From Thermococcus zilligii AN1 (lineage in GTDB: Archaea > Methanobacteriota_B > Thermococci > Thermococcales > Thermococcaceae): a stretch of DNA of 64,000 bases. The stretch spans positions 186,001 through 250,000 of the forward strand of contig NZ_AJLF01000002.1 in assembly GCF_000258515.1 (NCBI RefSeq). The letters are read 5' to 3'. Below, piece by piece: positions 1-64,000 of the stretch; position 1 is the first letter of the stretch; each line of letters starts with the position of its first letter. A program made the position numbers and the translations under genes. The notes beneath the pieces are model-generated. The model was not told the origin of the DNA and ran no database searches. It saw nothing but the letters and a program-made list of their open reading frames with translations.

Positions 1-2004
1 CACCTCAATGGCGTTCCGCGTGTATGGAATGACCTCAATGGTTCCCTTGTATTCATCCACGTACCCGCCAACCCTTACCGTCTGACCCTTCTGGAACGTC
101 ATGTCGCCAGCGACGCTCTTAGGTATGAAGACAACGAGTTTGCCGCTTCCGTCGTCTACAGTCAGCTTTACATACGTTGATCCGGTGTATACATCCACTA
201 CAGTGCCCTCAACTATCACGGTTACCCCCTTCATATCCAGGGTAACGCCTCCGGTACTGACTTTCCTGGCCGGGACTGGATTCACCACGGATATTGAAAC
301 AATCCTCTTGCTGGTAGCGTCGTAAGTTATGCGCAGCAAGCTACCCGTCCCTGCTTCAAAGGGGTTTGGTATTATTTTGTTGGAAACGGTCAGGTTGGCC
401 TCCCCGCTGGAATCCTTTACGAGCATCACATAGGTATAGTTGACGTAGTAGAGCTTGACCCAGGTGACCTCGAGCATAACGTTTCCGCTGGCGGAAGCAA
501 GGTCAGCAAGGGTTACCCGTCTAACCGTTGTTGTGGTGGTTGTAGTGGTGGTCGTGGTGGTCATTGTTGTCGTGGTTTTAGACGATGGAGTGGATGTTGT
601 CGTGGTAGCCGTTGTGGTCTGGATAGGAAGCGGCTCCCCGTAGGCAAGGATGGCCTTTCCAGTGTAGGGAACGACCTCAAGCGTCCCCTGGTACTCCTCC
701 ACGTAACCGCCTATCCTGACTCCGAGGCCTTTCTTCAGGCTGTCCCTTGTAGTATTGTCGAGCTCTAAGACAGCGGATGAAGGTATGAACACCACTATCC
801 TACCAGTCCCGTCATCGACAGTAAGCTTGAGATTGGATCCTACCTGAGCAACGTCAACTATGTTGCCCTCGATGACAACTATTCTGCCAACATCCGCCTT
901 TCCTATTGAGGAGATCTTCCTTACCCCGGGTGTATTTGCTCTAACTACCTCAAACTTGGAGACCTTGAGGGTGCCGTCGGCCGTCACCATACCGAGGGCA
1001 CGAACCGTTGAACCGCTTCCAACGCTGAGCGGGTCTATGGTGTAGAGAACTCCGCGCGAGGAGATGGCCGTGAGGGTTGTTCCATCACCGGAAAGCGTGA
1101 CTAAATACTCCCTGCTGGCTGAGTTGTAAGCTATGGTTTCAAGTGTTCCCTCCACGAGTACCATTTCACCAACGTGCCCGGAAACCTCATTCAGCGGTAT
1201 TGGGCCCAGCTGTTCTGGACTTGACACTTCGAGATCGGAAAGATCCCTGACCACTATCTCCGGAGAGTCACCCCTGTAGAGGTAGACGATCCCCGAGACA
1301 GTGACCCTATCACCGACTGCTACATTCGGAGCGCTCCAGAGAGCGTAGAGGACTTTGGGGATTAGTACAGTTATTTTTCCTCCCCCAGTATCAAGGTCAA
1401 ACAGAACACCGCTGCTGACCTCTCTGGAAGATGTGACTACTCCGGAGACCCGAACATATTTGTAGGCCATGTCGGGACTCAAAGCGGTAACGGGAGTAGG
1501 ATTGCTCGAGTAAAGCTTCGAGACGAACTTCAGGCCGTCCAGGTACTGGAGTATGCCGTAGGTGTAAGTTTCCCTTACCCTCAGCTGGACCTCGACCTCA
1601 ACCCTGTCGCCTGGCATGGGGATCCTGCCGCCCTTAACCATGTCCTCCGCCTGGGGAGAGTAAACCCTCACATCGATGGCCCCGCTTCCATCATCGACAG
1701 TAAAGGTTATCGAAAGCTTCCCACCGCTGTCGAAGACGTATGGAACACCGGTAACATTGCCCTCGACCCTGACGACGGCGTAGTTCATCATGTAGTTTCC
1801 GTAAACGTCGCCGATCTTTGCCAGCGGTGCCTGGGCGCCTTGGGCAGCTATCAGCATCAGGGCAACTCCCAGGACAGAGATCACAACGGAGAGCAGCTTA
1901 AGTTTTGAAACGTTTAGCTTCTTCTGTTCGACTAACCCGTGGTAATAGAGCTTCTTTTCAGACTTTTGATCCCCGACATTTCGATTCTGACCACCTTGAG
2001 GCAC
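1..2004 (-). CDS. Membrane-anchored extracellular multi-OB-fold protein, N-terminal part (runs off the window)
   Basis: The minus-strand frame opens with GTG at 2004 behind a GGGG-rich ribosome site and stays open to the window edge (668 codons). Residues about 37-57 form one hydrophobic segment (signal or anchor). After it come about six repeats of a beta-rich unit of the form 'VxGxVxxV...LTVDDGSGxxxVFIP', which is how OB-fold (tRNA_anti-like) domains look. A Thr-rich linker (residues about 455-493, nearly all ACN codons) separates the first four units from the last two, as in glycosylated surface proteins. Extracellular location is inferred from the segment and linker. The ligand, nucleic acid or otherwise, is unknown. 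Confidence 0.8.
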   Translation of the reverse strand, partial: MPQGGQNRNVGDQKSEKKLYYHGLVEQKKLNVSKLKLLSVVISVLGVALMLIAAQGAQAPLAKIGDVYGNYMMNYAVVRVEGNVTGVPYVFDSGGKLSITFTVDDGSGAIDVRVYSPQAEDMVKGGRIPMPGDRVEVEVQLRVRETYTYGILQYLDGLKFVSKLYSSNPTPVTALSPDMAYKYVRVSGVVTSSREVSSGVLFDLDTGGGKITVLIPKVLYALWSAPNVAVGDRVTVSGIVYLYRGDSPEIVVRDLSDLEVSSPEQLGPIPLNEVSGHVGEMVLVEGTLETIAYNSASREYLVTLSGDGTTLTAISSRGVLYTIDPLSVGSGSTVRALGMVTADGTLKVSKFEVVRANTPGVRKISSIGKADVGRIVVIEGNIVDVAQVGSNLKLTVDDGTGRIVVFIPSSAVLELDNTTRDSLKKGLGVRIGGYVEEYQGTLEVVPYTGKAILAYGEPLPIQTTTATTTTSTPSSKTTTTMTTTTTTTTTTTTVRRVTLADLASASGNVMLEVTWVKLYYVNYTYVMLVKDSSGEANLTVSNKIIPNPFEAGTGSLLRITYDATSKRIVSISVVNPVPARKVSTGGVTLDMKGVTVIVEGTVVDVYTGSTYVKLTVDDGSGKLVVFIPKSVAGDMTFQKGQTVRVGGYVDEYKGTIEVIPYTRNAIEV

Positions 2005-2099
2005 AGGCAAGCCCCCCTTAGACGTTTGATATTTTAATTTAGCAAGGCAGTTCGAAGATATTCCTTTTAACATTTTCGTGAAAATCCATGAGCATCCAC

Positions 2100-2280
2100 C
2101 AGGCACAAAGCCCTCTTCCTCACCCTCCTCTCAAAGAACTCGGAGAAAGCGCAGCTGGTGAGTCAGTAGCGTATGCCGTTCTCGCTTATCCCCGCCTTAA
2201 AGTAGTCATGAAGCCGCCGCAGCTTATGCCCGTTATGCCAACACGCTCCCTATCCGCTTGCGGCTCAAGCTTGAAGGAGA
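2100..2280 (-). pseudogene. Fragment of an S9 family (acylaminoacyl-peptidase-like) serine peptidase
   Basis: On the minus strand the frame near 2265-2200 reads ERVGITGISCGGFMT, which is the nucleophile elbow of S9 prolyl-oligopeptidase family enzymes (GxSxGG). A different frame then gives FKAGISENGIRY (2201-2166), a TGA at 2165, and LTSCAFSEFF. In intact enzymes these segments are contiguous (GISYGG..TNWALTQ..FKAGISENG..YWLTSYAFS), so a short deletion with frameshift and a nonsense codon are visible. Only about 60 residues of a protein of roughly 600 remain. The identification rests on remembered family sequence. Confidence 0.7.
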
Positions 2281-2320
2281 TGCTTAAAAGTATCTAACGC
2301 TAACCCCGATGGGTGGTGGA

Positions 2321-2647
2321 ATGAAAGAAACGGCCATCGTCGGGATAATATTCACGGCCGGGATATTAATCTCCGTGCTCTCCAAAACCTACTACGGAGT
2401 GGTTTTGGCGTCCCTCGGCATTCCGGTTTATCTGGCCTACGTTGCCAGGCACCAGAACATACTGGCAAAATCGAGGCTTTACGACAGGGATCTTTTCCTT
2501 ATGATACTGATAGTCCTCGGTGTGATGCTCCTTTTCAACTACCTCTGGGATCCAAGACTCGGCCTGATAGCCCTTGCGGTCTTAGTCCCGGTGCTGGCCC
2601 TTATAGAGGACAGGCTAAAGTCTGGAAAGAAGCCCCAAAATTCCTGA
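2321..2647 (+). CDS. Small multi-pass membrane protein
   Basis: This 108-residue protein has four hydrophobic stretches (about residues 4-20, 24-42, 58-75 and 81-97) and a short basic tail. I chose ATG 2321 over the in-frame ATG at 2309 because the GGTGGA just upstream of 2321 is a typical ribosome site. I do not recognise the family. Its last 33 bases overlap the end of the convergent kinase-like gene. Confidence 0.7.
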   Translation: MKETAIVGIIFTAGILISVLSKTYYGVVLASLGIPVYLAYVARHQNILAKSRLYDRDLFLMILIVLGVMLLFNYLWDPRLGLIALAVLVPVLALIEDRLKSGKKPQNS

Positions 2648-3262
2648 GAGCTTTGCAGTTTTTTTGTATTCGACCAGCTCATTCCTGAGCTCGTCAAGAA
2701 AATCGCGCCCGAGGGAAAACTTTTCTCTAATTCTTTTGGCTATTGAGTTGTCTCCCAAAAACATCATCGCCATCGCCGAGGTGAGGTTTCTCGGCCTCCT
2801 CCAGTTGGCTTTCTCGAAATCGATAAAATAAACGGGCTCCCCGATTATTATGTGCTTCCCCCCCTGAATCTGGCCGTGGTCTAACCCGAGCCTATCTAAA
2901 AGGGCCGCCTTGAGCGCTATTTCGATTATGTGGGACTTCTCAAGATCGGCGTACAGAATAGGCTCGCCGGAGGCGAACTCCCGGACCATATAGTTCAGGC
3001 CTTTGAACACCCCCGTGGAAAGCAAAGGCGGCGTTATTCCGAACCTGGACACGACCTGTATCAGTTTGGCTTCCCTCTCGAAGTTGTTCCTGGGGGAATC
3101 CGGCCTTTGAAGCTTAACGATTACTTTTTTCTCCCCGAGGTTTCCGGTAAAGACCAGACTGGTGGTTCCCTTTGAGTAAGCTTGCAGGCCGCTTATCCCG
3201 CCTTTCTCCAGTTCTGCAGAAAACTCCTCAACGAAGTTTTTGGGAAGCAGGCTCTCGAACAT
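2615..3262 (-). CDS. RIO/Bud32-like protein kinase-fold protein
   Basis: The 215-residue protein has kinase-like landmarks: a glycine-containing N-lobe strand (KGTTSLVFTG), a candidate ATP lysine in VIVKLQRP, an FEREAKLI helix with the matching Glu, and later LDHGQIQGGKHI followed by VYFIDFEKA. The last two correspond to the catalytic loop and the metal-binding Asp (DFE for DFG). The catalytic loop has HGQ where Bud32 and RIO kinases have HGD, so activity is uncertain. A GAGGA site sits just before the ATG. It is divergent from the RAM-domain gene and convergent with the small membrane protein. Confidence 0.7.
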   Translation of the reverse strand: MFESLLPKNFVEEFSAELEKGGISGLQAYSKGTTSLVFTGNLGEKKVIVKLQRPDSPRNNFEREAKLIQVVSRFGITPPLLSTGVFKGLNYMVREFASGEPILYADLEKSHIIEIALKAALLDRLGLDHGQIQGGKHIIIGEPVYFIDFEKANWRRPRNLTSAMAMMFLGDNSIAKRIREKFSLGRDFLDELRNELVEYKKTAKLSGILGLLSRL

Positions 3263-3267
3263 AATCC

Positions 3268-3303
3268 TCGATAACCTTAAATACTTCGGCGATTAAAATT
3301 ATT
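3268..3303. promoter_or_regulatory. Interlocked divergent promoters
   Basis: Only 53 bp separate the kinase-like gene (start 3262, minus) and the RAM gene (start 3316, plus). CTTAAATAC at 3270-3278 is placed to be the TATA box of the plus gene. AATAATTTTAATC, read on the minus strand at about 3291-3303, is placed to be that of the minus gene. The two core promoters therefore overlap. This is inferred from spacing only. Confidence 0.45.
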
Positions 3304-3315
3304 TTGGTGATGCCC

Positions 3316-3543
3316 ATGGTGACGGCGTTTATCCTGATGGTTACTGCCGCCGGAAAGGAAAGGGAAGTCATGGAGAAGCTTCTGGCAATGCCCGAGGTTA
3401 AGGAGGCCTACGTGGTCTACGGGGAGTACGACCTCATCGTTAAGGTTGAGACCGAGACCCTCAAAGACCTTGACCAGTTCATAACTGGAAAGATAAGGCG
3501 CATGCCCGAGGTTCAGATGACCTCGACGATGATAGCCATCTGA
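3316..3543 (+). CDS. Stand-alone Lrp/AsnC RAM (ligand-binding) domain protein
   Basis: The 75-residue protein consists of one RAM (AsnC_trans_reg) domain: a strand AFILMVTA, a helix EREVMEKLLAMPEVKEAY, the strand-turn VVYGEYDLIVKVE, and a second helix ending RRMPEVQMTSTMIAI. There is no helix-turn-helix, so it is a SARD-type protein that may form oligomers with full-length Lrp regulators or sense amino acids. The start is set by GGTGAT at 3306 followed by CCC and ATG 3316; an upstream in-frame ATG and TTG lack a site. Confidence 0.88.
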   Translation: MVTAFILMVTAAGKEREVMEKLLAMPEVKEAYVVYGEYDLIVKVETETLKDLDQFITGKIRRMPEVQMTSTMIAI

Positions 3544-3596
3544 TTCCTTGTTCTTTCTTTCTGGAAAGTGGAAAAAGAAGCTCACCATTAATAGTC

Positions 3597-4280
3597 TTAC
3601 TCTTTTGGCGGTTTCATCATGAGCCTCAGTCTCTCGGCCGCATCTTTTGCTTTATCAGAGATGTTGCTAACGGTTCTGGCTATGTTGAGGATGTAGAAAC
3701 CGTCGGCCCAGCTCAGATTGTCAGCAATTTCGAAGACCTTCCGCATAAGTTCCGTGTCAAGGTCGTCTATCCTGCTCTCAACATCCTCTATCTCGTGGAT
3801 TATCCTGTATTCAGCCTTTATCTGGTTCTCCGAGAAGCCGCTCTCTATAATCCTGTCCATCTGGACTATCGCCTCGTGGAGGAGTTTTGCCGCCTTTATG
3901 CTCTCTGCTCCCATCTGGAGTATTACCTCCTCGATCTCCGCGGGAATCTTACCCGGTTTCTTCACGAGGAGCCACTTGGCGGTGTCTTCGGCTGCATCGG
4001 CCACCTTGTCCTGCATGTGGAGGTATATGAGGATGTCTTCCCTGGAAACAGCCAGCATAAGATTCGAGCTGAGCGAGTCGCGGATTTCCTCCTTTATCTC
4101 GTCAGCTACGTCCTCAATGCGGTCTATCTCGACCGCTAACCTGTTCATCTCCTCGTAGTCTCCCCTCTTCCATGCTTCGAGGGCCTTCTCGAGGGTCTCG
4201 ACTGCCTCTATTACTACCTCGGAGTGCTTTATTAGCGGCTTGAATGGGCTCCTCGCGAAGAGCTTTGTCCAGACCTGCAT
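3597..4280 (-). CDS. DUF47 / PhoU-like phosphate transport accessory protein
   Basis: The 227-residue, almost entirely helical protein belongs to the DUF47 (TIGR00153) family, a PhoU-like bundle. Acidic motifs such as EIDRIEDVADEIKEEIRD and HEIEDVESRIDDLD match the metal-binding E/D-rich repeats of PhoU proteins. Its ATG lies 4 bp after the pit stop codon with GGGTGAT before it, so the two are co-transcribed. DUF47 proteins next to Pit transporters are thought to regulate or assemble the permease. Confidence 0.88.
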   Translation of the reverse strand: MQVWTKLFARSPFKPLIKHSEVVIEAVETLEKALEAWKRGDYEEMNRLAVEIDRIEDVADEIKEEIRDSLSSNLMLAVSREDILIYLHMQDKVADAAEDTAKWLLVKKPGKIPAEIEEVILQMGAESIKAAKLLHEAIVQMDRIIESGFSENQIKAEYRIIHEIEDVESRIDDLDTELMRKVFEIADNLSWADGFYILNIARTVSNISDKAKDAAERLRLMMKPPKE

Positions 4281-4284
4281 GCCA

Positions 4285-5496
4285 TCACCCCACGAGCAGG
4301 AGGATCTTGAATATGGCCGCGCTGATCAAAGCGGCCACCGGAACTGTGACGAACCAGGAGATTATTATCTCAATAACGATGTCCTTGTTTATTGCCTTTA
4401 CTCCCCTGGCGAGGCCGACGCCTACAACCGCCCCCACAACGGTGTGGGTCGTTGAAATCGGCAGTCCGAGCCAGCTCGCTATTAAAACCACGGTCGCGGC
4501 TGAAAAGTCTATGGTGAAGCCCCTTGTGTTCGTCAGCTCTGTAATTTTCTTTCCAACCGTCTCTATGACGCGGTAGCCGTAGGTTGCAACACCGAGCGCT
4601 ATGCCAAGACCTCCCAAGGCAAGCAACCACTTCGGGACTGGAACCTTCATTCCCGCCATCCCCATGCTTGCCACTGCGTAGACTGCCGCCACAGGCCCGA
4701 TCGCGTTGGCAACATCGTTGGCACCATGCGCCAGGGCCACGTATCCGGAGGTTATAACCTGGACGCGCTTGAATATGCTCTCGACACCTACCAACGGGTC
4801 GTCGCTCGGGAAGTGGAGCTTTATCAGGGGGTATGCCACGAGGAAGGTAACAACGCCCGCGGGGAGGCCGTAAAGCATCACGCCAGTCCTTAGGTCGCTC
4901 CCGTGGAGGACTTTGTTGTAGAACATCGTGGCTATCACAATGGCAGCCAAGCTTATCCAGAAGGGCGACCAGATGTGGGCACTTCTAACCGGGTCCCCGG
5001 TTTCAAAAATGCTCCTCGTCATGGCCCTGAACACCAGGAAAGCCATTATGGCCCCAACGATGGGGGATATAATCCAGCTGAGGACGACCTGTGTCATCTT
5101 GCCCCAGTTGACTATCGCCGTTCCGGCGTAGACGATTCCGTAGCCGACTATTCCTCCTATTATCGAGTGGGTCGTCGAGACGGGCAGACCGAACTTGGTC
5201 GCTATGACCAGCCAGAGGGTAGCCGCGAGAAGGGCCGCTATGGAGCCGTAGATGAGCACATTGGGATCTGTTATCCTCGTCAGGTCAATGATTCCGCTCC
5301 TTATCGTCTCCGTGACGCTCTTGCCGAAGAAGTAGGCGCCTATGAATTCAAGGACTCCCGCTATGATAACGGCCTGTTTCGGCGTTATAGCGTTTGCCCC
5401 AACGGCGGTGCTCATTGAGTTGGCCGCGTCGTTTGCCCCTATAGCCCAGGCCATCGCAAAACCGAGGATTATCGTCATCAGCAACCACGGATCCAC
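4285..5496 (-). CDS. pit: PiT-family inorganic phosphate permease
   Basis: A protein of about 403 residues with around ten membrane segments and the duplicated PiT signature: GANDAANSM near the N-terminus and HGANDVANAIGPV in the second half, plus two GLPISTTH/GLPVSTTH motifs that line the transport path. It should import phosphate with a cation across the cell membrane. GTG 5496 follows GGTGAGCGAG; an alternative GTG at 5505 adds three residues. A TATA-like TATTTATAG lies at about 5528-5537. It heads a two-gene operon with the DUF47 gene. Confidence 0.92.
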   Translation of the reverse strand: MDPWLLMTIILGFAMAWAIGANDAANSMSTAVGANAITPKQAVIIAGVLEFIGAYFFGKSVTETIRSGIIDLTRITDPNVLIYGSIAALLAATLWLVIATKFGLPVSTTHSIIGGIVGYGIVYAGTAIVNWGKMTQVVLSWIISPIVGAIMAFLVFRAMTRSIFETGDPVRSAHIWSPFWISLAAIVIATMFYNKVLHGSDLRTGVMLYGLPAGVVTFLVAYPLIKLHFPSDDPLVGVESIFKRVQVITSGYVALAHGANDVANAIGPVAAVYAVASMGMAGMKVPVPKWLLALGGLGIALGVATYGYRVIETVGKKITELTNTRGFTIDFSAATVVLIASWLGLPISTTHTVVGAVVGVGLARGVKAINKDIVIEIIISWFVTVPVAALISAAIFKILLLVG

Positions 5497-5597
5497 CTCG
5501 CTCACCAGAACTAAATAGCAGGCGCTCTATAAATATCTTGCCGCAATAAAATATAGGTGTGAATATAGAAAATATATAGATACATAGAAAATATAGT

Positions 5598-6545
5598 TCA
5601 GCCCCTGACAACCTGCGTCCCGGTTTTTCCTTCAAGCGCTTCAACCGCCCTGTCTAGGGAGGCTATAACGGCCCTCTCGCCGCCCCACTCCACGAACCTT
5701 ATCGCGGCGAGAACCTTCGGGGCCATGCTGCCCTTCTTGAAGTGACCCCCCTCATAATAGCGCTTCAGCTCATCCACAGTAACCTTTCCAAGCCACTTCT
5801 CATTGGGCTTTCCAAAGTTCACCGCTGCTCCATTAACGTCGGTAAGGATCACGAAGATGTCGGCCTTTACTTCTTCAGCGAGCCTCTCCCCGGCCAAGTC
5901 CTTGTCTATTACTGCCTCAACGCCCTTCAGCTGACCGTTCTCCTCAATAACCGGAACACCGCCCCCGCCGCTGGCTATGACTATGAAGCCCTTCTCTACA
6001 AGGTCAACTATAACAGGAGCTTCCACATGGCCCTTCGGGTCGGGGCTGGCAACGACTCTCCTCCATCCCCTTCCGGCGTCCTCTATGACCGTCCAGCCCT
6101 TTTCCCTCGCGAGTTTCTTTGCCGTCTCCTCGTCGTAGAACGGGCCCACTGGCTTGCCCGGGTTCTTGAAAGCAGGGTCATCCTTGTCGACGAGGGTTTG
6201 GGTGACTATCGTGGCAACAGGCCTCTCAACTCCCCTCTTTCTAAGCTCGTTTATGAGGGCCTGGCCGATCATATACCCTATCTGCCCCTGCGTCATAGCG
6301 CCCGCAACGTCCATCGGCTGGGCCGGAATACCGTGAACGTGCTGGCCGGCATCCATCTGGAGGAGCAAAGCCCCAACCTGCGGCCCGTTGCCGTGGGTGA
6401 TAACAACTTCGTAGTCTCCGCTGAGGATTATCTCAGCTATCTGCTCAGCAGTTTTTCTCACGTTCTCCATCTGCTCTTCGTAAGTCCCCTTCTGACCTCT
6501 CTGGAGGATCGCGTTCCCGCCAAGGGCTATGACCACCCTCTTCAT
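5598..6545 (-). CDS. cpkA: Carbamate kinase / carbamoyl-phosphate synthetase-like enzyme
   Basis: A 315-residue amino-acid-kinase-fold protein starting [14 protein letters not shown], with [18 protein letters not shown] and the C-terminal GSMAPKV motif of carbamate kinases. It transfers phosphate between ATP and carbamate/carbamoyl phosphate. In Pyrococcus the homologue works as the carbamoyl-phosphate-forming enzyme. The start at 6545 follows GGAGGTGGGAGA; an upstream ATG at 6569 has no site. It is 92-100 bp downstream of the divergently placed pit promoter region and appears to be a single-gene unit. Confidence 0.93.
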
Positions 6546-6664
6546 TCTCCCACCTCCGGGGATGAACAATTCCGATTAGGGGCATAAAAACGTTCGTTAG
6601 GTGCCTATGCTGTCCATTAGAAAAAGGTTCGATTTATCCGTGCCTATGTTTACAAAATAAAGGC

Positions 6665-7927
6665 TCAGAGGTGCCATTCAGAAAAGCTCCCAAGGCCCAG
6701 CCTTTCGAGGGTTCTCATCACTCCGAGGGCAATACCGTCAACCTCTATTCCCCCGGGAGGCTTGTAGGCGTCGCCGACGATGTAAACATCCCCAATCGGA
6801 AAGTCCCCCACAGTTTGCCCGCTGGCGACCCGGTTTACGGGGTTTCCGTCCAGGTAGGTCTGGATCAGGAGGATTTCACCCTCTTTATCGAAGTCAGGAA
6901 AAATCCTGTGGATGTCCTCGATGCCCTTCCTCTGCTCGGCTTTGACGTTTCTGCTCTGGAGTGCGTGGTGGAGCATTATCAGCGTGTAGCCTTCCGGCGC
7001 AAGCTCCGGGGAAACGCTGGATGGCTCGTTGTAGCCGTTTATCCTCTCGGTGTCGAGGGTGAAGACGACTGTGTTTCCCACCCTCGGTTTGCCCCTCAGG
7101 GCGACGTTGTACTTTATGCCCTCGCTCGGCCTGAGCGAGTCAACGCGCTTTAGGTATTCGCGGTCGAAGTTGTCCCTGCCTATGAGCTCGACGGTTTCCC
7201 TTACGCCGATGTTGGAGATGAGAACGTCGTAGGGGAGCTCATCCCCGTCGGCTGTGATGACCTTCTTCCCGTCTGGATCTACCTGCTCAGCCCTCTTCCT
7301 CGTGAGAACTTTTCCGCCGTTAGCTTCGGTTATCTTAGCAAGCTCGTCCGTCACAGCTTTACAGCCGCCCTTAACGAGACCAGGCCCTCCCCACTTCAGG
7401 GCCGCTTTTATCTCCCTCGCCAGTTCTCCCGCAGGAACGTCGAGCACGCTGTCGGCCCAGCCGAGGAAGCTCTTGATGAAGAGGTCAACGAACTCGCTAT
7501 CACCAATTTTCTCCCTTATCCACTCCCGCCCGCTCATCTCGGCCTCTTCGCCTGTGGGGAGCCTGTTCCTCTTTATATCAGCGAGAAGCTTCATGGCCCT
7601 TGCCCTCTCACGCCAGCTTAGGTACTTCCAGCCGTCGCGGTAGTGGAAGGTTTTTCCCCCGTAGAGTATCTTACCCTTTGGCTCCGAGTTCACTATCCTG
7701 ACACCCGCGCCGAGGAGCCTGAGGAGGTGAGCCAGGGGCCCGTCTTCGCCGTGGGGAAGCATGTGGAAGGCACCTGTGGAGAGGCCGAAGCCCCTGTAGT
7801 TCAGATTCGTAAAGCGGCCACCGATGTAAGGTGCCTTCTCGAGGACCGTAACTTCGTAGCCGTTCCTGGCGAGGAAGGAGGAAGTCAAAAGCCCGCCGAT
7901 CCCAGAGCCTATCACCACCGCCCTCAT
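6665..7927 (-). CDS. Phytoene-desaturase-like NAD(P)/FAD-dependent oxidoreductase
   Basis: The 420-residue protein opens with the Rossmann dinucleotide motif VVIGSGIGGLLTSSFLARNG and the GGRF motif near residue 40, then ends with VYIVGDAYKPPGGIEVDGIALGV, the FAD-binding tail seen in amine-oxidase/phytoene-desaturase enzymes. The start at 7927 follows GGTGATAAG. Thermococci are not known as carotenoid producers; family members in Archaea may instead act on prenyl chains of lipids. The substrate cannot be told from the sequence. Confidence 0.82.
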   Translation of the reverse strand: MRAVVIGSGIGGLLTSSFLARNGYEVTVLEKAPYIGGRFTNLNYRGFGLSTGAFHMLPHGEDGPLAHLLRLLGAGVRIVNSEPKGKILYGGKTFHYRDGWKYLSWRERARAMKLLADIKRNRLPTGEEAEMSGREWIREKIGDSEFVDLFIKSFLGWADSVLDVPAGELAREIKAALKWGGPGLVKGGCKAVTDELAKITEANGGKVLTRKRAEQVDPDGKKVITADGDELPYDVLISNIGVRETVELIGRDNFDREYLKRVDSLRPSEGIKYNVALRGKPRVGNTVVFTLDTERINGYNEPSSVSPELAPEGYTLIMLHHALQSRNVKAEQRKGIEDIHRIFPDFDKEGEILLIQTYLDGNPVNRVASGQTVGDFPIGDVYIVGDAYKPPGGIEVDGIALGVMRTLERLGLGSFSEWHL

Positions 7928-8073
7928 CTTATCACCCGAAAGACTGAAAAGGCGAGAAATATAAGGGTTTGGCCGTTGCATGGGTGTGCAACCCCTTTAC
8001 TCCAGTTTCTTTTGGCTCATCCTAAGATGGGAACACGGCTCGGAATGAATTCGTAATTGAAAGAAAAAATAGA

Positions 8074-8109
8074 CTATTTTAACTTAAAGTAAATAGAAAA
8101 ATTTATAAG
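8074..8109 (+). promoter_or_regulatory. Promoter with upstream dyad for the ABC exporter operon
   Basis: AAATTTATAAG at 8099-8109 is a good TATA box 56 bp before the ABC gene start. Immediately upstream, 8074-8096 is an imperfect inverted repeat with arms CTATTT and AAATAG around an AACTTAAAGT core. That position, touching the BRE, suits a regulator site. Which protein binds is unknown. Confidence 0.5.
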
Positions 8110-8164
8110 AATTTTTAACACTTTATGTTGAATCAAGGTACAAAAAACTCCTGGAGGGCAAACA

Positions 8165-9073
8165 ATGAACGTGATAGAAATCAACAACCTCACAAAGGTA
8201 TATCCCGATGGCACAAAGGCCAATGACAGAATTTCAATTAGTGTCAGAAAGAACGAAATCGTCGGAATTATAGGGCCCAATGGCGCTGGAAAAACTACAC
8301 TAATAAGACAGCTTTTGGGACTTTTGAAGCCAACAAACGGCTCAATTAAGGTGATGGGGAAGGACATTGAAGGCAACGCTGATATCATAAAGAAAACCAT
8401 CGCCTATGTGCCTCAGTACCCCCTCAGCTTCCCCTCTTTGAGGGTTGAGGAAATGCTGGAGTACGTCCTTAGAATGAGAAACAAAAACATTTCAAAGGAT
8501 GAAATAGGAGAACGAATATCTAACGTTTTAAATCTCGTAGGCCTCAGCGGAGCGGAAAAGTTCTTTGGGTATCAGCTGTCGGGAGGCATGAAGAAGTCCC
8601 TGCTGTTGGCGATGGCCCTCGTTCAGGAGCTTCCGGTTCTCGTGCTCGACGAGCCAACGAGCATGGTGGATATCGTTACAAAGCACCGGCTGTGGGAGGT
8701 GATAAGGGACTCCAACCGCGAGGGAATCCTCCTCGCTAGCCACGACATGAACGAAGTAAAGGCCCTGTGCGACAGGGTATACCTTCTCCTCCAAGGAAAA
8801 ATAGTGGCCTCTGGCACTCCCGCCGACATAGTTTCAATGATTAAGATGCCCACTGAAGTTCGTCTTATACCGCAGGGGGAGATACCCTCAAGTATCCTTC
8901 CGAAGGAACACAGAAAGCGAGGAGACCTCTATGAGCTGGCTTTTGACACACTTGAAGATGCCCTGAAGACTGTAGAGATAGTCCTCAGGACTGCGGGCGT
9001 GTCTTATCTCGAAATCGAGTCCCCCTCCTTTGAGAAACTCGTGATAAACCTCATCGGGAGGGATGGCGAATGA
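8165..9073 (+). CDS. ABC transporter ATP-binding protein
   Basis: This 302-residue ABC ATPase shows Walker A GPNGAGKTT (residues about 39-47), the Q-loop YVPQYP, signature LSGGMKK, Walker B VLVLDEPTS and the H-loop SHDM. A C-terminal extension of about 85 residues is typical of ABC-2 exporters of the DrrA/CcmA type. The start follows GGAGGGCAAACA. It overlaps the permease gene by 4 bp (ATGA), so the two form one transporter. The substrate is unknown. The first third is noticeably richer in A+T than the rest. Confidence 0.92.
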   Translation: MNVIEINNLTKVYPDGTKANDRISISVRKNEIVGIIGPNGAGKTTLIRQLLGLLKPTNGSIKVMGKDIEGNADIIKKTIAYVPQYPLSFPSLRVEEMLEYVLRMRNKNISKDEIGERISNVLNLVGLSGAEKFFGYQLSGGMKKSLLLAMALVQELPVLVLDEPTSMVDIVTKHRLWEVIRDSNREGILLASHDMNEVKALCDRVYLLLQGKIVASGTPADIVSMIKMPTEVRLIPQGEIPSSILPKEHRKRGDLYELAFDTLEDALKTVEIVLRTAGVSYLEIESPSFEKLVINLIGRDGE

Positions 9074-9786
9074 TTCGTCCTCTAATCGGAATGGAGCTAA
9101 AGGGTATGAGGATCTACAAAACGTTCCTCGTTGTCAATCTTCTACTTATGCCGCTGGCCCTGCTCTTCATGATGATTATGAACTCCAACTCAAGAAACCC
9201 TGAGAACGTCTCATACCTCGTGAGCGGCTTTATCATTGTTTCGTTGGTAAGCTCTTTCCTTGGAACACTGACGAGCAGGGTCAGCAACGTTTTTGAACCC
9301 AGCGTCCTTGAGCTGTACGCAACATTGCCTCCGAGGATATCGACGGTGGTCATCGCCCAGTTCCTCACGTATTCCCTTCTAGTTCTACCTCAGGTGCTTA
9401 TCGGCCTCGCAGTCATCGTTTATTACCAGGGAGCGGGCAGGATAAACTTCCCTCTCCTGAGCCTGGCCCTTTTGATCACTTGTATTGAGCTGGGAACGCT
9501 TGCCGTCACCATAGGCGCGAAGATTGGAAACCCCTACAAGGCGATGGCCATCACCGGGATATTGCCCTGGCTTCTTGTGGTGTTCTCTCCGGCCTACTAC
9601 CGCTCCAGCTCTCCGGCGCTCTACCTGAATCCCGTTACGTATCTCTTGTCCTGCATACGTTCGGCTATTGGACTGCAGAGTGCAAGTCCCACACCCTGGC
9701 TGGTCTCAGCGGCCCTAACGGGGTTTTTCTTGTTCTCTGCACTCAGAAGTCTACGTTCCGGCTATATGCTTGAGAAGCCGTTTTAG
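9070..9786 (+). CDS. ABC-2 type membrane permease
   Basis: A 238-residue protein with about six hydrophobic segments (first at residues 19-36, last at 212-228) and no signal peptide. It is translationally coupled to the ATPase by a 4-bp overlap. The size and segment pattern are those of an ABC-2 half-transporter. Together they would form an efflux pump, possibly for lipids, peptides or drugs. A T-rich stretch (TTTTTTCATTAATTTTTCG) follows the stop. Confidence 0.85.
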   Translation: MIRPLIGMELKGMRIYKTFLVVNLLLMPLALLFMMIMNSNSRNPENVSYLVSGFIIVSLVSSFLGTLTSRVSNVFEPSVLELYATLPPRISTVVIAQFLTYSLLVLPQVLIGLAVIVYYQGAGRINFPLLSLALLITCIELGTLAVTIGAKIGNPYKAMAITGILPWLLVVFSPAYYRSSSPALYLNPVTYLLSCIRSAIGLQSASPTPWLVSAALTGFFLFSALRSLRSGYMLEKPF

Positions 9787-9834
9787 CTTTTTTCATTAAT
9801 TTTTCGTTAGTAAGGAAAGAGGTGAAAACGCCGT

Positions 9835-11762
9835 TTAGAGCCTCCACTCCACCCCAAGCCCCCTGCTGTAGGCGTCAAGAACCTTTTCAAGGTACTCCTT
9901 GGCGGTGTCGACCTTGTCTATCCTGAACTTTTCGGCCCAGCGCTCGTTCCCGAACTCCTTGCTTCCGGCAGCGACGAGGTCTATCACCCTCATGCTGTCC
10001 CAGAAGACTGGGGTGTAGCCTGCCTTCCTCGCAAACTCAATGAGCCTCTTTATCTGCTTCCTCGCGTGCTCCTCCATGTCGACGTTCTCCCCATAGGCCT
10101 CCATGAAGAGGGCCTTGAGGACGGGCGTCAGCCAGCCGCGGTGGAAGCGGCACCAGCCGAGGTTGTCGTACCAGAACTCCCAGAGGGCGCTGGCTATTAT
10201 CTTCTGGGCGAGTTCCTCGGGCTCGAGGAAGACGCCGAACTGGTATAACGTCCAGTATCTTCCCTGCACGGGGAGCGGGATGTAGTTGCCTATGGCCCAG
10301 TACATCGTTGGCGTCATCTCGCCGTCCTCGCCCAAGGGAGTGAAAACCGCGTAGTCCTTGAAGCTCTCACCGTAGCTGAGCCTGTCCTTGAACTTTTCAT
10401 CCAGAATTACGCTGGCTTTCCTCTTTCCGAGGCCGATCACCTTGGCTATCTCGTTCTCAGCGAAGGCGACGCGGTGAGCCAACTCTGCAACAAGCTTCGC
10501 GTTCTTCTCGCTCGCCTCGACGGGCCTCTCAAGTAGAGCATCCTTAGTAAAGTCGGGCCTATCGCTTAGGCCAACCTCCTCTGGCCTGAGCAGTCCGCGG
10601 TGAACGAGCTCGAGAACCCAAGCGGCCGTGCCGCCGAACTCTATGGCGTCGAAGCCCATCGCATCCACCGCTGGAACGCTTATGTCGCTCGCCCTCAGGG
10701 TTATCACGCCGCTGAGCGGGCCGTTGGCTTCCCTCGGCTCGTACTCTATGTGGTGTCCGTTGGCGTACTTCTTGCAGACGACCGGGCAGGGTTCGCCGCA
10801 GTTCGTCCAGTTCTGTGGCTCTATGGCCTCCCTGTTGAAGGGCTCCCAGTAGTGCTTCATTATGGCCTCGTGGATCTTTATGCGCTCCTCCTTCTCAATG
10901 TAGGGCATCTGCCAGTTGAGAATCGGAACGAAGTCGCCCTCGGCCGGATAGTTCCCTCCAAAGGTTCCGCCGGTTTTCAGCTTGGGGTCGTACTTGTATT
11001 TAACTGTTTTCTCGGCTATGACGTCGTTGTAGGGCTTCTTGTGCACGCCCTCGACGATGCCCTTCGCCGTTCTGAAGGAGGAGATGTCCTCGCCGGGGAA
11101 GGTCCTCTTCCTGGGCTTTCCACCGAAGATTATCCCGACGACGTTGTGGGCCCTCAGGAGAACTGAACCGGAGCCGCCCCTTGCCGCCCAGTCCTCGCTC
11201 CCCTCAACGCGCTTGCCGTTCCTGAGTGTCTGGGAGAATATAGCACCGTAATTGCTGTTGAGTGCGGCAGGCCCGACGACCGCTATGCGGTACTCAAAGT
11301 CAAAGCGCCCGCCGAAGGTGTCTATGAGGTACTGGGTAAGGGCATAGACGCCCTCTTCGCCCCTGTAGCCCTTCCATATTTCCATGACTCTCTCCAGCTC
11401 GATCTCGTGGAGCTCAACCTTGACGTTCTCGCCGTCGTTGTAGAGGACAACGACTACAGGTTTCTCGGCTTTTCCCTCAAAGGTAACGAAGTCAACGCCA
11501 ACGTTCTTGAAGGCGTAAGCGGCCCCACCCATCGCCGAGGGGAAAAGCGTCCCGTAGAGCGGTGAGCGGAAGAAGAACATGAGCCTGTGGGCTCCGGGTA
11601 AACAACAATGTTCTTGGGGTCGTATGGATCTAAGCTGTGAGTTCCGAGCTTCTCGTGGAGCTCGAGGCCGTAGTCTATGACCCCGTAAACCCCACCCTTC
11701 TCAAAATTCTCGCTCTCTATCTTTTTCTCGTCCAGCTTCAGGTGAAGCACGGTGAACCTCAT
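9835..11762 (-). pseudogene. gor: Glyceraldehyde-3-phosphate:ferredoxin oxidoreductase (GAPOR), disrupted by a deletion/frameshift
   Basis: A tungsten-pterin enzyme of the aldehyde ferredoxin oxidoreductase family that oxidises glyceraldehyde 3-phosphate in the archaeal glycolytic pathway. The 5' frame starts at ATG 11762 (after GGGGTGGGAGC) and runs MRFTVLHLKLDEKK...DPYDPKNIVVY. The main frame resumes as PGAHRLMFFFRSPLYG (from about 11600) and continues 581 residues with the NCGEPCPVVCKK cluster ligands. In homologues a glycine-rich loop of about ten residues (GxGPFxGSKL) lies between 'IVVY' and 'PGAHRL'. Here it is absent and the frame is shifted, so no full-length protein can be read. It lies downstream of fbp, the order seen in Thermococcus. 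Confidence 0.85.
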
Positions 11763-11901
11763 GCTCCCACCCCTTTGTATCACTCCGGGTGTTATCTCTC
11801 TTTTGAAGAATATTTAAGGCTTCCGCCCGGACTCGGAAATACGGCGGGAGAATATAAAAACGTTGGTGATTAAAAGGGTGCAGGGCAGGGATAAGCAAAG
11901 A

Positions 11902-13029
11902 TCACTCGATGTCCTCGAACCTTTCTTCAAGCCTCTCGAGGACGCCCGGAAGGGTCGTGTACTCCATCTCCTCCATCGGGAGCCTGTGCGGCTCGAAGGG
12001 CCCGTGCCTGCGCATATATTCAGCTATCTCCACAGCTTTTAGCCTTGCGTGGTCGAAGGCAGGGTCGTCGAACAGGTCAACCGGGCCGACGAGCTCTCCC
12101 CTCGGGCTTATCTGCCAGCCGAGTGCCACCACCCTCGGAGGGCCATCGAACCTCGTCGGGTTGGCCTGGTGCATTGGAACCGGCATTACCGGGCCGTTGT
12201 GGGAGCCCCTCATCCAGCCGCTGACGAGGTGGGGGAAGGCGAAGGGCTCGAGGACTTCACCGAGGGCCGGGAGGCCGCCCTGGGCCCTTACTATTGCCAC
12301 CGGGTCATCCTTGCCGACGTACTCTCCAGCCACCTCATAGAGCTTCTCAGTGCTCACAACGGCGACTGGCTCGTCCTTGCTTATTGAGTGCCCCTCCTTC
12401 GGGTAAACGCGCTTGATAACGTAGCGGCTCTTGGCACCGATGAGGGCCAGCAGGTCATAGAGCTCCTCCGGCGTGTTGAGGATGACGCGCCTGTGCTTGA
12501 GGATGTCCCAGACCTCAAAGCGGAAGCCCATGTGCATCTTAGGGTCAATCACCAGTCCGGCAGTGTTGAAGGGGTCTGCAAACATCCTGAATATCGGGAG
12601 GTTGAAGGCCCCGGGCTCGGTCTTGTCCATGTGGAAGGTAACAACGGGCTCGCTCTTTCTGAGGGTTATCTCCATCTCGGCAACGCCCGGCCCCATACCG
12701 CGGACGTTACCGCTGAAAGCGTCCCTGAGGAGATCCTGACCGGCCCCGTAGAGGCCGAGCTCTTTGGCAACTTCAGTGGCCGCTTTAAAGGCATCCCAGG
12801 CGAGACCGTGAACCTCGGGGCTGTCAGCGCCCTTTTTGTGGGTCATTATAAGCTGAAGGTCGTCGCCGCAGGTCGCGACGTAGAAGTCTATTATCGTCCC
12901 CTCCCCTCTGGCCCTGCTGAGGATTTCTTCGGCAGTCTCGACGAGCTGGGGGTGCACCCTTGAGTGTCCCGGCCAGCCGCCGATGTCCGCTTTTATAACG
13001 CTGAGTGTGACCTTCTCCCCAACCAGCAC
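11902..13029 (-). CDS. fbp: Bifunctional fructose-1,6-bisphosphate aldolase/phosphatase (type V FBPase)
   Basis: A 375-residue protein, the usual length of the archaeal enzyme that both condenses triose phosphates and dephosphorylates the product, making gluconeogenesis one-way. Recognisable parts are the N-terminal SVIKADIGGWPGHSRVHP metal-binding segment, the TCGDDLQLIMTH motif, GNVRGMGPGVAEM and RYVIKRVYPKEG, where the Tyr/Lys of the Schiff-base site should lie. GTG 13029 after GGTGGT gives the family length; upstream ATGs are rejected. TATA-like TTTATAAGC lies about 35 bp upstream. The neighbour GAPOR runs the opposing glycolytic step. Confidence 0.93.
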   Translation of the reverse strand: MLVGEKVTLSVIKADIGGWPGHSRVHPQLVETAEEILSRARGEGTIIDFYVATCGDDLQLIMTHKKGADSPEVHGLAWDAFKAATEVAKELGLYGAGQDLLRDAFSGNVRGMGPGVAEMEITLRKSEPVVTFHMDKTEPGAFNLPIFRMFADPFNTAGLVIDPKMHMGFRFEVWDILKHRRVILNTPEELYDLLALIGAKSRYVIKRVYPKEGHSISKDEPVAVVSTEKLYEVAGEYVGKDDPVAIVRAQGGLPALGEVLEPFAFPHLVSGWMRGSHNGPVMPVPMHQANPTRFDGPPRVVALGWQISPRGELVGPVDLFDDPAFDHARLKAVEIAEYMRRHGPFEPHRLPMEEMEYTTLPGVLERLEERFEDIE

Positions 13030-13139
13030 GCAAACCACCGTAACCATAACCACTTTTATGCTTATAAAACGTTAATATCACCGTCGATGATACACAAAAA
13101 AGCGTCAAATTCAGGCGTTCCAAAAAGGGAAGAAGAGGA

Positions 13140-13376
13140 TCACTCACAGATGTCAGTCCAGCCGAACTGCTCCTTTACTACTTTGATGAGGTTTTTGAGT
13201 TCCTCCTTCTTGATGTTGACGCTCGAGCTCGCACCAACGAGTGCTATGATGCCGTGAACCTCTTCCTGAACCTGAATGACCTCGTCGTGGACCTTGACAA
13301 CCCTGAGCTCCCTCCTGGCAGTCTCCTCCTCGCTTATCCTGAACTTGTCCTTTCCGATAACTATGGGCTCCTCCAC
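13140..13376 (-). CDS. Conserved small hypothetical protein
   Basis: The 78-residue protein is charged and mainly helical, without membrane segments or metal motifs. It contains a VHGIIALVGASSSVNIKKEELKN stretch that I recall as conserved among Thermococcales but cannot assign. GTG 13376 is preferred because GGGGTGG lies five bases before it; GTG 13385 is the alternative. It is transcribed away from the tRNA-Trp gene. Confidence 0.7.
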   Translation of the reverse strand: MEEPIVIGKDKFRISEEETARRELRVVKVHDEVIQVQEEVHGIIALVGASSSVNIKKEELKNLIKVVKEQFGWTDICE

Positions 13377-13468
13377 GGCAACCACCCCATTATATTTTGC
13401 ACTTCAAGTTAATAAAACTTCCGCCATCACAAAACTTATAAACCCCGGGAGATTAGCTAAGACCGGAC

Positions 13469-13608
13469 GGGGGCGTGGTGTAGCCTGGTCCATCATCGCG
13501 GGCTCCAGAGGTATGAGGACTTGCGGGTTTGCTGAGAGGGGATGAGCCTTTGGAGCTCTGACCCGGAGAAACCCGCGGACCGGGGTTCAAATCCCCGCGC
13601 CCCCACCA
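13469..13608 (+). tRNA. trnW: tRNA-Trp (CCA), with a 62-nt intron and encoded CCA end
   Basis: The acceptor arms GGGGGCG (13469-13475) and CGCCCCC (13598-13604) pair, followed by A and CCA. The anticodon stem GCGGG (13498-13502) pairs with CCCGC (13572-13576). Anticodon CCA is at 13505-13507. Removing 13508-13569 gives a normal seven-base loop CTCCAAA. A TATA-like ACTTATAAAC lies at 13434-13443. Confidence 0.95.
13508..13569 (+). ncRNA. Box C/D guide RNA within the tRNA-Trp intron
   Basis: The intron carries C-like (ATGAGGA), D' (CTGA), C' (GATGAGC) and D (CTGA) boxes in order. The segment before D' (GCGGGTTT) and the one before D (TTTGGAGC) are complementary to the spliced anticodon arm, AAACCCGC and GCTCCAAA. 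This is the euryarchaeal pre-tRNA-Trp intron known to guide 2'-O-methylation of the same tRNA at positions 34 and 39. Confidence 0.9.
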
Positions 13609-13670
13609 TCGATTCTGCCGGAGGCTCAATCCTAAATTTTATAAGGTAAAGGCCGCTCCTTCTACCGGGC

Positions 13671-13746
13671 AGCCCCGTGGTGTAGCGGCCAAGCATGCGG
13701 GACTTTGGATCCCGCGACCCGGGTTCGAATCCCGGCGGGGCTACCA
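13671..13746 (+). tRNA. trnQ: tRNA-Gln (TTG), CCA encoded
   Basis: Acceptor arms AGCCCCG and CGGGGCT pair; the anticodon arm CGGGA-CTTTGGA-TCCCG gives anticodon TTG; the T arm is CCGGGTTCGAATCCCGG. The 3' end ACCA is encoded. A TATA-like ATTTTATAAGG lies about 35 bp upstream (13636-13646). No intron. Confidence 0.96.
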
Positions 13747-13916
13747 GAAAAACTCCAATCTCCAAAACCCCCTATTTTTGCAATTTTGCCCGGACGACAT
13801 AGGTTCATTAAACGCTCAGGGGTGACCACTCTCCTCATCGTTTCCTCGGAAGGGCTTGGACGTCATCATCGCTGGGTTTAAAAACTCCTGAGGCCTTTTA
13901 ACCCTGGTGGTTCCAG

Positions 13917-14666
13917 ATGAGGTTCATCCCGCTCATTGTAGCCAGGCCCGAGGTTCAGATGGCAATAGACGAAGCAATAATGCAGGCCAGAATCGAGGGA
14001 AGGGTTCCCGACACGGTGAGGCTCTACGCCTTCAGCCCAAGCTCAGTAACCATGGGCCGCTTCCAGAGCATCGTCCACGATGTCAACCTCGAAGAGGCGA
14101 AAAAGCTTGGCATTCCCGTGGTAAGGAGGATTACGGGCGGAGGAAGCGTCTTCCACGACGAGTTCGGGGAGATAACTTATTCTGTTGTCATCGGTGAGGA
14201 CTTCCACCCTGCCCTGAAGAACGTCGAGAGCAGCTACCGCTATTTGGCCGGCCCCCTCGTTGATGCTCTTAAGGAGCTCGGCCTCGAAGCGGGCTTTTCG
14301 GGCCTGAACGACATTATAGCGAGGGGAAAGAAGATAAGCGGCTCGGCACAGACGAGAAGGAAAGGAGTGATTCTACAGCACGGCACGTTCATGTACTCCA
14401 CGCGCGTCGATATTCTCGGAAGGGTTCTGAGGGTTTCGGGGGAGAAGCTCAGAGATAAGGGCGTTTCAGGCATATGGGAGCGCGTTACAACCCTGGAGCG
14501 CGAGGGGATAAAGCTCAGCCGCCGGGAGGCCTACGAGTTGCTCAAGCAGAGCTTCTCCAACGCTTTTCCGCTGGAAGAGGGCGAACTCACCGACTACGAG
14601 CTTAAGCTGGCAGAGAAGCTTATAGAAGAGAGATACGGAAATCCCCGGTGGAACGAGATGCGCTAG
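13917..14666 (+). CDS. Lipoate--protein ligase A family protein (LplA N-domain type)
   Basis: A 249-residue BPL/LplA-fold protein with the family hallmarks: MAIDEAIMQ near the N-terminus, VRRITGGGSVFHDEFGEITYS (the RRxxGGGxVxHD motif) and KKISGSAQTRRKGVILQHGT with the catalytic lysine. It should attach or salvage lipoate or a related acyl cofactor. GGTGGT precedes ATG 13917. It lacks the separate C-terminal domain of bacterial LplA, and no LplB-like partner is visible nearby. It converges with the Taw3-like gene (4-bp overlap). Confidence 0.85.
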   Translation: MRFIPLIVARPEVQMAIDEAIMQARIEGRVPDTVRLYAFSPSSVTMGRFQSIVHDVNLEEAKKLGIPVVRRITGGGSVFHDEFGEITYSVVIGEDFHPALKNVESSYRYLAGPLVDALKELGLEAGFSGLNDIIARGKKISGSAQTRRKGVILQHGTFMYSTRVDILGRVLRVSGEKLRDKGVSGIWERVTTLEREGIKLSRREAYELLKQSFSNAFPLEEGELTDYELKLAEKLIEERYGNPRWNEMR

Positions 14667-15313
14667 GGGATTCTCCAGTTATCTATTTCAAAATCTCCCG
14701 CAAGCTCGTAGAACAGCTCATCCTCGCCAAGCTCTTCCCTGAGCTTTCTGAAGTTTTCCTCCAGCCGCGGGAGTCTCCCCTTCGAGCGTTTCAGCATGGA
14801 GTTTCCGACCTCAACGGCAAAGCGGAGGTAACCCTCGTCTACCAAGACCTTCCCGTCCTTCCCGAGAGGGGCGGTGAGGTATTCCGTGGCGTTTATCTCG
14901 ACGAGGTAACGGCTGGAGATTACCTTAAATGTGGTGTATTTAAAGCCGCTGGCCAGTCCAATCTCGTGGAGCTTTTTGGCCCTTTTCCTATCCTCTGCGA
15001 CGATGTGGAAAATCGGTGGCTGGCTCTTGAGGAAGATAAGGCCTTCCCTCGCGTCCCTCAGAGCTTCCCGCGCTTCCTCAAATTCGAGGGGCCTGTGAAC
15101 TTTCACCAGCCACCCGGAGAGCGGCTTCGCTCCCAGGGCAGGTTCCTCGATTATTCCTATCCTGCCGGAGCAGGAAGAAGTCGTGTATATCCCATTGATT
15201 GAGTTGATGAGGAGGAGAAGGTCAATTATGTCCCCGTCCACCTTTCCTTCCTTCATCGCCGTGAAGAGACCCGCGAGGGCCTCGCGCTTGGCTTTCATCT
15301 CAGAACACCTCAC
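14663..15313 (-). CDS. Taw3/TYW3 family tRNA wybutosine-modification methyltransferase (paralog 1)
   Basis: This 216-residue protein contains the TYW3 signature YTTSSCSGRIGI and later matching segments (FLKSQPPIFHIVAEDRKRAKKLHEIGLASGFKYTT, YLVEINATEYLTAPL). Family members N-methylate the wyosine base at G37 of tRNA-Phe using S-adenosylmethionine. A second member is encoded at 57580-58170. This copy is longer and more diverged, so which one is the true Taw3 is not settled by sequence. Confidence 0.85.
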   Translation of the reverse strand: MRCSEMKAKREALAGLFTAMKEGKVDGDIIDLLLLINSINGIYTTSSCSGRIGIIEEPALGAKPLSGWLVKVHRPLEFEEAREALRDAREGLIFLKSQPPIFHIVAEDRKRAKKLHEIGLASGFKYTTFKVISSRYLVEINATEYLTAPLGKDGKVLVDEGYLRFAVEVGNSMLKRSKGRLPRLEENFRKLREELGEDELFYELAGDFEIDNWRIP

Positions 15314-15438
15314 CAGCGGGTTTTGGGCTAAATTTCAGTTTTAGCACCTTCTCTTGCCACACAACCACTTATCGGGGCGTTTTTCAGGGATTCTGGCGAA
15401 AACTTTATAAAGCTAACCCAAAAGGTTTAGCTGGACGT

Positions 15439-15517
15439 GGCCGGGGTGGTGTAGCCTGGTCCAGCACAGGGGACTGTGGATCCCCTAGCCCGGGTTCAAA
15501 TCCCGGCCCCGGCCCCA
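15439..15517 (+). tRNA. trnH: tRNA-His (GTG), CCA encoded
   Basis: Acceptor arms GCCGGGG (15440-15446) and CCCCGGC (15507-15513) pair. The extra 5' G at 15439 faces C at 15514, the G-1:C73 identity pair of tRNA-His. The anticodon arm gives GTG. CCA is encoded. TATA box ACTTTATAAAG lies at about 15401-15411. Confidence 0.96.
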
Positions 15518-15572
15518 TAACGGCCCTTGCAAGGCAAGCGCTGGCGGAAAGCCGCTGACTGTTCTGGAAAAG

Positions 15573-16003
15573 TCAAAGGAGCCCTTCAATCAGCCTGTAA
15601 TCCTCTTCGGGGATTTCCCTCATGGCTTTGCCCATTAAATGCCCGCTCCACTTCTTCTTGTTCGTGATGAACTTCAGCCTTGGAATGAGCGGCTTGAAGT
15701 CGAGCTCGCCGAGCTTCAGGGGCTTAACCCCTATCCTCAGCGGGTAGGTCTCATTTAGGTGTGGCGGGCTTTTGAAGATCCTCGTTGAATCCTCATAAGG
15801 CCCGCTAACGACCTCAAAGATGCCCACGATCCTGGGTTCGAGGACTTCTTTGTCCTTCCGCTCCTGCTTCAGGTAAATTACAAGCCTGTCGCCGGGTTTA
15901 ACTTTGGCGATAGTGTTTTTGTGCCTCTTCGCGACTCCCCAGACGTTCCTGTTCTTAACAACCTCCCAGTTGTCGCGATTGTGATGCAGAGCCAATAGGT
16001 CAT
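15573..16003 (-). pseudogene. EVE-domain (UPF0310) protein with an N-terminal frameshift
   Basis: The long frame encodes [22 protein letters not shown]...[21 protein letters not shown], an EVE/PUA-like domain of the kind thought to bind modified bases in nucleic acid. The natural start, ATG 16003, reads MTYWLCIT and then leaves this frame. Restoring one A in the AA at the ACA-A(A)T junction (about 15978-15980) gives [14 protein letters not shown], the expected family N-terminus. As read, only a TTG start at 15995 is available to the main frame. It could be a real mutation or a base-calling error in an A run. Confidence 0.8.
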
Positions 16004-16100
16004 GGGGTTTTACCTGTGGAAGGATAGATAATTAACCGTTTGTTGCCTTTGATGGACAAACCTAAGCGATAAATTTATAAAGAAGTTTGTATCAATATAC

Positions 16101-16180
16101 AATGAAGATGAGGGTAAGTCCCGGTGTCCGCCGCGTACCTTGAGGTACGCTCAAACGGGCGACCCGGGGGCCGATTCGTA
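16101..16180 (+). ncRNA. Candidate structured GC-rich non-coding RNA
   Basis: In an A+T-rich gap, TTTATAAAG at 16073-16082 is placed to start transcription near 16100. Downstream is a GC-rich segment that folds into a long imperfect hairpin: CCCGG (16120-16124) with CCGGG (16164-16168), GTC (16126-16128) with GAC (16161-16163), and a perfect distal hairpin GCGTACC-TTGA-GGTACGC (16133-16150). A T-rich run follows at 16186-16196. No reading frame fits. I cannot place it in a known family. Confidence 0.5.
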
Positions 16181-16194
16181 CTTCTCGTTTGGTT

Positions 16195-16869
16195 TTAGTA
16201 GACATTCTTGAACTTTAGAACTCTTCCAGCGTCTTCAAACTTCTTAATGAGATCCTCTCTACCATCGAGCTTTCTGAAAAATGCATTGACGACAAAATCG
16301 GCCACCTGAATAAGGGGTTCTGCCTGTGAATCTTTTTGATAGACCTCTACATTGATTCCGTAGGGGATTTCCCCCGTTATCATCTCTTGTATGTCCTCCT
16401 CCAGATTCCCCTCTCTAGAGCTCTTTGTGTGATAGCGGTCAAGATATACCTCAACTGTTAAGGCTTTGTCGGGCGTGTACCCGATTCTGTCTAAGTAACG
16501 TTTCAGGGAGCCCACGATCAGAACCCTTGCGATGTAGTTGTAGTGATTAGCCTTCTGAGAGCTGTCGGTCTTGATGTAATCGTAGGTGTTACTCTTGTTT
16601 ACGTAAACCGCTGCTATGCAGGCGCTAGGACATTTGAAGAGTTCATCAAGAATGAACTTTCTTATATTATTATCGCTCTTTGAGGCTTTCAGCTCCGGGA
16701 TGTCCTTTTTCTTCTTGCCCAGTTTGTCTCTGGCCTTTTTAGGGATTCTCCGAGCTTTTTTCACATCATCTGCTTTCAGTATGATTACGCCCATAACAAA
16801 GTATTGGCTACTCTTACCCGAAAATCCTAAGTCTCCTGCCTCGTCGAGGACGATGTAAAGGTGAACCAT
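16195..16869 (-). CDS. DUF3800 domain protein
   Basis: The 224-residue protein starts VHLYIVLDEAGDLGF, the N-terminal DExG motif of DUF3800, a family with an RNase-H-like fold. Later acidic residues (VEVYLDRY) and QVADFVVNAF match the conserved end of the domain. ATG 16869 follows GGGAGGCTTAAG; the upstream frame to 17031 has no site. DUF3800 genes are often sporadic in archaea and bacteria and found near mobile or defence genes; the function is unknown. It lies between the candidate ncRNA and a decayed-looking gap. Confidence 0.85.
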   Translation of the reverse strand: MVHLYIVLDEAGDLGFSGKSSQYFVMGVIILKADDVKKARRIPKKARDKLGKKKKDIPELKASKSDNNIRKFILDELFKCPSACIAAVYVNKSNTYDYIKTDSSQKANHYNYIARVLIVGSLKRYLDRIGYTPDKALTVEVYLDRYHTKSSREGNLEEDIQEMITGEIPYGINVEVYQKDSQAEPLIQVADFVVNAFFRKLDGREDLIKKFEDAGRVLKFKNVY

Positions 16870-17437
16870 CTTAAGCCTCCCATTCGTTGTCCCGCTGTGT
16901 TCAGATCGCAGAATAAATATACCTTGCCCCTGCGAAAGTTGGATATCCGTTAAGTTTCTCGTGATGATCTTATCAAACTGCCATTTGGTGAAGCTCTGAT
17001 AGAGCATGAGAGACGTTATCGAGAGGTGCATATCACTTCTGGAAGGCTCAGGAAAACCAGGCCGATGTAGATAAGGCCAATGAGCCAGCTGGCTAAATGC
17101 GAAATGACCAGAAGGGCATCACATCAAGTAGTTCCACCATCATGGGAAAAATGTTGAACAAACTGGCATCCATTGGATTTCAAAGCTATAAGCGAAAGTT
17201 CCGACTACAAGGGAAATTGTGAATCCTTTCTCCGAAATTCTACCTGGAGGTTCAAAGGTCGATAAGATAATCGGTGGCTACCTAGAAACTTGAGGATGGC
17301 AAAACCGTCTTCTTGAAGCCGTCCACGCTGAGGGTTCAGCCCAGAATGAAATCTTTTGTCAGTAGTCACCAGCTGTTCTGCCCCACCAGATAAAACCCCG
17401 GGGGTATCCCAAAAATCCCGGGACCGCAAAAAGCCCG
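16870..17437. other. Gap without a recognisable gene
   Basis: About 570 bp with no convincing gene. The only open frames are a 74-codon minus-strand frame (17205-17429), without family resemblance, and short plus-strand frames full of stops. Composition and codon use do not look coding. It may be decayed sequence next to the DUF3800 gene. The last part (17395-17420) contains a CCCGGGGGTATCCCAAAAAT run with weak dyad symmetry. Confidence 0.5.
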
Positions 17438-18193
17438 CTAAAACGCGAAGTCCTCCAGGGAAAACTCCTCCATGACCCTTTCAAACTCGTTCTCCGGGGC
17501 ATAGGTGAAGCCGCACTTTGAGCACTTCAAAACGCCGCTCTCTTCGCCCAGCGGCGAGAAGCAGACCGGACAGCGGTACTCCTCGCGGCGGAGCCTCTCG
17601 TAGACCTCATCGCGCATGACCACCAGGTTGAGCTCGCTCTCCCAGTCCTCGTGCAAAAGCCCCCAGTAGGGGGCCTCGGTCGGGTAGAAGTCCTCAAGGA
17701 TGAGCGCCTTTATCCCTATACCCCTGACCCCCGGGGGCAGCTTTACCGCCGGCTCTATCACAACCACGTACTGGTCGTAGAACTCTATGTTCTCCGCCCT
17801 GACCGTCAGGCCGCGGGAGAGCCTGGAACGGAGGGGGAAAAGCTGGAGGAAGAGGCTTTCCTTCTCAACGTCCCAGCTGGCGCTCAGGGAAACCGGCCCC
17901 TTCGTGAAGAACTGGGTTATGGAGCGGTCGTCCTTGTCCTCCCCGGCAAAAGAGAAGCCCAGCTTTTTCACGGCCCTCCAGAGGAAGTTGGGCCTCGGAA
18001 GCTTTTGGTAGTTCACCAGGTACTCCCCTATCCAGCCAGCCAGGGGCATGGAGTAACCTATGAAGGCCTGCCTCTGGACGCGGAGGTAGGCAACGCTGGG
18101 GAGGAGCTTGAAGCCGGCTTCCATCAAAAAGTGTGCGGTTTTGTGGTATATATGCCTATCGCAGGTAGGCCAGAAGGAACAAAGAGGCCTCAC
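17438..18193 (-). CDS. Uncharacterised protein with C-terminal zinc ribbon
   Basis: This frame begins by overlapping the DP2 stop codon by 4 bp, so it may be translationally coupled to the polymerase gene (GTG 18193). A later ATG at 18124 lies about 25 bp after a TATA-like CATATATACC and could be a leaderless start. The C-terminus has CPVCFSPLGEESGVLKCSKCGF, a zinc ribbon. The rest (about 200 residues) is a soluble alpha/beta-looking region that I do not recognise. A link to replication is only positional. Confidence 0.65.
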   Translation of the reverse strand: MRPLCSFWPTCDRHIYHKTAHFLMEAGFKLLPSVAYLRVQRQAFIGYSMPLAGWIGEYLVNYQKLPRPNFLWRAVKKLGFSFAGEDKDDRSITQFFTKGPVSLSASWDVEKESLFLQLFPLRSRLSRGLTVRAENIEFYDQYVVVIEPAVKLPPGVRGIGIKALILEDFYPTEAPYWGLLHEDWESELNLVVMRDEVYERLRREEYRCPVCFSPLGEESGVLKCSKCGFTYAPENEFERVMEEFSLEDFAF

Positions 18194-21100
18194 GAACCGA
18201 AGAACTCATCGAGGCTAATCCCCTTCCTCTTTTTCTTTGTGCTTTTACTCACGTCCTTCTTTTCGGGAGCACGGGCCTTAGAGGAAGTTTTTCCTGAGTC
18301 AGCGGAGGGTGCTGTTTTTATTTCGGAGCTTTTTGGGGGCTCTGAACTCCCTTCACCTTTATCCGCGGGTTTCTCCCCTTTTAAGGCATTCCCGTTCTTT
18401 CCGTTGAACCCGTCGAGGTAGCCGCTGGCCCCGTTCGAACTGCCGGTCCTCTCCTGTATCATCCTCTCGCAGATGTCCGCGGAAAAGCCCATGAGCGTTC
18501 TCTGCTTCTCCGGGAAGACGGTCTCGAAGAGCGTCCTTATGTCCTTCTCGGTCATGCATATCCTCTGCTTCGTGTAGCTGGGGACGTTGTATTTAGTAAC
18601 CAGCATCTTGGCCGTTGAGAGGTACTTCTCAATGGCGCCCTTGCTGACGGTGAGGACTATCTTTCCGCCGCACTTGGGGCACGTCTCGCTCATGGGCGGC
18701 CTCCGGTACTTCGTGTTGCACTTCACACAGCGGAACTCCTGCCTCGTGAAACTCCTGAGGTTGCCCCTTAAATCGGGGATTATGTGGGAGTTGAGTATCG
18801 TCTCTGCAACGTGGTGCTCATCAACGGCGCGGATCCGTTCTGCCAGGGCCAGCTGTTTCTCAACCTTCTCCTCCATGTCGCCGAGCTGTTTGTAGAGGCT
18901 CATTTTTGGCCCCAGGCCGATGTCATCGGTGTCGTGGGTGAACTTTATGCCCTCGTACATCCCGGGCTTTCCAAGCCTGTCCTCCACGCGCTCGATGACC
19001 TTTACCTCCTTGGGCGATTTCAGCTCGTAGGTGGCCTTATAGAACTCAAGGGGATAATAGCGGACGACGTCCATGTTGTGAACCTCGCTGTCAACCTCCC
19101 GGGGGTCAAGGCGTGTGGTAACGACGAGTGGGGCGTCCATCTTGCCGCCGCGCTTCTCGGGCAGATAGTAACGTGATAAGTTCAAAAGTGCATCCAGGAG
19201 TAACATTACACTGTCCTCGTCCCCGTCGCACTGATGCGTTATAATATTTTCGTTTATTATTACATTGTGATACATTTTTGCATTCAGAGAGAACACAAAG
19301 TTATCTTTCGATGCGGTATACTCAATACGCCTAACTTTCAATAGCCAGCCGTTTCCAGAAGAGTACTTATCCTCCCCCGTCGTTTCTTTCCCTGACGAGT
19401 GGGCGGCATATACTGAGTTCTTGCGCCCGCTGACGAATCCAATCTCTTCAAAGAACCTGTGATAGTACTGACCTGCAATATTGAGGGCGTAAACTTTCGA
19501 AACCGGAGGTTTAGTCCCACGTTCAATGTGATAGAGCCTGCCGCGGGCGTTTCCACGGTTAGCATTTTTGTCAAGGGTGTAATAGCCGCGTATCCCAAAC
19601 TTGCCAAGCAGTAGGGCCTCAATGTCCTCTAACAGGGGTTTATTAACGCTGTACACTACAACACGGGGCACGGTCTTCAAGGCACTTCCGTCGCCCTCAA
19701 AGTAGGCCCTCAACATTTCAGCAACGGCCTCTTTCTGGAGAGCGTAAACCATTGACGGAACGCGCTTGGTGTGGGCGTTCTTTCCGGCTTTGAGGACTCT
19801 GGTGAAGAGAAGGTAGAGAACGCGGGAGCCAACAGTGACTTTCCCCCCGTCCTCGTGGATTCCAAAGCCTTCCCCAAACGCTTCTCTGAGGGCCTTCTTC
19901 AGGTCTTCCCTCACCTCTTCATCGGCCAGGGAGAAGCTGATCTGATAAACGCTCTCGCTTTCCCTGGCATAGCCCTCAGCCAGATAGTAGCCGAGAACAC
20001 GCATAAGCGGCTTTATGGGAACGAACCTGTTGATCGTGACCGTGTCATGTTTGAATGCTATTTTGCACTCGGGAAGCTCTGAAATCCCGATGCCCTTCGT
20101 TTTCAATAGCTCCAACAGAAGTCCTAAAGGAATCGAATCTCTTCTGAGGTAGCCCGACTTAACATGCTTCTCCAAGCCATGGAGTCTAATCCACCTGGCT
20201 ATCCCCCTGACCATTATCCTGTCCCAAAGCTCTCTGAACTCCTTCCCCGCAAATGCCTCCAAGAGGTCAAGGTGCCCAACCTCTGACTCGGGGAACTCAA
20301 GTTTTGGAAGGAGTATTCTATCACCTTCTTTAACCTCAAAAGCCCTTTTCTCCACGAACTTCCCGTCTTCATAGACGAGCACGGGGTGATCAACGGTTGT
20401 CTCAAAGCTCCTTCCCAGCTCAAGCTCGAACCTTATCAGATGGTCCGTTGACGGGGCCTTTATAACCTCCTCGATGTCAGTTAGGACAACTTTGCCGCTT
20501 TCTGGGTCAAAGGAGTAAACCTTAACGTCCACCTTGGGCTTTCTCCGGACGTAGGCCATGTTCTCGTAGCTCTCACCATCGAAGAGGTCGTAAAGCTCAC
20601 GGAGCGTAATTCTAACAGGTCTGCAATTAATCTGGACGAGAATTCTCGTATCGCCCGGGAAACAGTTCCTCCTCTTCGCCGCGTGATAGTACGGGTGGGC
20701 ATAGCCCACTAAAACGTCGGAGAAGCCGATTATCCTCCCGATGATCCCGGCTGAAGTGTGGGGGGCAAGGCCTATGACGAGATGCCCTATCAGGTCTTCC
20801 ATCTTTTCCGCGTTGTAGAACCTCGGAAGGCCGTAGAACTTCTCAAGGAGGTCATCAACAAAGCGCGCCACCCTGAGGAGGTATTTCCCTGCCTCATACG
20901 AGAGGATCACATCCTGAACCTTCAGCTCGACTATCTGGTCGTCCCTCTTGAGGGGCTTCCCCTCGAAGTCGTGGGTGTAGCCAAGCTCGCGGAGCTTTTC
21001 GACGCTTACTCCGATCTCCTTGGGCCTGAAGTGTGTTATGGGGGCATCGGTGGCGTCAAAACGGATTGTGCCATCTTTAAAGACGTAGACGTCGTTCTTC

Positions 21101-23538
21101 ACCCTTAGGATGCCCTTCTCCAGGGGCTCGGCCATCTTGTAGCCGGAGGTCATGCCCTGGACGCCTTTGAGCCTGTCTATGCCGTAAACTTTCACGTTGT
21201 CCATGGCCTGTCTGAGCAGCTCCGACGGCTTTATCGTCCTCTTCGCGTAGGGCTTCAGCTCGACTCCACACTTTGGACAGCGGAAGTCAAATTCCTCTGC
21301 CTCGCCCTCAGGATAATCCACGTTGCACCTGGGGCAGTGCCAGAGGAGCTCCTTCCTCGTCCCGCAGACCGGGCAGAGGTGCTCGGGCCCAACGTGGCCG
21401 CATCTGGGGCACTTGAAGAAGGCTATCTCGACGCTCGCTACCTTACCCCCCTCGGCAGCCTTCTTGATGTCCCTGCTCGAACCCCCGGCGAGGCCTATCG
21501 GGAAGAGCACCTGGACGGGCGGCTTCATCCTCCTCTCCTTGGCCTTCTCCGGCCTGCCCATTCTGGCACCGAGCCAGCTTATTCCCCTATCACGGAGCTT
21601 TATCCCGTTGTTCTCGTTGATTATGTCAATGACTGTGAAGAAGGGCTTTGCCCTGAACTCCCACCCGAGGTTTCCGAGGGGGGTCAGCAGGGCCGCGGCC
21701 CACGGGTAGTCAACTACAATGACCTTTTTGCGGTCTTCGGTGCGCTCAAGCCTGTGCGGGAGGCCCAAAAGCTCGAGGTAGCGCTTGATTTTGGCGTCGT
21801 TATCAACTATTACCTTCCTCGCAAACTTTATCTTTCTGAACTCGCCCCACTCGATCTGGGCTTTCAAAAGGGCTTTTTGAAGCTCCTCAACCTCTTCAGG
21901 CTTGAGGGTGTTCCAGTAGAGGGTGTAGTAGGGGTGGAGGGGGATATCGAGAACCTTGGAGAGGTGTATCGCCTCCTCCACGCTCGGCCTGACGCGGAGC
22001 GGATCGCGGAGGAGGTTCCCCAGGAAGTCGGGATCGATCTCAATGTACTCCGCCGCCTCTTCAACCGCTTCCCTTGAATTTTCCTCGAAGGGTTTGAGCT
22101 CGACCTCGTAGGTTTCCGCCATGGCCCTGACCAGTTCCTGAACCCACCATTCCTCAACGTAGTTTGCAGGGAGGAGCGTCTGGTTGTTCTCAAAGAAGTC
22201 GCCGAAGTTAACTAAGGCATCGCCGACGTAGAGGATCTCCTCGACCTCGTTCCTCACCTTAAGGGCCGTCTCGTAGTCGTCAACCTTAACCACGGAGCCG
22301 TTCTTGAGCTTAACAACCGGCCCTTCGATGGTTGTTGCCGGGGTTACGACACAGCCCTTGCCGGGTCTTTCAGTTTTCATCTGCGTTCCAATCGCTATGA
22401 ACTCGTCGAGGAGGAGCATGGTTGCGGGGTTGACGCTCCAGGTGGCAAAGCCGCTGACGCGGCTCCTCCCGTAGCGAAGGCGGAAGCCGCCGTTGGTTGA
22501 TGGCTCGGCAAAGAGGGGCCTACCACCGATTATCTCCTTCGTGTACTTCTTGTTGGGCGCAATGTTGGCCTTAAAGCGCTCGTAGAGCTCGTAATAAAAG
22601 CCCTTCTCGACCTTCTCCTTAACTACCTCGCCACCGGCTTCCTCGGCCTTGGAATCACCGGAGGGCTTTTCTTCAGCCTCGCCACTTTCCTTGGCTTCAA
22701 CGAATTCCTTTATCCACTCCCAGCCGTCGATGCCCATCTTGTCTATGTATTTAACCAGCTTCTTCGCCTTCTGGAGAACACCCTCGGCCAAAACGAGGAT
22801 TGCACCGCCGCGCAGGTGGTTTGTCTCAACGCCGGGGACGTTCCTGTGGGAGACCTCGACCTTGTCCGTTTCTTCGCCAGTTATCTCGATTGGGATGTTC
22901 TTCATGGCGAGCCTTACCTCATCGGCCTCCGGGTGGTACTGCAACCTTGAAACGGTGCGGTGGTAGAGGTCTACCTCTTCAACCATGCGCTCCACGTGCT
23001 TCTCGCTCGGCTTGAAACGATCAAGACCGAGCTTCCTCCTCACATAGTCTCCAACGAGGACGCTGAGGGCTTGAGCCGTTCCGCCGGAGCTCCTTATCGG
23101 GCCAGCATAATAGAGGGCAAGGTATTCGCTGTTGTCGGCCCACTCGTTGCGTTTTATTTTAACGTCGGCTATTCCCTCAAGCGGGGCAGAAACTATGCCC
23201 TCCGTGAGGATCGCGAGGGCTGTTCTTACCGCCTGCTCCGCGTATTTCTCCTTGCTGCCAAAATCGCCAAACCTGCCATCGATTATCTCGTCCACGATCT
23301 TCAGGGCGGCTATCTCTTTCCCGTATTCTTTCACAAGCTCCCTTATGCGCTCGGCAACGCCAGGCGGCCCAACAAGGCTCTCGACACGGCCGGCCATGTC
23401 AGTAGCCTGAGGAACCTCGACGTCCAGGCTGGGGTCTTTGCCCTGAGAGCGGGCCCTTCTCGCTACCTCGTAGGCCCTGTCAATCTCGCGCTGAAGGGAC
23501 TCGAAGTAGGCCTTCATTTCGGGTGAGTAGAGCTCCAT
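18190..23538 (-). CDS. polC: DNA polymerase II (PolD) large subunit DP2, intein-containing
   Basis: The catalytic subunit of the archaeal replicative D-family polymerase: 1782 codons, of which 478 are an intein, leaving about 1304 residues. Visible landmarks are the N-terminal ELYSPEMKAYFESLQREID, IRSSGGTAQALSVLVGDYVR, a cysteine cluster CPRCGHVG..CPVCG..CPRCN..CPKCG, the active-site segment split by the intein (KRRN / CDGDED, with the metal-binding aspartates), a second zinc ribbon CVKCNTKY..CPKCGG, and a C-terminal PCNA-binding motif GISLDEFFGS after a long Ser/Lys-rich linker. ATG 23538 is preceded by GGAGGGTGA, which overlaps the restriction gene's end. Confidence 0.96.
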   Translation of the reverse strand: MELYSPEMKAYFESLQREIDRAYEVARRARSQGKDPSLDVEVPQATDMAGRVESLVGPPGVAERIRELVKEYGKEIAALKIVDEIIDGRFGDFGSKEKYAEQAVRTALAILTEGIVSAPLEGIADVKIKRNEWADNSEYLALYYAGPIRSSGGTAQALSVLVGDYVRRKLGLDRFKPSEKHVERMVEEVDLYHRTVSRLQYHPEADEVRLAMKNIPIEITGEETDKVEVSHRNVPGVETNHLRGGAILVLAEGVLQKAKKLVKYIDKMGIDGWEWIKEFVEAKESGEAEEKPSGDSKAEEAGGEVVKEKVEKGFYYELYERFKANIAPNKKYTKEIIGGRPLFAEPSTNGGFRLRYGRSRVSGFATWSVNPATMLLLDEFIAIGTQMKTERPGKGCVVTPATTIEGPVVKLKNGSVVKVDDYETALKVRNEVEEILYVGDALVNFGDFFENNQTLLPANYVEEWWVQELVRAMAETYEVELKPFEENSREAVEEAAEYIEIDPDFLGNLLRDPLRVRPSVEEAIHLSKVLDIPLHPYYTLYWNTLKPEEVEELQKALLKAQIEWGEFRKIKFARKVIVDNDAKIKRYLELLGLPHRLERTEDRKKVIVVDYPWAAALLTPLGNLGWEFRAKPFFTVIDIINENNGIKLRDRGISWLGARMGRPEKAKERRMKPPVQVLFPIGLAGGSSRDIKKAAEGGKVASVEIAFFKCPRCGHVGPEHLCPVCGTRKELLWHCPRCNVDYPEGEAEEFDFRCPKCGVELKPYAKRTIKPSELLRQAMDNVKVYGIDRLKGVQGMTSGYKMAEPLEKGILRVKNDVYVFKDGTIRFDATDAPITHFRPKEIGVSVEKLRELGYTHDFEGKPLKRDDQIVELKVQDVILSYEAGKYLLRVARFVDDLLEKFYGLPRFYNAEKMEDLIGHLVIGLAPHTSAGIIGRIIGFSDVLVGYAHPYYHAAKRRNCFPGDTRILVQINCRPVRITLRELYDLFDGESYENMAYVRRKPKVDVKVYSFDPESGKVVLTDIEEVIKAPSTDHLIRFELELGRSFETTVDHPVLVYEDGKFVEKRAFEVKEGDRILLPKLEFPESEVGHLDLLEAFAGKEFRELWDRIMVRGIARWIRLHGLEKHVKSGYLRRDSIPLGLLLELLKTKGIGISELPECKIAFKHDTVTINRFVPIKPLMRVLGYYLAEGYARESESVYQISFSLADEEVREDLKKALREAFGEGFGIHEDGGKVTVGSRVLYLLFTRVLKAGKNAHTKRVPSMVYALQKEAVAEMLRAYFEGDGSALKTVPRVVVYSVNKPLLEDIEALLLGKFGIRGYYTLDKNANRGNARGRLYHIERGTKPPVSKVYALNIAGQYYHRFFEEIGFVSGRKNSVYAAHSSGKETTGEDKYSSGNGWLLKVRRIEYTASKDNFVFSLNAKMYHNVIINENIITHQCDGDEDSVMLLLDALLNLSRYYLPEKRGGKMDAPLVVTTRLDPREVDSEVHNMDVVRYYPLEFYKATYELKSPKEVKVIERVEDRLGKPGMYEGIKFTHDTDDIGLGPKMSLYKQLGDMEEKVEKQLALAERIRAVDEHHVAETILNSHIIPDLRGNLRSFTRQEFRCVKCNTKYRRPPMSETCPKCGGKIVLTVSKGAIEKYLSTAKMLVTKYNVPSYTKQRICMTEKDIRTLFETVFPEKQRTLMGFSADICERMIQERTGSSNGASGYLDGFNGKNGNALKGEKPADKGEGSSEPPKSSEIKTAPSADSGKTSSKARAPEKKDVSKSTKKKRKGISLDEFFGS
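19231..20664 (-). mobile_element. DP2 intein with LAGLIDADG homing endonuclease
   Basis: Inserted at residue 959 of the precursor between KRRN and CDGDED. It opens with Cys (CFPGDTRILV), has a TVDHPVLVY block B with the conserved His, two LAGLIDADG-type motifs (LGYYLAEGYA and LRAYFEGDGS) and ends VIINENIITHQ before Cys+1. The last residue is Gln instead of the usual Asn. The Pyrococcus abyssi PolII intein is known to have the same feature and still splices. The insertion sits in the polymerase active site. Confidence 0.93.
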
Positions 23539-23544
23539 GTTCAC

Positions 23545-24339
23545 TCACCCTCCGGAATGAGCCCGGATAAGCCTGCTCGTTATTTCTTTTCCCTTTTCAT
23601 CGCCAAATTCTTTAAACAATTCAAGGAGCTCATTATATGTCCCGGGTCCACCGACGAAATCCCAAAATTCGGATCCGATTAAAACTTCATTCTGGAGATC
23701 AAAATACATGCTTACAAAACTCCACTTATACCGAGATTTTTCTTCTCCAAACGGGTTATATGGCATCCCGTAGTAGGTTTTTGAGTTAGGGTACGTTGCG
23801 AGGAGGTACAAAAACTTCTCCTTGGTCCGCCTCGCTTGATCTTTGTTGGGCTTGGGTGACTTGATTTCAATGAAATAGGAGGTTTTTCCATCGTAGAGAT
23901 AAAGGTCAACAACGATTTTCTTTATGGATGAATCCTGGGGCTCTGGAATGTCCACCGGGTACGGCTTCGCCCGCCCAGCACCAACGTCTTCAAGGAACCT
24001 GTCAACAAAGCTTTCCACATTCGAAGAAGCTGTTGCCTCAAAAGCTGAATTTCGTTTTACAACTTCCCATCTCCCACTATTTTCTGCAACAATCTTAGCT
24101 ATGTACTCAAAAACACCCTGCCCAAGTGAGGTTGAAAATGACCTGAAGAAACTTTGAATACGAAGAAACTCTTTGGGAATCAGAGCCATATGAAACGGCT
24201 TGTAATCTCCTTTATCCGGGTCGAAGAGCGCTTTTTCGAGAACCTCTTCCCGGATAACCTGAGGATCATATTTGTTGATAAGACCCTGCATGAATCCCTC
24301 AAGATACGTCCAGATTTTTTCTTTAGTGGCTTTCTTCAT
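23545..24339 (-). CDS. TdeIII-family type II restriction endonuclease
   Basis: The 264-residue protein carries a PD-(D/E)xK nuclease core: IVVDLYLYDG followed by SYFIEIKSPKPNKDQA, as in TdeIII-family type II enzymes, and an upstream FEYIAKIVAENSGRWEVVKRN segment typical of that family. It starts 4 bp after the methyltransferase stop, with GGAAGTGA as ribosome site, and ends 6 bp before the DP2 ATG. Sequence is richer in A+T than its neighbours. The target sequence cannot be read from the protein. Confidence 0.82.
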   Translation of the reverse strand: MKKATKEKIWTYLEGFMQGLINKYDPQVIREEVLEKALFDPDKGDYKPFHMALIPKEFLRIQSFFRSFSTSLGQGVFEYIAKIVAENSGRWEVVKRNSAFEATASSNVESFVDRFLEDVGAGRAKPYPVDIPEPQDSSIKKIVVDLYLYDGKTSYFIEIKSPKPNKDQARRTKEKFLYLLATYPNSKTYYGMPYNPFGEEKSRYKWSFVSMYFDLQNEVLIGSEFWDFVGGPGTYNELLELFKEFGDEKGKEITSRLIRAHSGG

Positions 24340-24343
24340 GATA

Positions 24344-25642
24344 TCACTTCCTTAGGAAGATCAGATACTCAAACCTAAGCCTGGCGAACCCCCCAAGGAT
24401 TGCCCTTTCAAGAGCAAAGACTTCGGAACAACCAAGTTCAGTACCCCAGTTAAGTATCTTGTCCTTAAAGTTCGTGCGTGTTCCGTCAATGCTTATGTCC
24501 CCAAGAACTATAACAGCCCACCCCCCGGGTTTTAAAACCCTGACCATCTCCTCAATACTGCGCTTTAAATCTCTCTCGTACAGCACGAGCTTCTCTTTGC
24601 CCTTTCCCCTTAAACCTATCATCTGGTCTCTCAGAGCGCTAATATCTATTCCAAAGTATTTCAAAAGGTGTTCATCATTCTCGATATAATCCAACGCAAT
24701 ACTATAGGGAGGTGAGGTAACTATTGCCTTAACGCTTTTATCCGGATAGGGAAGACTGAGCGTCGAGCCGATTGTGATTTCGTAATCGCCAAGCTCTATA
24801 CCAAGCTTATGTATAACATTGTAAGTACCTTCAATTGTTTTGAGGTATTCCTGAAGGTTTTCATGGAAGAATTCTTGAAGGGATCTTTCCTTTCGGGTTC
24901 CCGTTAGATAGGTATAGTCGGAAAGTGCGTGAAGGTATAACAGCATCAGAAAGTTACGCCACTCAAAGGGGAGTTCATGAAGTGAAGATCTGGGAAAATA
25001 CGAATCCCAAAGCAGTTCAAGAAGTTCCCTTGCGTTAAGATGCTCTTCAACTGTTGGTTTTATTGAATTGGGCTGAACTTTGAGATTCTTAAAATACCTA
25101 AAGGCCTCATTCACCAAAGCCGGAGTCAGCACATCGGAGAGCTCCGGATACGAAATACTTAGGGAATCAAGTTTTATCTGAGAAATTATGGCAAGGGCAG
25201 GGTTTATTTCAACGCCTTTACCAGGGAGACCCAAGAGAGAGCTTTCTATGAGGGTGGTTCCAGAACCAAGGTATGGATCAAGAACCACATCAAAATTCCG
25301 AGCATTTGCAAAGTTTATAAGGGCCTTAACCATCTGCCCGTGGAACTTGCCCTTATAGGGGTAGAACCAATGGGTCATGTATTGATTAGTATGCCCTATT
25401 TGACCTTTCCCCTTCACAGAGCTAATATAATAGTGCCAGCTTTTCTTGCCAAGAACTTCTTCGAAGTAGGCTGTTCTCTTAATGAACTCATCAAGATCCG
25501 TAGAGAAGTTCAAGAATTCCATCTTAGCAAGCTGAAGCTCATATAACTGTCTTGCATCATCAAAAAGTCTCAGTTCATTTGAAGTATATCTCCCTTCGGT
25601 TATCCACGCCATGATATCTACCAAAGTCTGTGTATTCCCCAT
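24344..25642 (-). CDS. Site-specific DNA methyltransferase (N4-cytosine/N6-adenine type)
   Basis: A 432-residue amino-methyltransferase with motif IV TSPPYSIALDYIEN and motif I DPYLGSGTTLIESSLLG, in the order IV after I (SAM-binding region at residues about 120-140, TSPPY near residue 310), plus GWAVIVLGD. It protects DNA from the partner endonuclease. ATG 25642 follows GGAGGGGG. A TATA-like AGATTTAAATCC at 25672-25683 suggests its own promoter in the 48-bp gap after DP1. Confidence 0.9.
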   Translation of the reverse strand: MGNTQTLVDIMAWITEGRYTSNELRLFDDARQLYELQLAKMEFLNFSTDLDEFIKRTAYFEEVLGKKSWHYYISSVKGKGQIGHTNQYMTHWFYPYKGKFHGQMVKALINFANARNFDVVLDPYLGSGTTLIESSLLGLPGKGVEINPALAIISQIKLDSLSISYPELSDVLTPALVNEAFRYFKNLKVQPNSIKPTVEEHLNARELLELLWDSYFPRSSLHELPFEWRNFLMLLYLHALSDYTYLTGTRKERSLQEFFHENLQEYLKTIEGTYNVIHKLGIELGDYEITIGSTLSLPYPDKSVKAIVTSPPYSIALDYIENDEHLLKYFGIDISALRDQMIGLRGKGKEKLVLYERDLKRSIEEMVRVLKPGGWAVIVLGDISIDGTRTNFKDKILNWGTELGCSEVFALERAILGGFARLRFEYLIFLRK

Positions 25643-25690
25643 TTCATAACCCCCTCCAATCCTTCCTTGAGGGGATTTAAATCTTTATCA

Positions 25691-27763
25691 TCAAACCCCC
25701 TCACAGAACTGGTCAAACCGGATTACAGCCCTCAAACGGGCGGTTTCCACATCTATTATCGGAACCCTGGCCGGGGTTGGGACTATGTTCACCATCTTCT
25801 GGAACTCGGTCTGGGCCTGCCAGGTTCCGCTGTTTATGACGAAAACACCGTTGTAAATACGGTATTCCAGAACATGGACGTGGCCCGCCTGGAAGAGATC
25901 AGGAACACTCTCAATGACCAGCAGATCATCCGGATCAGGAGCAATGGGGACTTTCCCGCCAAAGGTTGGCGCCAGATGGCGGAGTTTTAGGAGGTTCACC
26001 ATTGCCTCAGCGGGCCTGTGGTGGCTCCTATTTGGGATCTCACTGACTACATCCTCTATTCCCCTACCATGGGCCACGAGGAAGTCCCTCCCGTGAAGCC
26101 TTATCACAGCGGGATTGCTTATTATAGTGGCGTTTTTAAGCCTGAAAATTGGCCTCGCGTACTCCTCATAAAAACCTGGCTGGGGAACGGCGGTTCTGGC
26201 CGCGTCGTGGTTGCCGGGCCCGATGAACATATGGATATGCTTTGGAACGTTCCGGAGGAGGTTAGCCAAAGCCTCGTACTGGTCAAAGATATCCGGTATT
26301 GCCAGCTCATCGTACTGTCCGGGATAAATACCAATGCCGTCCACAACGTCTCCGGCAATGATCATGTACTTTATCCTGCTGACGAGCTCGGCGTGGGCTT
26401 CGTTCTCGACGTCACCGTTCAACCAGTCGAGGAACTTAATGAAGGCCTTCTCACAGAACTTTTTGGAACCAACGTGGATATCACTCAAAAGAACGGCGTA
26501 GACCTTCTCTTTTAGGGGCTCGTGCTTTCCGCGGAACTTGGGGACATCGGGAAGGTAAATTTTCTCGGCAAATATCATCCCCCTGCCAGAGTACCTGCCG
26601 GTAACGGCTATAACCGAGTCGTGCATGATCTCCATTACCTTCTTGGAATCCTCATGATCCCTGTTTACGAAAACCTTAACCATGCCCGTGACGTCTTCTA
26701 TCTCCAAAACGTAGCCCTTCGAGGTTTCCTTTTTAGAGTTCACAAGCCCAACAACTGTTACCTCATCGTCGGGCTTGATATAGCTCAGCTTTCCAATGTC
26801 TATGATGCCCCCTATTTCGGGGTTCTCCCGGAAGATGCGCCTCATCTTCCGAAGGCGGGATCCGAACATTGAACGATAAGCCTCGACCAGGGGTTCTCCC
26901 TCTTTTCCAGAGGTGTTCTTAGCCCTTGGCGGGTTCAGCTTAACGTTTCTCACGTCAAAAACAACGGCATAATCCCCTTCGATCTTGGCGGCAAGGTAGT
27001 GGAAGTTCTCCCTGGGAGTTATTTGGACATCAGAGTAAACCGAGTATGACCTGGTCTCCTCCTCGGGAACCTCCTCCTCGACGTAGGCAATGGGAATTCC
27101 GTAGTCACCGTAGACGATCCTTGGACTAATATCGCCATTCCCGTTTTCACCGTTCGAATCATCAAGGTACTCGTCTTCCGGCTCAGGCTCCAGCAGGACT
27201 TCATCTTCTTCATCCGCTGACTCCGGGATTTCCACTGGAACGTCCTCGGTGATTCCACTATCTACCCCATCTTCGGGCAGGTTTTCGATGTCCTCACTTC
27301 CAGTGGAAACAAAACTCTCCCCCCCATAATTTAGGTCTTCGTAGGGCTCCAAAACTTCAGAGGATGCACCAGAAGCCCCAGATTGCGGGGGTTCTCCAGT
27401 GGAAACATAACTCCCCACCTCGCCAGGGGAGTCCTCGTTGGAAAAGGATTCTGAAGCCTGTAAAACGCCGTCTGAAGAAGATGAAGGAATATCCGCTGAT
27501 GATGTAGGCGTAAATTCCTCAGTTTCTTCCCCCACGGGAGATTCTCCGTTTTCTATCTCCCCAGCAACTCCACCGGAAACCAGGCCTTTCTCCCTGAGAA
27601 ATTCCTCTGCAAGGGTTAGGTCGATTAGGAAGGTCCCGGCAGATTTGACGAACTTGATGAGCTCCGCCAGGGTGAAGTCTTTCTTATAGTGCGGCTCGAG
27701 AAGGTAGTAAGCAGGGGGAGTTATCAGATAACCATTCTTGACTAAATCCTCAACGAGCATCAT
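25691..27763 (-). CDS. polB: DNA polymerase II (PolD) small subunit DP1 (3'-5' exonuclease)
   Basis: This 690-residue subunit holds the proofreading nuclease of PolD. After an N-terminal helical domain (residues 1-65) comes a long acidic Ser/Glu/Pro-rich linker (about 68-235), then an OB-fold and a calcineurin-like phosphoesterase domain with LLSDIHVGS (near 425), IAGDVVDG, GPGNHDAA, VAHGRG and QAGHVHV. Pyrococcal DP1 is about 613-620 residues; the extra length is in the linker, which also encodes ORB-like DNA repeats. Its ATG overlaps the cdc6 stop codon. Confidence 0.95.
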   Translation of the reverse strand: MMLVEDLVKNGYLITPPAYYLLEPHYKKDFTLAELIKFVKSAGTFLIDLTLAEEFLREKGLVSGGVAGEIENGESPVGEETEEFTPTSSADIPSSSSDGVLQASESFSNEDSPGEVGSYVSTGEPPQSGASGASSEVLEPYEDLNYGGESFVSTGSEDIENLPEDGVDSGITEDVPVEIPESADEEDEVLLEPEPEDEYLDDSNGENGNGDISPRIVYGDYGIPIAYVEEEVPEEETRSYSVYSDVQITPRENFHYLAAKIEGDYAVVFDVRNVKLNPPRAKNTSGKEGEPLVEAYRSMFGSRLRKMRRIFRENPEIGGIIDIGKLSYIKPDDEVTVVGLVNSKKETSKGYVLEIEDVTGMVKVFVNRDHEDSKKVMEIMHDSVIAVTGRYSGRGMIFAEKIYLPDVPKFRGKHEPLKEKVYAVLLSDIHVGSKKFCEKAFIKFLDWLNGDVENEAHAELVSRIKYMIIAGDVVDGIGIYPGQYDELAIPDIFDQYEALANLLRNVPKHIHMFIGPGNHDAARTAVPQPGFYEEYARPIFRLKNATIISNPAVIRLHGRDFLVAHGRGIEDVVSEIPNRSHHRPAEAMVNLLKLRHLAPTFGGKVPIAPDPDDLLVIESVPDLFQAGHVHVLEYRIYNGVFVINSGTWQAQTEFQKMVNIVPTPARVPIIDVETARLRAVIRFDQFCEGV
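27230..27404. repeat. Cluster of three ORB-like repeats inside the DP1 linker coding region
   Basis: Cores lie at 27230-27240, 27298-27308 and 27395-27404. The middle one is identical to the oriC ORB at 29519-29539 over 21 bases and is then followed by a run of C instead of G. The coded peptide at these places repeats the motif VSTG (FVSTGSED, YVSTGEPP). Confidence 0.7.
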
Positions 27764-29004
27764 ATCAGCCTCCTCTGCCGGGAGAGGTCAACCGCCAAAA
27801 GAGGCCTGAGCTGGTCTTCCCCGCTGAAGATCTTCTTCACCTTTTGGGGAACGACGTTTAGGCGGATCTCTTTCGTTCTGCCGTAGCGTCCCTTACTAAC
27901 GACCTTAGCGTTAATGATCCCGAGCATATCGAGCTCGTTTATCAGATCGCTGACGCGCCTTTGGGTGAGGGGATCCAGGTCAATGTAATCGCAGATCATC
28001 TTGTAGACCGAGTAAACGTCCCCCGTGTTCGCTGGCAAATCGCCGTTCTCATCGAGGAGAACCACGGCATAGAGGAGAACCTTGGAGTGGAGCGGGAGGG
28101 TCTTGATAACCTCTTCCATGGTATCCTGCTCTATCTTCTCCTGGGCGAGCCACACGTGCCGCTCGGTGACCTTATCAGCCCCCTCCCGCTCGGCTATCTC
28201 CCCCGCAACCCTGAGAAGATCGAGGGCACGCCTGGCATCACCGTGCTCCCTCGCCGCCAAAGCTGCACAGAGCGGAACCACGGCATCATCCAGGACACCC
28301 TCGTTAAAAGCATCCCCGGCACGTTTCATTAGGATATCGCGAAGCTGGTTGGCGTCATAGGGTGGAAAGACAACCTCCTCCTCACTGAGGCTGGAAAGAA
28401 CCCTGGCATCTAAATACTCCTTAAACTTCAGGTCGTTGGAGATTCCTATTATGCTAACCTTGGCCCGAGAAAGCTCGGTGTTAATCCTCGTGAGGGAATA
28501 CAAAATATCATCGCCGCTCTTCTTGACGAGTTTGTCTACCTCATCCAGAACGATAATAACGAAGCGCTCACGGGCGTCTATGACCTCTTTGAGCTTCGCA
28601 TAGACCTCATCGGTGGGCCAGCCGACGAGGGGGATCTCAACGCCGCTCTCAGCCTTGAAGTGGTTGACTATGTTCGCGAGGACCCTGTACTGGGTGTCCA
28701 CTATCTCGCAGTTGATGTAGATGACTTCAACTGGAACGTTGTACTTTTGAGAAATTTTCTTGAGCTCCTCGGTAACGAACTTGATGGTGACGGTTTTTCC
28801 AGTTCCGGTTTTTCCGTAGACAAAGACATTGGAGGGTGTTTCACCACGGAGAACAGGGACAAGTATGTGGGCGAGATCCTCCACCTGCTTTTTCCTGTGC
28901 GGGAGCTCCTTGGGAGTGTAGCTATGCCGGAGAACCTCTTTGTTCTTGAATATTTTTTTCGCGTGAATGTACTTCTCAAAGATCGAGCCCAGGTAGTCGT
29001 TCAT
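27760..29004 (-). CDS. cdc6: Orc1/Cdc6 replication initiator
   Basis: A 414-residue AAA+ origin-binding protein. Walker A GKTGTGKT follows NVFVYG, Walker B is VIIVLDEVDKL, sensor 1 is IIGISNDLKF and sensor 2 lies in EHGDARRALDLLR. The C-terminal winged helix (LPLHSKVLLYAVVLL...RRVSDLINELDMLGII) binds ORB repeats. ATG 29004 with GGTGAGGGCC gives the family length; an upstream ATG at 29127 does not. It lies directly beside the ORB-containing gap and is transcribed away from it, ahead of both PolD subunit genes. Confidence 0.96.
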   Translation of the reverse strand: MNDYLGSIFEKYIHAKKIFKNKEVLRHSYTPKELPHRKKQVEDLAHILVPVLRGETPSNVFVYGKTGTGKTVTIKFVTEELKKISQKYNVPVEVIYINCEIVDTQYRVLANIVNHFKAESGVEIPLVGWPTDEVYAKLKEVIDARERFVIIVLDEVDKLVKKSGDDILYSLTRINTELSRAKVSIIGISNDLKFKEYLDARVLSSLSEEEVVFPPYDANQLRDILMKRAGDAFNEGVLDDAVVPLCAALAAREHGDARRALDLLRVAGEIAEREGADKVTERHVWLAQEKIEQDTMEEVIKTLPLHSKVLLYAVVLLDENGDLPANTGDVYSVYKMICDYIDLDPLTQRRVSDLINELDMLGIINAKVVSKGRYGRTKEIRLNVVPQKVKKIFSGEDQLRPLLAVDLSRQRRLI

Positions 29005-29512
29005 GGCCCTCACCGATTCGAGCTCCCGTGGAAGTGAGACCCAATAGTTACATCCCAAATTCCTGACCACAGCGAAGGCAAATCCCCGAGTGCCATTGAG
29101 TAGCAGGATTGTCTCCACCGGAAACATTTGGCCCAGTGGAAAGCAAGGCGATATCCGTTGGGGGGTTTATATTCTTTGCTTGTCATGGAGCTGTCCAAAA
29201 GATGTACGTGGAAGATTAAAATCCGAGGGCTATTCCGCAGACGACGAGGGTAGTTTAACAAGTTCATGCCAATACACTCCGGGTTCTCCAGGAGAAAAAT
29301 CCGATTGTTTCACAGGAAACCGGGAGTGCCAAAGCACATGGATGTTCATGGTATTTTACATTTGAAAAATCTCGGAAGCACGGGGAGAGGATTTCCAATG
29401 AAAGAAGAATGGACAGATATGTACACGAAAACAAGTTCATTATGGTACATACGTGTGAAGTTTGGGAAAACAACTACGCTTAAACAAATCTCATTGTTAA
29501 ACAGACCTGTAG

Positions 29513-29539
29513 CCCCCCAGAGTTTTGTTTCCACTGGAA
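29513..29539 (-). repeat. ORB (origin recognition box), G-run to the left
   Basis: Read on the minus strand, the core TTCCAGTGGAA is followed by ACAAAACTCT and then a run of six G. This matches the Thermococcales ORB layout (dyad core plus G-string). It faces away from the ORB at 29792. Confidence 0.88.
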
Positions 29540-29791
29540 GCGGGTTTTGGCTACACCCAAAGAGATCGTTAATTTTGGTGAAAACACTCCCGTTTTCTAT
29601 GCAACTTTCCCCTTTTATCTTTTTCTATGAACATTGTCTAATGTTTGACTGAAAATGCTCTCAACAAATGAACATCTCTAAAAATTATTTAAGCTTCAGT
29701 TGAACTTGACTGTGGTTTCTATACATAAAATCAGAGCTAAAGTTCCTGTATCTTTGTAAATCCCCTCTGACCCGTCCTTTTTCCGAATCCT

Positions 29792-29820
29792 GGTTCCAGT
29801 GGAAATGAAACTCTGGGGGG
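29792..29820 (+). repeat. ORB (origin recognition box), G-run to the right
   Basis: The core TTCCAGTGGAA (29794-29804) is followed by ATGAAACTCT and six G. It is the inverted partner of the ORB at 29513-29539, with an A+T-rich segment of about 250 bp between. Confidence 0.88.
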
Positions 29821-29852
29821 TCTTTCAGATGTTCATCGAAAAAGACCTACGT

Positions 29853-29863
29853 TTCCACTGGAA
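29853..29863. repeat. Mini-ORB core
   Basis: TTCCACTGGAA followed by AAACTC but no G-run. It lies about 70 bp before the K+ channel start and could influence that promoter as well as the origin. Confidence 0.65.
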
Positions 29864-29934
29864 AAACTCGATCTTCCGTGTACTCTAAAGTTCTTCAGTG
29901 AAATTTTTAAATCTGAACGCCGGTAGTATCAAGC

Positions 29935-30912
29935 ATGATTCCGGTGATTCTGGTTAAGCGACTCCTCAAGCTTCACGTTAAATTGAGCAAAAACCGAGTT
30001 ATTATCATAGCGGGTGCAGTTGTTGTCTTTGCCCTCCTGTTCTCTGCTCTGTTCATGGTTTTTGAGGGCGTCGATTTTTTCACGGCCCTCTACTGGGCAG
30101 TCATAACGATGGCCACCATCGGTTATGGTGACGTGACTCCCAAAACAGTCTCCGGCCGTGTCGTGGCGATGGCCGCTGCGGTTGTTGGGATCTCAACTTT
30201 CACCGCCCTTATATCGGTGCTGGCTGAGTTCTTTGTTTCATCGTCTCTGAGGAGGATGATGGGGATGCATAGGGTGAAGTATTCAGAGCATTATGTTGTC
30301 ATCGGAGAGGGGAGTACTGTTCCGAGCTGTGTCCAGGAGCTGCTCCTGGCCATAAGCAGGGGTGAAGCCAGGCCCGGGGAGATAGTGGTGGTTTTTCCAA
30401 AGGAAGAAGAAAAGAAAAAGGTGAAACTTCCTGAGGAGGTAGAAGTCCTGGTCGGGGATCCCACCAGCGAGGACACCCTTAGAAGGGCCGGGGTTGAAAG
30501 GGCTTCCAACGTTATATTAGCCCTCGAGGATGATTCAAAGGCCGTCTTCACGACCCTGATGATAAAGAGGATGTCCATGGCGAGGGTTTTAGTCGAGGCC
30601 CTCAGGGAGGAGAGCATAACTCTCCTAAAACAAGCCGGTGCAGAGCAGGTAATCCCGAGTAGAAACTTCGCAGGGAGGCTCCTGGCGAGTTCAGTGTTTG
30701 AGCCGGAGGTGGTGGATGTTATAGCCGACATAACAACTGCCACTGGAGGTTACGATGTTTCTGTTATCATCGATGAGAAGGCATGGGGCAGGCCGTATCT
30801 GGATGTTTTGAGGGACCTCAGAGGAAGGGGGTATACACTCCTGGGCTATTACCTTGAACGGCCAGTTCTTGATCCTGATTTGGACAAACCGATTCCCGGG
30901 GGGCCAAGCTAA
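29935..30912 (+). CDS. Two-segment potassium channel with RCK (TrkA-N) regulatory domain
   Basis: The 325-residue protein has two membrane helices (about residues 23-42 and 70-95) around a pore loop with the K+ selectivity filter TIGYGDVTP. The cytoplasmic part has a Rossmann RCK domain (HYVVIGEGS...[27 protein letters not shown]) and a short TrkA-C-like end. It resembles MthK/Kch-type channels gated by ligand. The start is near the oriC edge; no strong ribosome site is visible. In many genomes an internal start makes free RCK rings; that is not evident here. Confidence 0.9.
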
Positions 30913-30983
30913 TCGTTGTGAAGCCTGCTGGAAAGTAATTGGGCTTTATCGGGATTTTTCTTCCTTTTCCCTTCCTCTGAGAA

Positions 30984-30993
30984 AAGTATATAA
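30984..30993 (+). promoter_or_regulatory. radA promoter (TATA box)
   Basis: AAGTATATAA at 30984-30993 in the 127-bp gap after the channel gene. Expected initiation near 31012 gives a leader of about 28 bases before the GGTGAT site and ATG 31040. Confidence 0.65.
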
Positions 30994-31039
30994 CTCTCCA
31001 AATTTACCCCCTCCAGGGTACGGGTTAGCGGTGATGGTC

Positions 31040-33544
31040 ATGGCCCGAAAGAAGAGCGATGAAATTAAAGAGCTTGAGGAGTTTGAAGAGTTTGAGGTAG
31101 ATGAGGAAGAGGAACCTGAGGAAGAGACTTCAAAGTCACCCGGGAAGATTACCACGCTGGAAGACCTTCCTGGAGTCGGCCCTGCCACGGCTGAGAAGCT
31201 CAGGGAGGCAGGTTACGATACCATCGAGGCCATAGCAGTTGCCTCTCCTCTTGAGCTTAAGGAGATAGCGGGAATAAGCGAGGGTGCCGCCCTGAAGATT
31301 ATCCAGGCCGCGAGGGAAGCGGCCAACATAGGGACCTTCATGCGCGCCGACGAGTACCTGCAGAAGAGGACAACAATCGGCAGGATTTCCACTGGAAGCA
31401 AAGCCCTTGACAAGCTCCTCGGCGGTGGAATAGAAACACAGGCGGTGACGGAAGTATTCGGTGAGTTCGGTAGCGGAAAGTGCTTTGCCAGGGACACCAG
31501 GATTTACTACGAGAACGACACCCTTGTGCACTTTGAGACGATAGAGGACATGTACCTGAAGTACGCTTCCGTGTCAGGGGAGCTTCCCTTTGACAACGGT
31601 TACGCAGTTCCACTGGAAACTGTCTCAGTCTACACCCTTGATCCTGATTCCGGAGAAATCAGGCGGACAAAGGCGGCCTACATCTACCGTGAAAGGGTTG
31701 AAAAGCTGGCAGAGATAAAGCTCTCAACGGGCCAGACCCTTAGGGTGACTCTTCCTCACCCCGTTCTGGTGTTCAGGGATGGGCTCCAGTGGGTCCCGGC
31801 GAGGGAAATAAAGCCGGGGGACATTGTTGTCGGCGTGAGGAGCGTTTCAGCGAACTCCAGTGGGATTGATCCAGAGAGGGCCTACTTCCTCGGGCTCTTC
31901 GTAGCTGAGGGAACTTCCAACCCGCTCTCGATAACTATTGCCTCCGAGGAGCTGAAGGACTTGATAGTTAGCTTCATCGAAAAGAACGACGGCTATACTC
32001 CAACCGTTGAGGTAAGGCGGGGCCTCTACAGGATACTCCTCCGGAAAAAGACTGCCGAATGGCTCGGCAAACTGGGGGTTTCAAATGCTTCCACAAAGGC
32101 CGTCCCCGATGAGATACTGAACGCGGACGAAGATTCAATTGCGGCTTTCTTGGCAGGCTACATAGACGGCGATGGCTACGCCACCGGCTCGATAGTGGAA
32201 ATGACCACGAAGAGCCGGAAACTCGCCGACGGCTTGGTGTTCCTCTTCAAGAGGCTTGGAACGGCCGTAAAGCTCTCCGAAAAGAAGATCGGTGACGAGG
32301 TTTACTACAGGCTTTACATAACCGGCGAGGACAGAAAGGCCATTGAAAGGGTTTTAGAGGGGGCGCGCCTCAAGTCACGGGAAATGAAAGAAGGCGGTAT
32401 CGGCAGGTATCCTCCGGCCCTCGGCAGGTTCCTTGGAAGGCTCTACTCCGAGTTCCGCCTCCCGAAGAGGGACGATGAGACGGCTTACCACATCCTAACC
32501 CGGAAGAAGGACGTCTGGTTCACCGAGAAGACTCTCTCCCGCATTGAGGAGTATTTCAAAGATGCCCTTGAGCGGCTCGATGGGGCGGAAAAGGCAATCC
32601 TGGCTGGAGAAAAGCCCGATCTTCCCTTCGCCTGGACAGCTCTCCTCAAGTACGGGTTCACCGAGAGACAGGTCTCCAACTACCGCACGAGGGGCCTTCC
32701 AAAGAGGCCTGAGCTGAGGGAAAAGGTGGCCTCTGCGCTCATTCAGGAAATCGGGAGGCTGAGGGAGGTCGCCAATCTTGCGCTTGAGACCATAGCTCTC
32801 GTTAGAAAGCTTGAGTTCCACGAGGTCTCTTCGGTTGAGGTCATCGACTACAACGACTGGGTCTATGACCTCGTCATCCCGGAGACCCACAACTTCATAG
32901 CTCCCAACGGCCTCGTTCTCCACAACACCCAGCTCGCCCACACCTTAGCTGTCATAGTCCAGAAGCCACCGGAGGAGGGCGGCCTGAACGGCTCCGTGGT
33001 CTGGATTGACACGGAGAACACTTTCAGGCCCGAGAGGATAAGGCAGATCGCCGAGAACCGCGGTCTCAACCCGGACGAAGTCCTCAAGAACATTTACGTG
33101 GCAAGGGCCTTCAACAGCAACCACCAGATGCTCCTGGTTGAAAAAGCCGAGGAGATTATCAAGGAGAAAGCCGAGACGGACAGGCCCGTAAAGCTCCTGG
33201 TGGTTGACTCCCTCATGGCCCACTTCAGGAGCGAGTACGTCGGCAGGGGAACGCTCGCAGAGAGGCAGCAGAAGCTGGCCAAGCACCTCGCTGACCTCCA
33301 CCGCCTCGCTAACCTCTACGACATAGCGGTCTTCGTCACCAACCAGGTCCAGGCAAAGCCCGATGCCTTCTTCGGCGATCCGACGAAGCCCGTAGGTGGC
33401 CACATCCTGGCCCACAGCGCCACGCTCAGGATATACCTCCGGAAGGGTAAAGCTGGGAAGAGGGTTGCCCGCCTGATAGACAGTCCGCACCTGCCCGAGG
33501 GCGAGGCGGTATTCACGGTAACCGAGAAGGGCGTTGAGGACTGA
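31040..33544 (+). CDS. radA: DNA repair and recombination protein RadA, intein-containing
   Basis: The archaeal Rad51 recombinase: 834 codons, of which 482 are an intein, leaving 352 residues. It has an acidic N-terminal tail, a helix-hairpin-helix domain ([17 protein letters not shown]), the RadA linker strand and Walker A GEFGSGK-T, interrupted by the intein after Lys147. Walker B is [12 protein letters not shown], and there is an L2 loop region with [16 protein letters not shown] four bases before ATG 31040 sets the start. It ends with a T-rich stretch (33545-33566), a likely terminator. Confidence 0.96.
31387..31397. repeat. ORB core inside radA (extein)
   Basis: TTCCACTGGAA encodes part of the conserved RISTGSKAL segment of RadA. 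One of several cores near the origin; a second lies at 31608-31618 within the intein coding part. Confidence 0.5.
31481..32926 (+). mobile_element. RadA intein with LAGLIDADG homing endonuclease
   Basis: Inserted in the Walker A motif between GSGK and TQLAH. It starts [10 protein letters not shown], has block [10 protein letters not shown], endonuclease motifs [10 protein letters not shown] and [10 protein letters not shown] and ends [11 protein letters not shown] before Thr+1. This is the usual insertion point of RadA inteins in Pyrococcus and Thermococcus. Both the penultimate His and final Asn are present, so splicing should be standard. Confidence 0.94.
31608..31618. repeat. ORB core inside the RadA intein
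   Basis: TTCCACTGGAA encoding VPLET. No G-run follows. Confidence 0.5.
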
Positions 33545-33711
33545 TTTTTTCTTCTTTCTTCTGTTTGGGTGTTCTGTTTTATTCCTCGTTAGAGTATGCT
33601 TTTGTGCTCTCTTGGTTTACATAACCTTTTTTGTTCTGTTCTTGTCGTTTTAATATGCTCGGAAAAATTAAAACCCTATTGAAAAATGTTGGTCAATCCA
33701 ACTAATAAGAG

Positions 33712-33725
33712 AAAAGTTTATATAG
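33712..33725 (+). promoter_or_regulatory. Promoter of the first Cys-rich precursor gene
   Basis: AAAAGTTTATATAG at 33712-33725 is a strong TATA box. Initiation would be near 33747, just before GGTGGGGTGTTGGTC and ATG 33769. The rest of the gap 33545-33711 is T-rich with no gene. Confidence 0.6.
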
Positions 33726-33768
33726 CTCCGTATATTGCTACTGGTGACTGCCTGGTGGGGTGTTGGTC

Positions 33769-34848
33769 ATGGACTGGAGGAAGTCTGCTCTTAGCCTTTT
33801 CCTTGTTGTCATGCTGTTGAGTCTGCAGTTGATTGCGGCTCCCTAGGCCATGGCGATGGGTGTGAATAACTCCAGCGTGACCTTCCGCAGGGCGGTAGTT
33901 GCGTGGTACGATGAGAAGGGTAAGCTCGAGATGAACGTCACCTGGGTAAATGAAACGTTGAACCTCACTGGTTTAGCGAATTCCCCATGCGCCTGTCTGA
34001 ATGCCAGTTCTTGTGGGGCCCTTAATGAGAGTAACCACTATAATGTCTCAATAGTCACGCTGTACAACATGACGAAGAAGCATGAACAGCTGCTGTTTAT
34101 CAGGGTTACTGCTTATAATGCCACTTTTAACTACACCATGTACAACCTTGTTTATAGGGCCGAGAGGAGCCAGTATAATTTCACACTAATCACGAAAATC
34201 TTGGCGGATCCCGAAACTGGAAAGTACTGGGCTTTTGTAACTGGGATGAACATAGCTCCGGATGATACAGACAGGGCAGTTCCTGTTGGGGACACCGTGC
34301 TGGTGCTTGGCAATCTTACGCTATCGGATTACTACTGGACTCTTAGCAAGGTTCTCATGGGGCTTGGAAAGCACGATGTGACGAAGTGGATCTGGGACAG
34401 GAGTGCCCAAGAGCTGAGGCACCTATCTCACTTAGTTAAGCTGGAGCTATCAGAGTACAATGAGGAAGCAAAGTTGGGGTACACTATAGTCATCGATGAT
34501 TACTCAGCGTGTGTCCACGTCTGTGACTTATCATGTACTGGACTTTTTACCCTTGCCTGTATAGCTGCAGCAGGGAGTAGTGGAGGAATACTCTCGTTTA
34601 TATGCTTCGCGGGAAGCTTTATATGCTCTGGTCTTTGTGGCTATATGTGTGGACAAGGCATTAGCAGTATATTAGCGGGGGGATCTTGCTCTACCGCGTG
34701 CTCTATTGGGCTAAAAAAAGCTTGTGCAAGTAGATGTGGAATATTGGGGAGTGTCTGCGCAGATGCCTGTGGGGCGGTTTTGGCCCCTATATTTTGTCCT
34801 CAATTCTGTGATGCTCTACCTTACATCATTAAGGCTTTATTTTCGTGA
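33769..34848 (+). pseudogene. Cys-rich archaeocin-like precursor with an amber codon in the signal peptide
   Basis: The frame starts at ATG 33769 (RBS GGTGGGG) with a signal peptide MDWRKSALSLFLVVMLLSLQ, then TAG at 33844-33846 (AAP-stop-AMAMG), and continues open to 34848. The middle part (about 200 residues) is rich in N-x-S/T sites. The last 110 residues hold 16 cysteines in Gly/Ala/Ser-rich hydrophobic sequence (CVHVCDLSC..., CSGLCGYMCGQG, CSTACSIGLKKACASRC). This layout, secreted N-terminal domain plus Cys-rich C-terminal peptide, resembles halocin C8 precursors. A likely CAG-to-TAG change would explain the stop. Restart at ATG 33850 would lose the signal peptide. Confidence 0.6.
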
Positions 34849-34876
34849 TATTGAATAAATAATGGGGGGATTTAAA

Positions 34877-35671
34877 ATGAAGCCCGGGAGGAAGCTGGTG
34901 CTGGAAGCTGTGCTGGTTCCTTTGATGATTGTGATGGCCTTTTGGGGACTGTACTATTTTCATCCACGTGTCCCATCTCAGAAGATGAATATCACCATTT
35001 CGGGACTGATGACTGCAGTCGTTTCCTTCTTCATCGCGCTTGTTGTGGCCATTTTTATGCTCAAAAGACGATTGGAGAAGGAGCACAATTCCAGATTCCC
35101 GTTTAGGGATCTCCCTCACGTTATCGATAAGACTGACCTAGAGATTATCCAGGACTCTGCAAGGGATATAGTTTTTGTAATTCTCATGTGGGGTTCCCTC
35201 AGCACGGCCATTGTTGATATGGGATTTGAAAGGGGTATTATCTACATTGTCAACTTCCTCATGATATGCGCGATGATTTGTCTCCCAATGTTTTTGGCAG
35301 TAGCGGTGCTGTTCATAGACTTCCCCGTCTTTCTCTACGCGCATTTCATTGGAAAAGAATCCCCGCCAGGTTCCAGAGAGATACTTCTCGGTTCGCTGGT
35401 TTCTCTGTCTTCTCTGGTCGGGGTGGGTTTGGTTGCAAATTATTCTGATGTTCGTATTGATGTAATACGTCCCATTCTGAATTTCTATGGCAAATACCAA
35501 ACAGTGTATAGGTACGTCCTGTTGCTTTCTGCTCTGGACGCTCTTTACGGCCTTGTAGGAATTCTAATCCTGCCTCGGAGGAGAAGGCTTGGCCTCTTAA
35601 CTCTCCTAATGATTGCCCTGGCTCTTATTCCCCTCCTGATAAAGGTTTTTGTCCAACTGCACTCATTGTAG
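34877..35671 (+). CDS. Multi-pass membrane protein, candidate partner of the Cys-rich precursor
   Basis: A 264-residue protein with about six or seven membrane segments and a short basic linker RRRLE. ATG 34877 follows GGGGGGATTTAAA. It begins 28 bp after the Cys-rich precursor and is in the same direction, so likely one operon. The middle part (DIVFVILMWGSLSTAIVDMGF) resembles the next membrane protein (HLVLWGFLSSALLEF), suggesting a shared family. Role in immunity or export is a guess from position. Confidence 0.7.
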   Translation: MKPGRKLVLEAVLVPLMIVMAFWGLYYFHPRVPSQKMNITISGLMTAVVSFFIALVVAIFMLKRRLEKEHNSRFPFRDLPHVIDKTDLEIIQDSARDIVFVILMWGSLSTAIVDMGFERGIIYIVNFLMICAMICLPMFLAVAVLFIDFPVFLYAHFIGKESPPGSREILLGSLVSLSSLVGVGLVANYSDVRIDVIRPILNFYGKYQTVYRYVLLLSALDALYGLVGILILPRRRRLGLLTLLMIALALIPLLIKVFVQLHSL

Positions 35672-35778
35672 TTTGGATTTATCAAAAACCCAGGTGGTCT
35701 CCGTGAAGGGAAAAATTATCTTTTTGAGATTTTCATTTTCCCCGGGGGCTCTTCGCGGCGCTATTTGGCTTCACCGGG

Positions 35779-36213
35779 GTGAAACTCGGCGTCATGACCT
35801 GTGAATGGGCTCTCATTACGGCCCTTCTTTTTGTTCTCCTCGCGGGTTCAACCGTCGCCTTCCTCGTCCGCATTCTAAAGAAGCACGGATACAGGAAAAG
35901 TGACATTAAGCAAATTGACGAGATTCTTGAGGAGCACTGGAATGAACCGTGGGATTGGGGATATCTAAAGTACGACGTGAAGCATTGTATCATTTACCAC
36001 CTCGTTCTATGGGGATTTCTCAGCAGTGCCCTTCTGGAGTTTCGGAATTTTTCTCTCGTTATCGTGGCGCTTATCGGTTTCGGTTTTCTCCTGCTGATGG
36101 CATACCCCTTTTTTGCCACCTCCAAACTCCTGTTGTGGATATCGGATTATCCAGGGCGGGAAAGAGATCCGGTTGATTCACGTCCCTCTTTGAAAAACGT
36201 TTGGTTTTTATAG
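35779..36213 (+). CDS. Short membrane protein related to the preceding one
   Basis: A 144-residue protein from GTG 35779 (ATG 35794 is an alternative) with an N-terminal segment, a charged loop containing EILEEHWNEPWDW, and two further segments. It aligns by eye with the middle of the 34877 protein: a D/K-rich helix, an LWGxLSxAxxE motif, hydrophobic segment, then a P-F/Y motif and SDYP or IDFP. It lacks that protein's last two or three segments. Gene order suggests a duplicated partner gene. Confidence 0.6.
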   Translation: MKLGVMTCEWALITALLFVLLAGSTVAFLVRILKKHGYRKSDIKQIDEILEEHWNEPWDWGYLKYDVKHCIIYHLVLWGFLSSALLEFRNFSLVIVALIGFGFLLLMAYPFFATSKLLLWISDYPGRERDPVDSRPSLKNVWFL

Positions 36214-36233
36214 CACTCTTCCAACTCCTCCCC

Positions 36234-36983
36234 ATGTCCAAGGTTGAGTTCAGGGTCAATCCTTCTCCAGAGGAAATAAAGCTCCTGGTTGATTCGGCGA
36301 TTTCATCGGAGGCGTTACTCACGATTTTCGCTCATTGCAGGGTTTACTACGACGGCAGGGCCAAGAGCGAGCTCGGTTCGGGGGACAGGGTCATAATAGT
36401 TAAGCCCGACGGCTCCTTTCTGATTCACCAGAGCAAAAAGAGGGAACCCGTGAACTGGCAACCCCCCGGAAGCGTGGTCCACGTTGAACTCCGGGAAAAG
36501 CCTGTTCTGGTTTCCGTTAGGCGGAAACCCCCGGAGACCCTCGAGGTTGAACTGGAGGAGGTTTACCTCATAACGGTTTTTCATGCTGAAGACTACGAGG
36601 AGCTTGCCCTCACCGGAAGCGAGGCCGAGATGGCCGAGCTAATCTTTGAACAGCCCGAGGTCATAGAGCCCGGATTTAAACCCCTCTACCGGGAGAAGCC
36701 AGTAAAGCACGGCATAGTTGACGTTCTTGGAGTTGACAGGGAAGGGAACATCGTCGTTTTAGAGCTAAAACGCAGGAGGGCAGATTTGCACGCGGTAAGC
36801 CAGCTCAAGCGCTACGTCGAGACCCTCAAAGAGGAGCACGGGAACGTCCGGGGAATCCTCGTCGCGCCTTCTCTAACTTCCGGGGCCAGAAAACTCCTGG
36901 AGAAGGAGGGGCTGGAATTCAGAAAGCTCCAGCCGCCGAAAGGAGGAAAGAAGTCCCGGGGGAAACAGCTCAGGCTCTTTTAA
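36234..36983 (+). CDS. nucS: Endonuclease NucS / EndoMS
   Basis: A 249-residue mismatch-specific nuclease. The C-terminal domain has the RecB-like catalytic set GIVDVLGVD, VVLELKRRRAD and AVSQLKRYVE; the N-terminal half is the DNA-binding barrel. The tail GKQLRLF is a PCNA-interacting motif. ATG 36234 has no ribosome site but lies about 25 bp after TTTTTATAG, so it may be a leaderless transcript. It overlaps the end of a convergent gene by 4 bp. Confidence 0.94.
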   Translation: MSKVEFRVNPSPEEIKLLVDSAISSEALLTIFAHCRVYYDGRAKSELGSGDRVIIVKPDGSFLIHQSKKREPVNWQPPGSVVHVELREKPVLVSVRRKPPETLEVELEEVYLITVFHAEDYEELALTGSEAEMAELIFEQPEVIEPGFKPLYREKPVKHGIVDVLGVDREGNIVVLELKRRRADLHAVSQLKRYVETLKEEHGNVRGILVAPSLTSGARKLLEKEGLEFRKLQPPKGGKKSRGKQLRLF

Positions 36984-37363
36984 CCAATGCTCATTTCGTG
37001 GGGGAACAGTTCCCTCACCTTTGCCACGAGGATTCCATCTTTTCTCTCGACTTCAACGACCCTGCCGAGGCCCACCAGCTTCACCCTTGCCCTGCAGACA
37101 GTTACTTCCCTTTCGTCACTTTCCTCCCAAGGGATCCTTGTGTTGATTTCCCTCGCCTCAATGAGTTCTGCCAGCAGGCCTTCTGTTCCTGCGGAAACAT
37201 CCTCAAAGGGGTCGTAGGTCAGAAAAAGCCTGAGGGCCTCGTCGAGGGCCTCCTCAACTGCCAGAATGTTCCTCGCGCTTCTGAGCTCTACTGTCCTGAA
37301 GGGGTTCCTCAGCAGGTCGTCGAGGACCCGTCTCGCGATTCCGGCTATGACCACGGCCTCCAT
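36980..37363 (-). CDS. Uncharacterised conserved protein, in operon with PAC2 gene
   Basis: This 127-residue soluble protein begins EAVVIAGIARRVLDDLLRNP and ends KVRELFPHEMSIG. There are no membrane segments or Cys motifs. It starts 9 bp after the PAC2-like gene with GAGGTGGGAGC before ATG. I do not recognise a family with a known role. Confidence 0.75.
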   Translation of the reverse strand: MEAVVIAGIARRVLDDLLRNPFRTVELRSARNILAVEEALDEALRLFLTYDPFEDVSAGTEGLLAELIEAREINTRIPWEESDEREVTVCRARVKLVGLGRVVEVERKDGILVAKVRELFPHEMSIG

Positions 37364-37372
37364 GCTCCCACC

Positions 37373-38101
37373 TCACAGGTAAATGTCCTCGTACTGTTTC
37401 TCGGCCCTCTGCCTTGCCAGCTCCATCTGCTCGTGCATCTTCCTGAGCTGCTCCTCTATCATCCTGGCCTCCTGGAGGAGCGGTTCCGTGCTGAAGTCCA
37501 GGTCTGTGAGTTTTTTCACGACCTCCAGAACGTTGGCTGCCGCCCTCGGGTCGGGCCTGTCTCCAAAGGTCTCCCCCATGAGCGCGTAGGCGTTCAGTCC
37601 CTTCCTGCTTGCTTCCCAGAGGAGCTTTCCGCTCATCCCCATTATTGAGCCGTACTGGAGTATCTTTACACCGTTGTCCCCCAGTTCCCTGTTGAGGTCC
37701 TCACTGCTCCCAACTCCCCACACTTCCAGCGGCTCCTTGAAAAAGCCTATTCCAATTCCCCCCATGCAGATGACTTTCTTGGCTTTCATCTCGCTGAGGT
37801 AGTTCACCAGTTCCGAGGCTATCTCATTGACCAGCGTGGGGGGAACGTATACGTCAGCAACGGCGACAATTATGTTGTCTTTTCCGTAGAAGCGCAGCGG
37901 AGGATTTGGCTTTCCCTCAAGGATGAGTGCCATTGGCGGGATGAACGGACTCTCAACGTAGCCTATCATCTCCATCCCGAGTTCTTTGGCTAAGAAGTTG
38001 GCCGCTATGTGTCCCACCAGCCCTATCCCCGGGTAGCCCTCTATCAGGATCGGGTCCTTCACCTCTGGCAGAACGAGCTTTACCGGTTTTTCGTTCTCCA
38101 T
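37373..38101 (-). CDS. Proteasome assembly chaperone (PAC2) family protein
   Basis: A 242-residue PAC2/PbaB-type protein: ILIEGYPGIGLVGHIAANFL at the start, VVCMGG-like motif KVICMGGIGIGF, GMSGKLL and ALMGETFGDRPDPRAA, then a C-terminal coiled coil (EARMIEEQLRKMHEQMELARQRAEKQ). Archaeal members (PbaA/PbaB) bind proteasome subunits through the C-terminus. ATG 38101 follows GGTGAGAGG. It is divergent from mtnP. Confidence 0.9.
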   Translation of the reverse strand: MENEKPVKLVLPEVKDPILIEGYPGIGLVGHIAANFLAKELGMEMIGYVESPFIPPMALILEGKPNPPLRFYGKDNIIVAVADVYVPPTLVNEIASELVNYLSEMKAKKVICMGGIGIGFFKEPLEVWGVGSSEDLNRELGDNGVKILQYGSIMGMSGKLLWEASRKGLNAYALMGETFGDRPDPRAAANVLEVVKKLTDLDFSTEPLLQEARMIEEQLRKMHEQMELARQRAEKQYEDIYL

Positions 38102-38158
38102 CCTCTCACCCGTACCAAAGTTTAGTTCCAAAAGGTTATTAAATTTTCGGAGTCCCAT

Positions 38159-38169
38159 TTCCACTGGAA
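38159..38169. repeat. ORB core between the PAC2 gene and mtnP
   Basis: TTCCACTGGAA in the divergent promoter gap, about 50 bp before the mtnP start. A related core TCCAGTGGAA lies at 38315-38324 within mtnP. Confidence 0.55.
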
Positions 38170-38216
38170 AGGCAACCCTTAAATAACTCTGGCCATATTT
38201 TTACAGGGTGATGTCT

Positions 38217-38990
38217 ATGGTGAAGATCGGCATCATCGGCGGTTCCGGCGTCTACGGCGTATTCGAGCCAAGGGAAACGGTGAAGGTCCACACTCCCTAC
38301 GGCAGGCCTTCGGCTCCAGTGGAAATAGGCGAAATCGGGGGCGTTGAGGTTGCCTTCATCCCGAGGCATGGGAAGAACCACGAGTTCCCGCCCCACGAGG
38401 TTCCTTACAGGGCAAACATCTGGGCGCTTAAGGAACTGGGCGTTGAGCGGGTTATAGGGATAACGGCCGTCGGCTCTCTCCGCGAGGAGTATAAACCCGG
38501 CGACATCGTCATAACCGACCAGTTCATCGACTTCACGAAAAAGAGGGATTACACCTTCTACAACGGGCCAAGGGTTGCCCACGTTTCCATGGCCGACCCC
38601 TTCTGTCCGGAGATGAGGAAAATCTTCTACGAGACCGCAAAAGAGCTCGGCTTCCCCGTCCACGAAAAGGGCACCTACGTCTGCATTGAGGGGCCGAGGT
38701 TCTCGACGAGGGCCGAGAGCTTCATGTTCAGGCAGTTCGCCCACATCATAGGAATGACCCTTGTCCCGGAAGTCAACCTCGCCCGCGAGCTGGGCATGTG
38801 CTACGCAAACATCGCAACCGTTACCGACTACGACGTCTGGGCCGAGAAGCCGGTCGATGCGCAGGAGGTTCTCAAGGTCATGGCCGAGAACAACTATAAG
38901 GTTCAGGAGCTGCTCAAGAAGGCCGTTCCAAGGATCCCAGAGGAAAGGCACTGCGGCTGTGCGGATGTCCTGAAGAGCATGTTCGTGTGA
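38217..38990 (+). CDS. mtnP: 5'-methylthioadenosine phosphorylase
   Basis: The 257-residue protein is the same length as the Pyrococcus furiosus enzyme. It has [10 protein letters not shown], the substrate loop [31 protein letters not shown] and ends with CGCADVL, matching the CxC disulfide motif of the thermophilic enzyme. It splits methylthioadenosine from polyamine synthesis into adenine and methylthioribose 1-phosphate. GGGTGAT four bases before ATG 38217 sets the start. An ORB core lies upstream and another inside. Confidence 0.94.
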
Positions 38991-39109
38991 GCTTCTGAAA
39001 TTACTTTTTTGAATTGTTTTTCTTTTCTACGTCTTCAACTCTGCATGTGGTTGGTCAGATACTTTTTGAGTAATTTCTTTTGTGACTTACCCAGAAAAAG
39101 TGACAATGC

Positions 39110-39135
39110 TATTATAAAGCGTAAGACTTAAATAT
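39110..39135 (+). promoter_or_regulatory. Promoter region of the second Cys-rich precursor
   Basis: Two TATA-like elements, ATTATAAAG (39110-39118) and GACTTAAATA (39124-39133), precede the GTG start at 39167 and could give alternative start points. Confidence 0.45.
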
Positions 39136-39166
39136 GAGTTTATCTTCACCAATACTGGTGATGCCC

Positions 39167-39928
39167 GTGAAGAGGCTCGCGGCCGTGCTGGTTGTGTTCC
39201 TTATCCTGGGTCTGACAATTAGCTCTGTCGTGGCAACGTCTGATTTTGTGTCAAAGTCAACTTCAAGTGCTCCGCCAACTTTAGAATGTCCCTGCTGTTT
39301 GGGAAACATAAGTTTGCAGGCGGATCTCAAGGTGCAAGAACTGAAAGGTCCAGTGGCTTACTTTAAGGCACTTAGAGCCTTTAATGCCGAGGATGTATTG
39401 AAGATGAGAGAGTACCTCCATACTAAAATCCTTGTACCGATGTATGAAAACGCCACGACTCTGGTAATGAAGTATAATGGGACAACAGTGGAGATAGTAA
39501 AGGTGCCATTGGTTGGGCCCACAACTGTAGGACAGCTAATTTACGTAAAGAACAAAAGGGGTGAAGCTGCTGCTGCTATCGGGATTATCGAGAATAACAA
39601 TACATCACCAAATTCTATTAAGTCGTATGTTGTGGAAAACGATGTCGTAAGGGAAATTAATCCTATAAAGCCACAGTTCTTTGGATGGTTCAAGTGCCAC
39701 ACTTGTGAAGTTGCGGTTGGTGGTCTATGTGTACTTGGGACAGCCGCTATATCGAGACTCGGTTGCGCCGGAGCATGCGCTCTTGTGGCTGCATTGTTTA
39801 TCGAAAATCCTGCTGTAGTTGCGGCTTGGGGTTCTGTGTGCATTCCTGTATGTAGCTGGGGAATAAGGGTCTACGGATGCGACTATGGGGCTTATAGGAT
39901 ATGTAAAGCAGTGGGGATGTGTGGGTGA
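39167..39928 (+). CDS. Halocin-C8-like archaeocin precursor (candidate)
   Basis: A 253-residue protein. GTG 39167 follows GGTGATGCCC and gives a signal peptide KRLAAVLVVFLILGLTISSVVA. The middle (residues about 30-170) is a soluble domain with a CPCC motif near its start. The last 80 or so residues hold ten cysteines spaced as CHTC, C, C, C, C, C, C, C and a terminal CG, in Gly/Ala/Val-rich sequence (FKCHTCEVAVGGLCVLG, LGCAGACALVA, CIPVCSWG). Halocin C8 is also a C-terminal peptide of about 76 residues with ten Cys, cut from a secreted precursor whose N-terminal part gives immunity. Sequence similarity was judged by eye. Confidence 0.65.
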   Translation: MKRLAAVLVVFLILGLTISSVVATSDFVSKSTSSAPPTLECPCCLGNISLQADLKVQELKGPVAYFKALRAFNAEDVLKMREYLHTKILVPMYENATTLVMKYNGTTVEIVKVPLVGPTTVGQLIYVKNKRGEAAAAIGIIENNNTSPNSIKSYVVENDVVREINPIKPQFFGWFKCHTCEVAVGGLCVLGTAAISRLGCAGACALVAALFIENPAVVAAWGSVCIPVCSWGIRVYGCDYGAYRICKAVGMCG

Positions 39929-39934
39929 TGCAGT

Positions 39935-40174
39935 ATGGGGAAGAAATTTAAGTTGGGCTTTTTGGATATTTTCCTATATTTTGTTCTCTTTGCATTGTTC
40001 GTTTATGGGGCGGAAGAGGTTCGTATGTTAAAAGGAAAACTCCTGATTGTATTGGCACTTGTGGTGGGTGGTGTCTATGAGTATCATCATCTGAAAAACA
40101 CCAATGTGCTTTCCAAATATCTTGCCACCTATAACAAACTTAGACGTTTAATTTTTGGCACAGATCATTCTTAG
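39935..40174 (+). CDS. Small membrane protein in the archaeocin-like operon
   Basis: A 79-residue protein with two hydrophobic segments (FLDIFLYFVLFALFVYG and LLIVLALVVGGVYEY) and a basic tail. It starts 6 bp after the precursor stop, with GGGTGAT as ribosome site, so it is co-transcribed. It could be an immunity or accessory protein. No family recognised. Confidence 0.6.
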   Translation: MGKKFKLGFLDIFLYFVLFALFVYGAEEVRMLKGKLLIVLALVVGGVYEYHHLKNTNVLSKYLATYNKLRRLIFGTDHS

Positions 40175-40197
40175 TTTGATGTGGCGAGGTGGTGTTA

Positions 40198-40373
40198 GTG
40201 AGACTAAAACGGCCTTTAACTCTTGTTTATATTGTACCTTGTGATAAGTTCTCTGGACTTAGCTTTGGTGTTTGCTGTGTATTGGAACAGGAGCTTTGGG
40301 ATGCTTTAACTGTGCCGCTGTTGTGTGGGGAATTTATTCCTGTGCAAAAGCTGCTCAATGCGTAGGGAGGTGA
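40198..40373 (+). CDS. Small Cys-rich ORF, apparently frameshifted
   Basis: GTG 40198 after GAGGTGGTG opens a 55-codon frame ending at 40365. Its first half (VPCDKFSGLSFGVCCV) looks Cys-rich, but the second half does not. Another frame from 40284 to 40373 reads IGTGALGCFNCAAVV-WGIYSCAKAAQCVGR, which closely resembles the C-terminal ends of Cys-rich peptides. Adding one base near 40280 would join the two into a peptide of about 57 residues with eight Cys. It may be a second small bacteriocin-like peptide. Confidence 0.4.
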
Positions 40374-40378
40374 ACCCC

Positions 40379-40726
40379 ATGGAGTTAAAACAGCTCTTTG
40401 CTCCATTATTTTCTATTTTGGGGATAATGACAGCGTTGGTCTATGGAGTTCTTCAGGAACGGTATTTTCCTGTGTTTGTTGGAGTTCTTAACTTGATATT
40501 GTGGGCTGTTGAGCTAAAGTGCCAGTTTAATTGTAGATGCATAGGGGATAATATTCAAAATGAATTACTTCTTATCGGTACGTTTTCTGTGTTTAGTATA
40601 TCTTCGAGTTCCATTGCAAAGGCGATTGCGTTGGGCGGTAGCTTAACACTGGCTCTCTTAACCATGCTAACTTTTGTCCTGTACCGGCGAAACTCGTCTG
40701 ATGATTCTGGAGGGAATCGGAGATGA
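40379..40726 (+). CDS. Small four-helix membrane protein in the archaeocin-like operon
   Basis: A 115-residue protein with about four hydrophobic segments and a CQFNCRC motif in the middle. ATG 40379 follows GGGAGGTGA. It overlaps the next gene by 4 bp. Size and context suit an immunity protein, but there is no sequence proof. Confidence 0.6.
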   Translation: MELKQLFAPLFSILGIMTALVYGVLQERYFPVFVGVLNLILWAVELKCQFNCRCIGDNIQNELLLIGTFSVFSISSSSIAKAIALGGSLTLALLTMLTFVLYRRNSSDDSGGNRR

Positions 40727-41250
40727 TGAAAGGCATACTAGTTGTTTTGATTGGTGTTGCACTAATTGTAGGTTTTTCTGCGGGCTGTATCTCTGCTGGA
40801 ACCCCTATAGACGGTATTCTGTCCTACTGGCGTTCCATTAACTCTTTCACGGCTCATGAAACAATCAAACTCGGCAATCAAATCTTCGAAAGCTACGTGA
40901 AGTTCACGAGGCCTGACAAAATCGCTCGGGCAGATTACGTAAACGGGTCACTGATTCAAGAGATCAGGGTTGAAAACGGCGTCCAGAAGGTCGTAACGGT
41001 CAACGGGACATTCATTTTGAACGCTACTCTTGACGACGTCAACTTCCTCGACCCCTTTGCTCTAATACTGAATAACCTCGACTCATTCAATGTCACAAAG
41101 AGGAACAGCACGCTCCTTCTGACGTCCAAGACCGGTGGGCTTCCATCGTATGAGGTGGAGCTCAACGGAAAACTGCCCAAGAAGATTACGGTGAGGCAGG
41201 CCGGACTCGTGCTCGTTGTGGAGTACAAAATGATTACTGCAAAAACTTGA
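40723..41250 (+). CDS. Lipoprotein with LolA-like domain (candidate)
   Basis: The 175-residue protein has a lipoprotein-type signal ending FSAGC. The mature part has beta-rich segments such as YVKFTRPDKIARADYVNGSLIQEIRVENGVQKVVTVNG, similar to the LolA/outer-membrane-lipoprotein-sorting fold seen in archaeal surface lipoproteins. It is coupled to the preceding gene by ATGA. Its relation to the Cys-rich peptide is not known; lipoprotein immunity factors exist for some bacteriocins. Confidence 0.6.
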   Translation: MMKGILVVLIGVALIVGFSAGCISAGTPIDGILSYWRSINSFTAHETIKLGNQIFESYVKFTRPDKIARADYVNGSLIQEIRVENGVQKVVTVNGTFILNATLDDVNFLDPFALILNNLDSFNVTKRNSTLLLTSKTGGLPSYEVELNGKLPKKITVRQAGLVLVVEYKMITAKT

Positions 41251-41318
41251 GGCCATGAAACGACGTTCGTATGATTTTCACATTTTCCTGTTTGTGGGTT
41301 CCCCTGCTTTTTGACTTT

Positions 41319-41441
41319 GAAGCAGATCACTACGGAGGGTAGTGGCCGCCGTTTATCCCCCGTTCTGGCGGCTATGGCCGTGCTAACGTCAACGAATAGC
41401 TGTAGGGAACGGCTATTCCTCTATGGAACCACTACTGCTTC
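41319..41441. other. Non-coding stretch with clover-like inverted repeats
   Basis: The 284-bp gap before the deaminase gene contains an outer pair GAAGCAG (41319-41325) / CTGCTTC (41435-41441) enclosing three hairpins: CACTAC/GTAGTG (41328-41344), GCCGCC/GGCGGC (41345-41372) and AATAGC/GCTATT (41395-41417). It could be an RNA element or the remains of a transposon end. The segment 41367-41392 also faintly resembles the DRDVN region of TnpB coding sequence. Confidence 0.35.
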
Positions 41442-41497
41442 AACCTCTACTCGTGGAAGCTCTGGGTTCCCTCGGACTTCTCCCCAACCTTTTTAAC

Positions 41498-41508
41498 TTC
41501 CACTGGAA
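41498..41508. repeat. ORB core upstream of the MTA/SAH deaminase
   Basis: TTCCACTGGAA followed by ACACCTCCC, 26 bp before the GTG start of the deaminase gene. It is the most distant copy I found on this side of the origin. Confidence 0.55.
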
Positions 41509-41534
41509 ACACCTCCCTTTAAGAGGTGATCCTC

Positions 41535-42809
41535 GTGGGCATTCTCATCAAGAACGGCCACGTTATCTACGGCGAGGACTTCGAAATAGTTAAAGCCGAC
41601 GTTCTCATCGAGGGTAACAGGATAACGAAGGTGGCCAGGAACATAAATGAGGGCGCCGACACGGTTATAGACGCCACCGGAAAGGTGGTCTCTCCCGGTT
41701 TCGTTAACCTCCACACCCACTCCCCTATGGGCCTCTTCAGGGGCTTAGCGGACGATCTCCCGCTGATGGACTGGCTCCAGAACCACATCTGGCCGAGGGA
41801 GGCGAAGCTAACGCCCGAGTACGTCAAAGCCGGGGCCTACCTCGGGGCCCTCGAGATGATCAAAACTGGCACGACCACCTTCCTCGACATGTACTTCCAC
41901 ATGGACAGGGTGGCTGAAGCGATCCTCGAGGCAGGTCTCAGGGGCTACCTCTCCTACGGCATGATAGACCTCGGCGACCCGGAAAAGACGGAGAAGGAGA
42001 TAAAGGAAGCGCTTCGTGAGATGGAGGAGATAGAAAAACTGAACTCCGAGAGGGTTCAGTTCGTCTTTGGCCCCCATGCCCCCTACACCTGCTCAATAGC
42101 CCTGCTAAAAGAGGTCAGAAGGCTCGCGAGTGAGAACAGAAAGCTGATAACCATCCACGTGAGTGAGACGATGGCCGAGGTAGGCCAGATAGCCGAGAGG
42201 TATGGCAAAAGCCCCGTAGTTCTCCTTGATGACATCGGCTTCCTCGGAAGCGACGTTATAGTGGCCCACGGCGTCTGGCTTGAGGGTAAGGACATCCAGA
42301 TTCTCGCGAGACGCGGTGTTACCGTCGCCCACAACCCCGCTTCAAACATGAAGCTCGCCAGCGGCGTCATGCCCCTTCAAAAGCTCCTCGGGGCGGGCGT
42401 AAACGTCGGTCTTGGAACGGATGGGGCAGCCAGCAACAACAACCTCGACATGCTGGAGGAGATGAAGTTAGCGGCGCTCCTCCACAAGGTTCACAACCTC
42501 GATCCAACGGTGGCGGATGCTAAAACAGTCTTCAGGATGGCGACGCTCAACGGGGCAAGGGCCCTTGGAATAAAGGCCGGCGTGATAAAGGAGGGTTACT
42601 TGGCAGATATTGCTGTAATCAACTTTGCCCAGCCCCATCTCAGGCCGGTAAACAACGTGATAAGCCACCTCGTCTACTCCGCCAACGGGAACGACGTGGA
42701 GACGACGATAGTGGACGGTAAAATCCTTATGCTCGACAGGGAAGTTCTGACCCTGGACGAGGAGAGGATACTTGACGAGGCTGAGAAGATCGTGGAGAAA
42801 ATAAGGTGA
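41535..42809 (+). CDS. mtaD: 5'-methylthioadenosine / S-adenosylhomocysteine deaminase
   Basis: A 424-residue amidohydrolase. Metal ligands appear in VNLHTHSPMG, ITIHVSETMAE and VAHGVWL, with the final Asp in GLGTDGAASNNNLDM. It deaminates MTA or SAH to the inosine form and fits functionally with mtnP 2.5 kb upstream. GTG 41535 is set by GAGGTGAT four bases before; an in-frame GTG at 41526 is part of that site. It ends one base before the convergent gene's stop. Confidence 0.93.
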   Translation: MGILIKNGHVIYGEDFEIVKADVLIEGNRITKVARNINEGADTVIDATGKVVSPGFVNLHTHSPMGLFRGLADDLPLMDWLQNHIWPREAKLTPEYVKAGAYLGALEMIKTGTTTFLDMYFHMDRVAEAILEAGLRGYLSYGMIDLGDPEKTEKEIKEALREMEEIEKLNSERVQFVFGPHAPYTCSIALLKEVRRLASENRKLITIHVSETMAEVGQIAERYGKSPVVLLDDIGFLGSDVIVAHGVWLEGKDIQILARRGVTVAHNPASNMKLASGVMPLQKLLGAGVNVGLGTDGAASNNNLDMLEEMKLAALLHKVHNLDPTVADAKTVFRMATLNGARALGIKAGVIKEGYLADIAVINFAQPHLRPVNNVISHLVYSANGNDVETTIVDGKILMLDREVLTLDEERILDEAEKIVEKIR

Positions 42810-43097
42810 TCAGCCCCCGAGGTAGTCCTCAATGAGGTCCTTTGCCGGGGGCTTGTGGAGTTCGAGGACTTCTATTTTTTCTATCACGTTTCCTTCCCTG
42901 AGTTTCAGCTTCACCTTGCCTCCGTAGACCTGGAGGTCATCCAGCATGCCATATACAGCGTCCTCCGCCTCCAGGGGAGTCTTGAACTTCATTACGTATT
43001 CTTCCCCTTCAGGGAGGAGGAGCTTTATCCAGTATTCGTTTTTCCTTTTGAAAGGCCTCGTGACCTTTGGCTTAAAGTTGTCGATGACAATTTCCAC
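42810..43097 (-). CDS. Conserved small hypothetical protein
   Basis: A 95-residue mainly beta protein (EIVIDNFKPKVTRPF, EYWIKLLLPEGEEYVMKF). GGAGGTGATCCC precedes GTG 43097. No function can be assigned. It is transcribed alone, between mtaD and the sugar-kinase gene. Confidence 0.72.
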   Translation of the reverse strand: MEIVIDNFKPKVTRPFKRKNEYWIKLLLPEGEEYVMKFKTPLEAEDAVYGMLDDLQVYGGKVKLKLREGNVIEKIEVLELHKPPAKDLIEDYLGG

Positions 43098-43150
43098 GGG
43101 ATCACCTCCACACTTGTTAAGCCTCTCTAAACCTTTTAGGCTTTGAATTT

Positions 43151-44044
43151 TTAAGGGTTCCGACTGAAGGGGAGGTCAAGGTTGAGCCTCCGGCTTGTCT
43201 CAACGATATCCCCCAGCGGAATCACTGCACTTCTGGCTCCTACCTTTTGCACCGTCAGGTATGCAAGCAACATACCCAGCTTCGCCGAGTCCCTCAGCGA
43301 CCAGCCCATCAGGCTCCCGTAAACTACCCCTGCATCGAAAGCATCCCCTGCTCCCGTGGAATCCACTACCTTGGCGCTCAGTCCCCTTATCTCCTCTACC
43401 TCTCCGTCGGCAGTTCGAATAAGCGCCCCGCCCCCGTTAAGGGTTATAACGAGGTTCTTCGCTTTGCAGAGGCGCGGATCAAGGGAGCCGAACTTCCGCC
43501 TGTATTCGTCCTCGTTCATCAGTAGGTAGTCGATCTTCTCCTCCACGCCGGCCGGTATTCTGGCTTCCCCGGTGTCGAGTGAGACCGTTATTCCCTTCTC
43601 GCTCGCGAAGTTGACGGCCTCGACTATTATTCGCTCGGGGTTGGACGAGAGGTGGATGTGTCTGGCCTTCCTCAGGTAGTCAAAGTTGATCTCCCTCTTC
43701 TCGTTAGCCCCCGGGTATTTAACGATTCTCTTGTCCTCTCCGTGGATTATGACAACTGCAATTCCGGATGGGGCGTCCACGATCTTTATTCCCCCGGTAT
43801 CTACCCCTATGCTCTTGAAATATCTCAGATGGGCCTCTCCCATCTCGTCGTTCCCAACGGCGCCGATGAAGCCCGTCCTCAGACCCATGTGGGCTAGCCA
43901 GGTTATTGTGTTCCCGGCCGCCCCTCCGAGGCCAAAGAAGGCCTTCTCAGCGTTGACCTTCTCGTGGAATTCAGGAAAGTGGTCTACGAGCATTATTATG
44001 TCGTAGTTTAAATTGCCAATTCCGATCACGTCAAGGTCTTTCAT
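43151..44044 (-). CDS. PfkB-family carbohydrate or nucleoside kinase
   Basis: A 297-residue ribokinase-fold enzyme. PfkB signature 1 is [15 protein letters not shown], and signature 2 is [16 protein letters not shown] with the catalytic Asp. Members phosphorylate sugars, nucleosides or related alcohols with ATP; the substrate cannot be deduced. The start follows GGGGGTGGTAAAAG. It is divergent from the ATPase operon. Confidence 0.88.
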
Positions 44045-44100
44045 CTTTTACCACCCCCGGTTTTTGAAGCCGTTTTTGTTTCACTTCCGGTTAGACCACA

Positions 44101-44112
44101 AATTATTTAAAG
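44101..44112 (+). promoter_or_regulatory. Promoter of the A-type ATP synthase operon
   Basis: AATTATTTAAAG is a TATA box at the right distance for initiation near 44130, with the first gene at 44174 behind GGGGGGCCGATC. All nine subunit genes follow with short gaps or overlaps. Confidence 0.6.
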
Positions 44113-44173
44113 ATAATTAGGCTAGCCAAAGCGGAAGCTGAGAGCCTGTTTTCAACCTCATGGGGGGCCGATC

Positions 44174-44485
44174 ATGGAGGAGATCATCAGGCGCATTGTC
44201 GACGCGGAAAAGGAAGCAGAGGCGAGGATTGAGGCCGCGAAGGGTGAGGCCAAGAAGATCGTTGAAGACGCAAAGGCAGAAGCCAGGGCCATTGAGGAAA
44301 AAATCCTCGAGTCTGCCCGTAAGGAAGGGGAGGAACTGATTGAAAACGCCAGGAGAGAAGGGGAGGAGGAGGCCAGGAGGATCCTCGCCGAGGGAGATAT
44401 GGAGATCGAGGACATGAAGATCAGGGCCACTCAGAACTTTGAGAGGGCGGTCTCCGCCGTCATAGAACTCGTGAGAGGGAGTTGA
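44174..44485 (+). CDS. atpH: A-type ATP synthase subunit H
   Basis: A 103-residue coiled-coil protein, Ala/Glu/Lys-rich (RRIVDAEKEAEARIEAAKGEAKKI), which pairs with subunit E to make the peripheral stalk. It is the first gene of the operon, and its stop codon overlaps the region upstream of atpI. Confidence 0.92.
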   Translation: MEEIIRRIVDAEKEAEARIEAAKGEAKKIVEDAKAEARAIEEKILESARKEGEELIENARREGEEEARRILAEGDMEIEDMKIRATQNFERAVSAVIELVRGS

Positions 44486-44487
44486 GC

Positions 44488-46494
44488 ATGTTCCGGCCGG
44501 CTTCAATGCTAAAGGTCGAGCTCATAACACTTGAGCGGTACAGGGATAGGTTGCTTACCTACCTCCACGAGGCCGGTGTCCTCGAAATCAGCGAAATAGA
44601 CGTCGGGATAGTTCAGAGGGATGCTCCCAACGAGTTCTACCGGCAGGCGGCTTCCTACGCGATAACTATATCCAGGATGGCCGAATTCCTCGGGGCACAC
44701 CTCCCGAAGAGGGGAGGTAGCCTGAAGGAGTTCATCTTCCCGCCTGAGCCGAAGAGGAGGAAATACTCCTACAGGGGCATTGAGGCGCTCATAAAGGACA
44801 CCGAGGCGTTCCTTAATGTGGTTGAACCTATCGTTAAGGCCGCCGAAGCCAGGATGAACTCCATAAACTCGGAGATCGAGAGGATAAAGTCCAGCATCGA
44901 GACCCTTGAGCTTCTGGCCTCTTTTGACCTGGACTCTTCTTATCTTAGACACTCTGGAATCGTTACCGTCCTAGTGGGAACAGTTGAGAGGGCAAAATTC
45001 CCGGCCCTTGAGGAAGAGCTCAAGAGGTTCACTGATGGCAGGGTGGTGATAGTTTCCAAGAGCCTCAAGGACAGCGTTGTCGCGGCAGTTGTCTTCCTTT
45101 CAAGGGACTACGACAAGGTCAACCCGGTTCTGGCTAAGCACTCCTTCGAGAGGATTGAGGTCCCGGAGGAAAGGGGAACTCCCAGGGAGCTCCTGTCCAG
45201 CTACGCCCAGCAACTGGCTAAAAAGGAGGAGGAGCTTAAGGAGGCCCGTAAAGAGATCGAGGAGATAGCGGAGAAGTATTACGAGGACGTGAAGTTCTAC
45301 CTTGAGCTCATGGAGAACGAGCGCAACAAGGCCAACGCCCTGGGCATGCTTGCCAGGACCGACATGACCCTTGCCCTGACCGGGTGGGTTCCTGAGGAGG
45401 AAGCAGGCAAGTTGGAGGAAGGCATAAAGCGGATAACCGAGGGCAAGGTTTACATATCCTTCAAGAAGCCGGGCGAGGAAGAACTCGACAGGATCCCGAT
45501 AAAGCTCAAGAACCCTGGCTGGGCCAGGCCTTTTGAGATGCTCACCCAGATGTACGGTGTTCCGAAGTACAACGAGATAGATCCGACGCCGATACTAGCG
45601 TTTACCTACTCCTTCTTCTTTGGCTTCATGCTCACGGACTTCCTCTACGGCCTCATCGTTGGAGTAATCGCCGCACTACTGGTCAAAGGGCACAGGAAGT
45701 TCAACGACGGAACCTACAGGTTCTCTTACATACTCCTCTGGAGCTCGTTCTTCACGATGATCATGGGTGTTCTGTTCGGCAGTTACTTCGGCAATGCCCT
45801 GGACATCGTGGGTGCTCATCTAACTGGGGACCCCAACTTCGCAACGTGGCGCATCACCGACCCCCTCAGAGATCCGATGTTCGTCCTCATACTTGCCTTG
45901 GCCGTCGGCCTCGCCCACCTGTTCCTGGGCTACACCGTGGGCTTCATTGTCAAGTGGAAGAACGGCGACAGGAAGGGGGCCCTCTTCGACCAGCTTTCAT
46001 GGATGCTCATAATACTGGCGATAGCCCTGTTTGCAACAGGAAAGAACGTCCCGGCCTTCGTTAGCTCCGCCAAGGTTCTCTTTGGAGCTGGCTTAACGCT
46101 CTTCGCCATTGGTACAATAATTAACAACGGTGGCTTAGCCGCTCTGCTGATAATCTCGAACTTCTTTGGTTTCTTGGGAACATGGCTTAGCTATGCTCGT
46201 CTAATGGCCCTTGCCCTTGCAACCGGTGGAATAGCGATGGTCATCAACGTCCTGGTTCAGATGATCTGGGGAGTCAAGTTCCTCTACCTAGGCCCGATAA
46301 TCGGCGTGATTTTGTTCTTTGGGGGGCACATATTCTCCGCGGCAATCAACGCCCTTGGGGCCTTCGTTCACTCTCTCCGCCTTCACTACGTGGAGTTCTT
46401 TGGCACCTTCTACTCTGGGGAAGGAAAGCCCTTCGAGCCCTTTAAGTCCTGGAGGGAGGTGTCGGAGGTAACGCTCGAGGTTGAAAACGCATGA
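44488..46494 (+). CDS. atpI: A-type ATP synthase subunit I (a subunit)
   Basis: A 668-residue protein: a cytoplasmic N-terminal half with long coiled coils (AQQLAKKEEELKEARKEIEEIAEKY) and a C-terminal half with seven or eight membrane helices. Conserved motifs include YNEIDPTPILAFTYSFFFGFMLTDFLYG and FLGTWLSYARLMALALATGGIAMVIN with the essential Arg. It forms the ion half-channels against the K ring. ATG 44488 is chosen after GAGAGGGAGTTGAGC. Confidence 0.95.
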   Translation: MFRPASMLKVELITLERYRDRLLTYLHEAGVLEISEIDVGIVQRDAPNEFYRQAASYAITISRMAEFLGAHLPKRGGSLKEFIFPPEPKRRKYSYRGIEALIKDTEAFLNVVEPIVKAAEARMNSINSEIERIKSSIETLELLASFDLDSSYLRHSGIVTVLVGTVERAKFPALEEELKRFTDGRVVIVSKSLKDSVVAAVVFLSRDYDKVNPVLAKHSFERIEVPEERGTPRELLSSYAQQLAKKEEELKEARKEIEEIAEKYYEDVKFYLELMENERNKANALGMLARTDMTLALTGWVPEEEAGKLEEGIKRITEGKVYISFKKPGEEELDRIPIKLKNPGWARPFEMLTQMYGVPKYNEIDPTPILAFTYSFFFGFMLTDFLYGLIVGVIAALLVKGHRKFNDGTYRFSYILLWSSFFTMIMGVLFGSYFGNALDIVGAHLTGDPNFATWRITDPLRDPMFVLILALAVGLAHLFLGYTVGFIVKWKNGDRKGALFDQLSWMLIILAIALFATGKNVPAFVSSAKVLFGAGLTLFAIGTIINNGGLAALLIISNFFGFLGTWLSYARLMALALATGGIAMVINVLVQMIWGVKFLYLGPIIGVILFFGGHIFSAAINALGAFVHSLRLHYVEFFGTFYSGEGKPFEPFKSWREVSEVTLEVENA

Positions 46495-46511
46495 AAAGAT
46501 GGAGGTGCTGA

Positions 46512-47003
<492 letters not shown>

Positions 47004-47040
47004 ACCCTGTCTTTTTCCATTAATCCGACGGGGGATTGCC

Positions 47041-47634
47041 ATGGAGGGTGCAGAACTCATAATCCAGGAGATCCAGAGGACGGCGGAGCAGAAAGTTCAG
47101 TACATACTCAATGAGGCCAGGGAAGAGGCCGAGAAGATCAAAGAGGAAGCCAGAAAAAGGGCAGAGGTTCAGGCCGAGTGGATACTCAGGAAGGCTAAAA
47201 CCCAGGCTGAGATAGAGAAGCAGAGGATAATAGCGAACGCCAGGCTTGAAGTCAGAAAGAAGAAGCTGGCTGTTCAAGAAGAGCTCATAAGGGAGGTTTT
47301 GTCTGCCCTCAGGGAGAGGCTCTCATCCCTCCCGGACGAGGAATACTTCGAGACGCTGGTGAAGCTTGCCCGGGAGGGCGTGGAGGAACTGGGCCTTCAG
47401 GAGGTGATGGTTTCCTCAAACAGGAGGACTCTGGAGCTTATCTCCAGCAGGCTCAACGAGTTCAGCAGCAAAATAGGCGCCCAGGTTATCCTCGGGGAGC
47501 CAGTGGATACCATTGGGGGTATAGTGGTTAGCGACCCGGTGGGTAAGGTCAGGGTTGACAACACCTTCGAGAGCAGGATGGAGAGAATGGAGAGCGAGCT
47601 CAGGGCAGAGATAGCTAAAGCCCTCTTCGGGTGA
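47041..47634 (+). CDS. atpE: A-type ATP synthase subunit E
   Basis: A 197-residue peripheral-stalk protein: an N-terminal helical half (LIIQEIQRTAEQKVQYILNEAREEAEKIKEEARK) and a globular C-terminal half ending GGIVVSDPVGKVRVDNTFESRMERM. It overlaps the region in front of atpC by 4 bp. Confidence 0.94.
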   Translation: MEGAELIIQEIQRTAEQKVQYILNEAREEAEKIKEEARKRAEVQAEWILRKAKTQAEIEKQRIIANARLEVRKKKLAVQEELIREVLSALRERLSSLPDEEYFETLVKLAREGVEELGLQEVMVSSNRRTLELISSRLNEFSSKIGAQVILGEPVDTIGGIVVSDPVGKVRVDNTFESRMERMESELRAEIAKALFG

Positions 47635-47639
47635 TCGAA

Positions 47640-48746
47640 ATGCCACTGGATTCAGCCGTAACAGCGATACTTGACACAACTCTGGGGGTTGTGTTCACGT
47701 GGCTGACCTGGAAGACAGGGAAAATACTTTACAGGTACACCCCCTACGCCTATCCAAACGCCCGAATAAGCGCCATGGAGGCCAAACTCCTCACCGACCA
47801 GAGGATCAACGAACTGGCCGAGAGCAGAACACTCCAGAACTTCGTTGCCAATCTTGAGGACACTGACTACGTGCCCCATTTAGCTGCAGTATCCCTTGAC
47901 GACCCTGTGGAGATAGAGAAGGCCCTTGAAAGAGCCCTGGCATCGACTTACCTCCTGATGGAGGAGATACTACCGAAGAGGGTTTCGGGCTTTTTCAGAG
48001 TCCTGCTTGAGGAGTGGGACGTTAGGAACATATCCAACGTCATCAAGGCCAAGTACATGGGTGAAGTGGCCTCGGACTACGTAATCGAGATTGGCCTCAT
48101 GGTTCCAAAGATTAAAGCGATGGCTGAGGCCAAGACGATGGAGGAAATCCTGGTGATTCTCGAGGGTACTCCGTACGGTGAGTACTACCAGAAGCTTCTC
48201 CTTGGCGAACTCGACCTGGGCGGGTTTGAAACCCTCGTTTACAGGACATACTACAGGAAGCTCCTCGACTACGCACTGTCGAGGAAGGATGAAGAAAAGA
48301 TAATCCTCGAGGAGTTCGTGAGGACGAAGATTGACATAAGGAATATAGTTACAGTCCTCAGGGCCAAGAAAGCAGGTCTTCCAGCAGAGACGGTCAGGGG
48401 GCACCTCATACCCGGTGGAAAGGTTAAGCTGGAAAGCGTGCTCAACGTTGATAATCTTGAGATGGCCCTGGCTGAGCTTGACTCCACCAGGTACGGCCGC
48501 GTTCTCAGGGACGTGAGAGAGGAAATCGGTAAGAATATCGGAATTGCTGAAAACGCCCTCAATGATTACCTGATCTCAAGAATGCGTGAACTTGCGAGGT
48601 TCTATCCACTAAGCGTTGCCACGCCGATAGTCTATATTCTTGAGAAGGAAAAGGAAGTTCGGAAGCTCAGGACGCTCGCGAAGCTGATAGGAGATGGAAT
48701 GCCCCCCGAGAAAATCAAGGCCAGGATAGGAGGGGAGGAGGCATGA
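47640..48746 (+). CDS. atpC: A-type ATP synthase subunit C
   Basis: The 368-residue helical funnel protein links the central stalk to the K ring. Three similar segments can be seen around '[12 protein letters not shown]', '[17 protein letters not shown]' and the last part, as in the family. ATG 47640 follows GGGTGATCGA; an in-frame GTG at 47631 is part of the site. It overlaps atpF by 4 bp. Confidence 0.93.
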
Positions 48747-49045
48747 AAATAGCCGTCCTTGGTGATCCGGACACTGCAATAGGCTTCAAGCTTGCAGGGG
48801 TTCACGAGGTCTATTCTTTTCGCTCAACCCCCATGGATTATGAAAGGGCAAGGAACAAGCTTAGAGAGCTCATTCAAAGGGAGGATATTGGGCTCGTGCT
48901 CATTACCGAAACGCTCGCCCGTGCCGTGGGCATTCCAGAAGTAAAGTTTCCGATCATCCTTCAGGTGCCGGACAAGTCCGGTTCGAGGTTTGGTGAGAGG
49001 CCCAGATTAAGGAAATTGTTAGAAGGGCAATCGGTGTTGAGCTGA
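48743..49045 (+). CDS. atpF: A-type ATP synthase subunit F, C-terminus out of frame as read
   Basis: The central-stalk subunit begins [19 protein letters not shown] and continues normally to [18 protein letters not shown]. It then reads [15 protein letters not shown] and stops. Adding one G at about 48993-48999 gives [19 protein letters not shown] ending at 49053, the expected family C-terminus, directly before atpA. The lesion is thus a single missing base. Since the subunit is essential for the motor, a sequencing error is the simplest explanation. Confidence 0.9.
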
Positions 49046-49059
49046 AGAGGTGAAGGGAA

Positions 49060-50817
49060 ATGGGGAGGATAACTCGCGTAACCGGACCACTCGTCGTTGC
49101 CGATGAGATGAAAGGGGCCAAGATGTACGAGGTCGTTCGCGTCGGTGAGATGGGTCTCATAGGGGAAATCATCCGCCTTGAGGGGGACAAAGCGGTAATC
49201 CAGGTCTACGAGGAGACCGCAGGCGTAAAGCCTGGCGAGCCCGTCGAGGGAACCGGTTCCTCGCTCAGCGTTGAACTTGGGCCAGGATTGCTCACCTCGA
49301 TGTACGACGGTATCCAGAGGCCGCTTGAGGTTCTCAGGGAGCTCAGCGGTGACTTCATAGCGAGGGGCCTCACGGCCCCGGCCTTGCCGAGGGACAAGAA
49401 GTGGCACTTCACGCCTAAGGTCAAGGTCGGCGATAAAGTTGTCGGCGGCGACATCCTCGGTGTTGTTCCGGAGACAAGCATCATCGAGCACAGGATCCTC
49501 GTTCCCCCGTGGGTTGAGGGGGAAATAGTCGAGATAGCAGAGGAAGGCGACTACACAATTGAAGAAGTCATAGCCAAGGTCAAGAAGCCCAACGGAAGCA
49601 TAGAGGAGCTCAGGATGTACCACCGCTGGCCTGTCCGTGTCAAAAGGCCCTACAAGAACAAGCTCCCGCCTGAGGTCCCGCTCATCACCGGGCAGAGAAC
49701 CATCGACACCTTCTTCGGTCAGGCCAAGGGTGGAACCGCGGCCATTCCGGGCCCCTTCGGTTCAGGAAAGACCGTTACCCAGCACCAGTTGGCTAAGTGG
49801 AGCGACGCCCAGGTGGTTGTCTACATCGGCTGTGGTGAAAGAGGAAACGAGATGACCGACGTCCTTGAGGAGTTCCCCAAGCTCAAAGACCCCAAGACAG
49901 GAAAGCCGCTCATGGAGAGGACAGTGTTGATAGCCAACACCTCGAACATGCCGGTAGCCGCGCGTGAGGCTTCGATCTACACCGGAATCACAATAGCTGA
50001 GTACTTCAGGGACATGGGCTACGACGTCGCCCTGATGGCAGACTCGACGAGCAGGTGGGCGGAAGCTCTCCGTGAGATTTCCGGAAGGCTTGAGGAGATG
50101 CCCGGTGAGGAGGGTTATCCGGCATACCTCGCGAGCAGGATAGCGGAGTTCTACGAGAGGGCCGGCAGGGTTATCACCCTCGGAAGCGACGAGAGGATAG
50201 GCAGTGTTTCAGTCATAGGTGCCGTTTCGCCGCCCGGTGGTGACTTCAGCGAGCCGGTTGTGCAGAACACCCTGCGCGTTGTGAAGGTCTTCTGGGCTCT
50301 CGACGCTGACTTGGCCAGAAGGAGGCACTTCCCGGCAATCAACTGGCTGAGGAGCTACTCCCTCTACGTTGGCTCGATACAGGACTGGTGGCACAGGAAC
50401 GTTGACCCGGATTGGAGGAAGATGCGCGACACAGCGATGGCCCTCCTCCAGAAGGAGGCCGAACTCCAGGAAATCGTCAGGATCGTCGGCCCGGATGCCC
50501 TGCCCGACAGGGAGAAGGCGATACTCCTCGTAACCAGGATGCTCCGTGAGGACTATCTCCAGCAGGACGCCTTTGACGAGGTCGACACCTACTGCTCGCC
50601 GAAAAAGCAGGTCACCATGATGCGCGTCATCCTCAACTTTTACGAGAAGACCATGGAAGCCGTCGACAGGGGCGTTCCCGTTGACGAGATAGCCAAGCTC
50701 CCGGTCAGGGAGAAGATAGGCCGCATGAAGTACGAGCCCGATATTGAGAAGGTCAGGGCCCTCATTGAAGAGACCAACCAGCAGTTTGGGGAGCTGTTTA
50801 AGAAGTACGGGGCGTGA
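49060..50817 (+). CDS. atpA: A-type ATP synthase catalytic subunit A
   Basis: A 585-residue catalytic subunit with P-loop [22 protein letters not shown], the non-homologous bulge region between residues about 115 and 190, and [20 protein letters not shown]. No intein is present at the P-loop, although Pyrococcus/Thermococcus AtpA often carries one. AGGTGAAGGGAA precedes ATG. Confidence 0.96.
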
Positions 50818-50822
50818 TGCCG

Positions 50823-52211
<1,389 letters not shown>

Positions 52212-52238
52212 CCCCTTCAAAATTTTTAGGTGGTCGAA

Positions 52239-52892
52239 ATGGCAGAGTTGCTCAATGTAAAGCCAACGAGGATGGAGCTCCTTAACCTGAAAAGGCGCAT
52301 TACTTTGGCCAAGAAAGGCCACAAGCTCCTCAAGGACAAGCAGGACGCCCTCGTAATGGAGTTCTTCACGGTCTACGACGAGGCACTGAGACTCCGTGAA
52401 GAGCTCAGCAAGGAGATGGAAGCCGCTTTTGAGGCCCTTCTGAATGCCCAGCTGGAGGTCGGAACCCTCAGGCTGAAGGAGGCGGCGCTCTCGGTTAAGC
52501 CCAACCGCGAAATAGAGATAAAGCAGAGGAACGTTATGGGCGTTTCGGTCCCACTGATCGAGGCCGAGTCCTTTAGGAGGAACGTCCAGGACAGGGGTTA
52601 CTCCTTCGTTTCAACTGGCCCCTCGGTTGATTTAGTCGCTGAAAAGTTTGAGGAAGTTCTTGACCTCGCGGTAAGGCTCGCCGAGGTTGAGGAGACCCTC
52701 AAGAGGCTCGCTAAGGAAATTGAAACCACCAAGAGGCGCGTTAACGCGCTTGAGTACATCATAATCCCGCGCATGGAGGCGACCGTCAAGTTCATCAAGC
52801 AGAGGCTTGACGAGATGGAGCGCGAGAACTTCTTCAGGCTGAAGAGGGTTAAAGCCCTCATCGAGGCGAGAAGTCAAGCAGGGGGCTCTTAA
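52239..52892 (+). CDS. atpD: A-type ATP synthase subunit D
   Basis: The 217-residue central rotor shaft: long N- and C-terminal helices ([29 protein letters not shown] and [38 protein letters not shown]). It is the last gene of the operon. Downstream is a short gap (52893-52992) with TATA-like CTTAAATAG. Confidence 0.95.
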
Positions 52893-52992
52893 CGGGCCTT
52901 TTGAGGCCTCTTTTTCTCCAACTGCTTGTGTAGGTTATTGTGTAGGCAAATTGCTTAAATAGGAGTTTTTCCTATTCCCGTTGGTGGTGGGC

Positions 52993-53760
52993 GTGGGGGA
53001 GTACTTCATCGAGCCCGGCCTTGATCCCCGGAAGGACCACGTTCTCTACAGGGATGACGAACACCTCGTTGTCTACCTCGGAACTCAGGAAGGCAGCGAG
53101 GACGTAGACGTCAACAGCTACCTAATAGTTAGCAGGGGCAAGGGGATACTCATCGACCCCGGAGGGTACAAGATATTCTCGAAGGTTCTTGCAAACTCCT
53201 CTAAGTACATTGATCCAAGGAACATAGAGTACGTTTACCTCTGCCACCAGGATCCGGACGTTGCTGGAAGCCTTCCCCTCTGGAGGGAGGTTAGCAACGC
53301 AAAGATACTCGTCCATTGGCTCTGGACGAGGTTCCTGCCCCACTTCGGCTTCGAGGACTCAAAATCGGTTACCCATGAGCTTCCTGACGAGGGAGAAACC
53401 ATGAACTTCGGAGCAACGACGCTGGAGTTCATACCGGCCCACTTCCTTCACAGCCCAGGCCACTTCACTATCTATGACCGCAGGAGCAAGTTTCTGTTTA
53501 CGGGAGACATAGGCATAGCAATCCTCGATGAGCCTTACATAGTTGTTGAGAACATGGAAAAGCACATCCAAGCCATGAAGCCCATTCACGAGAGGCTCAT
53601 GTCGACGAGTGCTGCCATAAAGCTCTGGCTCAACCGCGTGAAACACCTTGACATAGAGGCTGTACTACCACAGCACGGCGCCATAATCCCCAGGAAACAC
53701 GTGGGTAGGTTCTTCGATTTCTTGGCAAACCTCAAGACTGGGGTAGACATTATGCGCTGA
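52993..53760 (+). CDS. ODP-like di-iron metallo-beta-lactamase-fold protein (candidate oxygen sensor)
   Basis: A 255-residue MBL-fold protein related to the flavodiiron core but lacking a flavodoxin domain. Ligand motifs are VYLCHQDPDVAGSLP (HxDPD in place of HxExDH), FIPAHFLHSPGH, LFTGDIG and LPQHGAIIP. This variant is the signature of ODP, the oxygen-binding di-iron protein used as a chemotaxis sensor in Treponema. It is followed at once by a soluble chemoreceptor gene. GTG 52993 follows GGTGGTGGGC. Confidence 0.8.
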   Translation: MGEYFIEPGLDPRKDHVLYRDDEHLVVYLGTQEGSEDVDVNSYLIVSRGKGILIDPGGYKIFSKVLANSSKYIDPRNIEYVYLCHQDPDVAGSLPLWREVSNAKILVHWLWTRFLPHFGFEDSKSVTHELPDEGETMNFGATTLEFIPAHFLHSPGHFTIYDRRSKFLFTGDIGIAILDEPYIVVENMEKHIQAMKPIHERLMSTSAAIKLWLNRVKHLDIEAVLPQHGAIIPRKHVGRFFDFLANLKTGVDIMR

Positions 53761-53770
53761 GGTGATGGGG

Positions 53771-54523
53771 GTGCAGATAAAGAGTATCGAGAAGGCATCG
53801 AGTGCGCTGGCTCAATCACTGAGGATAAAGACCTCCGGCAGGGAAGCGAGCAAGATAATCGACGAGCTGGCCGCCCAGATAAGCGGAAAATTCCTGGAGA
53901 ACAACACGGTAATCATTGATAACATCGACAAACTTTCTCAGGTCATGAAGGAGATGGAGCGCTTTCAGACTGATTTTCTGCCCTTCTTTCAGCGCTTTGA
54001 GGTCTTCGCCCAGGAGTTCAACACCCTCGTGGAGAACTTGGAGTATATATCGAGGATAAGCGACTCCATAGCAAACGTGGCCAAGCAGACGAACCTCGTA
54101 GCGCTCAACGCTTCTATAGAGGCGGCGAGAGCCGGAGAGGCTGGAAGAGGCTTCGCGGTTGTCGCGGACGAGATAAGGAAGATGGCTGTCCAAACTATGA
54201 ACCTCGCCAGGGAGATAAAGGATTTCAACGCTAAGGTGATGAAGCAGTTGGAAACTCTGAGGGATGCCCTGGCAGTGATGGACAGGATAAAGGAAGGAAC
54301 CGACGTCCTCGGTAGGGATATAGGGGCGATGGTTGAGATAAGCTCCGTTTTGGAGGAGATATCCCGCGAGCAGGAAGAGATAGTCAACGACATAAAGAGG
54401 CTAAACGGCTTAGCCCTGGCCCTTAGGAAGTTTGCAGACATGCAGGACCGCTACAACAAGGAGATGGTCTCACTCCTGAGGATGATGGCCAGCGAGTACG
54501 CTCAAGATGAAGGAACCGGGTGA
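53771..54523 (+). CDS. Soluble methyl-accepting chemotaxis-like signalling protein
   Basis: A protein of about 250 residues without membrane segments, containing the MCP hairpin core NVAKQTNLVALNASIEAARAG-EAGRGFAVVADEIRKMA (near residues 115-150) and coiled coils on both sides. The hairpin tip binds CheA/CheW. The ribosome site is GAGGTGAT before GTG 53771. It forms an operon with the ODP-like gene before it, so it may transmit oxygen or iron signals. No che genes lie in this window. Confidence 0.88.
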   Translation: MQIKSIEKASSALAQSLRIKTSGREASKIIDELAAQISGKFLENNTVIIDNIDKLSQVMKEMERFQTDFLPFFQRFEVFAQEFNTLVENLEYISRISDSIANVAKQTNLVALNASIEAARAGEAGRGFAVVADEIRKMAVQTMNLAREIKDFNAKVMKQLETLRDALAVMDRIKEGTDVLGRDIGAMVEISSVLEEISREQEEIVNDIKRLNGLALALRKFADMQDRYNKEMVSLLRMMASEYAQDEGTG

Positions 54524-54528
54524 TTTGG

Positions 54529-55758
54529 ATGACCGAGCGTCTCTTTTCCAGGGATCCCTACCTCAGGGAGACCACCGCCAGGGTGGTTGAGGTTAAAGAC
54601 TTAGGAAAAGGTCGCGTGGCGCTCAGGCTTGAGGGGACGGTATTCTATCCCGAAGGCGGCGGCCAGCCGTCCGACAGGGGGTTTATAGAGGGAGATGGCT
54701 TCAAAATAAGGGTTGAGCACGTCAGGGAAGCCGGGGACGTGTGGCACGAGGGAACTCTCGAGGGAAGACTCCCGGAGCCGGGCGATAGTGTTAGGGCTGT
54801 CCTCGACTGGGAGTGGAGATACGAGAACATGAGGAACCACACAGGCCAGCACATTCTGTCGGCGGTTCTCAAGGGGCTCTACGGCCTTGAAACGACGGGC
54901 TTTCAGATATTCGAGGGCTACAACAAGATAGAGGTGGACGGCGAGGTCGACTGGGGGATGGTTGAGAGAGCCGAAGTCGAGGCCAATGAAATAGTCTCTA
55001 AGGGCCTCCCCGTTGAGGTGGAGGCGTACAGGTACCTCCCGGAGGACATCGCGGCAATACTGCGGAAGCACGTTACAAAGGTGACGGACAGGGTAAGGAT
55101 AGTGAAAATAGGGGACGTTGACGTCACGCCCTGCGGGGGAACCCACGTTAGGAGCACCTCCGAAGTTGGCCCCATCAAGGTTCTCCGTTTCTACCAGAAG
55201 TCCAGGAACCTCTGGAGGATAGAGTTTGCCTGCGGTAACAGGGCCCTTAAGTATCTCAACGGAGTGCTTCAGGACTACTGGGCCAGCTTAGAGGAGATGC
55301 CCAACAAGAACCGCCCGCTCGTTGAGAGGGTCAGGGAACTGAAGGGAGAACTTGAGAGGCTTGAGGCCGAGAAGGGCTCCCTCCGGAAGGAGCTCTGGGA
55401 GTGGAAAGGGAGGGCACTTCTCAAGGCCGCAGAAGACATCGGCGGTGTTAAGGTCGTTGCTCACCTGGAGGGCTCTCCTCTGAAGGACGCCGAGGCCTTC
55501 GTGGTCTATCTCGTCGACAAGAACCCGAACACCGTCGCTTTAATCGTCGGGGAGAACTACGCCATCTTCGCGAAGAACAGGGAAGTCAGGGGGATATCCA
55601 TGAATGAGCTCCTCAAACAGGTTCTGAGAGAAACCGGCGGAGGCGGAGGTGGCAGTGAAGTTCTTGCCAGGGGAGGGGGCTTTAAAGAAACCCCCGAGAA
55701 GGTTTTGGAGGCCGCTTTAAGGGCGGTCAGGGAGAGTCTAAGCCGAGCTTCCTCCTGA
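54529..55758 (+). CDS. alaX: AlaX-type alanyl-tRNA editing protein (long form)
   Basis: The 409-residue protein has the AlaRS-like editing domain: TVFYPEGGGQPSDRG, the zinc ligands HTGQH and CGGTH, then a coiled coil and a DHHA1-like C-terminal part with GGGGGGSEVLARGGG. It hydrolyses mischarged Ser-tRNA-Ala. The start at ATG 54529 follows GGGTGATTTGG. Its end overlaps the convergent PP-loop gene by 32 bp. Confidence 0.93.
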   Translation: MTERLFSRDPYLRETTARVVEVKDLGKGRVALRLEGTVFYPEGGGQPSDRGFIEGDGFKIRVEHVREAGDVWHEGTLEGRLPEPGDSVRAVLDWEWRYENMRNHTGQHILSAVLKGLYGLETTGFQIFEGYNKIEVDGEVDWGMVERAEVEANEIVSKGLPVEVEAYRYLPEDIAAILRKHVTKVTDRVRIVKIGDVDVTPCGGTHVRSTSEVGPIKVLRFYQKSRNLWRIEFACGNRALKYLNGVLQDYWASLEEMPNKNRPLVERVRELKGELERLEAEKGSLRKELWEWKGRALLKAAEDIGGVKVVAHLEGSPLKDAEAFVVYLVDKNPNTVALIVGENYAIFAKNREVRGISMNELLKQVLRETGGGGGGSEVLARGGGFKETPEKVLEAALRAVRESLSRASS

Positions 55759-56548
55759 CCAGCTCCCACTGCCATTCCGGCACATCGGGTTTTTCAAGCT
55801 CTTTCTCGCCCCTTTCCCTGCTCATGAGCCCGTATCTTACTAAGGCCGCTATCCTCCTCTGCTCGAAGCTGTGGCCGTGCCTCTCCCAGTAGAGCTGCAG
55901 CGCCGGGCCGAGAACCAGGCAGTTTGTTGTGTAACCGGGAAGCTCCGGGAAGTCAAAGGGGAGCTTTTTGAGTATCTCGAAGCGCTCTTCCTCGGTCATC
56001 ATTGAGAGGAGCCTTATCTGGACTATTCCCCCGGCCATTTTCCTGTAAGGGTGGTGGCCGAAGGGGAGCTCATGGCCGGTTATAATGTAGCGGTAGCCGT
56101 TTCTCAGCGCGTACTTCCTGAGCTTTTCCATGGTTCGACTTGAGCAGTCCCTGCAGGGGCTCTGGCCCTTGAGGAGCGCCTCCCGGAAGATGTCGGAGTA
56201 GTCGTAGCGGAGGAGCGTAAATGGGACTTTAAGGGCCTCGGCAACCCTGCGGGCGTTCTCTATAGCTTTTTCCGCCATGAGGCCATGGTCAACCATCACC
56301 GCCTCAAGCTCCGGAACTTTGTAGACCTCCTTTGCAAGGTAGAGTGCCACCGTGCTGTCCTTTCCCCCGGAGTAGGCGACGATTGCCCTCTCAACGTTCT
56401 CCATGGCCTCTTCCAGTTCCCGCCTGATGGCTTCCCTGTCCATGGGGCGCTTTAGGTAAATCAGGCATTCCTTGCATACTGGCCTTCCGTCGATTACCTC
56501 TATCTTCGCCGTCCTCTCGTCGTGAACGCAGAGCGAGCACTTGAGCAT
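55727..56548 (-). CDS. PP-loop ATPase with N-terminal zinc ribbon (TtuA/Ncs6-like)
   Basis: A 273-residue adenine-nucleotide alpha-hydrolase. N-terminal CSLC..CKEC makes a zinc ribbon; then the PP-loop IVAYSGGKDSTVALY, the central SPCRDCSSRTMEK pair of cysteines, and ITGHELPFGHHPY. Members thiolate tRNA or act in related sulfur chemistry. The family's third cysteine position is not certain here. It lies downstream of a radical SAM gene in the same direction. Confidence 0.83.
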   Translation of the reverse strand: MLKCSLCVHDERTAKIEVIDGRPVCKECLIYLKRPMDREAIRRELEEAMENVERAIVAYSGGKDSTVALYLAKEVYKVPELEAVMVDHGLMAEKAIENARRVAEALKVPFTLLRYDYSDIFREALLKGQSPCRDCSSRTMEKLRKYALRNGYRYIITGHELPFGHHPYRKMAGGIVQIRLLSMMTEEERFEILKKLPFDFPELPGYTTNCLVLGPALQLYWERHGHSFEQRRIAALVRYGLMSRERGEKELEKPDVPEWQWELVRRKLGLDSP

Positions 56549-56593
56549 GTCGGAGGAAAGGGGAACCGCCTTTAAAATATTACTGCCGGGTTT

Positions 56594-57511
56594 TTACGGC
56601 TCAAGGAGTTTTCTCTCCCTCTTCACGATGGGGACAACGTCCCTGGCTACTCTTCTCGCACTGAAGAGCGTGATGGGGTCGAGTGTCCTGTAGATTGCCA
56701 GCTGGCAACCGCTTATTCTCACATCGATGTGCTTTTTGGCCTCCATGGCTGTCTTCAGGAACTCCCTCACGCTCTCGGCCCTCTCAAAGTCGAGGCCGGC
56801 TTTCCTGAGCCTTTCAACGTTGAGCTCGTGGATCGTTAGGGGCTGGAGCATCATCTCGTCTATTCCAAGGGAGGCGGCAAGCTCTGCTATCCTCGGTATG
56901 TCCCCGTCGTTTATGCCCGGCATGAAGATGGTTCTAACAACAGAGCGGACGCTTTTGTCGCTTCCGACTATTTTCAGGGCGTTTATCACTGCATCAAACG
57001 TGTCAGCGTTTGTAATCCTTAGATGCTTCTCCCTGCTGGCCGCGTCGAGGCTTATCATGACCAAGTCGAAGTCAAGCTTTTCCCAAAGCTCTTCCGTTAG
57101 GAGGGAGCCGTTGGTCTGCAAATCGAGCCTCGCGTTCGGAAACCTCTCGCGGAGCATCCTGTTGACCTCAACTATGCGCGGGCTTATCAAAGGCTCGCCG
57201 TACTGGGAGACGGTTATGGCTTTCGGGTTGTCCCAGCCGTAGTAGCCGGGCCTTGGGGCCTTCCCTAGCTTTACGGCAACGTTGGAATAGCAGAAGATGC
57301 AGTCGTGGTTGCACGCAGGAGTAAGCTCATAGCTCGGGTGATGAACCGGGTTGGGATTGCTCAAATCAAGCCCCTGGCAACCCGGGCAGTGGGTCGGGAA
57401 CTCCAGATCCATCACAAACTCCTTCAGCAGTCTCGCCTCCCTGTTCTCGAGCCTCTGCGGCTCAACGCCCATGCTTCTCGCGAACTCCTCCCAGCTCATT
57501 TTAATGCCCAT
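56594..57511 (-). CDS. Radical SAM enzyme
   Basis: The 305-residue protein has the radical SAM cluster motif in ACNHDCIFCYSN (CxxxCxxC), preceded by HCPGCQGLD which may bind metal. TQSGSL-type strand LDLQTNGSLLTEELW and the MISLDAASREKH region follow. The specific reaction is unknown. It is followed by the PP-loop gene and is divergent from Taw3, so tRNA modification is a possible setting. The start at 57511 has GGTGGTGAC; ATG 57499 is an alternative. Confidence 0.85.
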   Translation of the reverse strand: MGIKMSWEEFARSMGVEPQRLENREARLLKEFVMDLEFPTHCPGCQGLDLSNPNPVHHPSYELTPACNHDCIFCYSNVAVKLGKAPRPGYYGWDNPKAITVSQYGEPLISPRIVEVNRMLRERFPNARLDLQTNGSLLTEELWEKLDFDLVMISLDAASREKHLRITNADTFDAVINALKIVGSDKSVRSVVRTIFMPGINDGDIPRIAELAASLGIDEMMLQPLTIHELNVERLRKAGLDFERAESVREFLKTAMEAKKHIDVRISGCQLAIYRTLDPITLFSARRVARDVVPIVKRERKLLEP

Positions 57512-57579
57512 GTCACCACCAGCCCATCAATCGAAAAGCTCTTTAAAAGGTTGGCTGGACTGATGTGGGAAGTGGTAAC

Positions 57580-58170
57580 ATGGACTTCCTCTACACGAAA
57601 AACTTCGAAGAGCAGAAGGCAGTGGCTATGCGGGGCCTCAGGAAAGCTCTGGCCGAGGACAAGGTGGACCGCGATATAATTCCCCTCCTCGAGAAGATCA
57701 ACGCCCTCGATAACTACTTCACCACGAGCTCATGCTCCGGGAGGGTCTCTGTCATGGAGATGCCCCACTTCGGCGACAAGGTTAACTCCGTCTGGCTCGG
57801 CAAGTGGCACAGGGAGGTAACGGTTGAGGAAGTCCTTGAAGCAATCGAAAAGCACCGCTCCGGCCAGCTGTGGTTCCTTGTGAGGAGCCCGATCATCCAC
57901 GTCGCGGCTAAGACCATGGAAGACGCGGTAAGGCTTCTCAACCTCGCGGTGGGCCTCGGCTTCAAGTACAGCAACATCAAGAGCGTGAGCCATAAGAAGC
58001 TGGTCGTTGAGATACGCTCCACCGAGAGGATGGACGTCCCGCTGGGAGAGAACGGGGAACTCTGGTTGAGCGGGGAGTACATCGGAAAGGTTGTAAACCT
58101 CGCCAACGCCCAGGTCAGGCGCTTCAAGGGGAGACTGAAGAGGCTGGAGGAGGAAATAGAAAAGCTCTGA
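57580..58170 (+). CDS. taw3: Taw3/TYW3 family tRNA wyosine methyltransferase (paralog 2)
   Basis: A 196-residue protein with YFTTSSCSGRVSVME, IIHVAAKTMEDAVRLLNLAVGLGFKYSN and VEIRSTERMDVPL, in register with the copy at 14663-15313. It N4-methylates the wyosine precursor at position 37 of tRNA-Phe. Family length suggests this is the standard Taw3. ATG 57580 follows GGAAGTGGTAAC. Confidence 0.88.
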   Translation: MDFLYTKNFEEQKAVAMRGLRKALAEDKVDRDIIPLLEKINALDNYFTTSSCSGRVSVMEMPHFGDKVNSVWLGKWHREVTVEEVLEAIEKHRSGQLWFLVRSPIIHVAAKTMEDAVRLLNLAVGLGFKYSNIKSVSHKKLVVEIRSTERMDVPLGENGELWLSGEYIGKVVNLANAQVRRFKGRLKRLEEEIEKL

Positions 58171-58174
58171 TGGC

Positions 58175-59242
58175 CTAAACATCCAGGGGGAACTTAACGT
58201 AGTCGAGAACGCTACCGCGGCTCTTCTTTATCTCAACGTGCTCGACTAACCCCTTAAACTCCCCGCCGGCGAGGCCGTCCGCTATTATCGCGCTCCCCTG
58301 GGCGGCCTCCTTTGCCATGCCCTCGAGGCCCCTCAGCTTTACCACCGGGAGACCAAAGTGCTCCTCAAAGAGTTCCTCGACGTCCTTTCTGAGCCCCTCT
58401 ATGCGCATGAGCCTTCCGGAGAGGATTATCTCCTTTGCATCCCTCACAACCGCCAGCTCGCTCGCAACCGCTTTTAGGAAGCCGTCCTTCATGGCCTCCC
58501 ATGCCCTGGCGAAGGGCTCCTCATCCAGCCTCTTGGCGAACTCCTCAGGCTGGAGGATTTTATTGGCCGCTATAACAGTTGCACCGCCCCAGAACAGGTG
58601 CCACTTCCTGACCCTCCCGAGGAGGTAGGCGAGCTCCCCGTCGAGGGCGCCGCTGTTGACATAGGCCGGGCCGGGAAAAACAGTCCCGCCTATTCCATCC
58701 ACTATCTTCCCGCCCTTGACCGCCCCGGCGTAGTTGTATCCAAAGCCGACCTCGAGGAGGACGAAGGAGACGTCTCCATAGCCTATTCCGAGCCTCTCCG
58801 CCTGGTCGTGGATCCCGAGGACGGTTATGGCCATCTTGTCCGCTGTCCCCATGTCGATCTTGTTGTACTTCCTCCACTCCGGGACGGTTGGGAGGTGGAT
58901 GACGCCCGGTATGAACCAGACGTTCATGCCTTTCTCTGCCATCTCCGATACCATCTTCTGGAGGCCGATGAGGACGGGTATCTCCCTCAGCTCGTCTTCC
59001 CTGACGAGGGTCATCTCGAAGCGGTCTCTTTCAGTCAGCTCGCTTATGTGCTTTAGGGGAACTCCATAGCCCGAGGGGCCGATTATGAGGTCAGCGCTGA
59101 ACTCCTCTATCGCTTTCACGATTTTTCCCGGCTCTTCCGCCACAACTTCGCTCGGAAAACTTAAGTCAAGCTTTACCCTTCCGTCTTCAAGCCCTATGAC
59201 GTCGAAGCTCTTCGTGCCAGGGTCAACGCCTATGACCCTCAT
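58175..59242 (-). CDS. DUF1464 (ASKHA kinase-fold) protein
   Basis: A 355-residue protein with an N-terminal MRVIGVDPGTKSFDVIGLEDG phosphate-binding strand and later FGYNYAGAVKGGKIVDGIGGT and EIILSGRLMRI segments. DUF1464 is an archaeal family with the acetate/butyrate kinase fold. No substrate is known. ATG 59242 after GGTGAACGAG is preferred over GTG 59251. Confidence 0.85.
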   Translation of the reverse strand: MRVIGVDPGTKSFDVIGLEDGRVKLDLSFPSEVVAEEPGKIVKAIEEFSADLIIGPSGYGVPLKHISELTERDRFEMTLVREDELREIPVLIGLQKMVSEMAEKGMNVWFIPGVIHLPTVPEWRKYNKIDMGTADKMAITVLGIHDQAERLGIGYGDVSFVLLEVGFGYNYAGAVKGGKIVDGIGGTVFPGPAYVNSGALDGELAYLLGRVRKWHLFWGGATVIAANKILQPEEFAKRLDEEPFARAWEAMKDGFLKAVASELAVVRDAKEIILSGRLMRIEGLRKDVEELFEEHFGLPVVKLRGLEGMAKEAAQGSAIIADGLAGGEFKGLVEHVEIKKSRGSVLDYVKFPLDV

Positions 59243-59335
59243 CTCGTTCACCAGGGGAAGTAGGAGAAGGGATATAAAAGTTGTCGGGTGAGAGATGTCA
59301 CAGGTAGACCGCCGTTTTTCGGGGTTTAGGTCTTT

Positions 59336-59755
59336 TCAGGTGCCGTTAAGGGTTTCTCTTAACTTATCAAACTCTTCGAGGAGATAATACGCCTCAATAC
59401 TGGCCTCTCTGCTGTTTTTAATCATTATCCTGTCGTTTGAAACGAGGATGCTCCCGGTAAGTATGGCGGTTGCTATATAGTATGCATCCACCGCACGAGG
59501 GTGGACGTTCTCTGAGACGTAAACAGCAAGGTTAAACAGTTCGTTCTCACTTTTTATGTTGAAGTCTTCGATTAATCCCACCAACGTTCGGTAATCTATT
59601 CTCACGCCGAGTCTCCTTGCCACGGACAGCACTTCGATTATAAAGACCCGAGGAACATACACGGGCTTGCCCTCTGCTAACTTGAAAAAATCCAGTGCCA
59701 ACTTCCTTCTTTTGGGATTCCCTTCGAAGAGGGCATCTATGAGTATGCTGGCATC
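59336..59755 (-). CDS. PIN-domain toxin (VapC-like) without a visible start codon
   Basis: The frame encodes DASILIDALFEGNP...VYVPRVFIIEVLSVARRLG...VHPRAVDAYYIATAILTGSILVSNDRIM, a PIN ribonuclease with catalytic acids D, E, D and D in the usual places. The conserved first strand begins at Asp 59755, but no ATG, GTG or TTG lies between it and an upstream TGA. The first standard start is TTG 59701, after the first strand. Either ATT (in the overlapped antitoxin region) is used or a base is missing. Confidence 0.75.
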   Translation of the reverse strand, partial: DASILIDALFEGNPKRRKLALDFFKLAEGKPVYVPRVFIIEVLSVARRLGVRIDYRTLVGLIEDFNIKSENELFNLAVYVSENVHPRAVDAYYIATAILTGSILVSNDRIMIKNSREASIEAYYLLEEFDKLRETLNGT

Positions 59756-59958
59756 CGGGGTCTTCTGTCCTCCTCGATTAATCTGGAGGGGTTTTCAAAC
59801 TTGGGAAGGGCCTCGCTGAGGTCTTCAAGCTTCTGGAGGAACTTTTTAGTTATAACCCCCTCCTTGACCACTATGACAACCCTCTCATGGTTGTGGAGCT
59901 GCGGTTTTTTGAGGGGTTTGAAGACCCCATCCTCATAAACGGCCTCAATCTCCTCCAT
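59737..59958 (-). CDS. DUF104 antitoxin (VapB-like)
   Basis: A 73-residue protein beginning EEIEAVYEDGVFKPLKKPQL, the DUF104 beta-hairpin start (VYENGVFKPL). Its 3' end overlaps the PIN frame by 19 bases. DUF104 proteins pair with PIN toxins throughout archaea. ATG 59958 is well placed. Confidence 0.88.
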   Translation of the reverse strand: MEEIEAVYEDGVFKPLKKPQLHNHERVVIVVKEGVITKKFLQKLEDLSEALPKFENPSRLIEEDRRPRMPAYS

Positions 59959-60076
59959 AACATCACCACATTAAGGTTGACTCAAAACTTTAAAAGGCCA
60001 TCTGCCTCCAAGAAAGGACTTGACCTCAGATAGGGGCAAACAGCAGAAGAATAGGAAAGGTTAAAAAGTCAGGGCT

Positions 60077-61723
60077 TCAGTCGAGGTCGCTGCTGAAGTC
60101 CTCGCTTTCGCCCTTGCCGCCTTCCTTGTCCTTGTTCTTGTCGAGCTTGCTGGCGGCGATGACGTCGTCTATGCGGAGGATCATTATTGCGGCCTCGCTG
60201 GCGCTCTTGATGGCCTGCCTCGGAACGCGGAGCGGGGCGATGACGCCGCGCTCCAGCATGTCAGCAGGCTCTCCCTCGAAGACGTCGACACCGATGGTCG
60301 GGCCCTTCTCCTTGTGGGCGGCGATGACCTTAACGAGGGTCTCGATCGGGTCGAGACCGGCGTTCTCCGCTAAGGTTCTCGGGATTATCTTGAGGGCTTC
60401 GGCGAAGGCCTCAATGGCGAGCTGCTCCTTGCCGCCAACGGCCTTGGCGTACTCGTCGAGCCTGATGGCCAGCTCGATCTCCGGGGCACCGCCGGCAGCG
60501 ACGATCTTGCCGTCCTCGACGATGTCCTTGACGACCTTGACGGCGTCCTCAAGGGCCCTCTCGACTTCGTCGACGACGTGTTCTGTGCCACCGCGGATGA
60601 GGATTGTCACAGCCTTCGGGTTCTTGCAGCCTTCGACGAAGATCATGTTCTCTCCAGCCACCTTCCTCTGCTCGACGAGGTCAGCGTGACCGAGGTCTTC
60701 CGGAGTTAAATCGCGGACGTTGGTGACGATCTTTGCCCCGGTAGCCTTGGCCAGCTTCTCCATGTCGCTCTTCTTGACCCTCCTGACTGCCATTATGCCG
60801 TATTTGGCGAGGTAGTGCTGTGCCAAGTCGTCAATACCCTTCTGGACGAAGACGACGTTGGCGCCAACCGCCCTGATCTTCTCGACCATCTCCCTGAGCA
60901 TCCTCTCCTCCTGCTCGAGGAAGGCCTGGAGCTGCTCGGGGCTGGTGATCCTGATCTCGGCGTCTGTTTCGGTCTCCTTTATCTCGAGGGCCTCGTTGAT
61001 GAGGGCTATCCTGGCGTTCTCGACCCTCCTGGGCATGCCCGGGTGGACGACCTCCTTGTCGACGACAACACCCTTGATGAGCTGGGTGTCTTTGACCGAT
61101 CCACCCTCCTTCTTCTCGAACTTGATGTTGTCGAGGTCGACGACGTACCTTCCGTCGATCTTCTCGGCGACCTGCTTGACGGCTTCGACGGCGATCTGGG
61201 CAAGGTAGTCCCTCTCCTCCTCGGCGGCCTTACCGGTGATTGAAGTGACCGCCGCCTTCTTGAGGGTCTCGACGTCGTCGACGTTAACGTCCCTGGCTAT
61301 GTTTTCGAGTATTTCCTGGGCTTTTTCGGCGGCGAGGACGTAACCCTTGACGATGATGCTCGGGTGGATGTTCTGGTCGAGGAGCTCCTCGGCCTTCCTG
61401 AGGAGTTCGCCGGCGATGACTACGGCAGTGGTTGTACCATCGCCCGCCTCCTTGTCCTGGGTCTTGGCGACCTCAACCATCATCTTCGCGGCAGGGTGCT
61501 GGATGTCCATCTCGTCGAGTATGGTTGCACCGTCGTTGGTGATGACGATGTCACCGAGGCTGTCTACGAGCATTTTGTCCATGCCCTTGGGGCCGAGGGT
61601 GGTTCTCACCGTCTCGGCTATTATTCTTGCGGCCAGGATGTTCAGCCTCTGGGCGTCCCTACCAACGTACCTCTGAGTCCCCTCAGGCAGAATAACAACC
61701 GGCTGACCTGCGAGCTGGGCCAT
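60077..61723 (-). CDS. ths: Thermosome (group II chaperonin) subunit
   Basis: A 548-residue chaperonin: [36 protein letters not shown] and the ATP-hydrolysis Asp in [12 protein letters not shown]. The C-terminal tail is charged ([19 protein letters not shown]) and lacks the GGM repeats of some paralogs. It folds proteins in a double ring. AGGAGGTGGAGGGGT precedes ATG. TATA box GTTTATAAAT at 61811-61820 on the minus strand. Confidence 0.97.
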
Positions 61724-61810
61724 ACCCCTCCACCTCCTTTCTTTCCCTCTTTTGCTGGAGGGTGAGTTTTAGTTACCATTTGTGTCTCCACGCTATCATT
61801 CTTTTGGACT

Positions 61811-61820
61811 ATTTATAAAC
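61811..61820 (-). promoter_or_regulatory. Thermosome gene promoter
   Basis: GTTTATAAAT read on the minus strand. With initiation near 61787 the leader would be about 65 bases. No Phr-type heat-shock operator was recognised. Confidence 0.6.
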
Positions 61821-61846
61821 TTTTCGGTCGCTGGATCCCGGTACGC

Positions 61847-62440
61847 TCAAACCCCGTGCACCTTGGCATTTGCAACCTCCTTCAAAACCGGGATGTACGA
61901 AACCCCTAGGTTTATTCCCCTTCCTCCCGCGTCATAAATCGTGAGTTCAATCTCCTTCTTTTTCAGTGCCCGGGCCAGCTCAATTATTTCCTCCTTAATC
62001 CTCTTTCCAAAAAACGGCACGTTCGCCTTTCCATCGGTTATTAGAAAAGCTCTCACCTTGACCGACCGGTCCTTCATCCTCTCCCTGTTGGCTAAAAGCA
62101 AAAGATAATATAGGGCAGAACTTAAAGGTGTCTTCCCTCCAGTTGGAACGCTTTCTATCCTCTCAAGCACTTCCCAGTAGTTCTTCGTAGGTGGAACAAA
62201 TATTTCCGCTTGATCACCTTTTGCAACTATCAAAGCCATCTTTGACTTTTTGATGTAGCCGTTTGTGACCAATTTCTCCGCTATCCCCTTCGCGATGCTA
62301 ATTCTCTTCTGCACAGCCATGCTTCCGCTTGAATCCAAGAGCAAAACCCAAAGCGTTGGTGCCTTTGCCCTCCGGACTCTAACGCGAAGGTCATTTAAAT
62401 CAAGCCTTATAGGAGGTTTTTTCCATTGAGAACTGCCCAA
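61847..62440 (-). CDS. chlD: VWA domain of a ChlD-like chelatase subunit (reached by -1 frameshift)
   Basis: This frame encodes [15 protein letters not shown], then the MIDAS motif [10 protein letters not shown] and [12 protein letters not shown], the von Willebrand A fold of ChlD/BchD. There is no ATG or ribosome site for it: the only in-frame start is TTG 62440, inside the preceding gene. Read in continuity with the upstream AAA gene after a -1 slip at 62416-62422, it gives a 638-residue ChlD-like AAA-VWA protein with a smooth junction ([11 protein letters not shown]). Confidence 0.85.
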
Positions 62441-63762
62441 ACCAGAGAGTTGTAAAAATCGACGTCCTTTATTTCACCGTTGGGGGGAACATAAGAGACA
62501 GGAACGCCTTTGGGAAAGTTTACTGCTGTGACGCTGACATCCCTTGAGGAGCGATATCCCCTGAATTCGCTTACGTCAAAGTTTTTGCTCTCTATCTTTA
62601 GGGTTTTAGCTTCGCTTGAACGAAAATTTTTCTCTGAGTTTCCGATTCCCTGACTTTGGGGCTCCTGGTTTCTCTTTTCATTTTTTTCTTCCTTCTTGTG
62701 CTCATGCTTATGGTCGTGTTTGTGATCGTGCCTGCTATCATCTTTAGACTCTGGCGGCTTCATCTGGGGTAGCTTTTGAAAAGGTCTGTCTCTCAAGCGG
62801 TGCGGTAAAGCTAATTCCATAGCTTTTTCTAAATCTTCCAGTGAAACCTTTTCCCTCCCGTTTAGGGCGGCTATTGCTTTAGCCGTCTTTATCGTTGCTA
62901 TCTCGGCTCTATTGGTCTTAATCCCAAAGTTAACAACTGTTTCAGCCAAAAGCTTCAGCAAATCGTCGCTTATCTCGACCTTCGGCAGAAGTTCTCTTGC
63001 TTTAACAATCCTCTCCGTGAGCTTTTTCTCTTCGTTCTCATATTTTCTGTAAAAGCTTATGGGGTCTTCATGGAACTCTTCCACGCGCTTGACTATTTCA
63101 ATCCTCTCCTCTGGGTCCATCGGTGCTGAAACTTCAACACATAGACCGAATCTATCGAGGATTTGGGGTCTGAGTTCACCTTCCTCTGGGTTCATGCTTC
63201 CGACTAAGATGAATCTCGCTGGATGCCTGAAGGAGATTCCCTCCCTTTCTATGGTGTTCCAGCCCATTGCGGCGGCGTCTAAAAGTGAGTCGGCTATGTA
63301 ATCGTCCAAGAGGTTGACTTCATCGATGTAAAGAACCCCTCTGTTTGCTTCCGCTAATATCCCTGGTTGCAGGGCTTTTTTGCCCTCTTTTAAGAACCGC
63401 TCTACATCAATTGTTCCAACGAGTCTATCTATGGTAACACTCAAAGGCAGATCAACAACTCTCATTCTTCTTCTGGTGGTTGGTAGGCTCTCACCCTGCT
63501 CGTAGCGCTCATAGCAGCTGTCACACATCTCTAAGGGATTCTTCGGATTGCAGTTGAAGGGACAGTCTGCCACGACTTCAATTTCTGGGAGGACATTTGC
63601 CAGAGCTCTAACTAGCGTTGATTTTCCGGTCCCCTTATCTCCTTTGAGTAACACACCTCCGATTAGGGGGTTAACGGCTACAGCCAGTAATGCCAGTTTG
63701 GTCTTCTCTTGCCCGACTATTGCAGAGAACGGGAAGACTAAGCGTTTTTCGCGGGTTCTCAT
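62407..63762 (-). CDS. chlI: ChlI-like chelatase AAA+ ATPase subunit
   Basis: The 451-residue frame has Walker [25 protein letters not shown] (Walker B) and [20 protein letters not shown] (sensor 1) of the Mg/Co chelatase ATPase. Its C-terminal linker is rich in His and charged residues ([15 protein letters not shown]), a likely metal-binding stretch. Four Cys near residue 70-80 ([23 protein letters not shown]) could form a cluster. It starts right after cobN (stop TAA 63768-63770). With the VWA frame it makes the two ATPase subunits for the CobN-type chelatase. Confidence 0.9.
62416..62422 (-). promoter_or_regulatory. A-AAA-AAC slippery heptamer for -1 programmed frameshifting
   Basis: In the ChlI-like frame the codons near the end are GGA AAA AAC CTC CTA TAA. 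The heptamer A-AAA-AAC lies in the correct phase. A -1 slip continues as CCT CCT ATA AGG in the VWA frame. Frameshifting that yields both a small and a medium chelatase subunit has been described for bacterial and archaeal chlD genes next to cobN. Confidence 0.7.
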
Positions 63763-63767
63763 CTTTA

Positions 63768-64000
63768 TTAACCCCCGATCTTTTCTTCCAGTATTCCTTC
63801 AACTTCAATGTATCTATCCTCAAGTTTTTCAAGAGTCTCTTCGCTTGTAGTCCAGTAACCCCTCCTGGTTGCTTCGATCAGTTTCTCAACTATTTCTTTT
63901 GTGGCATAGATGTTCAAGCTTTTCAGCCTTTCAAACATTTCATCGTCCAGAACGAACCTTTCAGCAACCCTATCCCAGAGCCAGTTCTCAACGGCGTTTG
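63768..64000 (-). CDS. cobN: Cobaltochelatase CobN-like subunit, C-terminal end (runs off the window)
   Basis: The minus-strand frame from the edge reads [25 protein letters not shown]...[37 protein letters not shown] and ends with TAA 63768-63770. The tail segment VExWxWDxxAExFVLD and EATRRGYW is typical of CobN/ChlH. It is the large substrate-binding subunit. Five bases separate its stop from the ChlI-like ATG. Confidence 0.85.

Follow-up and report, generated by a model that had tools for sequence, protein, structure and literature searches.

A candidate secreted polymorphic archaeocin system with exchangeable tip and immunity cassettes in Thermococcus

Background

Halocin C8, the name-giving member of the TIGR04449 domain family, is an antimicrobial peptide whose prodomain, HalI, provides immunity. 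The halocin C8 family was reportedly expanded across the archaea by Makarova et al. in 2019. A second point of reference is provided by polymorphic toxins such as CDI and Rhs, which combine a constant part with 3' cassette exchange that carries the immunity gene along and with strings of old immunity genes, and which most archaea generally lack (Zhang et al. 2012, PMC3482391). A third is VARTIG, a hypervariable immunoglobulin-domain module of the Thermococcales whose function is unknown (PMC8416519). Both the family of halocin C8-like domains and the mode of variation seen in bacterial polymorphic toxins are known; in the literature searched, Makarova et al. 2019 aside, polymorphic small cysteine-rich archaeocins carried on two backbones were not found.

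The analysis described here concerns a stretch of 64,000 nucleotides of the Thermococcus zilligii AN1 genome (the window), for which an initial annotation had proposed a single operon of the halocin C8 type. The proposal was right as a lead, but the locus is larger than one halocin operon. Its product is likely to be a secreted archaeocin of the polymorphic kind, with exchangeable tip-immunity cassettes and a candidate killing function.

The class B precursor and its halocin C8-like tip

The precursor at the centre of the locus, here termed class B, is an ORF of 253-264 aa extending from 39134 or 39167 to 39928 (+), depending on the start. A TATA-like element, TTATAAAG, found by eye at 39112-39119 (+), is likely to be the operon promoter, and because of its position the true start is probably ATG 39161 or GTG 39167, not ATG 39134. 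A scan for sigma-70 promoters, a method unsuited to archaea, gave matches at chance level. An N-terminal hydrophobic signal, recognised by inspection, and a middle domain precede a tip of 82 aa (39680-39925, +) that contains exactly ten cysteines and ends in CG, in agreement with the 253-residue precursor of the initial annotation, which had a signal peptide, a middle domain and a C-terminus of about 80 residues with the same cysteine count and ending. That annotation had also suggested a likeness to halocin C8 and had made it depend on a profile match; such a match was obtained, NCBIfam model TIGR04449 (halocin_C8_dom) aligning over its whole length (model positions 1-69 of 69) with precursor residues 188-263 at E 1.9e-10 and a score of 41.6 bits, where the curated cut-off is 24. 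A Pfam search of the precursor returned no family above cut-off, and a scan of genome contigs with the class B precursor gave no match. The predicted structure of the precursor was poor (pLDDT 64), and a fold search with that model found no match below E 0.001.

The Thermococcus precursor shares with the halocin C8 family the cysteine-rich C-terminal domain over the whole model and an N-terminal signal and prodomain, but the prodomain is unrelated by profile and there is no Tat-type RR signal. The haloarchaeal sequences used in this comparison were annotated relatives, found with a halocin C8 probe sequence that served no other purpose. Further differences from that family are that in Thermococcus the tips are swapped on constant backbones, that the putative membrane-bound immunity co-varies with the tip and that decayed cassettes lie downstream.

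Two backbones and a variable tip

A search with TIGR04449 of 201 genomes, comprising that of T. zilligii AN1 and 200 relatives, found matches confined to its own genus, with a second match in its own genome (G000:C2:17222). Precursors in Thermococcus are built on two unrelated backbones, class A of ~325-365 aa and class B of ~260 aa, the window precursor belonging to the latter; an hhalign comparison of backbones A and B gave no match (probability 0.4%). The class B locus lies between genes resembling methylthioadenosine phosphorylase and MTA/SAH deaminase (names by inspection) in three genomes (G000, G046 and G054), and class A occupies several other sites, away from that of class B. Class A was found in 25 of 101 genomes, all of the same genus and with up to five matches each; scanning genome contigs with the class A alignment yielded two Thermococcus MAGs and nothing else, and a search of plasmids for relatives of this class found none.

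The 48 intact precursors collected by script, 40 on backbone A and eight on backbone B, all have a constant backbone and a hypervariable tip, and the tips fall into 13 clusters. Most of these clusters are without a known profile, since NCBIfam searches of the precursors tested gave no match above cut-off other than for the halocin-C8-like ones, and for this reason many of the tips are called putative toxins by analogy. In class A pairs with tips of different clusters the backbones are up to 92% identical at the amino acid level (median 70%), whereas the tips of the same pairs have a global identity of ~0.28, which is near the level of unrelated sequences. In the closest pairs nucleotide identity is ~0.87-0.97 over most of the backbone and ~0.47 beyond the tip boundary. 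One of the features by which polymorphic toxins are recognised, a fixed N-terminus to which different C-terminal tips can be fitted, was therefore found here.

Pairing of tips with membrane proteins

All 48 tips have an ORF with predicted transmembrane (TM) helices within 110 nt downstream. At least two such helices, as counted by a simple hydropathy rule, are predicted in the follower of 47 of the 48 precursors, compared with 29 of 240 control ORFs (12%), and as the controls were drawn from the same loci and include some immunity arrays this background is if anything overstated. The proteins that follow the 13 kinds of tip fall into 19 clusters, none of which is common to two different tip clusters. 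A common TM cluster was observed in 82 of 132 same-tip pairs against a maximum of 24 in 5000 shuffles, a comparison that is not a strict probability because the sequences share ancestry. The other 50 pairs belong either to the two-member cluster 7 or to the broad halocin-like tip cluster, within which every close tip subtype has a TM family of its own. The pairing is seen across backbones as well, for L015 (class A) shares one tip subtype with L012 and L013 (class B), the tips being 43-45% identical, and the TM proteins behind them belong to a single cluster. Gene order and cluster pairing thus agree with the arrangement in polymorphic toxins, where a tip-specific gene adjoins the tip on its 3' side, and the TM protein directly behind the tip is probably a tip-specific immunity protein.

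The alternative that the halocin C8 plan applies unaltered, with the prodomain acting as immunity in the manner of HalI and the downstream genes concerned with export or unrelated, draws on the same order of domains (signal, middle domain, cysteine-rich C-terminus), and an N-terminal immunity part had been assigned to the precursor in the initial annotation. It is nevertheless quite improbable: the prodomain is near-constant across tip clusters, as is clearest from the stability of the class A backbone, and it is the downstream membrane protein that changes with the tip; moreover, HMM and hhalign comparisons, based on shallow alignments, detected no homology between the class B prodomain and those of haloarchaeal halocin C8 relatives. 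In two haloarchaeal loci (L120:4304-4510 and L121:4299-4505) a 69-aa gene with two predicted TM helices adjoins the halocin-C8-like gene on its downstream side, a likeness between the two groups from which it follows that the pairing of tip and TM protein may extend beyond Thermococcus.

Strict pairing and hypervariability would be expected equally if the tips were hypervariable secreted peptides and the membrane proteins their cognate receptors, acting in signalling or kin recognition with no killing involved. This must be considered unlikely, in that the halocin C8 domain, which takes its name from an antimicrobial peptide, is matched by some of the tips, and the TM genes outlast their peptides, which fits immunity proteins and fits receptors less well. 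In its favour is the precedent of VARTIG, for which self/non-self recognition is among the hypotheses and which likewise occurs in Thermococcales, has a C-terminus made hypervariable by recombination and has distinct membrane proteins following distinct variants (PMC8416519). VARTIG proteins, however, are large, carry immunoglobulin domains and lack recognised toxins, whereas some of the tips described here are halocin-C8-like and no immunoglobulin domain of the VARTIG type was found among the precursors, which have no Pfam family above cut-off.

To return to the immunity reading, the candidate immunity to the current tip of the class B precursor is a two-TM protein of 79 aa (39935-40174, +), a designation that rests on its position, its homologues and its dN/dS. 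The ORF corresponds to the two-helix protein noted earlier behind the precursor. Its homologue in genome G050 is identical at 46 of 72 positions, with dN 0.25 and dS 1.59 by a rough estimate. In that genome the class B precursor has been reduced to its start and the last residues of the tip (..YGAHRICGVVEICG, corresponding to ..YGAYRICKAVGMCG in the window precursor), and the 79-aa homologue behind it is intact; in G006 a homologue occurs without any precursor at the same chromosomal site, directly ahead of the deaminase gene. That the homologues have outlived the precursor in both genomes is evidence that the 79-aa ORF is a genuine gene, and retention of a TM gene after loss of the toxin is the behaviour expected of immunity genes. 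Membership of the immunity family that accompanies the related tip subtype of L012, L013 and L015 was considered and rejected, for the proteins are similar by eye, yet the profile match is not significant (E 2.6), a result that counts against the cassette reading. A second multi-TM protein of ~110 aa occurs near the 79-aa homologue in both precursor-less genomes (L054:4687-5019, - strand, and L125), and is probably a further orphan immunity.

Displaced cassettes

Downstream of the 79-aa gene the window contains the remains of an older cassette with a tip of a different type, here called beta. The stretch 40263-40370 (+) translates to LWCLLCIGTGALGCFNCAAVVWGIYSCAKAAQCVGR followed by a stop codon and is the sole significant match to the beta-tip profile among the 2243 six-frame fragments of the window (E 6.3e-10), by which it is identified as the decayed 3' remnant of a displaced tip. 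It lies in a frame adjoining that of a small Cys-rich ORF (40189-40365), which is rejected as a gene and is instead an out-of-frame reading of the decayed beta tip. Immediately behind, at 40379-40726 (+), lies an ORF of 115 aa that begins with ATG and codes for a multi-TM protein; it is the sole significant match to the immunity-beta profile among the same 2243 fragments (E 4.2e-8), and in other genomes its best match is the immunity adjoining an intact beta tip in G028 (L103). It may be regarded as an immunity kept after its beta tip was displaced. Of the four small genes that the initial annotation had placed behind the precursor, the two-helix, four-helix and lipoprotein ORFs can be kept, the four-helix protein being the 115-aa ORF just described, whilst the Cys-rich one gives way to the decayed tip.

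Such fossils are not peculiar to the window. At L015 two further tips lie downstream of the main tip and its TM protein: first a displaced one, which has kept half a backbone and its own TM protein, and then a third, of which the decayed end is left together with its TM protein. TM proteins not cognate to the active pair lie behind it at L103, L104, L108, L092, L118, L017, L019, L107 and L114, and displaced tips and strings of immunities were found at L015, L103, L108, L104, L092, L118, L017 and L019 as well as in the window. Displaced cassettes with strings of orphan immunities downstream, another feature of polymorphic toxins, are therefore present.

The window holds a second precursor, missed in the initial annotation. 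It is of class A, has a 16-Cys tip (33763-34848, +) and is intact except for an in-frame TAG at 33844-33846, which breaks the signal peptide. Behind it lies an intact multi-TM candidate immunity (34862-35671, +; 269 aa, or 264 aa if ATG 34877 is the start), and a second member of this family, a truncated copy, comes next (35776-36213, +). In other loci (L109:4079-7280, L088 and L090) one large TM immunity family occurs in tandem, in up to four copies, behind a single 16-Cys tip.

The TAG in the class A signal peptide and the decay of the beta tip might be taken to mean that the whole locus is a relic, its precursor silent or decayed and its genes retained by chance. This is very improbable indeed, given that the class B precursor is intact, that dN of the 79-aa protein is well below dS in the comparison with its G050 homologue and that a third precursor, also intact, is present elsewhere in the genome (L014).

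A lipoprotein that accompanies backbone B

The last gene of the locus (40723-41250, +) encodes a lipoprotein that is assigned a LolA/LolB fold on the basis of a structure model. The LolA-like appearance remarked on in the initial annotation is supported by this model (pLDDT 80), which has 71 PDB matches with E<=0.001, the best being to LolA and LolB (E 1.9e-7, TM 0.63). The likeness to LolA and LolB is one of fold, but the window lipoprotein differs from them in being archaeal and linked to a bacteriocin-like precursor, with no outer membrane to serve. It is present at every intact backbone-B locus regardless of the tip and is decayed in G050 alongside the decayed precursor; gene content thus shows it to go with backbone B and not with any tip. 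A PADLOC search revealed no defence family, the only match being a weak, chance-level one of the lipoprotein to Cas8a.

Two variants of this region were observed. At L053:5118-5936 (-) a candidate immunity TM segment and the LolA-fold lipoprotein are fused in one protein of 272 aa. At L012:7100-7561 (-) a small secreted thermonuclease-like protein (YEFQAYGYVTKVVDGDTVW...) is encoded downstream of the lipoprotein, and it occupies the same place in L048 and L050; in the window it does not follow the lipoprotein.

A proposed mode of action

In the mechanism proposed here the constant backbone, consisting of a signal peptide and a soluble prodomain, would export the precursor, and an extracellular protease, by analogy with halocin C8, would free the C-terminal tip, which is disulfide-rich, hydrophobic and predicted to be mostly helical. 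The freed tip would attack the membrane of related Thermococcus, and the small membrane protein encoded directly behind it would protect against that tip alone, as the strict pairing suggests. At class B loci the LolA-fold lipoprotein would probably hold the hydrophobic tip or the precursor at the cell surface. Comparison of loci indicates that tip and immunity travel together as a cassette, taking the place of the former 3' end of the precursor gene, and that older cassettes are pushed downstream, where the tips decay and the putative immunities stay, as exemplified in the window by 40263-40370 and 40379-40726.

The resemblance to polymorphic toxins extends to the constant N-terminus, the variable tip, the order of toxin and immunity, the standalone cassettes and the immunity strings (PMC3482391). 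In those systems, however, the proteins are large, depend on contact and bear nuclease or deaminase tips, whereas the Thermococcus system would consist of small secreted cysteine-rich peptides with membrane proteins as immunities, and it is without Rhs or filament parts. No means of contact delivery and no dedicated apparatus were found at these loci, the components seen being the signal peptide and, for class B, the LolA-fold lipoprotein.

On balance it seems reasonably probable that this is a genus-wide Thermococcus system, in which two unrelated backbones draw on a common pool of cysteine-rich tips, most of them of undescribed types, with tip-specific membrane immunities, recombination at the 3' end, fossil cassettes and, in the case of backbone B, a LolA-fold lipoprotein.

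Significance

Very little is known of how hyperthermophilic archaea antagonise one another. If the interpretation given here is true, about a dozen new families of heat-stable peptides would be added, together with predicted toxin-immunity pairs ready for testing in a genetically tractable genus, and the genome of a Thermococcus strain would be a record of the toxins that its lineage has used and met.
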